From Utricularia gibba (lineage: Eukaryota > Streptophyta > Magnoliopsida > Lamiales > Lentibulariaceae), in assembly GCA_002189035.1 (NCBI GenBank), contig NEEC01000014.1:2544501-2608500 (forward strand): a stretch of DNA of 64,000 nucleotides. Reading direction: 5' to 3'. The notes under the pieces are model-generated. The model was not told the origin of the DNA. It did no database searches and saw only the letters and a program-made list of their open reading frames with translations. Below, piece by piece: positions 1-64,000 of the stretch. Position numbers and translations under genes: made by a program. Position 1 is the stretch's first letter, and each line of letters begins with the position of its first letter.

Positions 1-1718
1 GCTTTTTGCAGTAAATTCTGTTTTCTGAAAACACGACACCCATAAGTTCTACTGGTTCAACCAAACAATAACTCAGCGAAACTTGGATCAATCCTGCTGT
101 TCATTACTGTTTTACATTCAATCCGAACTTCTACTTTCCATGGTCACGATGCATATGAATCAAATGATGCTCAGCAAACTCCCGAATCATGAAAACCAAT
201 TCGCAGGATTGCAGAAGGAGGCGTGGCTGCAATCTACTACCTACTTCACATAATCATTGTCTCTCAGGCCCAGGGTCGTTTGTTGCAACCAAAGATGCGT
301 ATTCGGTGAAGATGCACGCATGCATAATGTAAATAATGCCCAAAAATTATATATTATTAAAACTGCATGTCCTGGTGAACTGTCACTGCAGTAAATTTTT
401 AAAGATAGAAGTTATCGGGGTTTGAATCGGTTATCCATACAATAATACTTGTAAACCGATTTAATTATTACCCGACAAAACCGTCTAATCGGTTTTCTTG
501 TTTGATTTTGTCGCATGATTGATGGGTTAACCGATTGGTCGGTTAATGAATACCAGATCAGAAAACCCAGAAACCCGAATGGGGTTCAGAGTCCTGAAAG
601 GCGGCATATGCTTGAGCTCGTTCGTACGCTCTTTACATAATCCTTTATTCTTACAAAAACCTTGATCGAACATTATTGTTCTGAGTTGAGCAGGCGGGAA
701 CACATGTTATTGATCATTCATCTAATCAGGTGACATAAGAGAGGAGTGAGAGTGACAATGCGGCTGCTTATTATAGACATAAGCAGTGTTGTCAAATTCA
801 GGAAACAAAGCAACCCCAGGACGAGCCGTGTACTCACCAGTTAGATCGGTTTTGACCAATCCGCACAGCCTCGTGGGGTTGTCGACCCGGACGTTCGATA
901 AAAGCGATCCTATCGAGTCCTCTCCATCTCCCAGAATGCGACATTGCAGACATGCTTAGCACCTAATGCCTACTTCGTCTTCTCCCCATCAACGCTGCGT
1001 TTCTTTGCACACTGCACGCTGAACGGGCTTCTGCGTCGGAGCAGGGGTTACTTCCATCACCATGGTTTTATCTTTTCAATAACAAGATCATGAAACCATC
1101 AGGAGAATCTCAATTCCAGGGTTAAATAAAGCGGGATGGTGTGAAAATCTCCTTCCACAGAGTTCTCAATGACTGCAAGTTTTCAACAGTAAACACACAA
1201 ATGAATATCATTTTCATTCCCTTTCTGGATGAAATTGGGATGTAGACAACAAAGTGGATCGGTTTGTCCATTTCCTCGCAGGCTCCATGTGCAGAAGAGT
1301 TGAAGGGCGTGCATTATGTATGAGTAGGGTTTTCAAGCACCATGACTTCTCCATCTCTTTTGTCAAAGAAATGTGGTTGCTGCTTGACCCTGCGCGATTT
1401 CCTAATCTCATGCCACGAGTCAAACAATAATGCGCATTACTTTTATTACATCTCACAAATGATAACCCTGTCGTTGAAAAAATTGCAATGCCCCGACATC
1501 TCTTACTGCTTCAAAAATATTTTAATGGGTAGTTTCATTTTTTACAGAAAAAAATATAGACATTACAGAAATTATATCACGTTGTTTTTTCTATTATATT
1601 ATTGGGTGTGAGTTTCTGTGTGTGGCCGACTCATAAATTCTCTCCTAGGTCAAATATTATTAAATTTCCAATGTATTAAAAAAGCTAGAAAATCGGTTCA
1701 TTCATTATTTATTGCTTA

Positions 1719-1736
1719 TAGGGTTGGCCAACCCTA
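1719..1736. repeat. 18-bp perfect palindrome
   Basis: TAGGGTTGGCCAACCCTA reads the same on both strands. Each arm carries AACCCTA, the core of the plant telo-box. No gene is adjacent (the nearest start is 2.2 kb away), so a regulatory role is only a possibility. Confidence 0.8.
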
Positions 1737-2337
1737 CCCTATCACCTTTTTTTTTAAAAAAAATAATTCATTCATATGGTAGTTAACTTCTTGCCAATAG
1801 TGATTTATTGCCAATGCCATTGGCCACAGTTGAAGAACAAAAAATCAGCTTCCATAAAATAGAGATGATTCGAACGGTATAAGCTCGGAATTGGGGTTCA
1901 TTTTTGTCTCATCATCAATTGGATGTGATATGTTGGAAAATGGGTTTTAATCCAAAATCAATTTTTGCAATCTTGTCATAATCGCTTCAAGAACAACAAG
2001 GGTTTTGTGATATTGAGAAGCTACGGTAAGAAAAGAAATGGTGCTAGTTGTTAGAAAGAGGGAAGAGCTCCACTTACGTGTGGGTCTGAAAAGGAGTGTT
2101 AGACAACTGAAACCATGAGGTTTGGTTTGCGTTTGCTTTGTTTTTATCATGAACAGGAGTTTGATAGCTTGTTTCTACTTACACTTGCAACAAGTTTGCG
2201 CAGCAAAAATGTGTTGAATCATCATCCCCTTATTGTGTGAAGTTAAGGAGATTAAATTTCAACTACCCCCAACAACGAATCTCGCAACATGCCTGCTGAG
2301 AAGCTCGTCTGCAGAAGAAGAGAATTTATTACCCTCT

Positions 2338-2357
2338 CCAGCCAGCCAGCCAGCCAG
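2338..2357. repeat. (CCAG)5 microsatellite
   Basis: Five exact CCAG units in intergenic DNA. Confidence 0.9.
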
Positions 2358-3773
2358 AGCTTAAGCTGATCCTGCTGCTGCCGCTGCCATTACTCTCCCC
2401 ATGAAGCTTTACCGAGCAGAGTTAACCTCCACCCCCAATTCAATCAATCCCGCTCGCTTGCTTTCCTAGGAAAAAAAAGATTTCCTAATCTTTTGGATAA
2501 CTCTTACGTGGATTGCTTGTAAGTGTTAAAAAGTTATTTTTTTATGTAATAATAATGAGTATTTGGATTATTATTTTTGCTTGTTCTCTGCTCCAAAACG
2601 TTGCATTCCTATTTCTTGGAATTAAAGTTTCATCACACCTCTTTACTCACATCGAAAACTGGGTTGTGGTCATGTTTGGAAATGGATTCGGTGCCAATAG
2701 GCGACTGTGTGTTTATACCTGAAAATAACCATGGAGCTACTTGAGACAACTAAGCACTGGTAATCCGCATTCATGGTTGAAAACGATGATGAGAGTAACG
2801 TCCGTTCTTAGTGGCTCCTCAGTCCTCCCCACGTCGTCCCCGGGCTCTATGCGCATCCCCCTCCTCTCATTTATGAGGCTACATGGATCCCAGTAGGGCT
2901 GCCATTAAAGACTTGATGATTAGCTGGTTAAAAATTCGTGCTTCCCTTGAACAATAGAGTGACTTTCTTTCTCCCACCCCAGATCTGGTTAACATTTTCT
3001 TCCTTGTGTTTCCGGGATGAGGAGGTTTCCTGCTCTCCCTCCCACCTTGTAATAACACACCAGCGAGCGCTATTTCCTAAAGCATCCAACAAAAGGTACG
3101 CGTCATTAATACAGCAAGGGATTTCCGCAGTGCCCTGGCAGTGCATTGCAGAGCAGTGCTCCACATGGCCATGTCCAACTCTGTAATAACCAAGACACCT
3201 TTGGTCCAATGGATACCAAGTTTAACCGGCTATAAAGTCACTAATGGACCACACCATGTTCATATAAGTCACTAATGTGCACTAGATAGATACCTACAAG
3301 GATTTAAACAAGATTATTACCTGATGTAGGAGGGGTAGAGTTAAGCCCATCTTAACTTTGAAGTTGAAATGTGGTTGCTCTGAGTAGGGGCTGGTCATTA
3401 CGGTAAGTTGGGGTTAAAATCTTAAAACAGAGAGGTGTTGTTCTTTTATGCAGTAGTGAAAAAAGAAAGAGATGAAAGGAGGATGAATGGGGACATGCAT
3501 TCGATCTGACCCACATTCCCACCTTAAACCACAACCCAACGTACTTGTCATTATTAAATATTTGCACATTGCCCTCTATTACAACTCAACATTTCCACAT
3601 TTTATTGCAGCTCAAATGAATCGCTGCAGTTGGGAGCACCCACCCGCTTTAGCTTTCAAGGCCCTCTTCTTTTGAAAGAAAGAAAGATAGAAAAAAGAAA
3701 ACAAAGGTAAGATCTTTCCCAACAGACAATCCTCTGCGTTCCCTGCATTGTGTGTCAGTAAACGCCACCACTG

Positions 3774-3791
3774 GCTGCTGCTGCTGCTGCT
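3774..3791. repeat. (GCT)6 microsatellite in the LONGIFOLIA promoter/leader
   Basis: Six GCT units about 200 bases before the LONGIFOLIA start codon. Just downstream (about 3952-3975) the leader is a run of T and CTTT units, typical of a pyrimidine-rich plant 5' leader. Confidence 0.85.
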
Positions 3792-3986
3792 CCTGCTTTG
3801 CATTAACAATATCGCATCTGTGCATGCGTATGCACAAAACATGGCGCTCTGAATTCCTGAAATCACCCCAGCCTTTGTTTCGATGTGTTCTTTGGAGATA
3901 TAACCAAACTCGCTCCTTTTGGAAAAGGAGGGACCAAGACAAGGATTGCTCTGTTTTTTTCTTTCTTTCTTTCTCTGAACCTCAAA

Positions 3987-6961
3987 ATGTCGGCGAAGGC
4001 AATGGCCTCTCCACTGTATGATGAGGATGATGATGATGAACAACGTATAGATCTGAAGAAGCAGATTGGGTGCATGAATGGCATATTTCAAATCTTCGAT
4101 CGGCAGCATTTTGCTCGGGGACTAACGAGGAACCACAGCCGGAGGACGACGGCGGGTGAGTAGCCTTGACTAAGAATAAGGGAATTCTTCCTTGTCCATA
4201 TCTATCACCAGCCTCATTGCACTTCTTCTTGCAGGCGCACAACATCTACCGGAGCCGCAGGCTGCAGGCCAACAAGAAAAGGTGAGAAAAAAATGTCTGT
4301 GTTCATGAGTATTGGAAGAGGAAGCTGAAGACTTCAACTTTTTCAGGAAAAATGTGTTGAACTTCCAAAGGAGAAGCCGAGGATCTCAACAGAGTCATCA
4401 CGAGCTTCTTACTCGTCGTCTTCATGTTCATCCCCGTTCTCATCTCTAGACAGCAGCAGAGTTCAAAAAACAGGGATCCATGAATTTCGCAATGTCATCA
4501 AGGACTCCATGTACCGTGAACCACATGCCTTGAAAATGAAGTCCAGTGCTGCTGGTCAAGAAAGAAAAGGCATTCGGCATGTAGACTCGCCTAAACTACA
4601 GCAGCATCTGAAATCAATGGTGGCAAGAGCTTCAGGTTCCAAGGGGCCGATTCGAGAGCCATTCTCAAGCCCCCGATTCTCTTACGACGGAAGAGAGTTA
4701 CAGGATAACTCAGTTGAGATTAAGGGGCTTCCCAGATTATCACTGGACAGCAAAACCACCTCTGTTGGACGATCTCAACTTGCTTCGCGACTAAATCTTT
4801 TACATACAGAAAATGAACAAGAGCTGGAATGTGGAAGCCAGTACAGAACATCAAGCATTGTAGCAAAGCTAATGGGATTGGAGGGGTATGAAAGTGCAAG
4901 TCCAAAGGCGAGGATGTGCCAGAGAGAAGATTCTAGCTCGCAGAGATACTCTGCAGCTGAGGATAAAAAGAGAAATCTTCAAGTGAAATCTCCTCGGACT
5001 GGCAACAATGCAGCGTCACCGAGGTTGAAAAATCTGAATTCTGTCGTGAAACCAAGCAGCTCTTCAAGGATTCAGATGGCGTTGAGCCAACAAGATTCAG
5101 TAATGGCTTCATCACATACTAAAGATGCTGCTGCTCAACAAGTATCGACTTCACTATACGGTGAAATAGAGAAGAGGATCAATGAACTGGAATCCCTGAG
5201 ATTAGGGAAGGATCTCAGAGCTTTTAAACAGCTTCTCGAAGGAATGCAGAAGACAAAAGTTATGTCCTGGGAACTCAAGGGTAGACAGAATTCGGAGTTT
5301 GATCATGATTCTAGATCATTACTGGTCACGAAACCGGTAGATTGGATGCCAAAAGACAAGCATTCGGGTGTAAACTGCGTCCGAAAATTCCAAGTATCTT
5401 ATCCAGAAGGACCCCAAAGTCGGAGTCCCAGATACCGCCACATGGGACCCTCAGTTCAGAAGCAAAAAAAAATGCTGCAAAAGAACAATGATCTAAGGGT
5501 GTTTGATGCCCTTGATCGCCACTCTTCAAAAACCACTGAAAGAACAACTTTGCGAGCATTCAGATGTGATACAGCGGCAGCAGGCATCCCATTAAAAACC
5601 TGTGATACGAAATCTTTAGCTAAGATTCAGAGCTCAAGAAAAGCTTTATTGAAGAGCACCAAATCGAAAAATGGGATGCCATCGCAAGAGTTGTGCCTAT
5701 TCAGAAAGCATCAACTCAGAGAATTCAGCCACGTTAAAGCAAATGATCATCAGCTGTGCAGTAAAGAGTTCAGCAACCTCAGCAGTCGAACGGAACTCCG
5801 GGTTTATGATAGAAACAAGATCCTCAGCAGGTTGGAAGTCATGCACATAACACAATCAGTGAGCACAACTGCAGGACAAAAAGAGGTAGGCCGCATTTCA
5901 CTTCTTGCTTCATTTTGGTATATTATCCAATAACAATTTCTTTTCTGGTGTCACAGAACATCGTATCAAAAAGAGCACAACACTTACCAGCAGCTGAAAA
6001 TCCATTAGTCACTCCAGAACAACTAAATCCGATCTCAGTTATCGATGATTCATTCTCTAGAAAAGATTCACCATCTCCAATGAAGTTGCAGAGCCCCTTC
6101 CAAGGTATTGGTATATTTCTGTGATTCTTTATGTATACGGATGCATAATCCACAACATGAAATTTGACCCTTTTGTTTTTCCCACTCTAATGTACTTCCC
6201 ATTATTGAACTACAGATATTGGTATCTCCGATACCATGAACACGAGAATTCAGCTAACGAAAACCTTTTTGTTTGAAGCAAATTGGATATCGGACAAGAG
6301 GCCAATTCCTGATGAACTGGAATTGAATACCAAGAATTTGAATCAAGGAAAATTCTCAATGGAACCTGATGAAGATGCCTTGGAGCGCAACAAATCAGCT
6401 CATGGGGATCTCAGTGCAGATCACGCATATATAAAGAAGATCTTAAACGCCTCAGGGATTGCCGAGGACTTTATCTCCGTCCCAGTACCTGCTCAGATTC
6501 ATTCATCTGGACATCTGATCAATCCAGAAATTTTCCATGTTCTTGAACAAATAGAGGAACAGAAAAACAAAGAAGATGATGCATGGGTGAAGAAAAGGAA
6601 CAAACTACATAGAAAGATGATGTTTGATATTGTAGATGAAATACTTGTACGCAAGATGACTTCAGGCACATTGGATTCATTTGGAAAGAAAGCAGCAGAT
6701 CCAGATTGTCTGCTGAAAGAAATATACTCAGAGGTCAACTACGTATGCCGAATGCATAGTTCAGGTTCAGGGGATAGAGAAGAACAAATGATCAAACTCT
6801 CGAAAGGAGATATTATGCATGAATCAAAAGGATGGGAAGAACTCGGAGGAATATGTTCGGCTCTGGTTCTGGATATTGAACGACTTATATTCAAAGACCT
6901 GATCAATGAGGTAATCAAAGGTGAGACTATGGATCCTGAAAAAGAAGCAAATGATTTATAG
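3987..6961 (+). CDS. LNG: LONGIFOLIA / TON1-recruiting-motif (TRM) protein
   Basis: Exons 3987-4155, 4235-4281, 4347-5885, 5957-6104 and 6216-6961 join in frame to 882 residues. Family members bind TON1 and microtubules and promote longitudinal polar cell elongation. Visible family signatures: an acidic N-terminus followed by KKQIGCMNGIFQIFDRQHF (about residues 27-45), PRLSLDSK near 200, SIVAKLMGLE near 242, and a C-terminal DUF4378-type region from about 705 (YIKKILNASG) to the terminal DLINEVI, the TON1-interaction type motif. The middle is Ser/Lys/Arg-rich and probably disordered. The start is chosen because it begins the conserved acidic leader and lies after a pyrimidine-rich UTR. It could be LNG1/2-like or another TRM1-5 clade member. 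All introns are GT-AG. Confidence 0.93.
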
Positions 6962-7860
6962 CACATGAATGTGAAGATAACTTTAATGTCCAAACATCTT
7001 CCTTTATATATCAGCTTCTTTGCACTTTAGGAATATGAAGTGGACGAGTAATATTCGCAGAGTAATGAACGGAGTCCTGTCAGCTTCCAATGAGCTTTCA
7101 TGTATCAACTAAGGGCCAATAACATCTAATTCAATGATTCGAAGTATGCAAATCCAAAGATAGACCTCGCCATCAATACATACTTTCACATAAAATAAAA
7201 GATAGACTACCGAAGAAAAAAGAATGTCAAATGATGTTTGCATGTAACACCAAGGGAGGTATGCCATGCAAGAAATTCTGAATGCTAAACACCCAAACAA
7301 CATCTGGGTGAATGAACTATATATGAAAGTTCAATCCAACTACTTTCACCCAAGCAGCTTTTTGATGCTCAAGCTTGAAAGGTTCACCTGCACAAGAACA
7401 ATGACTATCAGCCAGACTGAAGTTAAAGTTTGTGGCTGCAAGTGAATTAAGTAGGAATTCAACTAAATACTAAAAAAACAGAAAATGATAAATATTCACG
7501 AGCCTCTTGAAAGCATTTGTCCATATTATAGTAAATATTTGAAATACAGCGAGGATCCTCACCAGTGTATGACTTATCCCTAGAGAGAGACATCAACACA
7601 AGAGAACAAATGAGCTTAAATGCAATACCCAAAAAGAGAATTTTCCCCCTTCTTCCAAAGCATAAAACAAATGAGTCGGTGACCTCTTTCGAGCTCTTGA
7701 TAATCCATGAGGTTATTTTTACCAGATTCACAATTATTACCACAAGGGATTCCATAGTCCGCGAATAGCGGCATTCTATGGTAATATGCATTAACTTCTT
7801 CACGCACAGAAAACCTATAACACAAAGACAGACTGAGAAAAGCACACAAACAGAAGAGCA
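6962..7860. other. Intergenic: LONGIFOLIA 3' end and Dof promoter
   Basis: This stretch must hold the terminator of the LONGIFOLIA gene and the promoter/leader of the Dof gene. The open frames on both strands are short and unlike known proteins. I see no repeat or RNA gene. Confidence 0.5.
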
Positions 7861-8685
7861 ATGGAGCAGAAGATGGTAGCAAACAAGTCCAGAACACCAG
7901 AGCAGGACGCAGACCCTTTACGGTGCCCTCGATGCGGATCTCCAGATACGAAATTTCGCTACTTCAACAATCATAACTTTGCTCAACCCCGCCACTATTG
8001 CAGGACTTGCAAAAGGCAATGGACTGTAGGTGGAAACTTGAGGAATATTCCTGTTGGAGGCAAAATGGGGAATGGAAGGCCATCAAGAGCTTCATCCACT
8101 TCAAGATGCAACTACAGATCTCGACGACTGACGAGAGAGGAACAGCCACAAAATCCGAATCATGATGCATCACCAGTGGTAACAATGCTTTCTCAAAATC
8201 TCAACGCAACCAAACTCCAACCAAGTCTAAGTCTGCCAGCAGTTGGATCTGGAATACTTTCATACACTTTGAAAGAAGAGATATCTTTCCTAGATGCCAT
8301 ACAATCTTTGATCGAGCCCGAGATAAATCGGCAATGCATATCCAAATATGGAGATGATAGCAGCAACGCAGTAGTTCAACGAGAACGGAGTATAAGATCA
8401 ATGCAGCTACAGCAACAGGGCTTAACACAACAAATTCCTTGGCAGATTCAGTACCACCCAACTCAGGATCCAGGAAATAATGTACAGGCTTCTTATTCAT
8501 TTGAAAACACTCTGCTTCAACTCTCATGGCCTTCGCCTCAAAGCACAATGGAAAAAATGAGTTTCTCCTCATCAAACTCTGTCCTATGGAACAATATTGC
8601 AAGCAGGACATCTGGCGAGGATATGAACACACCAGCCATCAATGTTGATGAATGGCTAAATCTTCCATTTGATGGACCATATTAG
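7861..8685 (+). CDS. Dof-type zinc finger transcription factor (divergent)
   Basis: Single-exon 274-residue protein. The Dof domain lies at residues 20-65 with the C-X2-C-X21-C-X2-C set C22, C25, C47, C50 and the conserved QPRHYC and NIPVGG segments. Dof proteins are plant-specific nuclear factors that bind AAAG. The core departs from the usual family text: FRYFNNHN where FCYYNNYN is common, and KRQWT where RRYWT is common, so this is an atypical member. The domain is followed by a basic stretch and a Ser/Gln-rich tail with WLNLPFDGPY at the C-terminus. The ATG at 7861 places the domain near the N-terminus as in most Dof proteins. The frame runs unbroken to TAG, so it looks functional. Confidence 0.93.
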   Translation: MEQKMVANKSRTPEQDADPLRCPRCGSPDTKFRYFNNHNFAQPRHYCRTCKRQWTVGGNLRNIPVGGKMGNGRPSRASSTSRCNYRSRRLTREEQPQNPNHDASPVVTMLSQNLNATKLQPSLSLPAVGSGILSYTLKEEISFLDAIQSLIEPEINRQCISKYGDDSSNAVVQRERSIRSMQLQQQGLTQQIPWQIQYHPTQDPGNNVQASYSFENTLLQLSWPSPQSTMEKMSFSSSNSVLWNNIASRTSGEDMNTPAINVDEWLNLPFDGPY

Positions 8686-9346
8686 GTTATGAATAAATCT
8701 CAAAAAATTAAAAGTGCTACGTAGGAAAGCAAGCCATTTTTGGAGCCCCTTTACCTCTTTCTACGATTAATTCTTTTTAGCAATTTTCTTCTCATTTTGA
8801 TCATGAAATTTGTGGTAGATGATATCTTAGTGAGTGTCATTGGAAACAATATCGCAAACTCAAATGTACCACAGAAGCACCGGTGATTTAACGAGCACCA
8901 GAGTGATTCAAAGCATTCCATTTACAAAAAGAAAAAAGCGGAATTCCAATTACTTTTCTGTAAACAGAGACATTACAAAAAGTGCAGCAAATCTTCAACA
9001 ATAAAACATAACCGGGAGGAAAGTGAAGAAAAATCATGCCGCATTCCTTATCGAATCCGCAGCAGTAAAAATGAAGTGGTTTACCGTCCACGAAGAAGAT
9101 TCCGCTTTATGATTCTAAAATCAAGGATTGAAGTTCGTAAGAAAAGAAACGAAGATCCCAAAAAATGAAATCAGCAGGCGACCAGTGCCGGGGTTCTCTT
9201 TAGAATTGAGCAACCCGTTTTACCTCAGTTAACTACCGGAACCCAAACTTTGAAAAAGGAAGGACAGAAATGTAATTCACACTGCATATGTAGCTTCCAC
9301 GGATAAGGCTCCGCTGTTGCCGCCCATTGCCATTGCAATCTTCACA
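8686..9346. other. Intergenic between Dof and bL19c genes
   Basis: Short spacer holding the Dof 3' UTR and the bL19c promoter. No coding frame or repeat of note. Confidence 0.5.
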
Positions 9347-10989
9347 ATGGCTTCTTCCAGCCTTCTTTCTCAGGTGGAACTCATGTTTATGTCGATTGAT
9401 TCAACGAAAGCTTCTCACCTGCTTTAATTTGCAGTGTTTTTTTTTCCTTGAATGATTGGTATTTCTTAATTTGGGCAGAAGTTATTCATGGTTGCTTCTC
9501 AATGTCCGCCGAGAAACCTGGCGTTTTCTGCTGCGGTGTCACAGAAGGTCTCCACTAGAGCACTGTTTTCAGGGGTTTCATCACGTAGCTATGTAGTTGC
9601 CGTACCAGAAAGGGCGAAAAGCTGCTCTCTTGTAATGAGGGCAGAAGTGAAGACCGATAATGAGGTAGAAATTGTGGAAGGACCCACTGAAAATGTTGGT
9701 CTCTTGGAAGCTGATGAAGGTTCTGAAAGCATCTCAGAGCAGAAGCCTCCTCGCCAGCCTAGGATCCGACTTGGAGACATTATGGGGGTAATTATATTGC
9801 TTGACATTTGTTTTATGCTTCGTACCGAAGAAATCTTGGGATTTTTCTGGGGTTTGGAGTAGCATCCATAGCGTTGGTTTTTGAGATATTGCAATGTAAG
9901 TGTGAGATGTTGAGTGTGAGACTTGAGAAAATAGAAGGGAGATAATGGTGTATTCTTCGCTTGTATATCTACAGCAATGATCTTAGCTCGTCTTTGAAGT
10001 TTATCCTTGCTATATTTTAGAATTTTCAGATGAGTGTTATGTGATTGTGTTTTCTTGAGCTGTTTTGGCGTGGGATTATGAAATGTGATTTGTGTCAGGG
10101 ATGTTATCCTTGGAATCACACTATGTTGGCAACTAGAGTAACTTCGGCATTTGTAAAATTTGTAGTTGCTTCGGGGCTCTTACTCGCTTCATATGACACC
10201 TTAAATGAAACAAATACATTATGATTCCATTGTTGGTTTTTTAGTTGGCTCTGTGCATCTAGTTTATAGACTGTTTGTGGTTGTTTGCAAATCTTTTCCC
10301 TGAGTACTTGTCAATAGTTAACATTTTTCTTTTTATGAATTCTGCACTCTCTTTCATGCCTCTAATGTTTTTTCATTCTCCTTGAATGTATAGATATTAA
10401 ACAAAAGAGCAGTGGAAGCATCATCTGCCCAACGGCCAATTCCTGAACTTAAAACTGGTGATATTGTTGAAATCAAACTGGTAAAAATTTTGACAGCCCC
10501 AGAATCTAGTTTCTGAGTTTCCCTTCAGTGCCTGCCTGCATGAAGATGTCTGCAGTACTTGAATAGAAGAGCTTTGCTTGCTTAACAGGAAGTTCCGGAG
10601 AACAGAAAAAGGCTATCTGTGTATAAAGGCATAATTATATCAAGGCAAAATGCTGGCATCCACACAACAATACGGGTTCGAAGAATTATTGCTGGTGTTG
10701 GAGTTGAAATTGTTTTCCCAATGTAAGTTTCAACACATAAGCTTTTTAGGTCTTTTTCAGTCTATTTGGAAGCTGATCGCTTCTGCTCTTACTTTATAAC
10801 TGCGTTACTTTCTGATGCCTCCCTGATCCGTTTATGAAGTCCTGTCATCTTACCCCATTATTGTCTCTTTCTTCAAACAGATACTCCCCAAACATCAGAG
10901 AGATAAGAGTTGTCAGCCACCGGAAAGTCCGTCGAGCAAGGCTGTATTATTTGAGGGACAAGCTCCCCAGGCTATCTACATTCAAGTGA
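9347..10989 (+). CDS. RPL19: Plastid 50S ribosomal protein bL19c
   Basis: Exons 9347-9373, 9479-9787, 10394-10480, 10589-10722 and 10881-10989 join in frame to 221 residues. The first about 75 residues are Ser/Arg/Val-rich and low in acid, as expected for a chloroplast transit peptide. An acidic linker follows, and then the bL19 core: [51 protein letters not shown], and the C-terminal [16 protein letters not shown]. bL19 lies at the 30S-50S interface of the plastid ribosome. The 9-codon first exon is small but keeps frame and supplies the only plausible start before the second exon. The length matches the family. All introns are GT-AG. Confidence 0.95.
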
Positions 10990-11465
10990 AAGAGCAAACA
11001 GTGCTTTTCTTTTAAATCTCCAGGTTCTAAGTTGTGTTTATTCCTGTTGACAACTTCGGGTAGCAGAAGCTCTTTGTCCTCGAATTATTAAACTCTTATG
11101 TTTACAGACGATCGAGGGTATTCATAGCTACCCATATACATGCCCAGTATCAGTTTCTTTTGATTTTTGGATCAAGAATTTCTCATATGGCGTACCTGTG
11201 TTGAGGTTCAACCATATGCTACGCTCTTTTTTTCATGTACTAGAGTCTACAATAAGCAATTTGTTAAGGGTCATGCCAAGGCTCCACATGACAAGGTTGA
11301 AGCCTTAAGTACACATAGTGGCTGCCTCCACAGTAGTAATTATTTGAGTTGTTGTTGATTTAGATTGATGTCTCCATTATGCGCAGAATACTGTAACTCT
11401 GAAATGTGTTACACTAAAGTAGAAATGTCTCAGAGTCCACTAGAAAGGGGGCAATAAATACCCCC

Positions 11466-11492
11466 AAGGAATCAATTATTCTTTGATTCCTT
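11466..11492. repeat. Perfect 10-bp inverted repeat with 7-nt loop
   Basis: AAGGAATCAA, loop TTATTCT, then TTGATTCCTT. It lies about 480 bases after the bL19c stop. It may be a fold-back element or chance. Confidence 0.75.
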
Positions 11493-14400
11493 CCCCGGGA
11501 TGTTGGTATGGGGTGTGCGTCTCATGAAGCACGCTTTTTGGCATGTTCCTTCCTCAGGGAGTAGTATTACATTGTGAGTATACAAGTAAGAGTGCAATGC
11601 CATGTGCTTTGAAACAGGGAGCAAGGAACAAGCCTATCCATCATGGCTGGACATGGGAAACACCAGAAGAGATTTGGAAAGGATAGCAACCAAGGCAGCT
11701 CTCTACACTTTTTTCTGGCCAAACTCTTTTTCCATAACTACCATATTCGGACACTCCACATTAAGGTTGATATCCTTCCACGTGGTTTTTCCCATCTCTC
11801 CCTTTCAGTCAATCCCCGCCTAAGTACCTGACAACCATCACATGGACTAATCTCAAACTCCTTCAATATACTACTGTATGTTGACTTAACAGTTGTTTAT
11901 TAAAATTTAAAATCCGTTTCTGGCTATGGACTTCAGTCGATCCGGTTGGCCTCAGGATCACGTTGATAAGTGAATCTGCATGCATCAAATCCTGGCTCAC
12001 CTCCTTTCATTTCCCCATGATCCTCCAAAGTTCAGGATGGCATACAATTTTTCTCTGTGCCTCTCGAAAATGCCTCGCAGTTGCCCCTCGTCTTCTTCAG
12101 CAGGGGACAATGTGGCAACCGTGTTGTAGTTTTCCATGTACAGATCGATAGGGGGAAGTGATTACTAAGGCTGTCAGTTGTTGGGCACTAGACGTTAAGC
12201 ACATACATACATGGCTTGTTAGCTGCAAATGCACAGTGAAGAAAAAGGGCCTTCAAGGGGTCCCCCTCCGTCAGCCACTATCACCATCACCTACAACTCT
12301 CCCTTTAGTGCCATTTACTTGCTCCCCCCTTTTTTCTTAAATTACCCTTTACGTTTTCACTTCTGGGGAAAACGCCTTGGGATATTCCTTTACCGCCATC
12401 TCCCTTTTCAAGTCAAGCCTCAGGTGCCAATATATACATCAAGTGTTGGATACTTTAGCTTTCTGAGTGCTCTTTGACATAACTTAGAGCTCCATCAGAT
12501 GACCAACTCGCATCTCATTGACTGGAGGGAAGAAAAAAAAAAAAAGGCATACATCATCTCCTCCAATAGCATCATTTCCCTGCCTTTTTCAAAGGGTTTT
12601 GACCGTTTCTTTTTAATGATTGCGCCCACCAGTGTCTACTGCCTCCATCCACCTTAGGGCTTAGCTATGGTTAATACTACAAGGAGACTTTTATGCTCTC
12701 AAATAAAAAAAAACAATCTTTTTTTAAAACATTGAAAATTCTATAATCAGGATTTATTTGTAATCATGTATACTTTTTTTTTTAAAAAAAATTATTAAAC
12801 TCCACTTTCTATTTTCTTTATTTTCGGAAATTATTTTTTGAAAATTTAGTTAGGGTAATGTGTTGTGGCACAAGTGGAGGGCAAACTAAGGGATGTGTCT
12901 CTTCGTATCTATGTGTTGAGGTAAGGCGACAGGCTTTTCTGATTGGCATGGGGCATGCGATAAGCATCCATGTGCGTTCACGGAATGCGGCGGTGGCGTG
13001 GTGGTGGTGGGCCGGCGGCTTGTGAAAAGTCGGCCGTGGATAGCGACGTGTCGCTGCTCAAAAGCCTCTTCTTCTATTGGTAATGGTATGCGCTACGGGA
13101 TGCATATGTATCTCACTCCATTCATTTCATTCCAAGGTCATCAATGCACCCCATCACTTTCTCTTACCGGAGGAAATTGCAGCACTCCCAGCTGATCAAG
13201 TTTCCCTTTTTACCAGAGTAGAATTGCATTGCACACAGCCACTGCATCGGGGACTGGAGGATGGAGGATCCCTCCGACTCCCATGACAAATACCGAACTC
13301 GCTCGCTCGCACCTGCTTCCTTTTGCCCACATTCCAATGAATGCAGGATTCGAGCTTTGCGGAGTGAAAAAGCATGAACCTTTTTTTGTCTGTCTTGTCA
13401 TACGAACCTCAGCCTATCCTCTCATCTGCGACACTTGGTAGTTTCAAAAAAACAAAACTGAACATTGGAATGGAATGGTAGCAGGTGAGGACTGCAGAGA
13501 CAAGCTGTAATTCTGGGTATTTTTTATTGGGTAAGATACGTAGAACTTGGGAGATGAATGAATGAATGAATCAATCAACACCACACGTCGTCAAAAGGCT
13601 CTGCAAATCGTGTGGTCCTCAACCCCCACTGGGATTTGACAGTTGGAATTCAACTAAAAAAATGATCCAAAAATTGGTCCCTCACCTTCAGACAAAAATG
13701 ATTATTGCAACATTACACGCTTTGTCCCGACTAGTTTACCCAAACCAACTCGTTCTTTTGAGGGTTTCTCTCTCTGAAAACCAATAAGAAAGCAGTTCAG
13801 GCTGCGCCCAGCATTGTAAGCAGAGTAATGCAGTGATCACCGTTCGAGTTTTTGATGATTTAGAATATTGATTCTGAAAGTCAGAACGTAAGACTCTCTT
13901 CAAAGCTGAATACCACAATGCCCCCCGAACTTGCGAGGGCAGCCATTCTTAGGGTTACGTGGATGGAAAAAAGTAGTGGAAGATTTCCAGTCCATCGTAT
14001 GCACATTATTCAATTGGAGCCATGTGATAGGTATTGGCTCCAGTAGCTTTCAGACAAGAAATAAAAACGCCTACTTTATCCTAAAGGACACCAACGAACT
14101 GGTCCCATTCGCAACCTACCTAATCTTTCTAATTCCAAACTAAAAAGCCGGACGATGATGATGATAACTAACTCCATGTCTAAGCGTAGTCCATTTTGAC
14201 TTCAGCACGTTCATCTAGGCCCAAGAATTTATCATTTTATCGTATGCTTTTTGTCGAAAACCCTTCCACTAGCTCCAGTCCTGATCTCTAGTTTCAGAAG
14301 AGAAAGGAATGCAGCTTAGGCTATGGTCTGGGAGGATGATATGGGAGTTGGATTTAAGACTGTTAGCATAATCCTGTTATCTTATAATGCGTGTTTATGC

Positions 14401-14885
14401 TGCATTTTCAACATGTGTGTGTGTTACCGGGGCTTTCGTTAGCTTTTTGTGTGATTCAATCCACTTACTCGACAGTTTAAGGTAATACACACACCAAGTG
14501 GTTTCTGCTTATTATGAGGGATTAAGTGAATGATCACCTTGCTTTGCAATAAATATATCATAATTAGAATGAAGTATGTTTCGTTTTAAAAGGGGGTTGG
14601 GTGTGATCAGATGTTTAAATCTGATGTGATGTCTCCTATTTATCGCTTTCCTTTGGGAAAAAAAACCAAGTATTGCTTCTCATTTTACATTGCTTTTATT
14701 ATGTTTGTTTCTTGGTTGAGGTGAATCCCTTCTGTCTTCTTCTATCAACCGATTCTGCTTCCAAACCATGTGGTGGCTCAAGAATACCTCATGGTACGTG
14801 GAGGGGAAGTACTTGAGCATCGATTAGTGCCACAGCTTTTTCCTTGTCCTTAACATTTTGATTTCTTTCCTGACAGGAAGTAGTT

Positions 14886-14891
14886 ATGTGA
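14886..14891 (+). promoter_or_regulatory. Start-stop mini-uORF (ATGTGA) before TCP
   Basis: ATG followed at once by TGA, ending 15 bases before the TCP start codon at 14907. It lies after the probable 5'-UTR 3' splice site at about 14876, so it would be in the mRNA. Start-stop uORFs are known in plants to stall ribosomes and lower downstream translation; the role here is inferred. Confidence 0.5.
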
Positions 14892-14906
14892 TCTGGAAGG
14901 GAAGGT

Positions 14907-15719
14907 ATGAAGAGCCAAGAGAACAGCAAAACTGAAAACCCCAAAGCATCATCCTGGTCTTCCACAAAGATGAAGGATCCTCGAATTGTGGGAGTTTCTA
15001 GAGCTTTTGGGAAGAAAGATAGGCACAGCAAGGTATGCACGGTTAAGGGGTTGAGGGATCGGAGAGTTCGACTATCGGTCCCGACTGCGATTCAGATATA
15101 TGATCTTCAAGATCGGCTAGGGCTAAGCCAGCCCAGCAAAGTAGTGGATTGGTTGCTGAACGCCGCTAAAAAGGATATTGATGAGTTGCCTCCTTTGCAG
15201 ATCCCTGCAGGAAGTTTCTTGAGTCAAAGCGTGATTGCAATGCTGAATGCTCAATCTGATAAGCCAGGCTTGAAAATCAATGGATCAAATGTAGGCTTTG
15301 GAGGAGCAGGCCAGAGCCATAGGTTGGATGAGAGCTGTTGGCCTTATGTTTCTTCTGAGAGTAGTTTTGGTTATAGACAAAGTTTCTCTTCATATCACAA
15401 CAGCAGCAACCAAATGAACGCTTCTTTTCTGAGATGGGATTCTTCAGATTTTTCTCTTTCTCATCCTCCCAGAAGCAGCAAAGTACTGCTCACATCAGCT
15501 ACTGAACAAGAGTGGCACGATCCTAGTGTACTGCAGTTGCAGCAGCCATCACTGATATACCACAATGGGATCGTCACACAGACGCAGCCGTACCTTCCCC
15601 TTCCCAGATTCGACTCCGGATCTGAACCCATAAGAGAAATCCACTTCAACATGGCACGAATCAATGAGGATCCGTTGCACAACAAAGGGCAGTGTTTCGT
15701 ACATAATGAATTCAAGTGA
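14907..15719 (+). CDS. Class II CIN-type TCP transcription factor (TCP5/13/17 clade)
   Basis: Uninterrupted 270-residue frame. The TCP basic helix-loop-helix domain spans about residues 37-92: the basic part [20 protein letters not shown], then helix I ([13 protein letters not shown]), then helix II ([18 protein letters not shown]). The VDWLL helix and the short class II basic region place it in the CIN group, and the upstream [13 protein letters not shown] fits TCP5/13/17. I see no miR319-complementary segment, in keeping with that clade. CIN-TCPs control leaf differentiation, margin growth and hypocotyl responses. The C-terminal half is Ser/Gln-rich with no further known domain. A start-stop uORF precedes the start. 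Confidence 0.93.
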
Positions 15720-16389
15720 TGGTCCCAAAATAGCGTTGGAGTGTAAATGTGGATTCATGGTTTCTCACTTGGTATGCACAAACGATACCATGATTGTTTT
15801 TCTTCCTGCAAAGTCTAACTGTTGCCAGAAATGCAGTTAGTTTCAAACGTTGCTTATGATTCAGTTTGCAGACAGCTACAACTTTGTAGTGAGTAACTCC
15901 TGTATCTCATTATTCAATAGTTCATACATATTGTAATAGTATCCTCGCACACAACCAACTTTGTCCAGTTATCCATGTTTTTGAGGTTTATGGTGCATGA
16001 AGCATATTTTTATACTGATTTTGTTTTTAAAAAGGTGTTTTTTGAAATTATTCCAATATATATTCTGAAAGTATTATGATTTATATTTTCCATTTTTTAA
16101 AGTAGAAATTCGTTTTAAAAAATACCCGTTGCCTTTATTTACAAATTTTCATTTCTAGTCTCAATCATTTTTGGGTTCATGTATCTCCCTGTCACAATAT
16201 TTTTCATGCAATTTTTTCACCAACTTTGAAAAAAAAATCATTTAACAAAAATCCAATAGAATATGAAGCCTTATAAAATACCGAATTCCGTTGGACCTGG
16301 TTTGTACGGCCCATACTGTCACATAGTGAACACAACTCCCCCAAGCTCGAGGTACAAAACTGGGCGCGCCTTGATCGGAGTCCTCTTTC
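15720..16389. other. Intergenic between convergent TCP and RCL1 3' ends
   Basis: AT-rich spacer between two genes reading toward each other. It must hold both terminators. No gene or repeat is recognised. Confidence 0.5.
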
Positions 16390-18188
16390 TTAAGACACTT
16401 TTCTAGACAGGTTCTTGAGTCCACACCCAACACACTTGAGGATCACCGTCTCCGTTGATGGCTCCGGCTTTATGGCAAACTTCACCCCAAGAAAATCTCG
16501 GATGTGTCGCAGCACTTCTATCCCATATGGAGAAAGCTTCCCAACACGGACCTTTGACACATCCTGCGGGCACAGTGCACAGAGCAGAAACAGCAGGCCC
16601 TGCCAAAGAAGACAATGCACGCATACCTGATGAATCAGGGATGTGTATTCAAGGCAACATTCCTCACGTATCATGCTGCACGCAGCTAGTTGGGTTACCT
16701 GATGTGTTGAATCCACCACCCCACCTTGCTCGATCTCACTTATAAGAGATAATGCCATCTGTTCACCAATATCCTCCGGAGACTTCAAATCTTTCCTTTC
16801 ATCATTCTCCTCGTCACCTTCTTCAGAGAAAACTGCCGTATCAACTGATAAAATGCAGCCAGATGTGGTTTCGGCACGAAGAGAGATCCCATAACCGGGA
16901 GACCTATGAATAGATTCGCATGGAAAAAATTAATGAAAACACGACCTATGTGTTGCTAAATCAATGCAGTTCACAGAAACATTGAGAATGGCATACTTTC
17001 CCGCTCCATCACTTTTTCTATGGTCCATGAATATGTATACATCTGGAAGTAAACGGTTAAAAATTCCACGAGCTGAATTTCTCAAGGAATTCTCAAACTC
17101 ATGTGATACCCAAGTTGAGAATGTTTCCCCTCGTACCCTGTTCACCATTCCCTCGTCAGTCCAGGTAACTGCCTGTGAAGATCCAATCAAACTATGTTAT
17201 CGCCCTTGTATAATGAAAACAAAATACCATCAACAAAATGTACTCAAAACAGAGCATTTGGGAGTTACAAGTAGGTGTTGAAGGAAGAATTTAAATGGTA
17301 AATACAGATTGCACAACATTACCTTGAGGCTATTTTCAACAATGGGAACTGAAAGAACAACTACTCCTCCACCACCAGGAGGTACTCCCCGGCTGCTGAT
17401 TTTGAGACCCAATCCTTCTAAAGACACTCCAAACCTCTTCAACATTGGCAATGCCACATACTTAAAGGTATCAACTGATGGATCCTTGGAGTCATTTGTA
17501 ATTCCTGAAATAACCAATACCCTGTTAGTGGGCAGAACCAGAATTCACACGCACCGGGAATCCTCAAAACCTAATAGTAGAGAATAAATAAGCCAGGAAC
17601 ACAAGACACATTGAACTTTTCATAATAAAACAACATAAATGTAGCACAAAATTCCTTGAGCGGTCAGTAAAAGTTGGAAAAAAAGGAAGTTGAAGTATAT
17701 AATCAAGCATACGCATTATGGAAGAGGAAAAAAAGGACCTTTAAGAGTGATACTGAGAGGCCTTTTCCCAAATAATCCCAAGACAATCAGTGGCTCCATG
17801 AAATAACCTATAGAGCGGGTCGTGCCACAATCATGAACTAAATTTCGGCCGCCCATCAAAGTTCCAGGCTTGTACTTGAGTTTCGTGCCTAACCAAGATC
17901 AAAACGAACGCATATAAGAGAAATCCAAAAGCAAAGAAACAAGAAAGTCACAGTTACATCAACTTCGATGTAATTTTAACCACCTGTTTCATTAATTTCG
18001 ACCACACAGCCATCTGAAACCAGTTCGAGGAGGCGGAGCAATGAAATCTCATAGGGGCGGAGGCCGAGCAACGTCCCCTCTGCACGTATGTCCTCAATAA
18101 GAATAGGTACCGATGACAACGTCGATAGAAGGAGTCTAAGGCGCAAACTCCGGCTTCCTTTCAGCCTCATGAACGAAAATTTCCCCAT
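16390..18188 (-). CDS. RCL1: RNA 3'-terminal phosphate cyclase-like protein RCL1
   Basis: On the minus strand, exons 18188-17984, 17888-17739, 17504-17323, 17172-16997, 16903-16699 and 16599-16390 join in frame to 375 residues, the normal RCL1 length. Family text is clear throughout: IRAEGTLLGLRPYEISLLRL, EINETGTKLKYKPGTLMGG, HDCGTTRSIGYFMEPL, the RGVPPGGGG loop, SPGYGISLRAETTSG, and the C-terminal QDVSKVRVGKLSPYG and LKCVGCGLKNLS. RCL1 has the cyclase fold but not cyclase activity. It partners BMS1 in the nucleolus and is needed for early 18S pre-rRNA cleavage. It is transcribed divergently from SCC2, the two start codons being 1.19 kb apart. All introns are GT-AG. Confidence 0.95.
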
Positions 18189-19381
18189 CAATAGCCTTGA
18201 TCAAGCTCCAGGGATTTCCGCCAAACGATAATGTTTCGGTGCCCGCGTCCTAAATAAAAAGGTTGATGAGCGATTCCACGATGTTCTTGACACTAAATCA
18301 GCCCTGAACCCCAGAAGAACGGAGATGCAACCCACAGAGAGCAATAACTGGTGCTGAATAATGGAAATACAACGCAAAATCGGACAGAAATTTCCATAAG
18401 CATCATATAATTCTCTTCTCCAACCCCAAACTCCTACACTGTGATATCATAAACAGAATGGGATTTCCATCTGATAATTCTACAACTCATAAGAACTTCA
18501 GAACATAGCCGTACGCTCAAAATCAAAGAACCAATCACATTTCAAGCCCAAACAACACGCGAAAGATGTGTATCTACACCAAAATTACCGAATATCTAAC
18601 ATTTTGCACAAATCAACATAGTAAGTAATCTGGAAATAAATAGAGACCGTAACACGAAGCAGGAAATCTCACGTACGTCTCAAAAAATATTCAACAGTCA
18701 GTCACTAAATTTCCTTTTGAAGACGACAATCTTCAAAACGATGTGGCGGCGGTTTCTTCCAACTTCTAAGACGAAAGTAAAACTAACGCCGGGGGGTTTC
18801 TGAGAGAGAAGCGATGCCGCGGCGGACTTCGAATTACGGTCTGAGAAGGGGTTCTGGAGGGCTTGATGGATGGAAGGAGAAAAAGACGATTCTATCCTCA
18901 CCTACATTAGGAAATAGGAAGCCCGACGCCACTGCAATTTCCAGCTGAAACCAAAAGACAATTCTATCCTCGGGGATACATATTATACTGAATATCATTA
19001 ATAAATATTATGTGTATTTTTATTTTGGGATGACTATCAATTTAATATCGTAGTTAAATAAATCTTGGAATAAATTCATAGATTTAAAACGAACCATATA
19101 GAATATACAGAATATACTTCTCTTATAATTGCTTTTTTTTGTGGAAAACAAAATTACTGAAGCCAAGAAGAGCGTTTACGTCATCAGACGATTGACTGGC
19201 TGCGGAAATGATGCCATTTTGAATTTCGATACATCCGAGAGCAGGTTCCAAGCAGTAGGGAAATTACTGAAAAGGGATCCGCGCCTTTCCCTCTACGAGC
19301 TAGGGCAATCTTTCTTGTCTTCTAGTTCTGCGATTGGAGCTCGATTGCTACGGAAACAGTAACTTCAATCCTACTTCACGC
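18189..19381. promoter_or_regulatory. Shared divergent promoter region, RCL1 / SCC2
   Basis: The 1,193 bases separate head-to-head RCL1 (minus) and SCC2 (plus) start codons and must carry both promoters and leaders. No other coding frame is convincing. The part near 18950-19130 is strongly AT-rich. An in-frame TTG run continues upstream of the SCC2 ATG but has no ATG. Confidence 0.6.
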
Positions 19382-22300
19382 ATGGCGAGTGGAGGTAGCG
19401 GAGGGGTTCCGATGGGCATAAGCCTCGTAAACTCGGTTCATTCGGAGGTGGCGCCGTCCTTGCCGTTGCCGTCACTTCCCGTGTTCTGCGGTGCGCCTGA
19501 ACAGGGGCTTAGCGTCTTTGATGACAGCCGTTATGGAAGCTCAAGGTTCACTTCGACTTCTGCTGACGTTTCTGGAAAGATCGCGGATCTCCTGCGCCAC
19601 GCGGATGTCGCTTATCTGTAAGTTTCCTTTTCGTTGGATTTTGTATTGGTGCCGATTTTAGAATTTTAGTTGCTCTTTACTCGAGGGAGTCCTGGTTTTC
19701 CTCCTCTACTCAGATGAAAGCAGTAAACAAAATCCATCATATTCCGTCACTCGATTTTTTTTATATTAGGTTGCGGTACGTACATTATGTGTCCCCGGAT
19801 ATTCTGTTTGATGCCCAAACTAGGTTACCTTACCACTCTTAATCTCACATGGTACTTTCCTTTTTTTCGTTACATGTTGATGGTAAATTATGGTTGTATC
19901 TTCACTAACTTGAATTGGTACATGCACTCCATGTGCATTTTGTTAGTGGAGAGGTAGGATGATATTTTCAGAGCTAATGCTGCTTGGTGGGCTTTGTGCT
20001 TTGGCTTACATGATCTTACCTGTAGGAATCTTAAAGATGGAAAATGTTCGGAACAATGGGGCTCTGGAGTGAGGTTGGATCTTTTCTACGATGTTCTGAT
20101 GCACAATCCTGAAGCATTTGAATGCTTCATCCCAGGTAACTGATTCCTTTGGTGGAATGCTAACATCATCCTGTTCTTTTATTTTCCTTATTCAGTTTTT
20201 TATGTTATTTTTTGATGAATCTGCCTTATACCGACGAATGCATGATTTAATGCTGTTCTTTAAATATTTTACAGCATCATTTAAATCCTTCATAACGTAA
20301 ATTGTGAACTACTTTCTCACCACTCTTTTGTGGAGGTCATGTAAACACTTTAAGCAGTGGTATTCATTGCATTTCTCTAGTTTCTCAGATCCTGCTGAGC
20401 AGTCAAGGTACAGGGAGAATCCGATGGAACCTAGACCCTCAGTTCAGAATATCTCAACCATTGGACAAGTGCCTGGTGAAACTTCATTCGCTAACAGCTC
20501 TCATCTGGACGATACTCCTGTTAATGATGTAAGTAATCCGCTAACATACATTTGACATGTTCTGTATATAATGTAGTGGCTCCTATTATTGCTCTCTATG
20601 TACAGAATATTACTTCATCTCGGAAACCTAAATTAAAAAATAAACGAAAAGATGAGCCATCCACAGCAACACCTTGTCTGGACGCTCGTGAGCAACAAGG
20701 TTATTTATGAACCCCAATTTTAAAATCCTGAAAATATTACTGTGTCATAACTAACTGAAATGAGTGTGATTCTGTTTCAGAGATGGCTATTTTGGGCTTC
20801 TGTAAAGTGTTGGAGGATGTAAGCAGCAGAGCAGAAGTTTTTTCTGGTGAACAAGAGGAACTGGAATTGGAAGCATTGCCTCATACTGATATTAAAATGC
20901 TTGTAAATGAAATTATGTCAATTCGATCAAAGGGAATTCTCAATATGGTTCCCGTTGATATTCTTTCAAGGATTTTAAAGGTTTTAGATCACCAAATTCA
21001 TCGGGCAGAAGGGCTATCGATTGATGACTACGAAAATGTAAGTATAATTTCTCAATATCCTTTTTTCGTGACCTGATTAAAATGGGTATGCATGGTTCAT
21101 AACGCATTTTAGTGTTTTTTGGAAATAAGTTTTTCTTAAACCATCATTTTTTACATCAAATTTGTGTGCTTTGAATGGTAATGCTTGTGAGTTTGCATAT
21201 TATGGTGCACAAAACATTCAGCCTTAGGCATCAATTTCTAATTCCATGTGCTTGAGTCCGTACCATATCTTGGTGCATGCACCCACAGGCATCAAGGCCG
21301 ACTTCCATGTTGTATTCCATCTAACCCTTAGGCATCACTTTCTAATTCCATGTTGAAACTTTTCAACTTCTTATTGCTTTTTGAGCACAAAACATTCAGC
21401 CTTTTTACCAGTCATTGTATCATGGGCGTCACTTGATTGTGTGATCCCTGGAAGCTCAGATGATTCTTGTCAGTGCCAGATGCGTAGATTTCTAGATCAA
21501 TTGTTAGACTTCTGCTGTTTCAGATATCCAACCATATGGCGTGCTTTGAAAATGATCAATTCATAGATGGACCTTTTCCCTCTTGCATTGAACACCCATT
21601 TTAGTGCGTCATATCCATGGCCTGATTTCCTTTCCGACAAAAATTGTCGAGTAATTGAGTTTATTTCTGAACCATATCAATGTGAACGGCTCATTTTCTT
21701 GATCGCCAGGGGGATTCTGATGTGGGCTCATCAATCTATTGCTCATTGGAGGCAACTCTTGCATCGTTGGGTATACTGGCACATGATGGTATGCCTAAAC
21801 AGCTTTATAAGGAAGAGGTTCGAATTCAAGCTTTTTCAGGGAATTATCTTGATATTATTTTTAATAAAGGCCTAAGAAACACTCTGCAACTGCTGAACGG
21901 CTAACTTATTTTATTGATCACAAATAATAGAATATTGAAAGAATCATTGAGTTCTCGAGACATCAAATGTTAGAGCTTATGTTTGCCTCTGATCCAACAT
22001 ATCGGTCCCTGCATAAGCCGAATTACAATGGGCAAGTTGAAGGTACTCATGATGCTCTATCTCCAGCTTGAATAATTTTCTGCACGCTAATTTAATAAAG
22101 TGTCACTCAGGATAGTGATATTTTTATTATGTCAATGTCAGGCTTTGTTGTCGTTCCCTTTAGATATGGATGTTTCATCAAGATTCCAATTAGTCTGTAC
22201 TGTTGTCTTTGTATGTGTAAAAGCATAGGTCTTTTACCTTGCTGTCATAGTAAAAAAGAGAAAAATGGTTCTTATTAAATTTTTTCAAATTAACCAGATT

Positions 22301-25300
22301 TTTAGTAGGCAAGAATCTGGTGTCAGTGGCCTGGTTTTGCCATATGAATATCCAGTCTTGTCTCCAAATTACTCCTCTCAAGTGTAAGAGGGGATTTGGA
22401 AAATGACCGTGTTTCTTCCTGAAGTTTTTGGTTTTGTGAGCAGAAGATGATGATGAAGTTGGGGATTCCAGTTTGCCCAGCAAGAGAAGACGAACTTCAA
22501 AAAGCACAAAAGTTTGGAAATCAACAACTAAAAGGTTTGTCAGTTGATGAATTTGTTTTTGATTAAGAAAATTCTTTTCTGAAGAATTTTGTTGTAACAA
22601 TTTCAACTCCTTTGCAGAATGTCTTCATCTGTAAATGTCATATTGCAGAAGCTGTGCACTATTCTAGGTTTTGTGAAACAGTTATTGATGATGGAGCGTC
22701 TTTCAGATAGTTGCATTTTACAGCTAGTGAGAACCAGCCTACAGACGCTTTTGGTTGACAATGTCCAGCTTTTACAACTGAAAGCAATCAGTTTGATTGG
22801 TGGTGTAATGCTCTTTTACTAGTCCTTATCCCGTTTGTTGCTATGAAGAGTGCTTGCTGCTTTTGCTAATGATTTTCCCCACGGGGCAGATTTATTATGC
22901 ATACAGTCAACACAGATCGTATGTGATGGATGAAACTCTTCAAGTTCTTCTCAGGCTGCCCCTTTCAAAGAGAGTTCCGAGAACATATCACCTTCCTGAT
23001 GAAGAGCAAAGGCAAATCCAGTTAGCTGCTGCTTTGTTGATTCAAATGATCCACTACAGCGCAAACCTTCCTGAAATTCTGAGGCAGGCCTCCGGGAATC
23101 TTCCTCCAGATGTCTCAATTGATGCAGATTATCCTTCCAAATGCCATGAGGCAGTTACTGAATCATGCTGCCTCTTCTGGACTCAAGTTCTGCAGCGATA
23201 TGCAAATTCAAAAAACCAGGAAAGCTCTGATGTGAAAGCAGTTATGGAGAATCTTGTGATGGATCTACTTGCTACATTGAATCTACCCGAGTATCCTGCA
23301 TCAGCCACAATTCTGGAGGTATTTTCGTAATGCATAAATGCAGATTATCTAAGTCATCACCTTTTTCAATTTATGCATCCTACAGGTCTTGTGCGTGTTA
23401 CTACTTCAGAATGCCGGGCTGAAATCAAAAGATATTGCTGCTCGAACAATGGCAATTGACCTTCTTGGCACAATTGGTGCGAGGCTGAAGCATGATGCTG
23501 TTCTTTCGAAAAATGAAAGGTTTTGGATTGTGCTGGAGTTGATGAACCTGGATACTGTTGACAGTGGCTGCCCAAAAGATGTATGTTCTATTTGTTCTCG
23601 TCCAGCAGTTGAAAGGCCTGTACTTGTATGTCAGGGTTGTGAGCAGCAATTCCATGTTGATTGTATTGGCGGGAGAGAGAAAGATGATCCTTTTGGTAAT
23701 TTTGAATGCCTGATCTGCTTATGTGAGAAGCAACTTTGCATCTTGAAAGCAAACAGTGAACCGCTGACTAAGGATGGAAAGAAGCACGCCCGTGGTAATT
23801 TGAAGAAGGCATCTAGAGTTTCTGGTGCTGTGACTAAGCAGGAGGTCATCCAGCAGATGCTTCTTAATTATTTGCAGGATGTAGGGATTGAAGATGAACA
23901 CATCTTCGTAAGATGGTGGGTGAGAGAAGTATAACAATTTGCTTCTATTTTCCATGCATTCTTTAACATTTTTTTAGTATAATCTTGTAGGTTTTATCTT
24001 TGTGTGTGGTATAAAGATGACCCTGCTGCTCGAGAAAAGCTTGATTACTTTATTTCAAGGTTAAGAGCACGGAATATATTTCGTTCTTCTATTCCGCTTT
24101 CATCCTTTCTGTCAAGAGATTCCCTGAAAAAGATCACACTTGCATTAGTTCAAAATAGTTCTTTTGCAAGGGGTTTTGACAAGATTCTTCAGGTGTTACT
24201 GGTATGTGAATCTCTTGTGGCTTACGAAATTAACACTTGATTCAAAAAACAAACTGATTTCTAATTACTATTATCAGGCAAGTTTGAGGGAGAACTCGCC
24301 AGTTATACGCTCCAAGGCATTACGTGCTGTATGATTTCTTATTACTTACTGCGTTTTCTCTAATGTTTTGGTGATTGCAGGATTTTCTTACTTCTATTGA
24401 TGTAACCCTTTTTTGAGTTCCTATTACTACAGGTGAGCGTTATTGTCGAAGCTGATCCTGAGGTTTTGGGTGATAAGCTTGTCCAGGCAGCTGTTGAAGG
24501 AAGGTTTTGTGACACTGCTATATCAGTTAGGGAAGCTGCACTTGAACTTGTTGGACGCTATATTTCTTCACATCCCGATGTCGGGCTGAAGGTAATATTG
24601 CCTATTTCTAGCTGGATTGTTAGCATTTTAATTTCAGTTTTTGTCACTTAACTTCTATTTTTTTTCTAGTATTTTGGAAAGGTTGTTGAGAGAATAAAGG
24701 ATACTGGGGTTAGTGTTCGAAAGCGTGCTATCAAGATTATACGTGAGATGTGTCTGTCTAATCTAGGCATCTCACAGCAAACAGCTGCTTGTGTTGAAAT
24801 AATATCCCGTATCAATGATGAAGAAGCCAGCATACAGGTGATGGAGCCAAGTCCTAAAACCTGAAACTTGCCTTGCATCTCATAATGTGTTGTAGTTTCT
24901 GGATCACAATATGCAAAATCAAAGGAGATGTGAATTATTTATCATTTAATTCATTCTTTTTTCATTATCTTGTTTAAAATTCACTCCTCAAGCCCGTGTA
25001 TTTTTTCTTTTTGATACCAGTCATTGCCCTATTCGTTTTTCAACTGATAGGAAATGATCCAGATATCAGCAGTTCTTTCTGCCTTTTGTTAATCTCATTT
25101 GCAGCAGCTTGGACTTTGTTGCGTTTTTGTGGCCAGTTAAGCCTACGTAGTGAAACTATTAAGACTTCAATAAATCACACTGTATTTATTCTTTGTAGAC
25201 GTCCTCTTGCAGGAACTGGTTTGCAAGACGTTCTATGAATTTTGGTTTGAGGAGCCTAGTAGTTCTGAGAACCATTTGTTTAAAGGTGATAGTTCTATTC

Positions 25301-28300
25301 CATTAGAGGTATCTAACAAGACAGACCAAATGGTTGATATGTTAAAGAGGATGTCAAGTCATCAACCGCTTTCAGTGCTCATTCGAAGGATCTTGGCACT
25401 TGATTTTTTCCCACAATCTTCCAAAGCTGCTGGGATAAATCCTGTTTTACTTGCTTCCGTGCGTAGGCGGTGCCAGTTGATCTGCAAGTGTTTGCTGGAC
25501 AACATATTAAAGGTACACTACATCCAGAAAAGCTGCAGATTCTCTCACCATTGAGTTAAATGTATTTTTCTGATTCCTTGTAACTTAAATTATGAAGTAT
25601 CCATTGTCTTCTGATGATACGAATACTGATCTTCTGATGAGAGACCTGGACTATTTTTTCAAATATGTTGTGATATGTTTGCGGAAGTTACCAAAGAAGG
25701 AAAAGCATTAATTGTGAACCCTGTGAATAATTTGGACCTAGAAATACTGCGTATGATGCTTTTTTTATAGAAATTTTCTTTATTTTTAGTGCATTTGTTG
25801 TCTTATTATTTTGACTGGTGATGTTTTTTATCTCAAGGTTGCTGAAATGAACAGTGAAGAAGCAGAAGGTTGCATGCTTCCCAATGTTCTACTTTTGCAT
25901 GCATTTTGTCTTGTGGATCCTGCACTTTGTACACCAGCTTCTAATCCTTCCCAATTTGTCTCCACACTTCAACCATACCTTAAATCTCAGGTTAAATTCT
26001 TGTTTCTTGGTTAGTAATTTCTCACTATTCTGTTTGTGTCTGTTATTTTCATGATCTCTTTTGATGTCCATTGAGGTCTAATTAGCATGTTTACAGTCTG
26101 ACAATCGATTGGCTGCCCAACTGTTGGAGAGCATATTGTTCATAATAGACTCTGTATTGCCTATACTGCGGAAGCCTTCTCCAAGTCTTGTTGAGGATCT
26201 TGAGCTAGACTTGAAGCAAATGATTGTTCGGCATTCTTTTCTGACAGTTGTCCATGCATGTATAAGGTGTTTAATCTTTTTTCTTGCGTTTCATTAATTG
26301 TTTTAATACATGCTCTCTTGTTTATTGTTTGAATAAACATGTGTTTCAGTTTTAAGATGCGTGTTTAATCTTTTTGCTTGATTTCCCGGTCGTGAGTTGC
26401 AACTAGAAGCATCTTATGAGCTGAATATTCATTGTTTTTTTATGTTTTAAAATTTTGAAGTAAAAAAATTGTGAATGGTGTGAATATTTAAGATTTGGTG
26501 GCACCTTCGGGGATGTGCCTTTCTTCTGATTACTTAATGCACGCTTCCTATTCATTGGACATCACCTTCTTTGTTGAATTTATTTTTTTCTGACAGGTGC
26601 TTGTGTACTGTTGGTAAAGCATCTGGAAAAGGTGCGGATGTTGTTAAGTTCCTCATTCAGTTGTTCTACAAACGTCTTGGTGTATCAGAGCTTGATAACA
26701 ATCAGGTAACTGTTAATTTTCTCTACTGCTCTTCAAAAGCTTGGATTTTAGTTGGTTTTTCTTTACTTTTTATTTGTCCTTAAGATATCCGAACATCTTG
26801 GAACTAGAGTCACATAGTTCTTTGCAAGGCCGGATACTCCTGATTGCTTGCGTGCTTTTGTTGTTAATATGAATAGGAAATAACACATTGGTGTCTGTTA
26901 TATCTTTTGTTTGAACTTTTATTATTGTCATGATTATTATTATTAGGATTATTTTAACTTTTTCAGCAGGTAGGTAGATCTCTCTTCTGCCTGGGGTTGT
27001 TAATACGCTATGGTAGCCCATTACTCAGTACAAATGCTGCTTCCAGCAGAAGAAATATAGATATTGACAGCAGCATTGGATTGTTCAAGAAATATCTTCA
27101 GGCTGAAGACTTTATTGTTAAAGTTCGCGCTTTACAGGTATCTTAGATATTTATGATCCTTCAATTTTCTCAATTTTAAATTAATACGCTTATTTCCCCA
27201 GGCTTTAGGTTACGTGTTGATAGCTCAACCTGAATGCATGTTGCAAAAGGATGTCTTTGAAATTCTGGAGAATACATTGTCAGACAATATTGATACTCGT
27301 CTCAAGGTAACGCTTCACTGCTTAATCTGTCGGATTTGAAAAACCACAAATGGATCAGAAACATTCAGTCTAGGCCATATATCCAACTTACTCCTGTTTT
27401 TCCTATGCATCCTTCAGATGCAATCATTACAGAACTTGTTTGAATATCTTCTTGATGCTGAAAGCCAAATGCAACCTGAGAAACCGAACAGTACTGAGAT
27501 TACTGATTCAGTGAATGATGCTCATGGTGTGCCTGTGGCTGCTGGTGCGGGTGATACGAACATATGTGGTGGTATAGTTCAGTTATACTGGACCAGCATT
27601 TTGCAGAGAAGCCTGGATGCAAATGAAAACGTGCGTCGAGCTGCTCTGAAGGTTGTTTGATACTTTCCTTACCAGGCAGCATATTTCTGTATTGCACAAA
27701 TTGTATTTTCCACCATCAAGAATTCACTAGAGTTGGCATATGTTTTTATTATGCTTTTTTTTTATATAAAAAGTATCTCATATAGAAATTGTAATTTCTG
27801 TGCAGATTATGGAAATTGTTCTTCGGCAAGGTCTTGTGCATCCCATTACTTGTGTTCCACATCTCATTGCCCTTGAAACAGATCCTGAAGATGCTAACGC
27901 AAAGACTGCTCATCACCTTCTGATTAATATGAATGAGAAGTGAGTTACTCCCTTGATATGAAAAGTAAACGCTATCCTTAATTCAAGCTAAGTTGTTTCT
28001 ATCTATCAGATATCCTGCATTCTGTGAAAGCCGCTTAGGAGATGGCCTTCAGTTGTCTTTTAAATTCATTCATAGCATTTCGGGAAGACAGGCTGCATGC
28101 CTTAACCTGAAGGGGCAACCCAGATTGGTTGAAACAATGAAAGTAAAGCCGGATCTTGGATCATCAAGCCATGCACGTCATGGAGTTGCTCGAATCTACA
28201 AGCTTATTCGAGGGAATCGTGTCTCAAGGAATAGATTCATGTCCTCCGTTGTTTTCAAATTTGAAATGCCCACCTGGAGTGATTCTGTTGCTCCTTTTCT

Positions 28301-29700
28301 TATGTGAGCCCTTTCAGTGACACTGAGATCATGCTTCAATAATTTTGAATCTATTCTAAATATACTTTTCTTTTTGTAGGTATTGTACAGAAATACTTGC
28401 CTTGCTCCCATTTACGACTCCTGATGAACCTCTTTATTTGATCTATGCTATAAACCGAGCAGTGCAAGTTAGAGCTGGGACGATAGAGTCATCCCTAAAG
28501 ATTGCTTTGCAGTCATTGCAAACATCTAATCAGCCAGCCAGCGGAAATGGAATGGTTCACTTGGATCAAACGATCGGCATAGAAGATGATTCAAGCATGG
28601 CAAATGATGGGGTCACTAGAGAATGTGAAGAGATACCAACCCAAAATGCATTTGGATATGATGCTCAAAGAAACTCAGGTCCTAAACATTCCCAATGCTC
28701 CAGCAATGGCGATCCCCATAAATTCCAGGTTTACTCTTCTCTCTCTCTCTCTCTCTTTTTAAATCATGGGTATTGTTTGGTTGTGGAGCTGAAACCTGTA
28801 AATCCACCCAGGCAGGTTTAATTAGAACAAGATGTTAGCTTCTTTTAAGCAGAGGTTATTTGTGTTTTTCGTAGATAATTTATAACATTACCTGGAATAC
28901 CATGCACTCTCTTTATTTAGTCGACGAAGTCAGGTCCAGTCGATGTGTCAACAAAGGGACACGTTATTCCAGCAATGTGATTGCATCACCATCATAGTCA
29001 CCGAACTGAAGTTATCTCTATTTGCAAATTACAATGTGCAGTAGTGCCTGCTCTCAATTATCTCTTGTGTATCTTTTGATGTCTTCCCAGGCTGATTCTG
29101 TGGCTGCCGTCGCTCTGGTCCTACTACTGAGGTTGAAGAGATATTTAAAGGTTATTTACAGCCTTGACGACGCCCGCTGTCAGGTAAACACACCCTGTCG
29201 TGGTAAAATCAATATGAATGGAACGGTTGATTTTAGTTTTCTTTGCTTCAACGCCAGGCTTATTCACCAAATGATCCAGTAAAACACGGGGAGAGCTTGT
29301 CACGTCAAAACATGCCATTAAGTATTAGTGATGTGAACATCCAGTCACCCAGTACTTTTGAGGACCTGTATAGAAGATATCAGGTGGCCTTCATCAACAT
29401 ATAGCTTTTGGCCCAACATGATACCCCTGACAGATTTTTAAATCTTCTCCCCCTGACTCTTTGCGGTGTTCGTATCAGGACTTCAAGAACGCATTGAAAG
29501 AGGATACGGTGGACTATTCGACGTACACGGCAAACATCAAGAAGAAGAGACCTACTCCTAGAAAAGGAAGCAAAGCCAGCCGGCAATCGTGTATAGATGA
29601 CGAGGATGAAGAGTATTATGATGAGGATTGGAATTTCGGGAGGGCTGCAAGTAGGCCTGCACGCAAAGGCGGTAGCGGCAGCAGAAGCAGGCAGCGGTAA
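19382..29700 (+). CDS. SCC2: Sister-chromatid cohesion protein SCC2 (cohesin loader, NIPBL-like)
   Basis: 28 exons join in frame to 1,779 residues: 19382-19617, 20026-20135, 20389-20528, 20606-20699, 20781-21037, 21710-21817, 21931-22042, 22444-22534, 22618-22804, 22890-23318, 23386-23915, 23991-24201, 24278-24328, 24433-24591, 24670-24837, 25213-25512, 25838-25990, 26097-26266, 26597-26705, 26970-27137, 27202-27306, 27418-27651, 27806-27939, 28010-28303, 28380-28728, 29091-29183, 29258-29383, 29479-29700. SCC2 with SCC4 loads cohesin on chromatin and is essential in embryos. The plant-specific PHD finger is at about residues 655-699 with a full C4HC3 set (CSIC, CQGC, FHVDC, CLIC). Helical HEAT-type repeats follow ([38 protein letters not shown]), and the tail is basic (residues after [14 protein letters not shown]). 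Every junction keeps phase and is GT-AG; the GTAATG donor after 22804 is the least certain. Confidence 0.93.
21207..21402. repeat. Diverged duplicated segment in SCC2 intron 5
   Basis: GCACAAAACATTCAGCCT occurs at 21207-21224 and again at 21385-21402. A 28-base segment beginning CCTTAGGCATCA occurs at 21222-21249 and, with one difference, at 21326-21353. A third partial copy (GGCATCAAGG...TTCCATG) lies near 21289. It looks like a local duplication that has drifted. Confidence 0.75.
28739..28756. repeat. (CT)9 microsatellite in SCC2 intron 25
   Basis: Nine CT units shortly after the donor at 28729, forming an unusual pyrimidine-rich stretch at the 5' side of the intron. Confidence 0.9.
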
Positions 29701-30570
29701 ATACTCACAGGTAAAATAGCTAAGCTAAGCATGTACATTTCATAGAAAGTGGGGTAGCAGGAATTTTGGGTCATGTGGGAACTCATAGGTGCGCCCGCCG
29801 TACGGAAGGTTGGGATTTCAGCAGCTCTAGGAGTGATTTGTTTGTTAAATCACCTTGTGATTCAAACCAAATTTCTCCTTCTGCGGTTTCTAATATAATG
29901 AAGCTCAGTATACCGTTGAAAGGTATGAAAATAGACCCCGATTCTGTATAAAGTTCTGATGTATGAAATGACGGTCATCATCAGAATTGATGGGTTCTGT
30001 TGCATCGATATGCGGCATCAGTGGTTGATGTTGGTACAGAACTACGGAACGGAGGAGGAACTGAAGAAGATAAGGATGGAGATGGAGGATTCAGAGTACA
30101 CCCGGATGGATAGGTTTTACACGCTTTTGGCATTGAATGCTGCCAAAACTCTACTTTTATATGAATGTTTTTATAACTAGAAACCTATTAAGTAATAAAT
30201 ATTTCCGTATACAGGTTGGTACTTGCAAAGAAAGATGATTAACAAGTGTTTTAATCCGTGGAGCAAATAAATTTTTATGAAATGACAAGTGTTTTATTTT
30301 ATTTTTTTAATGGTTCCAGTTTTGCGTGGTTTCTAAGTGCGAGCGGTGAAATTTGCAATCCACGATATCGATAAAGTGTAAATAATGTCATAGAAGTAAT
30401 GATAGCATGAGTGAGGGCAGTTGGATAGCACGCGAAACACGTGGCGAAATTCCAAGGCTCAACCAAGTGTGATTTAACCAATAGTACTACATCTCTCCAT
30501 TGGCGCTTTTTCCTTCAGCAGCCACGAGCGTCACTGTCGTCGGATTACTTCGTGTTTTCTCCGTGGAGCG
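29701..30570. other. Intergenic: SCC2 3' end and FC2 promoter
   Basis: An open frame of 73 codons at 29959-30180 reads GTEEELKKIRMEMEDSEY and then MDRFYTLLALNAAK, which looks protein-like but matches no family I know. It is probably SCC2 3' UTR or a worn gene fragment. The right part carries the ferrochelatase promoter with a G-box. Confidence 0.45.
30438..30443. promoter_or_regulatory. G-box (CACGTGGC) upstream of ferrochelatase 2
   Basis: CACGTG within ACACGTGGCG, 128 bases before the FC2 start, with CCAAT at about 30478. FC2 genes are light-regulated and G-boxes are bound by PIF/HY5-type factors. The site is seen; its use is inferred. Confidence 0.5.
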
Positions 30571-33500
30571 ATGAATCAGGCGATGGATGTACGCGTTCAA
30601 GCTCCTCCTCCTACTTTGTGAGTGTTCTCAATTTTTAGTATTACCTTCATACAGCTTGTTCCAAATTGTAATGTCTATCAGTTTCGTGAAATTCTGCAGT
30701 ACAGTCATGTGTTCCGGTATTGGGGGTTCCGTAGTATTTTATCAATGGTGGGGCTTGCCCAAGTTCGTTAATTTCGTTTGAATGACTGTTGAATCTGCTC
30801 TGGGTTTGCCAGTGTCCAGTGCGAGTGATTGGTGGTGCAAATTTCCAATATCTCTGATGGCATACTTGATAATTTTAATTAGGTTGATAAGGAGTTCGTG
30901 AATGTATTTCTTTAAAAAACATGCTTGAAAAGTTGTATGATTTCTCTTTAGAAATTGAGAATTAGGTGATTTTGGTCTTAAAGGTGGATTATTTTCGTAT
31001 TTCTTTTAGAAAAGTAAATAAACAAATGCAACTTCTGTGGGCATATCATCTGACACTCTTTCGCATTTCTGTATCTTGAAGGCTACTGCAAAGGGCTAAA
31101 CTCTCCTCTCAGAGTATGTGCCCCTGTGCAACGGTACAATGGGGTGCTTTTCCTAGGACTTCCCTGTTGAAATCTCCCCTTCTTTCTAGATTGTCTTGGG
31201 GATGCCCAAAGGTGCAATCGGTACTCAAAGAGCATCCGATAATGCATTCTGGAAAATCAGTAGCGCTGGTCACCTCTGGATCCCAAGATATCTCCGTTAC
31301 TTCACTTACCGGTAATGAGAAGATTGGGGTGCTTTTGCTGAACCTCGGAGGCCCAGAGACGCTGGATGATGTTCAGCCTTTCCTGTTTAATCTTTTTGCT
31401 GATCCTGTGAGTATTTGTCGATTTTATTTTTGCTGCACTGCTTAATGCCTTAGAATTGAAAATTTTCCATATGATAATCCAGGATATTATTCGGCTGCCT
31501 AGGCCATTCCGCTTTCTTCAAAAGCCTCTGGCAAAGTTCATATCTGTTGCTAGAGCGCCAAAGAGCAGGGAAGGATATGCTTCAATTGGTGGTGGTTCCC
31601 CTCTACGGCGTATCACTGATGCACAGGCATGACCTTTTAAAACCTGAAGTTTTAGTATACTATGCGTTGGAAGAAAACGAAATATTAAATGGTGTCTAGT
31701 TAACTACATTTCTGATTTATCACTTTTAGGGTACCTATTTTCGAATGAAAAGTGTAAATAATTGGTCTTCACTCCTCGATAAAGGATAAGCATTGCACTG
31801 AAACTTTTTTTGAATGGTGGCTTCTTTGAAAATTTTAATCACACAATATCTTTGATGCTGATAACGTATGCACCTAGAACATGCTGTTCATTAAATTGTT
31901 TAAACTACAGGCTCAAGAGCTTGAGAAAGCACTTTCGGAAAAGAGAATTCCAGCAAAGGTTTATGTAGGCATGCGTTACTGGCATCCCTTCACTGAAGAA
32001 GCAATTGAGGAGGTATCCTGACTATATTTTTATGTTTTAGCTTCTTTTATGAACTTTTTAGTTTGCTACATCAGCAATTAGTGTAGTTGATTATAGTTGT
32101 CTGATGGTTTTTCATTTTGTTTAAAATCCATGTGTTCGTAGAAGGGTAAATTATTTCCTCTCGAGTATCTGATTTCAAAAGTGTATGATTTTGAGAAGCT
32201 ATCTGATACTTTTTTGGTCATAAGATAATCGATATCTTTATTTTTAATGCAGAGGGCATTTCATTTTTATGAAAATGGCTAATATGATGATGCGGAATCA
32301 GACAGTTGCACGTCGTTTCAATTTTTAACTTGTATCATTTCATTTGGGTTATGCCGTTCGATCTCCATAGAGTGCAATTAGTTTGTATTCTCATAATCTG
32401 CATCCTCTATCTCTAGAAGCATTTACCGGAACTATTTGTTCAAATCTTCACTTTGACACTTTCCCAATATCTAGATTAAAAGAGACGGTATTGAGAAGCT
32501 TGTTGTGCTTCCTCTGTACCCTCAGTTTTCAATCTCAACAAGTGGTTCAAGTCTTCGGCTACTCGAGAATATATTCAGGTTTTGGTTTTATATGTACAAA
32601 AAATGGTACTTTAACACTGGAATAGTTTTTGCTGAAACCTTTTAAACTCAGGGAGGATGAGTATTTAGTCAACATGCAGCACACGGTAATTCCATCCTGG
32701 TATCAGCGAGAAGGTTATATTAAAGCTATGGCAGGTCTGATTGGAAAGGAGCTGCTGAAATTTGACTGCCCTGGGGAGGTAAATCTCCGTGTTTTACTTC
32801 AACTCATGTGACATAATGTTGCCCTTGTTTCTTGGATGTTCAATGTGGAGTTTGAACCTGATAAATAAAAAATATAATCAAGGAAATCATTTTTTCTAAT
32901 GTATCTAATATCCGCTCCAGGTAATGATTTTCTTTACTGCTCATGGGGTGCCACTTGCTTATGTCGAGGAAGCTGGTGACCCCTACAAAACTGAAATGGA
33001 GGAGTGCGTGGACTTGATAATGGAAGAACTGGAAAAGAGAAGGATATATAACTCATATACTCTTGCATATCAGGTTGATGCCGTTGACTTAAAACTGGGT
33101 GCACCACATGATCACCTATGCTACTTCAACATTTCTGCACAAAATATTAAAATTTCCTGCATTCGACTTCTTTAAGCAGAAAAACTTTTTTTTGGTGTGT
33201 ATTTTATAGTTTCTAGGTTATTTGACTTTGCCACGATGTAATACAGAGCAGAGTTGGCCCTGTAGAATGGTTGAAACCCTACACAGATGATGTAATAGTT
33301 GAGCTTGGAAGCAAAGGAGTGAAGAGTCTTCTAGCAGTCCCAATTAGGTGAAAACTAATTTTTCACTTTCACTATTCGGAGCATCAGCATTGAGCTGCTC
33401 AGGAATATAATATGTTTTGATTTATTTTCCTCCATAGCTTTGTTAGTGAACACATCGAAACATTGGAGGAGATAGATGTCGAGTACAAGGAATTGGCTTT

Positions 33501-34083
33501 GGAATCTGGTATAGTGAACTGGGGACGTGTTCCAGCACTCGGTTGTGAGCCTACATTCATTTCTGACTTGGCAGATGCTGTTATAGAAAGTCTCCCATAT
33601 GTTGGAGCAATGGCTGTCTCTAATCTAGAAGCTCGACAGGTAATTCGAAGAATTCAATTTGTATTAAAATGCTAACTTTCAGTTCATGCAATGTTTTTCA
33701 ATCCCCTTTTTCTCCTGTTTGAATGGGTGCATTGTTATGCTATTGCTGGGCTCGGTTCTGAAATCTTATTCGAAAGTTTCTATACGGTTAACCTGAGAAG
33801 TCCTTGAAGAAGAACTTCTTTCTTTCAAAGTCTAAATGGGTTCTGGTGCCTCATGCAGTCTTTAGTTCCACTTGGAAGTGTAGAAGAACTGCTGGCTGCA
33901 TATGATTCGCAGCGAAGAGAATTACCGCCACCTGTGGTAGTTTGGGAATGGGGTTGGACTAAAAGTGCTGAAACATGGAACGGAAGAGCAGCAATGCTGG
34001 CGGTCCTTGTTCTGCTGCTACTTGAGGTTACAACCGGTGAAGGCTTCCTTCACCAGTGGGGCATACTGCCCTTGTTCAGATGA
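30571..34083 (+). CDS. FC2: Ferrochelatase 2, chloroplastic (with C-terminal CAB motif)
   Basis: Exons 30571-30617, 31082-31406, 31483-31626, 31911-32012, 32475-32578, 32652-32778, 32921-33073, 33247-33347, 33438-33639 and 33859-34083 join in frame to 509 residues. The enzyme inserts Fe2+ into protoporphyrin IX, the last step of haem synthesis, in plastids. A Ser-rich leader of about 90 residues is followed by [18 protein letters not shown], then [10 protein letters not shown], then [14 protein letters not shown], then FFTAHGVP (catalytic His near residue 291). The end carries a light-harvesting-like CAB helix ([18 protein letters not shown]), which marks the FC2 type. Intron 3 (31627-31910) starts with GC rather than GT. 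Family alignment (RITDAQ then AQELEKAL) fixes that junction. Confidence 0.95.
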
Positions 34084-35165
34084 CAACCGGTTTCCCCTTA
34101 ATGATCAAATCTTCTTTCCACATCCGCATGCTGATGCATATTTATATATATGCGCATCTAGGATTTCCCTACTAGGGAAATTTATGGAGATAAACCCCAA
34201 GAAAATAATGCAATCTTAGATACAAGCAAGTCAGGAAGAAAACCAAAGGTCTCCATTTCGGCCTCATGCGTCATATTCTGATGGTTCTAGATATTGTCAG
34301 TTATTCCTCAGCAAATTAGGAAAGCATCAATGGATTGCAGTCTTCTCTGGACATCTAGGTAATCATACTTCTGACATGAACTGATTAGTATCCCACTTCT
34401 GTACTTTATGGAACTGCAATATATATTGTGAAAAAGAATGCCGGTTTTGCTATCATTCCTTTGCTATATTTGCATTCGTATCTGCAGTAAAGAATGCGTA
34501 TTGTGGGTAAGGTTCTGCCCTGTGTAGCATCGCGTTTCTAAAGGAATTCAGCTTCAGCTCCAACACTCTAAAGAGGAAATGAGTTACTCGTGGGAAGTCA
34601 CATGTGTGCTCTGTTTTAAAATCACAAATATCCAATTTTCAGTTTGCCCACCGTTTTTTGTTCCTTGTCTCCATAGCCTCATGAGTGGGGAACATTCACT
34701 CGCACATCAAACAGAATCTCATTGTTTTCCCGACACCAAGTCCGTATAAATGTTGCCATTAAACTCTTAGCCTATGTCTTGCACGAATTTCTTTAGCCTG
34801 CTTTTCATTCTCATCATCCTCCTAAACGAGTCATGATCCTCTTCTTTCGCCTCGAACAGGAATTGGCCTGGACGTCTAGGGGACTCCGATGCGGGATGGA
34901 ATACATATCCCCTTCCCCATAAAAAGGATGGTGGGAAAAACTTCCACTTTTCCAAACCAAGACAAAGGAATGATGCTATGAGTTTTAGAGGAGTGTGCGG
35001 TAAATTGCATGGGACCTATGTTTTACCAGAAGGGCATTAACTCCCCGTCGCTCGGTTGTGTTTAGTTGTGCATGCGATCGATTTTGATGCATGAACCGGG
35101 ATCGCCCATTTCATATCATCTGCAGATATGTTCGAATATTTTCTTGTGGATCCCATGACAACCTT

Positions 35166-35171
35166 CACGTG
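35166..35171. promoter_or_regulatory. CACGTG element upstream of defensin copy 1
   Basis: TTCACGTGA, 149 bases before the ATG. The same TTCACGTGA stands 165 bases before the ATG of copy 2, so the element was duplicated with the gene and kept. Confidence 0.5.
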
Positions 35172-35247
35172 ATTCCCTCGAGTGAATTCAGGATGTGGCC
35201 CTATGCCATCACATGCCAAGGCACAGATATCTTTCTGCGCAGCCGTT

Positions 35248-35254
35248 TATTTAA
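35248..35254 (+). promoter_or_regulatory. TATA-like box of defensin copy 1
   Basis: TATTTAA, 67 bases before the ATG. The matching TATTTAA of copy 2 is 74 bases before its ATG. Confidence 0.5.
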
Positions 35255-35314
35255 CGTGGTGAAAAGAGTCCCCCCACAGCCCTGCTTTACAGTTTACACT
35301 TCTGAGTTGGTGTC

Positions 35315-35611
35315 ATGGAGAAGAAGGCGTTTGCAATGTTGTGCTTCCTGTTTGTCATGCTCCTCCTCTCTGGTAAGCAAAATGCGTCATGAATAAGGAA
35401 TGAGAACTGGGAAGGCGTCTGTAAACTGTTTCACGGTTGCAGGAAGTGTGGTTCCTGGAGCTGAGGGGAGAGTCTGCGAGACTTGGAGCAACACCTTCAA
35501 GGGGGGTGCATGAGCGACACCAACTGCAGAACCGTTTGCCGAGGAGAGGGCTTCCCCAGCGGCGACTGCAGAGGCTTTCGCCGCCGCTGCCGCTGCTTGA
35601 AGCCCTGCTAA
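35315..35611 (+). pseudogene. Plant defensin copy 1, frameshifted
   Basis: Exon 1 (35315-35372) encodes a signal peptide starting MEKKAF with a Leu/Met/Phe-rich core. A 70-nt GT-AG intron (35373-35442) sits inside the last signal-peptide codons as in most plant defensin genes. Exon 2 begins the mature cysteine-rich peptide (GRVCETW), but the frame breaks at a run of six G (35501-35506): the reading frame meets TGA at 35511-35513, while the rest of the defensin text (CMSDTNC, CRGEGFP, and a CxC pair with final KPC) continues one base out of phase to TAA at 35609. One base is missing relative to an open frame. Either this is a dead copy or the homopolymer length is a sequencing or assembly error. 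Plant defensins are secreted antifungal peptides. Confidence 0.8.
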
Positions 35612-36163
35612 ATCAACCGGAGACCTCTGCTCCTCGCCATTGTCCTCTACTCGTATTGCATTGTCGCTTAACTGTGTTTCCGTCGTTGCTTCTTGCCCCT
35701 CATCTCATCTCTGAATGACCGCAACACATGAGTGCTGTTGTTCAAGTTGGGAGGTTCCCCTGTGGTTCATCTCAAGAATAAAGACCTTCTCTAGCCTACA
35801 CTGCTATATGAACGGATCAGATCAGTCATAGAAGAGCTCCCGATGATATGAACATTAATAAAATAACCAAAAAAAACAAGGTATCACTGCAGATGATGCC
35901 CCACGGCATTGACAGCCCTCATTGTCGTCTTCCAAGTTACATCTGCAGAGTGTGGACGTCAGTAAGGCTGATTAACGTGTTCAATCCAAATCCTAATAAT
36001 GGTGCATGAAGTAGCAGCAAGCCAGTTCATACATGCATTGCATGGATCACATCCCCAGAAAAATAGTTGTGCTTCGTTTCAAAACCTCACATTTCCCCAT
36101 ACCCAGATTTATGTGTTCACTGTTCAGGAGTAATTTTCGCGGAGCCCAGCTCTTTATTATTTT

Positions 36164-36169
36164 CACGTG
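36164..36169. promoter_or_regulatory. CACGTG element upstream of defensin copy 2
   Basis: TTCACGTGA, 165 bases before the copy 2 ATG, matching the element before copy 1. Confidence 0.5.
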
Positions 36170-36254
36170 AAGCCCTCTCGAGCTTTGAAAAGTATAAGCA
36201 GATTGCAGGCCATAGATAAGATGGTCCCCAGCAGATCCTGCTGCCTTCAGCCCC

Positions 36255-36261
36255 TATTTAA
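36255..36261 (+). promoter_or_regulatory. TATA-like box of defensin copy 2
   Basis: TATTTAA, 74 bases before the ATG at 36329. Confidence 0.5.
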
Positions 36262-36328
36262 CCTGCGGTTCTGTTCACTGATCTTCTCGCAGTCTGGGAT
36301 TTGCCTTTCGTTGCTTGAGTTAAAAGTT

Positions 36329-36662
36329 ATGGAGAAGAAGGCGTATGGGGTGCTGTGCTTCGTGTTTCTCACTCTCCTCCTCTCTGATAAGCAATCCTCT
36401 TCAGTAGAGCTCGTACTCTATCATCATTCAGTGGGTGCGCGCATACTCTGCTGAGCACCATGTGACTTGTGGGGTTGGATGATTTGCAGAGATGGCAGTG
36501 ATTCCTCAAGTGGAGGCGAGAATTTGCTCGACACCCAGCAGAAGATTCAGAGGTCTTTGCTTCAGTGACACCAACTGCGCTACCATTTGCCATTCCGAGA
36601 GCTTCCCCCGCGGCGCCTGTCGAGGGTTCCGCCGCCGCTGCTTCTGCCTGAAACCCTGTTAG
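36329..36662 (+). CDS. Plant defensin copy 2, non-canonical (AT) splice donor
   Basis: Exon 1 (36329-36386) encodes a signal peptide starting MEKKAY, and exon 2 (36490-36662) a mature peptide with all eight defensin cysteines, including SDTNC, CHSES and the CFC pair ending KPC. Joined, they give 76 residues, normal for a secreted gamma-thionin-fold defensin. The junction is odd: where copy 1 has CTCTG|GTAAGC, this copy has CTCTG|ATAAGC, so the expected donor is AT and the intron would be AT-AG without a U12-type donor. A GT at 36435 would also keep phase, adding 16 residues to the signal region. The gene may splice inefficiently, use that cryptic donor, or be non-functional. It is a tandem duplicate of the frameshifted copy about 1 kb upstream. 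Confidence 0.8.
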
Positions 36663-37488
36663 CAGCCTCGATAACCCAATCTCCATGAAATAATGCTGTG
36701 CTCCGATCCCCCTCGCTTGCCGTTGTTCAATGTCGATCCTCTTCTGTCATGTGCAGAGCTGAACACCCCCAGTGTGTTTTGCTCTAAGCTCCTCAATTCC
36801 CCATGGAAAATAAAACCAAATTCCCCTCAGTCAACGTCGCACGGATCTACCAAATTCATTATTATAAAATTAAAGACTTGAAAAATTATCCGGTCGAATA
36901 GTAAAAATGTAATTATAAATTATGTAATTTATATAAGATAAGTTATAAAATATGTTCAATTGGTAGTATAAATTAATAATATATGACTATTAAAAAATGG
37001 AAATATCTCAAACACATTTATTATAAATAAATATTTTTATTTAAAAATAAAAGGCCATTTTTGAATTTATCACTTTGAAACTAATTCCCAACCAATAAGG
37101 TTGATCCATGAAAAACCGGTGTATCCATGTTTGAATAACTCGACCATTGTGGGACAGGCGGTGGAAACTATCAAGCTGAAATTACTCATATTTGTATCGT
37201 AAAAATGTTATTTACAAAAAATTTTACCAAACCAGTAGCAAATGCGAAAATTATAAATATTGCTTCTTAATGATTACAAAAAAAAACATAAATTTACAAA
37301 AAAAAAAAATATATTTTAGAAACTTGATAACAAAATTTTGGAAAGAAATATGGAGCCCAATGCGGAAGGTGGTGAAAGGCCCAAAATGATGCTCTGAAAG
37401 GCTTCGTGACATGGCAGGGTTTTAGGAACACCACGAAAACCCCACGACTGTGGACAGCGGGTCTTCCGGAGCGACGGCGCCGGAGAAT
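36663..37488. other. Intergenic, AT-rich: defensin 3' end and NOL6 promoter
   Basis: 36840-37330 is very AT-rich with A-runs. No gene is seen. The last 150 bases hold two site II elements before NOL6. Confidence 0.5.
37354..37383. promoter_or_regulatory. Pair of site II (TGGGCY-type) elements before NOL6
   Basis: AGCCCA at 37354-37359 and GGCCCA at 37378-37383, 24 bases apart, 106-135 bases before the ATG. Paired site II elements are common in plant promoters of ribosome-biogenesis and growth genes and are bound by TCP factors. Use here is inferred. Confidence 0.5.
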
Positions 37489-40400
37489 ATGGCAACGTTG
37501 GAGGGAGCTCGTTCCGATTCCGGGGACCTGAAATTGAGAGAGCTTTTGAAGGAGATCCAGATAGATTACACTCCGCAGGATGCTTCAACCATGGACGAGG
37601 TGCTTTCCTCCATCAGAGAAGCAATCAACAAGATTCCTGACGATCTCCATGTGTGTATCTAGGAACTCAAAGTCTTTCTGTGATTTTTCTTCGTCGAGTA
37701 GATATATATGTAATGACTTGATTCCTGCAACTTCGGCAGGTGACAGCCGATGTTGCGCCGGGTTTTGTTCGGGATGTCGGTGCAGATAAGGCGGAGTTCA
37801 AATTCCAGAAACCCGTTTCGGTGGAAATTGCAGGAAGCTACTCGTTTCAGTGTGTTGCGAGGCCGGATGTAAATGTGGACGTCTTTTTGAAACTGCCCAA
37901 GGTAAGTGCAGGCTTCTCTTCCAAAAGAGAAGAAGCCCGAAAAAATTGCTGATCTTAATGTTCCTTAACTTGATAGTATTAACATTTTTTAGCTCACGTG
38001 AATGCTGAAAATGTTATGCCTTTTTTTGAGGTTCTTGATTCATGTTGAGTACTTGTATGACATTGAGATGCTGTATTTAACTGGGCAGGGTTGCTTCCAT
38101 GAAAAAGACTACCTAAATCATCGGTACCACGCGAAAAGATTCCTCTATCTGTGCATAATCAAGAAATATTTGAAGTTTTCTTCTTCGGTCAAGGATGTGA
38201 GATGGTTAGCTTTCCATAACGAGGCACGCAAACCTATTCTGGTTGTTTATCCAGGTTCGGTATTTCCACAGGAGAATTTTTCCATCGTCTTTTTTTTAAT
38301 GTGTGTGCTCTCAGTGTTTAATTTAAAACTCTACTCAAGATTTCAGGTAAAAGGTTATCGGATGGTACTGAATTTTGTGTGAAAATAATCCCAACTGCTT
38401 CTTCCATATTTCCCATATCCAAATTGAATTTTGGGAGGAACAATGTTCGCGCGGTCAGTGAAGGTAATGCGAATCCTGAGAATGCTGTGCATATTTGTTA
38501 TTCCATCTAAAAATTGAATGAATTCATAATATATTTTAGGTGTTTCTAAAGCAACACCAAAGTACAACAGCAGCATTTTAGAGGACATGCTTATTGAGGA
38601 TGGTTCAGAAATCATTAAAAGAACATTCTTTGGATGCCGTGAACTGACTGAAGCTTTGGTGCTCTTGAAAGTACGATGAGCAATATATCTCTTCTCTATT
38701 TCAAACTTCTCTACGATTTCATCAAACATATCTTTTGTATCATGGTATAGGTGTGGTGTCGAAAGAATTTACTATATGCCCATGACTGCGTGAATGGATT
38801 CCTGATCACTTTAATTTTGGCATACCTTGCATCCAAGTCTGGTAAAAATCGTATCAGCGCGTCTATGAATCCTATGCAGATTGTTCGGATCACATTGGAC
38901 TTTATCGGTATGCATATTTCATACCCTGTCCATGCTTATAGTATGTAACTATAAAGATAACTTCATACATAAGCAGTATGTTCATCTTGAATATCAGCAC
39001 TCATGTTGGATTGAAGCACATATTTCATGGAATTCTTGTAGAATTATGATGCATTCCACCATGATTGGTTATGTGGCTGCTTGCCAATTACTTTGATGAA
39101 ACGAATTTACAGTCATGTATTATTCTTATCCATATTGGTCCCCAATGGAAATGTGCCTGAAACCATTTGCAGCTAATTCTAAGGCATGGAACAGCGGGAT
39201 ATTCTTTGAACCTGAAGGAGGAAGTCGTATTTCACCTGTGGTACTATTACCCATTTCCTAATTTTACTTTTTCGCACTCACTGTTGGATTTTCGAGCCAC
39301 ATGTGGCGTTGTGGCACTTCGGATTTATAAAGGCAAAAAGGCCCATGTTTATATTGCCACTGAACAACTGATAATAACTAGATATGAAAAATTTCTGGTC
39401 TTTCTCAAAGATTTTTCCTTTTCCATCCGATAGTTATTTCTTTTTTTATGAAGGTGTTGTATATAAGTTCCAGTTCTTGCGGATGCTGGTATCATTTTTC
39501 TAAGTCCTCTCAAATATCATTTACTGTCTTGAACTTTCAGGACAGAAAAGCTCATCTGCAGTTGTTTCCTGTTGTAATTTGTGGTTCGCTTCCTGGCTAC
39601 AATATAGCTTTTCGAATGTCATTGAATGGATTCCACGAGGTAGTATCTTTAGATACCTTGATCTGGCAATGAAAATGGGACCTTTTTTGTCTTGCTCCCA
39701 TATACTTATTCAAGTTAACACGAAACATCTTCTTAAAGCTACGGGATGCAGCAACAATGGCACTCAACTGCATGACGAAATGCAAGGATTTAGGTTTTGA
39801 TGAAATGTTTATGACCAAGATAGACTTTCCTGCCAAGTATGACTACTGCGTGAGGTACATTCTAAGTCTTCTGGCAGGCTCTTATTTTCTGAAAATTACT
39901 CTTTCAGTCTAGCACAGAGCTCCAGTATAAGATCATTTTTTATATTTTTAGTTTATAAATGATTTTATTCAATCACTTACAATGATACATCCCAACATTA
40001 CATGTCTCGTTCACTGATAATGCACGTAGGATTGCCAAGTATGGCACACATTGCTCTTTCTTGCATTTTTAAAATATAATGTCTTTGGAATAACATTGCA
40101 TTCCGGAGTTATCATCTTTCAAAAGGTGCATATGAAATAAAAAAGTTGGTTATTCAGTTAAAACTGTGTAACTTGATTTTGTGTGATTTGAATTTTCAAA
40201 ACGTTAATTAGGCAATGAAGCATCTCCAACAGTATGCCGATGCATTTTTTTATTTATTGCTTTTTGCGTAGATGAGGATGTGAAATTGGGGAGCATAAAG
40301 TTATTTTCATGCAAAAGTGAATGAAAATTATGATAATTGAGACATGCTGCTACTGAAATCAACTTACATGCCTTTTTGTTAACCCAAACCCACTTCTTTA

Positions 40401-43400
40401 CCGTTGGCTTTTTAGATTGAACTTGAAGGGAAGGAATGATTTCTGTGCTTCGGGTTTTTGTAACGATGATGAGTCTTGGAGGTCTTATGAGCAGAAGATA
40501 CAATGCATTATCGATCAGGCACTGAGAGGGAGGACTAATCTAATCCGTGTAACCTGGAGAAATACATATCCATGCTACAATTTCGAGAATGTGTGTCTTT
40601 CAGTAACATTAAGCCATTTTTGTAAACACTGCACTTTGAATAATATACAGAATTTATTCAATAGGGATTCATGTTGTTGGATGAGGAACCTTTATTCATC
40701 GGGATCACAATTGGATCCTTGGAAGAGGCCTTGAAACAAGCTGTCATGGGCCCAAGCCCTGAAGACAAAGATAAGGTGGTTTATTTTTCATACTTACTCT
40801 TTTGGAGTGTTATACATGTATTTGCATATTTGTTTATTGGTGTTTCATGCCATGCTGATTTGGATATAGGCTTCCGAGTTTAGGAGATTCTGGGGAGATA
40901 AAGCTTCATTAAGATGGTTCCGTGATGGACGAATTGCTGAAGTTGCTGGTATGGATTTTTAATATCATGCACATTTCTTGCATTAATTGGTAAATGGGTT
41001 CATGTGAGTTGATTGCTACAGTTTGGGAGCATGAGGAGTGGGAAAAACATCTCATTGTGAAAGAAATTATTGAACACGTTCTTGTTCGTCACCTATGCCT
41101 TCCAAGACAAAATATCGTACCTGTAGTAGACCAGCTTGATTTTGTGCTTAATAATGGCAGAAGAGGTAATGGTGCTATAGTCATTTTTTAAAGCTTTTGC
41201 ACAATTTCAGACACTGATTATGTAGTCTGTTCCAGATCCAATATCAAATTCTAATACTTTGCTGAAGGCATATGATGAGCTGTCTAAGCGTTTGCGTCTT
41301 ATTGATGACATTCCTTTGAAGATATCCAGTGTGCAGCCTCTGGATTCAGGTTTCACTTTAGCATGAATCCTCATTCTAACAAGATGCTATGAGTTGCGAA
41401 TATTCATTCAATATTTAACATTAATGACGGTGTGATCCATTTCAAGGGATGTAGTTACCATGATATTAATATATGTAAAGACTAATGGAAAATAATGTTG
41501 AGCTGAACATTGTGTATATTTCAGTTTATCACGCTTTTTTATTGCGTTAAAAGATATTGCAGATGTCTTAACGCTTAACATTGTTTCAGCCTTCAGGTTG
41601 ACCTCTGTGTTCCCCCCAGTTCCCAATCCATTAGCGCATCAACAAAGCAATGTGAAAACCCTGAAGAAGGCTCCATCTTGTATGCAACCCATGGAAGTAA
41701 TGATTCAGGCAAGAATGAGTACAAACCTGTAATTTCTATCATCCTCCTTGGTCGTGGATATGACTTTTTGCCTACAGCTGGAAGGCTCCGGGCTTTGGCC
41801 ATTGAATGATCTCGCCATCGAGAAAACTAAATCAGCATTCCTTCTGAAAATAGCAGAAAGGTTGGTTTAGCACTCCTTTTTTTTTCTTTCTTGGGAGTGC
41901 GTACCGTACTGGAACAGAAATTTATCTGGTTTGTCTGTTCTGAAAGTTTTCACAGCAAATGGGGGGTCGCATTTTCTGCCTCAGAGGAGGATGTAGATAT
42001 TTTCATATCTGGATATGCATTTCGCCTGAAGATTTTGCATGCAAGGAGTTTAAACCTCGTGAAAAGTCAAGGTAATGGTTACATTTTGGTGATATTATCA
42101 AGGCTGTCATGGAGCCTGTAATTATGGAGTTTTGTTTATCATTCCATAATTCTTCTTTCGGATAGGAACTGCTCAGATGAAGCACGTTCCGCCTTCAGAC
42201 AGAAAGTTGTTTCTTCGTGGTCAACATTCTAGCATGTTAAATGGATTACGAGGACGCTATCCTATGCTTGGACCTGTTGTGCGGTTAGTATTCACCTCCA
42301 TCCTGTCTGAGCTCTTCCTAGATTAATGAACCTAGAAAATTCACCGAAAGGCTCATTTCTTATTGGGCATTTCGTTCAATCTGGCAAGGCTTGCAAAACG
42401 CTGGGTGGCTGCCCATCTTTTTTCAACAATATTAGCAGAGGAGGCTATAGAGCTGTTGGTGGCACATTTGTTTTTGAAGCCTTTGCCATTCCATTCCCCT
42501 TGTTCCCGGATAACTGGATTCTTAAGGTAGAATATTTCTTTTGGGTCTTCATTTCGTGCGATTTTTTTTCTTTGATCTACATTCTGAAATTATTTACCAC
42601 TAACAGTTTACTTTTTTCATTTTCCAATGTTATTTTAACTTGATACTTGAATGCGTCATGTAGAGTGAACTGACTGTTGAGCTTTAAAGAATGGCGTCAT
42701 TATTTTTCAGTGTCTTTTTATACACTTTCTGTCCTGTTTTTGAAATCCTGAATGACAACTTATTGTGTTTTGGACTGTCAAAAGATGCCTTGGGATTTAC
42801 ACACCACCATGATTTTAATGTGCATTTTCCTTGGATGTGTTGATTTATAGACTAAATGAGTACAAATATCGCTTTCATTTTAAATGTGTGCATAACATAA
42901 ATTACACGTTTTAGATTCTTGAGGTTATTGTCAGAGTATGACTGGAGCTTTTCTCCCCTCATTGTTGACATTAATGGTGATTTTACCCCAGCTGATGACA
43001 ATGAAATCAATGTAAGTGCTGTTGTAACTCTACCCTCTCTGTCTAGCATGAATCTGTTTTTAAGAAATGTATCTGATTATTCTTCATAGACGATAATACT
43101 ATAAAACGCTTTTAACCTTTTGAACCTCTGTCCAATCCCACGTTTTGTAGGAGAGATTCATGTTGAGCAGAAAGGAATTTGGGGACAACATACCGGATCT
43201 TAAACCCGCCATGTATTTGGCAACTACTTATGACAAAGTGTCTGATGCATGGACAAGGGACTCACCTACAGCATCAGTGAGTGTCTTGGAACGTTGGAAT
43301 TGGTTTATTTTTTCTTGCATTTTGCCCATTGGTTCGTCATTGATTGTCTGAATTTTGATCATGCCCTCTAATTTCTGTTATCCATTTTTTATCTTTATCT

Positions 43401-44274
43401 TAGAGCTATTTCTTATAAATGTGTCAGGACCTTAAGAGATTGGCAGCCTATGCCACCAGCTCAGCTAATTTTTTGACTGACGTCATAATGAGAAATCAAA
43501 CGGATTCCTTTACATGGGAGGTGAGTGAAAGCTTAATTTCCTGTCCGATTGCAAATTTATGTAGGTTTTTCTTACACCTATTTTTTTTGTGATAGCGCCT
43601 TTTCCGTACACCTCTCAACAATTATGACGCTGTGGTTCTTCTTCATAGAGAAAAACTGGCCCATCCAGAGTGTTTGCTGTTCCCATCTGATGTGAAGCAA
43701 GGTCCTCATGCTGTTCACAATTTACTGTGAAAATTATTAGTCTGGTGTCTAACTCCATTTTCTCTACATACAGGGAAGCGAATCATAAAAGGGAAGCCTA
43801 GCAAAAAATTTCAGCCATTCATACTGCGAGGAGATGTGGTAGAAAACCCTGAGGAAATGACAAGCAAGTTAATGGTGGGCTTTGACCCTCAAAGATGCTA
43901 TGTTAGGGATATCGAGGCAAGTACCAAGATAGACATTTGCATATTTGTTGATGCATTGCATATTCAGCTATATGCTTCTTCTGGATGCACAGAGGGAGTT
44001 CAGTGAGACGTTGAAGGTATGGTACGATTCTTATGGAGGTGATGCAATTGGTCTCACTACTGGAATCACAAATACAAGGGTAAGACGGGTATGTACCCTC
44101 ACAAAATATCAACGACTTGTTTTTCACCCAGCCTTTGTATGATTTCAGAAGCGTGGAAGAGATTGTGATGGAAACCCAGTCGATCTGCTCAGTACGTTGA
44201 AGGCGGTGGCTGAGCTAGGAAAAGGGCTTGTAGCAAGTGTGCACCTTCTCAAAGTACCAAAACTGGAGCGTTAG
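37489..44274 (+). CDS. NOL6: Nucleolar protein 6 (NOL6 / Nrap / UTP22)
   Basis: 26 exons join in frame to 1,050 residues: 37489-37650, 37740-37901, 38089-38254, 38347-38463, 38540-38670, 38751-38907, 39173-39240, 39541-39639, 39739-39854, 40416-40590, 40665-40775, 40870-40948, 41022-41165, 41236-41349, 41590-41708, 41778-41860, 41956-42071, 42166-42283, 42389-42526, 42915-43011, 43151-43276, 43428-43520, 43596-43701, 43774-43916, 43993-44079, 44149-44274. UTP22 proteins are SSU processome subunits for 18S rRNA maturation. Family text: VTADVAPGFVRDVGADKAEF, EKDYLNHRYHAKR, HDCVNGFLITLILAYLAS, RFWGDKASLRWFRDGRIAE, FRLTSVFPPVPNPLA, DWSFSPLIVDING, WYDSYGGDAIGLT. Introns 15 and 24 use GC donors (CAG|GCAAGA at 41709; GAG|GCAAGT at 43917). 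The exon 7 end could be 39237 instead. The ATG is the first in frame; an upstream GTG is not needed. Confidence 0.92.
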
Positions 44275-44968
44275 TTTTGACTCCCCATGTGTGGTGTGCA
44301 CCGTCATGTTCTTAGTTACTCGCTATTTAACTGCCTTCCATCCCTCAAGACTTGGACTTGGCACCATTTTGAACTCGATGCCGGAAGAGATTGCAGGACG
44401 TGATGGCAGACCGATGGAGAAAATGAACCAGTTGGACCAGTAAATAGATTAGGTTCCCCACTTGGCTTCACTCATGGTTCTCTGTATTTGGAGACGGCGG
44501 ATTAGACAGCAGACTAATAATTTTCATAGTAAATTGTGAGCAGCAAGAAGAGTATTTTTCATGAAAAACGGCGTTTCGGTGATGCGAATAGCTAGCTGCC
44601 TTATCATAAGGTTGTAGAGGAAGAGGCATATTCTACAGTAGTTTGGTTCTTAGTCATCCAAAAAAAATACCTGCAAGAGAACTTTTAGTAGCGGCAAGCC
44701 GCATAATCTCAAGCATAAAATCGATGTCACCACCGGTTTGTTTGTGTTGGAAAGCAAACTTGAAAGAGAACAGCAAATTATTATTCACTGTCAATTGTCA
44801 TGGTGGGTTCCATAACTTTAAAGTACTTATTCCAGTAGACAGACTCTCAACAAACAAAAGCAGGCTATCAACCATGGTATGTCACGTAACCCCTTCAGGT
44901 TGTGCATCCCATTAGACGGACTGCAGGGTGCAGCAACATGGCTCCTGCCAAGGAAAGAAAAGGAAGCA
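44275..44968. other. Spacer between convergent NOL6 and PYROXD2-like genes
   Basis: About 0.7 kb holding both 3' UTRs and terminators. No gene is seen. Confidence 0.5.
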
Positions 44969-47900
44969 CTACTCGCCGTTATGATTTCTCTTTATGTCTT
45001 GAATAACCGTCTTTGCTGCGTTACGTCCTGGTGCCCCCATAACTCCACCACCAGGATGAGCCCCACTGCCACAAAGATACAGTCCTTTCACCGGAGTTCT
45101 ATAGTTCGACCTGCACCGATGATGAACAAATTACTAGCGTGGGTAGGGATCATGGTGTAAAAGGACTCCTATGCAACATACAACACTACCATCCTTTCAC
45201 AGGCCGCATGAGAAACAAGGAGTCTAAGCCCATGGCACCATGAAAAACATTTCCACCTGCAGAAGTAAAATGTTTGGTACATAGCTAGTTTCAGAAGCTG
45301 CAGCATCCAATATAATCTATCTTCTTGATTAGGAAATCTGATCAGCATGCAAAGAAGCAGAAAAATGTTCTAAAAACGAACATCACTGTTTTCTGTTAGG
45401 GGAAAACCGGATAGTTGGGAGTCAGTATTGTCTATTTCTTTCAGAACGCACACCTGTCAAGCCAATGACTCTTTCAAGATCTGGTGGAGTCAACATGTCG
45501 TAATCAATGACCGAGGAACTGAATCCGGGTGCATACTCATCAATCAAGTCGAAGCATCTTTTAGCAAATGAATTCTATGGCACGTTTAAAGCGGGATTCA
45601 GAATGATGAAGTGAAACAGAAAAATGCAGCTGCAAATGCACTCACTCTGTACTCAGGATCTTCCCAGCTGCCATCACTTGGATTGTATGGAGTGTACTGA
45701 ATAAATAGGTTTATGACATGCTTCCCTATACAGAGTTACCAAAATATATTGGGCGGATCATTCTGGTATAATCCAACGACAGCAGCATGAGGTGAAACGC
45801 AAATGAAATTCCAATAGAATATAAATATTCTCCTAGATATCAGAAGGTCTAGTGCATCACTATGTGTATCATCATAAGAGCTATGCAGGAAGCTTATGCA
45901 TCTTACATGACAGTGCGCAACAGGGAATTTCGAATCACTTAAATACGCAAGGATTTTCTCATGTAAACGACAGAGATAGTAAAAAAATTCCTGTTGAATA
46001 AATCATAAAAGAGTACCAGGAGGAGATATTGTTTTGTCCAACACTGAGGGAATCGTCATCTCAATGATAGGTCTTCTGGATGGTATCCCATTTACTGAAT
46101 CCTGACAAGCAGAGTCAATGTGCTCCATACTATAGTAGACATTAGGAGAATCACATTCAGCATATTTCTTGTACAAGTTTGAATTCCTAACTAACTTCAG
46201 CTGTAAGGTGTAATCTTTTTTAATCATTCAAGAACAGTGCAGCAGTCCGAAAAAAAATATTGATCTCTAACGGCCTAATTCTAAAAAAGTGCAGTTTAGC
46301 AAACCGTACCTCTCAGAACCTATGTGAATGGTGCCCATATGCTCCGGACCACCTGATGAACTGTTCAACTTGCAGCATAGAAATTGAGGCAAACTTTCAA
46401 CAGCTAGATTTATCTTGGTAGTTGCCTGCCAAAGGAGTTTGAACAACGGGGTAAAAAAACAGCATGTTGAAGCTGCACCATAGTTACTCAACTGGAATAC
46501 TTACTGAGCTATAATCAGCATTACTAACAGCTCTAACAAAATCATCTGGAAGGATACCATGGGGGACTAGTTCCTGTCAGTACATGTATTTCACAACAGA
46601 TGGTTTGTAAGACAAAAGTCCTATGCAGCAGAGTAGGGGAGAAAATTCACCATGAATGTTTTGTATGGTGTTGCATTGGACAACACAACAGAAGAGCAAA
46701 GCTTAGTTCCATCAGCCAGCAGAACCTGCGCACACTTTCCATGTAAGAAATACTTACAGAAGGATTTTACGAAGATCATGAAACGTGGAAGTCTGGCAAG
46801 CAAACCTACCCCAGAAACTCGCCCCGAGTCTTCAATCAACAAGTTTGAAACCTACAGTAAAATACTGATAAAAATGGAGTTTCACAAAAGATGGCCTGCA
46901 TATCATATACTTAATAATTGTTGATGAATTTGAGAAGGATATGGGTGGGCATCTTGTTTCAGCAAGCATACCTCTGCTTCTGTTACTATGGTGGCACCAG
47001 CTTCTTTTGCAGCGTTGCTAATGGCCAAGGAGACAGAGCCCATCCCACCTTCAACATACCTGAAAATTATCTTGGTGGGAGATTGCATCTCATGTAGCCA
47101 TGCAACGCTTATTAGTTTTCTTTATTAAGCATACTGCAAACGTCAAAAATTTATTTCTCAAGTATATTTTACTCAAATAAAAGGAATTGCAAGTATAGTG
47201 TGCAAGAAGAAGAAGAAGCTAAAATGGACAACTACATCTCGAAAGAATATTCTTCGGTGTACTTACGACCAAACCCCCAGATCACCATCAGTTTCTCCCA
47301 TTACATGATGAAGCAACACATATCCACTACCAGGCGTAGTCACACTTCCCTGAGATACACAGATGTAGCAGTTATTTAACAAACCATAAAATAGAAGCTA
47401 TCACAGTTAGTTTAACATTTCGTTGGGAGTATTACATAGAAACATTGAAATGCTTCAACTAAATTAAAAAAGGAAGAAAATTCATTGATTTCGAAATTAA
47501 AAGAAAAGAAAAGAAGCTAACACATTTATAAGATAAGTTCTTTTTCTAGCATTGTTCAGGAATGGCTATTACCATGTAACAGAATCCGAGTCTGATAAGG
47601 ATATGATAAGAAAAAAACAAAATCCTTCCCAAGCATCTTCGAATGCCAACGAGTTTGGAACTTACCGTTGTCCCAATAACTGCATCTGTTGCTAGTGTTG
47701 CCTTGAGTACATCTGTCTACAGAGGAACTAATATCAGCAAAATAAAGTTATGACCATTGGCTAGTTACCAATGCAATCCGTAAGTACCTCAAACCAGTTG
47801 TTTAAAACCTTCGAAGCCGGAGCAAATAAGAGGTCCATAAAATCCCTTCATGTTGACCAAGGGAAAAGCGTCAAGCTCAACTCACCCAGAAACAACAAAA

Positions 47901-48686
47901 GTAAGAAGGAAGACTTGACTCTTACACTAGCTCCGTTTGCCCCAAGACTGCCGCTCGTCGCAGAAAATCAGCCCAGAAGATCGACTTATGTAAATTGTCT
48001 TTCATACGGAAATTGAACGACGACGAGTCGTGCAATTTTTCTGGAGGTAGAGAGTCCAGTAGCGGATCCATAAATTTGCAGAAACTCTCCAAAACACTAA
48101 GATACCTACGAAAAAAAAGCTACCCAGATACAAAGGCGAGAAAAAGGTTACAATTTCAAGAAAAATCAATCACGTATACATATACCGTGGGTAAGCCTCT
48201 GCATCCTTAATTGAGAACTTAGAAATCTCCGAAAAGTTCAGCTCCTTCTCATTCCCCAGCAAAAGGTAACGTCCATCGAGGCAAGGAGTAAAGGAGGAGG
48301 GACTCCTCTTGAGCATTTTAAGTCCATGCTTCGCTAACTCGAGCTCCCTGAATTCCGGCAGAAACCATATCATTCTACTGACACACACCAAAGCAAGAGT
48401 AATCAATGAACGACAACTTGATAACTGAGGGCCTCAGTAGGCTCTGTAGATAGCTACAGCGGGAAAACTTGAAGCCAGGGACGAGCTCCTCAGTAACGGC
48501 GGCCCCGCCGATGAGGTGGCGTCGCTCGAGAACGGCGACTGAGAGGCCAGTCTGAGCAAGGTACGCGGCGGCAGTGAGGCCATTGTGGCCTCCGCCGATG
48601 ACGAGAGCATCCCATTTCTTGTCGCTTAAGCCGCGCCTCAACGTCGCCGGCGATCGCATCGTACGTGAGTGAAACAAACGCCCCAT
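44969..48686 (-). CDS. PYROXD2: PYROXD2-like FAD/NAD(P)-binding oxidoreductase (CrtI-related)
   Basis: Minus-strand exons 48686-48418, 48347-48186, 48105-47926, 47845-47788, 47716-47666, 47349-47267, 47059-46972, 46851-46810, 46725-46651, 46573-46505, 46425-46310, 46129-46017, 45725-45646, 45574-45454, 45256-45190 and 45110-44969 join in frame to 571 residues, the usual length for this family. The Arg/Ser-rich first 22 residues look like a mitochondrial presequence. The Rossmann dinucleotide site is at 26-60 ([17 protein letters not shown], then VLERR and GGAAVTEE). Later family blocks: [53 protein letters not shown], and the C-terminal flavin-binding block [18 protein letters not shown]. Relatives resemble phytoene desaturases but the substrate is not settled. 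All introns are GT-AG. Confidence 0.92.
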
Positions 48687-49209
48687 TATTGTTATTTGTT
48701 ATTTTCTACCCGAGCAGTAGCACCAGCGCCCCGAAGCCTCAGTAAAATTTTCAAATACCTTTTTTAATAAAATAAAATAATACAATCAATAACTAGGAAT
48801 ATCATCATGAGTAGACCGGGTTCGACCCTTTTAAAACACTGCATGCTATCTGTGTTCTCTCCTTCATTACGAGATAATTACAAAAGCTTATTCATTATTT
48901 CATCCTTTGCATGTAATGTATCGACAACTCTGCGTTCTCTTCCCTCCTTGGTCAGTTGGGTCCCGTCCATATTCATTATTTCGCAGCATAAAGCACCTCT
49001 TACACATATATCACATGAGATGGCAGTAGCTTCTAAACACAAAAGGAGCAGCAGCAGCAGTCAGGGGTCCACCTTGTGCTGGTGCCGCCCTTTCTCCTTC
49101 TCCTTGACTTCACTTCCTTGGCTTTCATCCAAACCTGCCTCAACAAAAACCCCTCCCCTGTGCCGCTTAGGCATATTGGTGGACACCGACACGCACACTC
49201 GCTATTCAT
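48687..49209. other. Spacer upstream of PYROXD2-like gene
   Basis: Contains the PYROXD2-like promoter and the 3' end of the next minus-strand gene. The plus-strand open frame 48807-49421 (204 codons) has no family resemblance and runs antisense into the next gene. Confidence 0.45.
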
Positions 49210-49656
49210 TTATTCGTTACCTGGCGGATTCACGGTCCCGGTGTGGCGCTGCTTATCCTCAGAGCCTGTGTCCTCCTCCTGGGAGAAATATTGGCTTCCT
49301 CCGTAGATCCCACCGAAGCCTTCCTCCTCGGACCTCGTGGCGTAGGCTTCTCCCAAAGACGACATCGTGTCACTGCCCAGTGCCCACCATAAAAAAAATA
49401 AATCAGCAACTCCATTGTTAATGACTGACTGAACAAGGGAAAGTGCACTCAACCGAGGGTATGACGATGGCTTTGTTGTGGGTTTATCGTCTAGCTGCTT
49501 CTGCATGTCGTGGGGTGACCAGTGGCTGCTCTCACTCTCCGGCGTAGATTGGGCGAGGCCTCGCCGGAGGGTGAATGAGGACGTTGGACACGGACACGGA
49601 CACGGACGGCGCTTCAGGAACCAGGAAGAGCAAGACAATCTGGCAGCACCGAGCAT
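49210..49656 (-). CDS. Small unknown protein with organelle-type N-terminus
   Basis: I do not recognise this gene. Minus-strand exon 1 (49656-49454) and exon 2 (49372-49210) join in frame to 121 residues across an 81-nt GT-AG intron (CCCTCG|GTTGAG ... GGGCAG|TGACAC). Unspliced, the frame also stays open (148 residues), but the intron part reads as hydrophobic filler. The N-terminus (MLGAARLSC, then FLKRRPCPCPCP and TLRRGLAQS) is Arg/Ser-rich and almost acid-free, like a mitochondrial or plastid presequence. The rest is hydrophilic and Ser/Glu/Gly-rich with GEAYATRSEEEGFGGIYGG, the part most likely to be conserved. The PCPCPCP run is coded by a 6-bp tandem repeat. It may be a stress- or LEA-like small organellar protein; this is a guess. 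Confidence 0.6.
   Translation of the reverse strand: MLGAARLSCSSWFLKRRPCPCPCPTSSFTLRRGLAQSTPESESSHWSPHDMQKQLDDKPTTKPSSYPRLSALSLVQSVINNGVADLFFLWWALGSDTMSSLGEAYATRSEEEGFGGIYGGSQYFSQEEDTGSEDKQRHTGTVNPPGNE
49586..49603. repeat. (GGACAC)3 coding hexanucleotide repeat
   Basis: Three exact GGACAC units plus a partial one. On the minus strand it encodes alternating Pro-Cys in the presequence-like region of the small unknown protein. Confidence 0.85.
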
Positions 49657-50316
49657 CGCACGCTGCGTTACGTACCTGTGAGACGACGACTATAAGATGG
49701 GTCTTCTTCGCAATATATCTGTCGCCTACCCCCGACACGTAATGTCCTTGTAAACTGCACGTGTCGCACCCCGGCGCAGCGTGTTCCTTCTTCCCTATCC
49801 ATCCATGACATGCGGGAGTTTTGAAATCTAAGAAAACGGCGGATTAGTGGCTTTTCCCCTTCCCTATACAGCATAACTCAACAGAAACCAAATTTCCCAA
49901 ATGCATTTCAGCGCAACCATGTTGTGGTCTCGGAGAGAAAGAAGAAAGGGCAGGCAGCAACAGAATGGAAAGTATTTTTTTTCTTTTTTCGGGTAGACAA
50001 GAAATAATTGACAACACCTGCTCAATTCAAATCACTGACCACACATCCAATGAAACGATACAAGCCGTCTAATTTCCAGATATTAAGAAGAACAAACTTA
50101 AAGAGAAGAAAAATGATCAACTGCATTAGTGGTGAGCATCCAGAATAGACAACAGCCCCTTCCAAAATCCATCTCAATAAACATAAATATAAATCAGCTA
50201 ATCCGTAGCTTACCCCAAGTGAGTTTTATACCCACAGCATGGGCAGATCCGGGTGAGCTTGCCTACTCCCAGGAGTTGATATCTGCTAGGGTGTGAAGCA
50301 CAATTGCTGGGAGTCT
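49657..50316. other. Intergenic between two small minus-strand genes
   Basis: Holds the promoter of the 121-residue protein and the 3' UTR of the small membrane protein. No further gene is recognised. Confidence 0.5.
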
Positions 50317-51173
50317 TCACATTGATAAGGGTAGCAGCAATCTTCTATCCCTTTTCCTAGCAAGTGACTGTCTTGAGACTCGTAAGCGAATCGGGATGAG
50401 GATGCTAAGGCAGACAAGGATGAAGGAAGCCCAGTAATGTTTTAGGTAAAGTGTCAGGTACGAGGACAATAGAAGCAAAATGAAGGTTACGGCACAGACA
50501 ATTGCAACTGCCACATCCGTCCTGTAAGAAGGTGACACAGAGAAACTGATTAACCGAACAACCAAAACAGTCTAGTGGATATGGAGTGTTTACATAAATG
50601 AACGACAGGTTAGTTGTTCCAAAAACATGGAGATGTGATAGCCCACAGAATGCTTTCGTAAACACTAACAGCTATAGCGAACGAATGATATGCATAAAAC
50701 GGTAGTGATCATAATGAGGGGACATTTGCTTCCATGAAACCAGTGAACCCTTGGACGATGGACGTGACACAAAGATTATGCTTGGGAACTTGAGAAAATG
50801 ATTTCCGCGCAATGGATAGTATTCCATCAGTGTTACAACAGATATGGGAGAAACCACATTCACTTCTCAACACAAAGTGTGTTACCTCTCTGCGGCATCA
50901 CGCATGATCCAGAATGCCAGATCAATAATCTCACACAAACAAAACGCCAAAACAGCATCAGAATGCGCAAGAGCATTGAAAATTAACTTGATTTCCGGTA
51001 AACCGAATCGCGTAAAAATTACAGTCTATTAACGGCAAATGTGAGAGAAAAACATTCAAGTACCAGGTTGAGAGGAACGGCTTTGGAGAAAAGAAGGAGA
51101 GGGCAGAACACTTGTGCTGTGAACGAATCTGGTAATCTCTTAGTTGCTCCACGAGTTTCGACCTCGTTATCAT
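50317..51173 (-). CDS. Small two-helix membrane protein, function unknown
   Basis: Minus-strand exon 1 (51173-51064) and exon 2 (50521-50317) join in frame to 104 residues. The N-terminal part (MITRSKLVEQLRDYQIRSQH) is charged. Two hydrophobic segments follow, about residues 41-63 (VAVAIVCAVTFILLLLSSYL) and 68-84 (WASFILVCLSILIPIRL). The tail is strongly basic (SRQSLARKRDRR). The pattern suggests a small ER or organelle membrane protein with a short loop between helices. I believe similar proteins exist across land plants, but I cannot name a function. The ATG at 51173 is chosen because an in-frame TAG stands 16 bases upstream; a spliced upstream start is possible. The intron is GT-AG and 542 nt. 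Confidence 0.7.
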
Positions 51174-51634
51174 CGAGCTTTCCTTCAACTACAGTATTGA
51201 ATTAGGATGAATCGCGGCACACGAGATCCATGAACAACTCAATTGGGATTCGTGTTGCCGATCCCGTTTCCGAGATTCAACCCCCAAAAAGCAACCTTTC
51301 CCACCGCGCCCTAGCAAATGTGTAATCCTTCCTGATCAGTGAAATCCCATTGCGAAGCGAGATAAATTAATTTCCCATTTTCATGTACATTACCGTCCCT
51401 CGTAAGATGAGTGAAGGTAATCAACACTGATGTTCCTTTTCAACATGTGCTGCTCATGTGGGTCAACGATTAAAAAGAGTAAATAAAAACGATACTACGC
51501 GTCACATGTCAAACCACGATAGAAAACAAGACTCTAGGCTTCCATGGTGATAGTCAAGAAACAGAAACAAAAACAAATGAGAGTAACCGAATCCACGTCT
51601 CAGCTGAAATTGCAGGGATAAAGTAGCCAGACAT
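51174..51634. other. Spacer between small membrane protein and U1-70K
   Basis: About 460 bases on the same-strand boundary, holding the U1-70K 3' UTR and the promoter of the next gene. No gene is seen. Confidence 0.5.
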
Positions 51635-54600
51635 TCAATACCCATAGTCCCTTGAGCGAGGCCGCTCCGAGCGGCGGTAATCATGGTCGCGCTGTTCGGT
51701 TGCATCCGGTTCATACATGTACCCATCCTCCGGCCGACCGTAAGGATCATTGTCGTGGTCTGGTTCCCGGTAGCTGCCATATCCACCATGATCTTCACGT
51801 TTGTCGTACGCCCCTCGACCTTGGCTTACATAGTAGTTGTAGTGGCCATCAGGTTCAACCTCAGCTTCAGCATGGCCTGCCCACTCACGGGCATCTTCTC
51901 CCTCATCAATCTCATACTTCCTCTGTCTCTTGCTGCGATCATGTTTGGAATCACGGCGGTCCTGCTCATACTCGTATTCATGCTCCCTATCATGGGAACG
52001 GCCTCTCTCACGATCATCAGCAGCCTCATAGTCTCTCTCCCTCTTCTTGTCTCTGTCACGGTGACGGTCATGTTTGCGTTCTTTGTCGTGTTCACGAGCC
52101 CTCTCACGGCCATGGTCACGGTCACGTGCTCGATCCCTGTCATGATCACGCTCACGCTCACTATTTCGACTATGATCATGCTCCCGGGACCTTCCCTTGT
52201 TTCTCTCCCGATCCCGGTGGTGCTTGTCATCTCTATGTTCCCGCTCCCTTGGTCTATCATGCGACACCTCACGAGATTTTTCTCGTTCTCTATCCCTGTC
52301 TCCTCCACGTTCGTCGGATTTCTCCCTGTTCCAAAACACTCTCGGGTTAGCAACGGGATCATACTTTAATACACTGTAACAAGGGATACAACGATACACA
52401 TATCATGGAAGAAAGATTACCGCTCTCGTTCAGATCTTGGCTCCTCCGATCGAGAAACAACTCCAGGTTGTGCACTGAAACAGCGGGAGAAGAGAAATTA
52501 TAATACATGTAAAAAATGTGGAAACCAATATCAGCGGTCATTCTGTCCTAACTATGACGTTAAGTAAAAAAACGTTCTTCATTATAAATTAGGAAATGAT
52601 TATCCCTACTAGTAGGAAACGAAAACACCCAGCATGCAGAAGGACTACCTTCCCAATGGCTTCAAGCTCGCGTCTACATTACTGATTCTAGTTGTTCCCA
52701 ACCCACCACCTAGTCTTCGAGGACGCCAATTCGGCACAGTTCTACCACGCTCAACATCCACAAGCACTCGCCTGTTATCAATCTTTTTTCCATCTGCTTG
52801 CTTATATGCAGCTGCACGACATCCAGTGAGCTATCAGGGAAGGGTAACATGGACGACTGCTCAAGATAACGTTATTGAAGGAATTGAATACCTTTCATGT
52901 CTCTGGTATGCAGGTACTCAATAAAGGCATAACCTCTTGGCTTATTTGATTCTTTATCCATGACCAAGCGGACCTGGTACTCACAAAGATCCATTCACTA
53001 AGTTTTAACAGACAAATCAGCATTACCAGCTAAATCAAGTAACCGTTTGCTAATATTTAACTTAGGTAACAACATGATAAAAGCCCAAGGGCACGGCAGA
53101 CAGGCATTACGCCTAAATGGCCGTGCTCACCTTTTAATCAAAGAGCCTCCATGGAGACGCATCACCATCACTCCTAGACTTGCCATTACAGAGGCCAACT
53201 TACCATTTCAAATAGAAACTAGCTTCCCCTTACCAGGGACATTTTTTTTTATATATTTAAACATAATGATGAAAAAAACTACAACTAACATCAATACCAG
53301 TATCCTTCAGACTCTGCGTATTTTGACAGCCTTTAAATTGAAATGAAGACTTCAGTAAAAAAAAAGGATATGTACTAGAAATTAAAATAAAGGAGAGAAG
53401 CTAATACTCCCTACAAGTTTTACCCAATAAAAGTTGGAGCGCCAGATAGATCGAAATAAGAGCCAGTCACAATGCATCTTCCAATCCAAAACTTAATCTT
53501 ATATCACCTTTGCATTGCCAGAAGGATGTTTTAATTTTGAAGGATTCATCAGGACAATAAATTGGAGAGAAAAGGGATGCACATAAATCCCTTAAAGAAT
53601 TAATGGATATACTTCAACAAATGCTCGGATATGTTTCTAGAAGCTATCAACGTTAGAACATAACAAACATATGGCACAACCTATTGGTTCTATGCTTCGC
53701 CAAATGCGTATCAGGCACCCCAATCCAATTGTTTCGTACTCTATATTCACATAAAGATGCAAGGAATTTTCTACACATCAATAAAACGATGATGTACACG
53801 CTCAAGTTCAGGATTTAAGCTTACTAACAGTAACAGATGAAAAATGGCAGAGAAAAAAACTTATAATTTACAATTTGGTGGAAATACTATTTTCAGAAAG
53901 TGCTGCAAACATATCAGCACTAGAAAGAATCTTGCATGAGTTGACAACCAAATCTCTTACCGAATCCAAAAAAATAACCCAAGAACCACACTGGGTGTTG
54001 CACAAAACCTACCCGTTTAATAGGCCCGTATGCCTCAAACTCCCTCCTGATCCTACTCTCGGTTGATTCATAATTCTGCAATGAAAAGGCATTCCAGAAA
54101 CAGGTTAGACAGAAATACCACAAACAACTGATCACCATTACCAACTATGACTCACAAGCCTCGCAACAAACAGGGTTTTGTACGGATCTCCGGATATATT
54201 TGGATCACTGTTTGGGTCATCTGCAAGTAGGCAAAGAGTAACAATGAATGAAAAGAGTATCAAATATACATATATTTCTTCTTATTCAGACCAAGATAGA
54301 AATTTCAGACAAACAGAGCGAGTACGAAAAGGAACAACTACCACACAGAATAAGACATGGACTATGGATGCCAATGGACGCATCAAGGTAATGACATAAA
54401 GAATTACATTTTTCAAGCTCCTCAGCAGCCTTTTTGGCCCCCTCTTCAAGACGAATTTGATGAATTCTAGCTCTCCTCGCTGCCTGTACACCCAAATAAA
54501 TACCAGGAGCCCCTAAATTAGAAAATAATAACCAGAAAACAGACATACAAGAACGTGGGAAATATTATAATACTCCATGTTTCACATCAGCAATGCCTAT

Positions 54601-55522
54601 ACCATTTTCTTCAAAAGCATTTCCACACACGGTAAAAGAAAATAGGTGAAAAATATGATCCATATACACCTACTCTAGAAAGCTCAGGAAATTTATCCTT
54701 GATAATTTTTTAAGGCCACCACAAAAGTAAAAATCCTATCCTATCATATTTCCATTGTAAACCATATGTGGATTATATTCACCAGTTATCATTTCATTTG
54801 AAATCTCAAATATCCTAGCATTTTCCTAATAAAGAAGCAGCCTAAAAAATAAATAAATACATCACAATACATAATGACTCACAGGGGTCTCTCCCTTTTG
54901 CACAGGAGGTGCATATTCAGGGTCACCAGGTTCAGCAAAATTTTTTACGAACTGTGCCACGCCTGAATGTAGTAATGAAAACAGGTGAGGGAAAAAATCA
55001 ATCTGAAAAAAATCAGAAATATCAATACAAATACCAGCATATGGAAGACATTTCCTCTTCTCCGGAGGGGGTTTGTATTCCAATGGAGGACGCGGCTCAA
55101 ACAATTTCAGCAGGTTAGCAGTTAAACCAGTCGGATGACTCTGGCCGATCTGGAATTGTTGCAAATACGAGAAGACAAAGCAATTTCAGTGAACAAAAAT
55201 ATTTATAGTGTTGGTTTGCAACTTGATGCGGACGACGGTAAAAATACAACGGACGTGAAAAGCAATGAAGATACGCAGGGAAAAAGGAGTCTAAAAATCC
55301 GTCCGGGCCACAAAAAAATACGTGAACAATCACAAAATCGCCTTCGTAGTCAGCAAAATTGATTATCAACGAACAGAAATCCAAGACATCCCGAATAATG
55401 CAGGACATCCAATTTATGCTCACCAATTTGAGCTGCATAACATTTGCCCGGTTTTGAGCCTTCGTGCGAGCCTGCACGGCTGCGTTAGGGTTGCGCATCA
55501 TTGCGTCACCATAATCCGCCAT
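51635..55522 (-). CDS. U1-70K: U1 small nuclear ribonucleoprotein 70 kDa (U1-70K)
   Basis: Minus-strand exons 55522-55424, 55149-55035, 54962-54883, 54483-54408, 54220-54156, 54075-54013, 52973-52892, 52811-52649, 52474-52421 and 52325-51635 join in frame to 495 residues. U1-70K binds U1 snRNA stem-loop I and helps define 5' splice sites. The N-terminal U1 domain reads [20 protein letters not shown] and is followed by a helical linker ([17 protein letters not shown]). The RRM has RNP2 (TLFVARL, about 139-145) and RNP1 (RGYAFIEY, about 178-185), then [20 protein letters not shown]. The last exon encodes a long Arg/Asp/Glu/His-rich tail that contacts SR proteins. Intron 6 (54012-52974) is by far the longest, 1,039 nt, at the place where plant U1-70K genes are known to retain an intron. 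All introns are GT-AG. Confidence 0.95.
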
Positions 55523-55610
55523 TTTCACAGACAGCTTATCGCGTCGATTTCTGAGATTTCCCTATGCCGGAGCCAAGAAGGCGGAATTCACACGGCGACG
55601 GCCGATCTGT

Positions 55611-55618
55611 TAGGGTTT
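55611..55618 (-). promoter_or_regulatory. Telo-box upstream of U1-70K
   Basis: AAACCCTA on the minus strand, 89 bases before the U1-70K start. Telo-boxes near the transcription start are frequent in plant genes for translation and RNA processing. The site is seen; its use is inferred. Confidence 0.5.
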
Positions 55619-55928
55619 GTCGACGTAAGCCCCGAAGACATCACTCATGCCGAGCATTTATTTACAATACATTTTTAAGTTTTTCTAGTGGACTACGTAT
55701 ACACACGTTTACTCTAGACTAAATTACTTTTTTTTTTTTTTATCCCCGCCCATAATTACCTTCAGGCCCCTGGGCTTTCACCATTTTACGGATACACGCA
55801 TGCCGATAATAATAATATTATTATTATTAAAATAATTATATTTAATATGAGGAAAATGAGATTGAATGATTGGCTGTTTGGGACATCAACTGAACCTTGA
55901 AATAAAAAACAATAATACGACCAACTTG

Positions 55929-55972
55929 TTTATTATTATTATTACTATTATTATTATTATTATTATTATTAT
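55929..55972. repeat. (TTA)n microsatellite, imperfect
   Basis: About 14 TTA units with one interruption (ACT) between U1-70K and the IDD gene. Confidence 0.9.
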
Positions 55973-57347
55973 GTTTTTGATTAAGGTGGACACAAAGATA
56001 GTATCGTCCACCGTCACCACACCAAGTAAAGGGCATATTGGCCCAATAAGGAATTCGGGTTCAATCCGTCGGACGGGTCGACCCTTTTGTTAGGAGTAAT
56101 TATGGCCCAATTAATTCATCCATTTATAAAAATAAAAAAAAAAAGAAAAAAAGAAACTGGAGTGTTGATTGAAATATGGAGGGGGCACACGGGGGTGGAA
56201 GTGGAAGCGTTTGGTTGGAAAGGAGCATCGCCACTTCTCCACACGACATGCTTTTGCAAAGGCTCAAAGGCGGCAAAAGCCGAAGCATATTTGCGAAAAG
56301 TGGGAAAAGGGTTTGAATATCCACAGCGAGAGCAAAAAAAGGCAGGATGATCGATGGGCATCTAAAGTGGCCCGAGGAAGGAGATAGCGAATGGATGCGA
56401 CTACACCGATGCCCCATCATTCCAATTTTTCCAAACTCAAGATGGACGTGATTTTTACAAAAATGATCAATTCTTCCTCTTTTTTTTTGTATACATTAAT
56501 AACAAAATTTTAGAGCATCTTTATTAATTTCTGAAAATAATGACATGATTTTTCGAAAATCAATTTTATTTTTTATGTAAATCACTTTTATTTTGAGTTA
56601 TATACTGCGAAAATCATTTTGAGTAAGTTCTGTTTTCTAATATAAACTCAATAACGGAATCCACATTATCATTTTCGTAAATCAATAAAAATGATCTTAT
56701 ATGTATGGTGGTTAATTTTTGTATATATATCATAAAAGATGATGAGATTTATAATACATTTACGGCTGCGTCGGGGCGACTCGCCGGGTATTCGGGTCCA
56801 ACCCCGTTATCCAATTCATAAAATAGTGGGTGTGTATGTAATTAATTAATTTGTGAACAAATTTACTTGATTTTTTCATTTTCTCCGGTTTCGATTTTTG
56901 TGTTGTTAGAAAAGACGGAGAAAAAGAAGTGGGTGAAAAAGGGGAAGGTGAGGCTTTTTATCTTATCTTGTACAGACCAGCACGCCATAATTGTCAGATG
57001 CTCGCTCTCACTCCAATGATTCTTCGCCGCCGACTGACGGCCAACGGAGCTGTTCCCGGCGATTCTTGACGGCAAGAGCAGACCCGGAATTCAAAGCTCT
57101 AATCTTCTTGTGGTGATTCCTGAGGAGAGTCTGAAATCCTAGTCAAACCCGCCGAATTTTTCCGTGTGTTCAGGAACTCTTTCTCAAATAGACGTTGTGA
57201 TTGAGATAGGTTTTCTCCACCGTTGGAGTTTGGTGATACTTTCTCACACGTTTGGAGTTGGGAATTTGGATTTCGCTTGAAGAGAAGGTGGTTGGGGAAC
57301 GAGGGTTTCGTTTTGTCGCTGATTGCTGAGCTTTTCGTTATTTACAC

Positions 57348-59097
57348 ATGAAGGATTCAGCGCTATCTGGAAATTCATCTCCCGTGAAAACCCCGGCGAA
57401 GAAGAAACGGAATCTGCCGGGAACACCAGGTGAGAAGAAGAAAAAAGATTTTTTTTTTTTTCTTTGAATGGATGACTTCTTTGATTACGGTGTGAATAGG
57501 GATGTTGTCTTCTTTGTATTTGTTTTTTCATCAGATCCTGATGCTGAAGTGATTGCCCTGTCTCCAAAGACGTTGCTGGCGACCAACAGATTCGTTTGTG
57601 ATATATGTAACAAGGGCTTTCAGAGGGATCAAAATCTGCAGCTTCATCGCAGAGGACATAATCTGCCGTGGAAGCTGAGGCAGAGGTCAAGTAAAGATGC
57701 GAAGAAAAGGGTGTATGTCTGTCCAGAACTCGGCTGCGTTCACCATGATCCTTCTCGAGCTTTGGGCGATTTGACAGGAATCAAGAAGCATTTTTGCAGA
57801 AAACATGGAGAAAAGAAATGGAAATGCGACAGATGCTCTAAAAAATATGCAGTTCAATCGGATTGGAAAGCGCATTCCAAGATCTGTGGCACCAGAGAGT
57901 ACAGATGTGATTGTGGAACTCTGTTTTCTAGGTTTTGTCCCTTAATCTTTCCATTTCTAGCCAACTTCCTTTCATCTCTGATAAGTGAATCTCATTCTGA
58001 TTTCTTATCTTCGCAGGAGGGATAGTTTTACTACACACAGAGCCTTTTGTGATACATTAGCCGAGGAAAATGCAAAAGCTCAACCACACGCTGCACCAAA
58101 TAGTCCCAAAGATGACAGTAATCCCATTCCCGGTACTTCTCCTCCGCCATCAGAGCCGCTACCACAGCCGCCGGTGGCCACCCCTTCTCCTTCTCCGCCG
58201 CAGCCACCTGAAGCCCCTGCTGCTCTCTCAACTTCCATGATGCCGTCTGTTGTGTCTCCTCAAAGACAAGGTAGTTGGAGCTTTGATACTTTTTGGAGTT
58301 GTGTTGTCTTTTGGCTGGTCGTTTAATGTGTCTCTATATGCTTTTTGGAGTTTTGTTGTCTTATTGTCATCGGGGTTAACTCGATCTCTTGTACAGAACT
58401 GCTAGATTCCACAGTGGCCGATCCGGTTAACGGAGAGACCCTGGAGGAGAATACCCTTCCAGCGAGATGCAGCAGTAGCCGCAGCTCAAGCAACAGTGTC
58501 TTTGCCAGCCTCTTTGTTTCATCGGCGCCATTGCAATCCGAGCCAACAGCAACAGCAGCAAGATTCAACTTGTTAAGAGCCATCTCCCGCCCGATCGACT
58601 CACTCCAATCTTCCTCCGAAGCCGGATCCCTCTGCCTATCGACGAGCCAATCGCCGCTGATGTTCGCATCCTCTGTAGGCCAGTACGCCCCTTCTCCTCA
58701 ACCGGCGGCGATGTCCGCAACAGCATTGCTCCAAAAGGCGGCGCAAATGGGTCCAACGTCATCAAAAGGCTCCCTCCTCAGGGGCCTTGGTCTAGCCTGC
58801 TCTTCCCCATCGGACCATGATTGGAGCAGCCTCCGACTCGAGCCCAGCAGCTCACCATTAGCCGCCGGTCTCGGCCTAGCAATCAGCAACGATGAAGCCT
58901 CCAATTACAAAGAACTCATGATGGGGACTCAAAGCGTCTTTGGTCCTAAGCAAACCACCCTGGACCTCCTAGGACTCGGCAACGGCGGCTCAGCCGGTGG
59001 ACTTCCCGCATTGATGACGTCGATCAACCACGGACAGATGCCCAGATACGGCAGCAACGGAGTCCAATTCGGCACAGAAGACATGGGCAGAAGGTGA
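57348..59097 (+). CDS. IDD: INDETERMINATE-domain (IDD) C2H2 zinc finger factor
   Basis: Exons 57348-57429, 57535-57931, 58017-58270 and 58397-59097 join in frame to 477 residues. IDD proteins are plant nuclear regulators of flowering, sugar metabolism, gravitropism and GRAS (DELLA/SCARECROW) output. A basic KKKR signal (about 19-22) precedes the ID domain. It has ZF1 at about 49-69 (CDICNKGF, DQNLQLHRRGH), ZF2 (VCPELGCVHHDPSRALGD), ZF3 (CDRCSKKYAVQSDWKAH) and ZF4 (CDCGTLFSRRDSFTTHRAFC); the last two are the CCHC pair. The intron after CGTLFS splits ZF4. A Pro/Ser-rich linker follows, then the conserved C-terminal motifs MSATALLQKAAQMG and a TLDLLGLG form of the TRDFLG motif. The start gives the usual short N-terminus. 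Confidence 0.95.
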
Positions 59098-59807
59098 AGT
59101 ATCGGACGAAATGTTGCATCAGGTTCCTATGTACACTAGAAACTGTGGAGAAATGTGAAATATTATTGGGTGGAATTCATTGCGTGTGGGAGATGCAGGC
59201 AGCTGGGGGACCTCGCCCCCGCCATAGCCTTGACAGCAACTCGTCAAGTACACGCAAAATTGTGCCCACTGGTCAACTCTCCTTTTTCACCCAACAGCAA
59301 CGCAGCATGTACCTACAACGGGAATCCTAAGCCGTACGAACGACGAGCTACTTTTAACTACTCGATTTACCATCCTAAACACTAATGAATTACATCAGTA
59401 ATAAAATGTAAAAATGGGTGTGATTATGAACAGCTATGGGCACATGGCCTGAGGCTAAGGAGCACGTGAGCAACTTCGGTTGGAATCTTTTTATTACCAT
59501 GGCATGTTCTTGACAGGTCAAAGGGGTCCCGACCCCCATTTTTTACGTCCATCTCCAAAAAAAAAAAAACATTAAAAAGGGATTTTATCGGGTGCGACAA
59601 AAGGAATAAATCTTAGAGCACGTCACATTGCATTGAATTATACTCTTTCTTGCCAAACAACTTGTCCTCCAAAGTGAACAAATAACCTGAATACTATAAA
59701 AAGAAAACAGGTGCACGGTGCACCCGCCCCCAGGCTACTCACACAGGAGGGACGACACTGTGTACTATATTCAAGTAATTAATTATATTATTATTTTTTA
59801 TTACGAT

Positions 59808-59836
59808 TGGGCCTAGTTCCGCTGAATCTAGGCCCA
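59808..59836. promoter_or_regulatory. Inverted pair of TGGGCC (site II) motifs
   Basis: TGGGCCTAG, 11-nt loop, CTAGGCCCA: a perfect 9-bp inverted repeat whose arms are each a TCP-type site II motif. It lies about 0.5 kb before the earliest possible start of the MFS gene. Confidence 0.55.
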
Positions 59837-60139
59837 TTCGTAAGCCTTTTAAAGCGTAGCTCACTAGGTTTTCAATGAACCGGCCGCGTCATAGTCCGGC
59901 TCAAAACCTCTCTGTCGAACTTTTATTTTATATTATAATGTGGATAAAGCATATTTTCTATTTCAACGTCTGGGGATTACGGAATCATCAACTTAGGTTT
60001 GCCAAAAGCAAATTTAAGAACGCAATTAAGATTTATTTTTATTAAATAAATCGGGAATATTTATTTAATTAGGAATGGTGATTAAGTCAATGCGTCTGTG
60101 GAGCAGCGACTTAAATCTGCATTGAATATGGATTAGCTG

Positions 60140-60161
60140 CCGGGGGAGGGTTGGCCCCCGG
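60140..60161. repeat. GC-rich hairpin in MFS 5' region
   Basis: CCGGGGG, 8-nt loop AGGGTTGG, CCCCCGG: seven G:C pairs. If transcribed, it would be a stable leader hairpin of the transporter gene. Confidence 0.6.
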
Positions 60162-60615
60162 GGAAGAGGAAGCGTTTACCTTTTGATTCCATTGGCCTTA
60201 AGAACGAACTCCCAAGGCGTCCGCTTGTCAAAGGTTCTGTGGGAGGAGCTGCTTGATTGGGAGATTCTTGCTCCGATCGGAACACACAGCGTGTTTCAGC
60301 TTCATTGGGTTCGTAATGGATGCGCTTTCTGGATCTTGTTGTGTAAATACGGCACCGATGATTTTTCCTGCGATGCGTTACTTTTCGGTTTCTGGTTTCG
60401 TCACTAAGCTCTACTCCGTTCTTTTTGTTTTTCAATGCGCAGTCTGGGTTTTCACCGTTGATTCATGGGTTTCGCCTTTTTGGTGGGGTTGGCTCAAGGG
60501 GAGCTGTCCCGGAACGTGTTGCGGTTTGGTTTATGGCACTGAGCTTTCGGTCAACCAAAGTTCGCGCGCTGGATTATTTCGATTCAAGAATTTTCTTTTA
60601 GGGAATCTTAACATC

Positions 60616-62540
60616 ATGAAGTGAGTTTTATGGATCATATCTTTCTCTTCAAGTCCTGCAAATTTGTAGTTATCTATACAGGCTTGGGTTCGTGGTGATT
60701 ATATATGGTGAAATTGAGGGTTCATTCCAGAGTAGAGTGATTATTCTTCTTCAGTTCTAGAAAGGAATTTGTATTGGCGTTTTGGATTCAAGGTTGATCA
60801 TATACATGTGCAAGATTGATATGTGGACCTTTTTGCTGTGTGTCATAAAGACCTTCAATTAATTTGATTCTCCGTACAGTTTGTTCCTGCTCCTGTTAAT
60901 ACCTCTTAATGTTTTTGTGTGGTCTTCTCAGTTTCGGTAAATGCATAATGTCATTTTAAAGGTCACGAGCTAATCTGCCCACCTATGTTTTTGCTCTATT
61001 GTAGCAGAGCCAGGACATTCTTCGGCGTCTCACTTTCCTTAATCATCATTAACATGGCTTCGATAATGGAGCGTGCAGATGAAAATCTTCTCCCTGCCGT
61101 TTACAAGGAAGTCAGCGAAGCCTTTGCTGCTGGGCCATCAGACCTTGGATACCTCACTTTTATCAGGAACTTCGTGCAGGGACTGGCATCACCAATTGCT
61201 GGGGTGCTAACTATTACCTATGACCGCCCCACGGTCCTTGCAATGGGGAGTCTCTGTTGGGCTTTATCGACTGCTGCTGTTGGAGGGAGCAAATATTTCA
61301 CTCAAGTTGCATTCTGGAGAGCAGTGAATGGCTTTGGACTTGCAATTGTCATACCAGCACTTCAGTCTTTTATTGCTGATAGCTACAAGGATGGTGTCAG
61401 AGGGGCTGGATTTGGATTCCTGAATCTCATTGGGACCGTTGGAGGCATTGGCGGTGGAGCCATTGCCACTGTGATGGCTGGGTACACTTTTTGGGGTGTA
61501 CCAGGATGGAGACTCGCGTTTCTGATAATGGGAACCGTGAGCTGTTTTATTGGATTTCTTGTTTTTCAGTTTGTTGATGACCCAGAGAGGGTAACCAGTT
61601 CCCATGATTCTGGTCAAACGCACGACAGGTATATTGGTTACACTTACCTTCGGTTTTTTCACTCTTCAGTTACTTATTAGTGCTCGCTGTTTAAAGGGAG
61701 AATTTGATCGAGAATAGAAGCACGATATCCTCATCTCTGTGGAGTGAATCCTGGAGAGCCATGAAAATTGTCATGAAAGTTCGAACTTTTCAGTTCATTG
61801 TTTTGCAAGGTCTTGTTGGCTCCATTCCGTGGACAGCTTTTGTCTTCATCACCCTCTGGTTTGAACTCATCGGTATGTCATACAGTCACTAATTCTCTGA
61901 TACATTGCGCAAGGAGAAGCTAACATACATTCCCCACGCAGGCTTCGATCATAAGAGCGCTGCATCCTTGGTCAGTCTCTTCGCTGCGGGATGCGCTCTT
62001 GGATCCTTTTTCGGCGGCGTAATCGCGGACCGAATTTCCCAAAAATATCCATACTCGGGTCGCATCATGTGCGCACAGTTCAGTGCCGCCATGGGAATCC
62101 CCTTCTCCATCCTCCTCCTCCGAGGCATCCATCAAGATGTCAAGAGCTACCCCGCTTACGCCATCACCCTCCTCCTGATGGGCCTCGTTATCAGCTGGAA
62201 CGGCACGGCGGCGAACGGACCGATGTTCGCCCAGGTAGTCCCTGCCAAACACCGCACCATGATCTATGCATTCGATCGTGCCTTTGAAGTATCATTCTCC
62301 TCGTTCGCTGCCCCCGTGGTGGGGATTCTTGCGGAGAAGATCTACGGCTACGACATCAAAAGCATAGATCCCGTTCGGGGTTCGGCCAAGGCAGCAGTTG
62401 CTCTGTCCAGAGGGCTTCTGTGCATGATGGTGGTTCCCTTTGGACTGTGCTGCCTGTTTTACACCCCCTTGTACTGGACGTTTCAGCAGGACTGTGACAA
62501 CGCCAGGACACCAAGTTCCAAGGAAGAAGAGATGCAATAG
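60616..62540 (+). CDS. Major facilitator superfamily transporter (plant Spinster-like/UNE2-type)
   Basis: Exons 60616-60620, 61008-61628, 61697-61872 and 61942-62540 join in frame to 466 residues. The protein opens ARTFFGVSLSLIIINMASI then MERADENLLPAVYKEV, with several hydrophobic helices through IGGGAIATVMAGY, a hydrophilic middle loop (SSHDSGQTHDR to LWSESWRAM), then more helices and a polar tail. The loop GVLTITYDRPTVLA after helix 2 and the loop between helices 8 and 9 (ADRISQKYPYSGR) fit MFS. The substrate is unknown. The start is uncertain: the frame is open upstream to an ATG at 60316, adding 100 residues, but relatives begin near the 60616 ATG. The exon 2 border could also be 61005 (one residue more). 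Confidence 0.85.
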
Positions 62541-63134
62541 CTGCGTGTTTATTAATTACATCCATGTTGTAATAAGAAGGAAGCTCCCCGTCGGTTGAAT
62601 GCGGACACCGTTGACACCTCACACGACAATGATCCTTCCAACAACCGCTCCTTTACACCTCACCTATCCCCCACTCTTAAAACGTGCTTCTTAGATGCCC
62701 ATTCAAATGGGAGGCTTTGAATTTTGAAAATTTAAATGAATTGATGTTAACTCATAAATCAGGCTCAGTGGACTTTCTATTTTTAAAATGATTTAATAAA
62801 ATTAGAATGGTAAACCAATGACTATTCTAACCGTTACCTGCGCAATACTATAAGAAAGGAAGAGCATTCCACTTCGGCGTGCAGTACACGTGTCAAATGA
62901 CGACAGGAGGAATATTTTGATACCTATATTCCAAAATACTATCCAATCCAACCACTTTTGAACCGGCACTCAGGAATTCTGGCAATTCATGATTTTTTTT
63001 TAGATATTGAAAATGTTATTTGGTAAATAAGCGGGAAAGTATTCGGTGATATAAAACTGTTCCCATCAGTCTACTATTCAAGTTTTTAATATAATTAATT
63101 ACCCAAAATCTTTCCCACCGCCTATTAATATGTC
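62541..63134. promoter_or_regulatory. Intergenic: MFS 3' end and allene oxide cyclase promoter
   Basis: No gene is seen. CACGTG stands at 62887-62892 (TACACGTGTCA, followed by TGACG), 243 bases before the next start. TATAAA is at 63050-63055, 80 bases before it. Jasmonate-pathway genes are induced through MYC factors that bind G-boxes, so the arrangement fits the downstream gene. Confidence 0.5.
63050..63055 (+). promoter_or_regulatory. TATA box of allene oxide cyclase
   Basis: TATAAA, 80 bases before the ATG at 63135, a normal spacing for a plant core promoter with a short leader. Confidence 0.5.
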
Positions 63135-64000
63135 ATGCCGCTTTCACTCGGCACCCAAGAAGCCATGGCTGCGTCTTCGGCTACTGCAGTGCTCAAGGCC
63201 GCCCTCGCGGGTTCAACGGCGAGGCTGCCAACCGCCACCGGCGCGGCGGCGAAGAACTTTGTGGTTTCGGTTCAGCAGAAAAAGTCTGTCAACCTCAAAC
63301 TATGCTGCGCTGCTGCGAGATCGTTTAGCCTGAGTAGCCAGGCGGATGCATCGGAGAGGAGATCTGGTTAGTCCTTGGGACTTGATTGGGAGATCCACGA
63401 TTTTCCTTGATTTATTGTACTATTTTTTTCAGGAAAGATTCAGGAACTGAACGTGTACGAGATCAATGAACGCGACCGCGGGAGTCCTGCTTACCTCCGA
63501 TTGAGCCAGAAATCCGTCAACTCCCTCGGCGATCTCGTTCCTTTCAGCAACAAGGTAAAGCGGAGTGCGACGATTCCACTGATTGACTAATTATCCAATT
63601 AGATTTGAAGTCGAGTGCGGGTTGGTTGCAGATCTACACCGGTGATTTGAAGAAGCGTGCAGGAATTACCTCGGGGATATGCATTCTCATCAAGAACGAG
63701 CCAGAGAAGAAAGGCGACCGTTACGAGGCGATCTACAGCTTCTATTTCGGCGACTACGGCCACATCTCCGTACAGGGGCCGTATCTGACGTACGCCGGCA
63801 CGTACCTCGCTGTGACCGGCGGCTCCGGCGTGTTCGAGGGTGTGTACGGACAAGTGAAGTTGCACCAAATCATCTTCCCTTTCAAGCTGTTCTACACTTT
63901 CTACTTGCGAGGGATCCCTGATCTGCCCCAGGAACTTCTCGGCCAGGCCGTCCCGCCAGCGGTGGACGTGGAGCCCACCGCCGCGGCGAAGGCATGCGAG
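63135..64000 (+). CDS. AOC: Allene oxide cyclase, chloroplastic (3' end beyond window)
   Basis: Exons 63135-63366, 63433-63554 and 63632 to beyond 64000, in frame, giving 241 residues so far. The enzyme turns the unstable allene oxide 12,13-EOT into cis-(+)-12-oxophytodienoic acid, the stereo-setting step of jasmonate synthesis, in plastids. About 75 Ala/Ser-rich residues form the transit peptide. The AOC barrel follows: VQELNVYEI-type text seen as [77 protein letters not shown], and [19 protein letters not shown] second in-frame ATG (63165) could also start the transit peptide. Only the last few residues and the stop are likely missing, judging from the usual length of about 250. Confidence 0.95.

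Follow-up and report, generated by a model that had tools for sequence, protein, structure and literature searches.

Two tandem defensin genes and their homologous introns

The window is a 64,000-nucleotide stretch of the Utricularia gibba genome (C98:2544501-2608500; the assembly comprises 100.09 Mb in 516 contigs), and it carries a tandem pair of defensin genes, here called copy 1 and copy 2. Their features are listed below, with a slash marking the exon-intron boundary.

35315..35372, forward strand: copy 1 exon 1, last exonic base 35372, donor GTAAGC intact
35373..35442, forward strand: copy 1 intron, 70 nt, GT...AG
35443..35611, forward strand: copy 1 exon 2, with a frameshift: the six-G run (about 35503-35508) ahead of the second cysteine lacks one base
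36255..36261, forward strand: TATA-like box of copy 2, motif TATTTAA, 74 nt before the ATG
36329-36662, forward strand: copy 2 defensin gene, from ATG at 36329 to stop at 36662, with a single phase-1 intron
36329..36386, forward strand: copy 2 exon 1, 58 nt, phase 1, encoding the signal-peptide core (19 residues) and the first base of the split codon
36387..36489, forward strand: copy 2 intron, 103 nt, AT...AG, ATAAGCAA...TTGCAG, donor CTG/ATAAGC
36435..36436, forward strand: phase-compatible GT proposed as a rescue donor, TGG/GTGCGC; used with the normal acceptor it would give an intron of 55 nt
36490..36662, forward strand: copy 2 exon 2, the signal end followed by the mature defensin RICSTPS...KPC with eight cysteines, and the stop
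36492..36494, forward strand: internal ATG, in frame, where copy 2 exon 2 begins; its use on unspliced RNA would yield a defensin of 56 residues that lacks the signal peptide
36519, forward strand: codon for R, the first residue of the copy 2 mature peptide

Splicing of copy 2 at the ancestral junction would give a 76-residue precursor with a mature peptide of 47 residues. The PF00304 (gamma-thionin) profile matches this product with 59.2 bits (cut-off 25.1) across positions 1-47 of 47, and the solved structures nearest to the peptide are the plant defensins 7c31, 6dmz and 2lr3. All eight cysteines are kept in the mature peptide, as the first-pass annotation had reported. Copy 2 shares with the plant defensins of PF00304 the 47-residue eight-cysteine peptide, the signal peptide and the single phase-1 intron in the signal region, but differs by its AT intron donor: the layout is conserved and the donor is lost. 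A TATA-like motif identical to that of copy 2 lies 67 nt before the ATG of copy 1, and the box is also found upstream of two further defensin genes on contig C409, described below.

The donor of copy 2 reads CTCTG/ATAAGC, where copy 1 has CTCTG/GTAAGC. At the same intron position and phase all three other genes of this class have GT (GTAAGC in copy 1, GTAACC in both C409 genes). Comparison of the genes thus upholds the initial claim that AT has replaced the GT donor, and the 5' end of the copy 2 intron is not the GT of a U2-type GT-AG intron. In plants, GT-AG introns make up about 98.7% of the total, and the minor non-canonical types jointly account for about 0.09% (PMC6310983). Because the site is the homologous intron position of four paralogues, with GT in all but copy 2, and because non-canonical types are so rare among plant introns, we regard the AT as more than a chance dinucleotide. 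The introns of copy 1 and the two C409 genes measure 69-74 nt and sit at the plant minimum; that of copy 2 is some 30 nt longer.

Copy 1 had been taken as an intact reference next door, a role that it does not fill. Its reading frame ends early in exon 2 (...FKGGA*), and so the two neighbours do not make a comparison of an intact with a broken gene. The shortfall in the G run is either a second lesion of the tandem pair or a homopolymer error of the assembly. PPR frames listed for this genome run for hundreds of codons without breaks, a lenient check since the search lists best matches; on this basis homopolymer errors do not look common.

Homeologous genes and the history of copy 2

Five gamma-thionin matches were found in the genome: copy 1, copy 2, a tandem pair on C409 (C409_A and C409_B) and a more distant gene on contig C2. 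Both C409 genes have intact frames and GT donors, and serve as the intact comparators. The pair (110000-115400) adjoins a second ferrochelatase-2 gene, and in the window, too, a ferrochelatase-2 gene lies ahead of copies 1 and 2; we take this gene to be FECH2 and another neighbour to be NRAP, names that reflect our own reading of the proteins rather than a database assignment. The NRAP-like neighbour was found on C98 only. The fifth defensin (positions 1490-1735 of the extracted C2 locus, reverse strand) has a frame of 81 codons with no break in it and seems to lack the usual signal-region intron.

In the tree, copy 1 groups with C409_A (98% bootstrap; informative sites 9 versus 2 and 2), which makes C409_B, with its GT donor and full frame, the direct counterpart of copy 2. 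The order on C409 is FECH2-B-A, and compared with the window the two defensins are flipped with respect to FECH2. Inverting copy 1 and copy 2 together as one block would produce this arrangement, which is consistent with the tree.

Between the mature peptide of copy 2 and those of the other genes dN/dS is 0.29-0.38 (dS 0.75-0.89), and we conclude from these ratios that the peptide was maintained by selection through most of its past. In a simple neutral simulation that assumes one indel per ten substitutions, an intact frame with all cysteines survived in about 10% of cases at 0.05 substitutions per site and in about 3% at 0.08. Past selection and the simulation together imply that the donor was lost late, or that the gene is still in use. 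The longest branch of the tree belongs to copy 2 (0.25 versus 0.11-0.12), which also has 15 unique replacement changes, compared with 4-8 in the others (4 in C409_B). This faster change is suggestive of relaxed constraint, though a relative-rate test on replacement change was not significant (P = 0.07), and it could also reflect positive selection.

Predicted splicing of the copy 2 transcript

What sets copy 2 apart is most likely a single G-to-A transition at position 1 of its sole intron, and this would remove the U2-type 5' splice site. The computed U1 duplex energy at the donor was +0.3 kcal/mol in copy 2, compared with -6.4 in copy 1 and -3.4 in the C409 genes, suggesting that U1 pairing would be badly weakened. 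We relied on these energies in place of a donor position-weight matrix, which was built from rough Arabidopsis-like frequencies. The AT dinucleotide and the weakened pairing both support the proposed loss of the normal donor. Nor did a U12-type intron fit: the donor is ATAAGC and carries neither ATATCC nor GTATCC, in line with the first reading of the site. GC donors in copy 2 were also enumerated, and all were poor matches.

Should the first step of splicing still occur, the A at position 1 would be expected to block the second, given that the intron has AG rather than AC at its 3' end. The closest studied case is the Aspergillus niger telomerase RNA intron, whose donor hexamer AUAAGU is nearly that of copy 2, with A at position 1. 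This intron is cut but not ligated, the second step being blocked, and an A-to-G change at position 1 makes the spliced RNA dominant (PMC4299874). The half-reaction of A. niger makes an RNA 3' end, a use of which copy 2 gives no sign. In fission yeast the effect of an A at position 1 varies with context (PMC4299874).

Copy 2 would then yield mainly unspliced RNA or a stalled intermediate. Without splicing the frame runs for 41 codons before a stop, so that this RNA would encode at most a truncated peptide of 41 residues and no secreted defensin would be made. The 56-residue defensin that could start at the internal ATG at 36492 would, if made, not be expected to be secreted.

Cryptic sites might restore a product. 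Nearby cryptic sites are often activated in plant splice-site mutants (PMC11420051), and several donor and acceptor pairs in copy 2 are in frame, among them 36404/36491 (88-nt intron), 36413/36491 (79 nt) and 36435/36489; these would link the signal core to the mature peptide and add some 6 to 16 residues. The GT at 36435 had been put forward as the rescue donor, and sequence enumeration confirmed its compatible phase and the addition of exactly 16 residues. Its plausibility is weakened by poor U1 pairing and by the 55-nt intron that it leaves, shorter than the 69-74 nt of the three sibling introns and than the functional minimum of 70-73 nt for plants (Goodall and Filipowicz, as cited in PMC1626468). 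The phase-0 GTs at 36404 and 36413 depend on an acceptor at 36491, the second AG, two bases past the normal one; their U1 pairing is unfavourable (+1.9 and +1.0 kcal/mol, respectively) and they score low in the rough matrix. We consider rescue through any of these sites unlikely.

It is quite improbable that the species has GT and that the AT stems from an error of the assembly or from a rare allele in the plant that was sequenced. The base does rest on a single assembly, in which a search for a second allele or haplotig of the locus returned the window itself as the only full-length match. Errors in long-read consensus sequence are mostly homopolymer indels, and the AT is a substitution; the long unbroken PPR frames indicate that the quality of coding bases looks good. 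That the defensin is still made despite the AT, by true AT-AG splicing or by an exon join between the two copies, is very unlikely. Efficient splicing of an AT-AG intron by the U2 spliceosome would accord with a nine-base donor that equals that of copy 1 except at position +1, and with the retained coding frame and cysteines. The stalling before exon ligation of an intron with A at position 1 and a terminal AG (PMC4299874), and the share of about 0.09% that minor non-canonical pairs together hold among plant introns (PMC6310983), make a working AT-AG intron highly improbable. A splice that removes the 1,117 nt between exon 1 of copy 1 and exon 2 of copy 2 would join the two in phase and yield a full-length, normal-looking precursor; since it needs read-through beyond the end of copy 1 and skipping of the copy 1 acceptor, we give it the slimmest chance of all.

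Probable loss of function and related systems

Judged from sequence, copy 2 belongs to an old tandem pair of genes for secreted defensins and has probably become a pseudogene recently, through loss of its splice donor. Most likely this would be an ordinary event of duplicate-gene decay. With copy 1 separately frameshifted, neither gene at the locus should make a normal peptide on this assembly, and the C409 pair stays intact. A working gene would equally be expected to show the undamaged exon 2, acceptor and promoter-like box that copy 2 has. The first-pass annotation had described the locus as a natural test of splice-site loss, which is fair as a proposal.

A real loss would make the locus a clean and small case of duplicate decay, in which two different single lesions can be set against an intact homeologous pair within one genome. 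Should copy 2 still be functional, it would represent a natural and rare case of AT-AG or cross-gene splicing in a plant. A literature search for defensins in Utricularia gibba returned two papers that mention both terms; each uses 'defensin' once, and this species is the subject of neither. The word 'defensin' is absent from the 2011 transcriptome paper on this species. RNA-seq libraries exist for U. gibba (PMC8333044).

Natural and induced G1-to-A mutants of 5' splice sites carry the same base change as copy 2 in an intron that is otherwise kept. In contrast to such mutants, the change in copy 2 is what the assembly shows for a tandem duplicate, and its effect on the RNA is a predicted one. 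Some non-canonical U2 introns are spliced in plants, which speaks against the loss reading: splicing of a U2-type AU-AC intron has been seen in an Arabidopsis reporter, and plant introns of this type share the A at position 1 with copy 2 (PMC7263676). The copy 2 intron differs from them in its conserved AG end, and all three AC ends that we considered as alternatives gave products out of frame.
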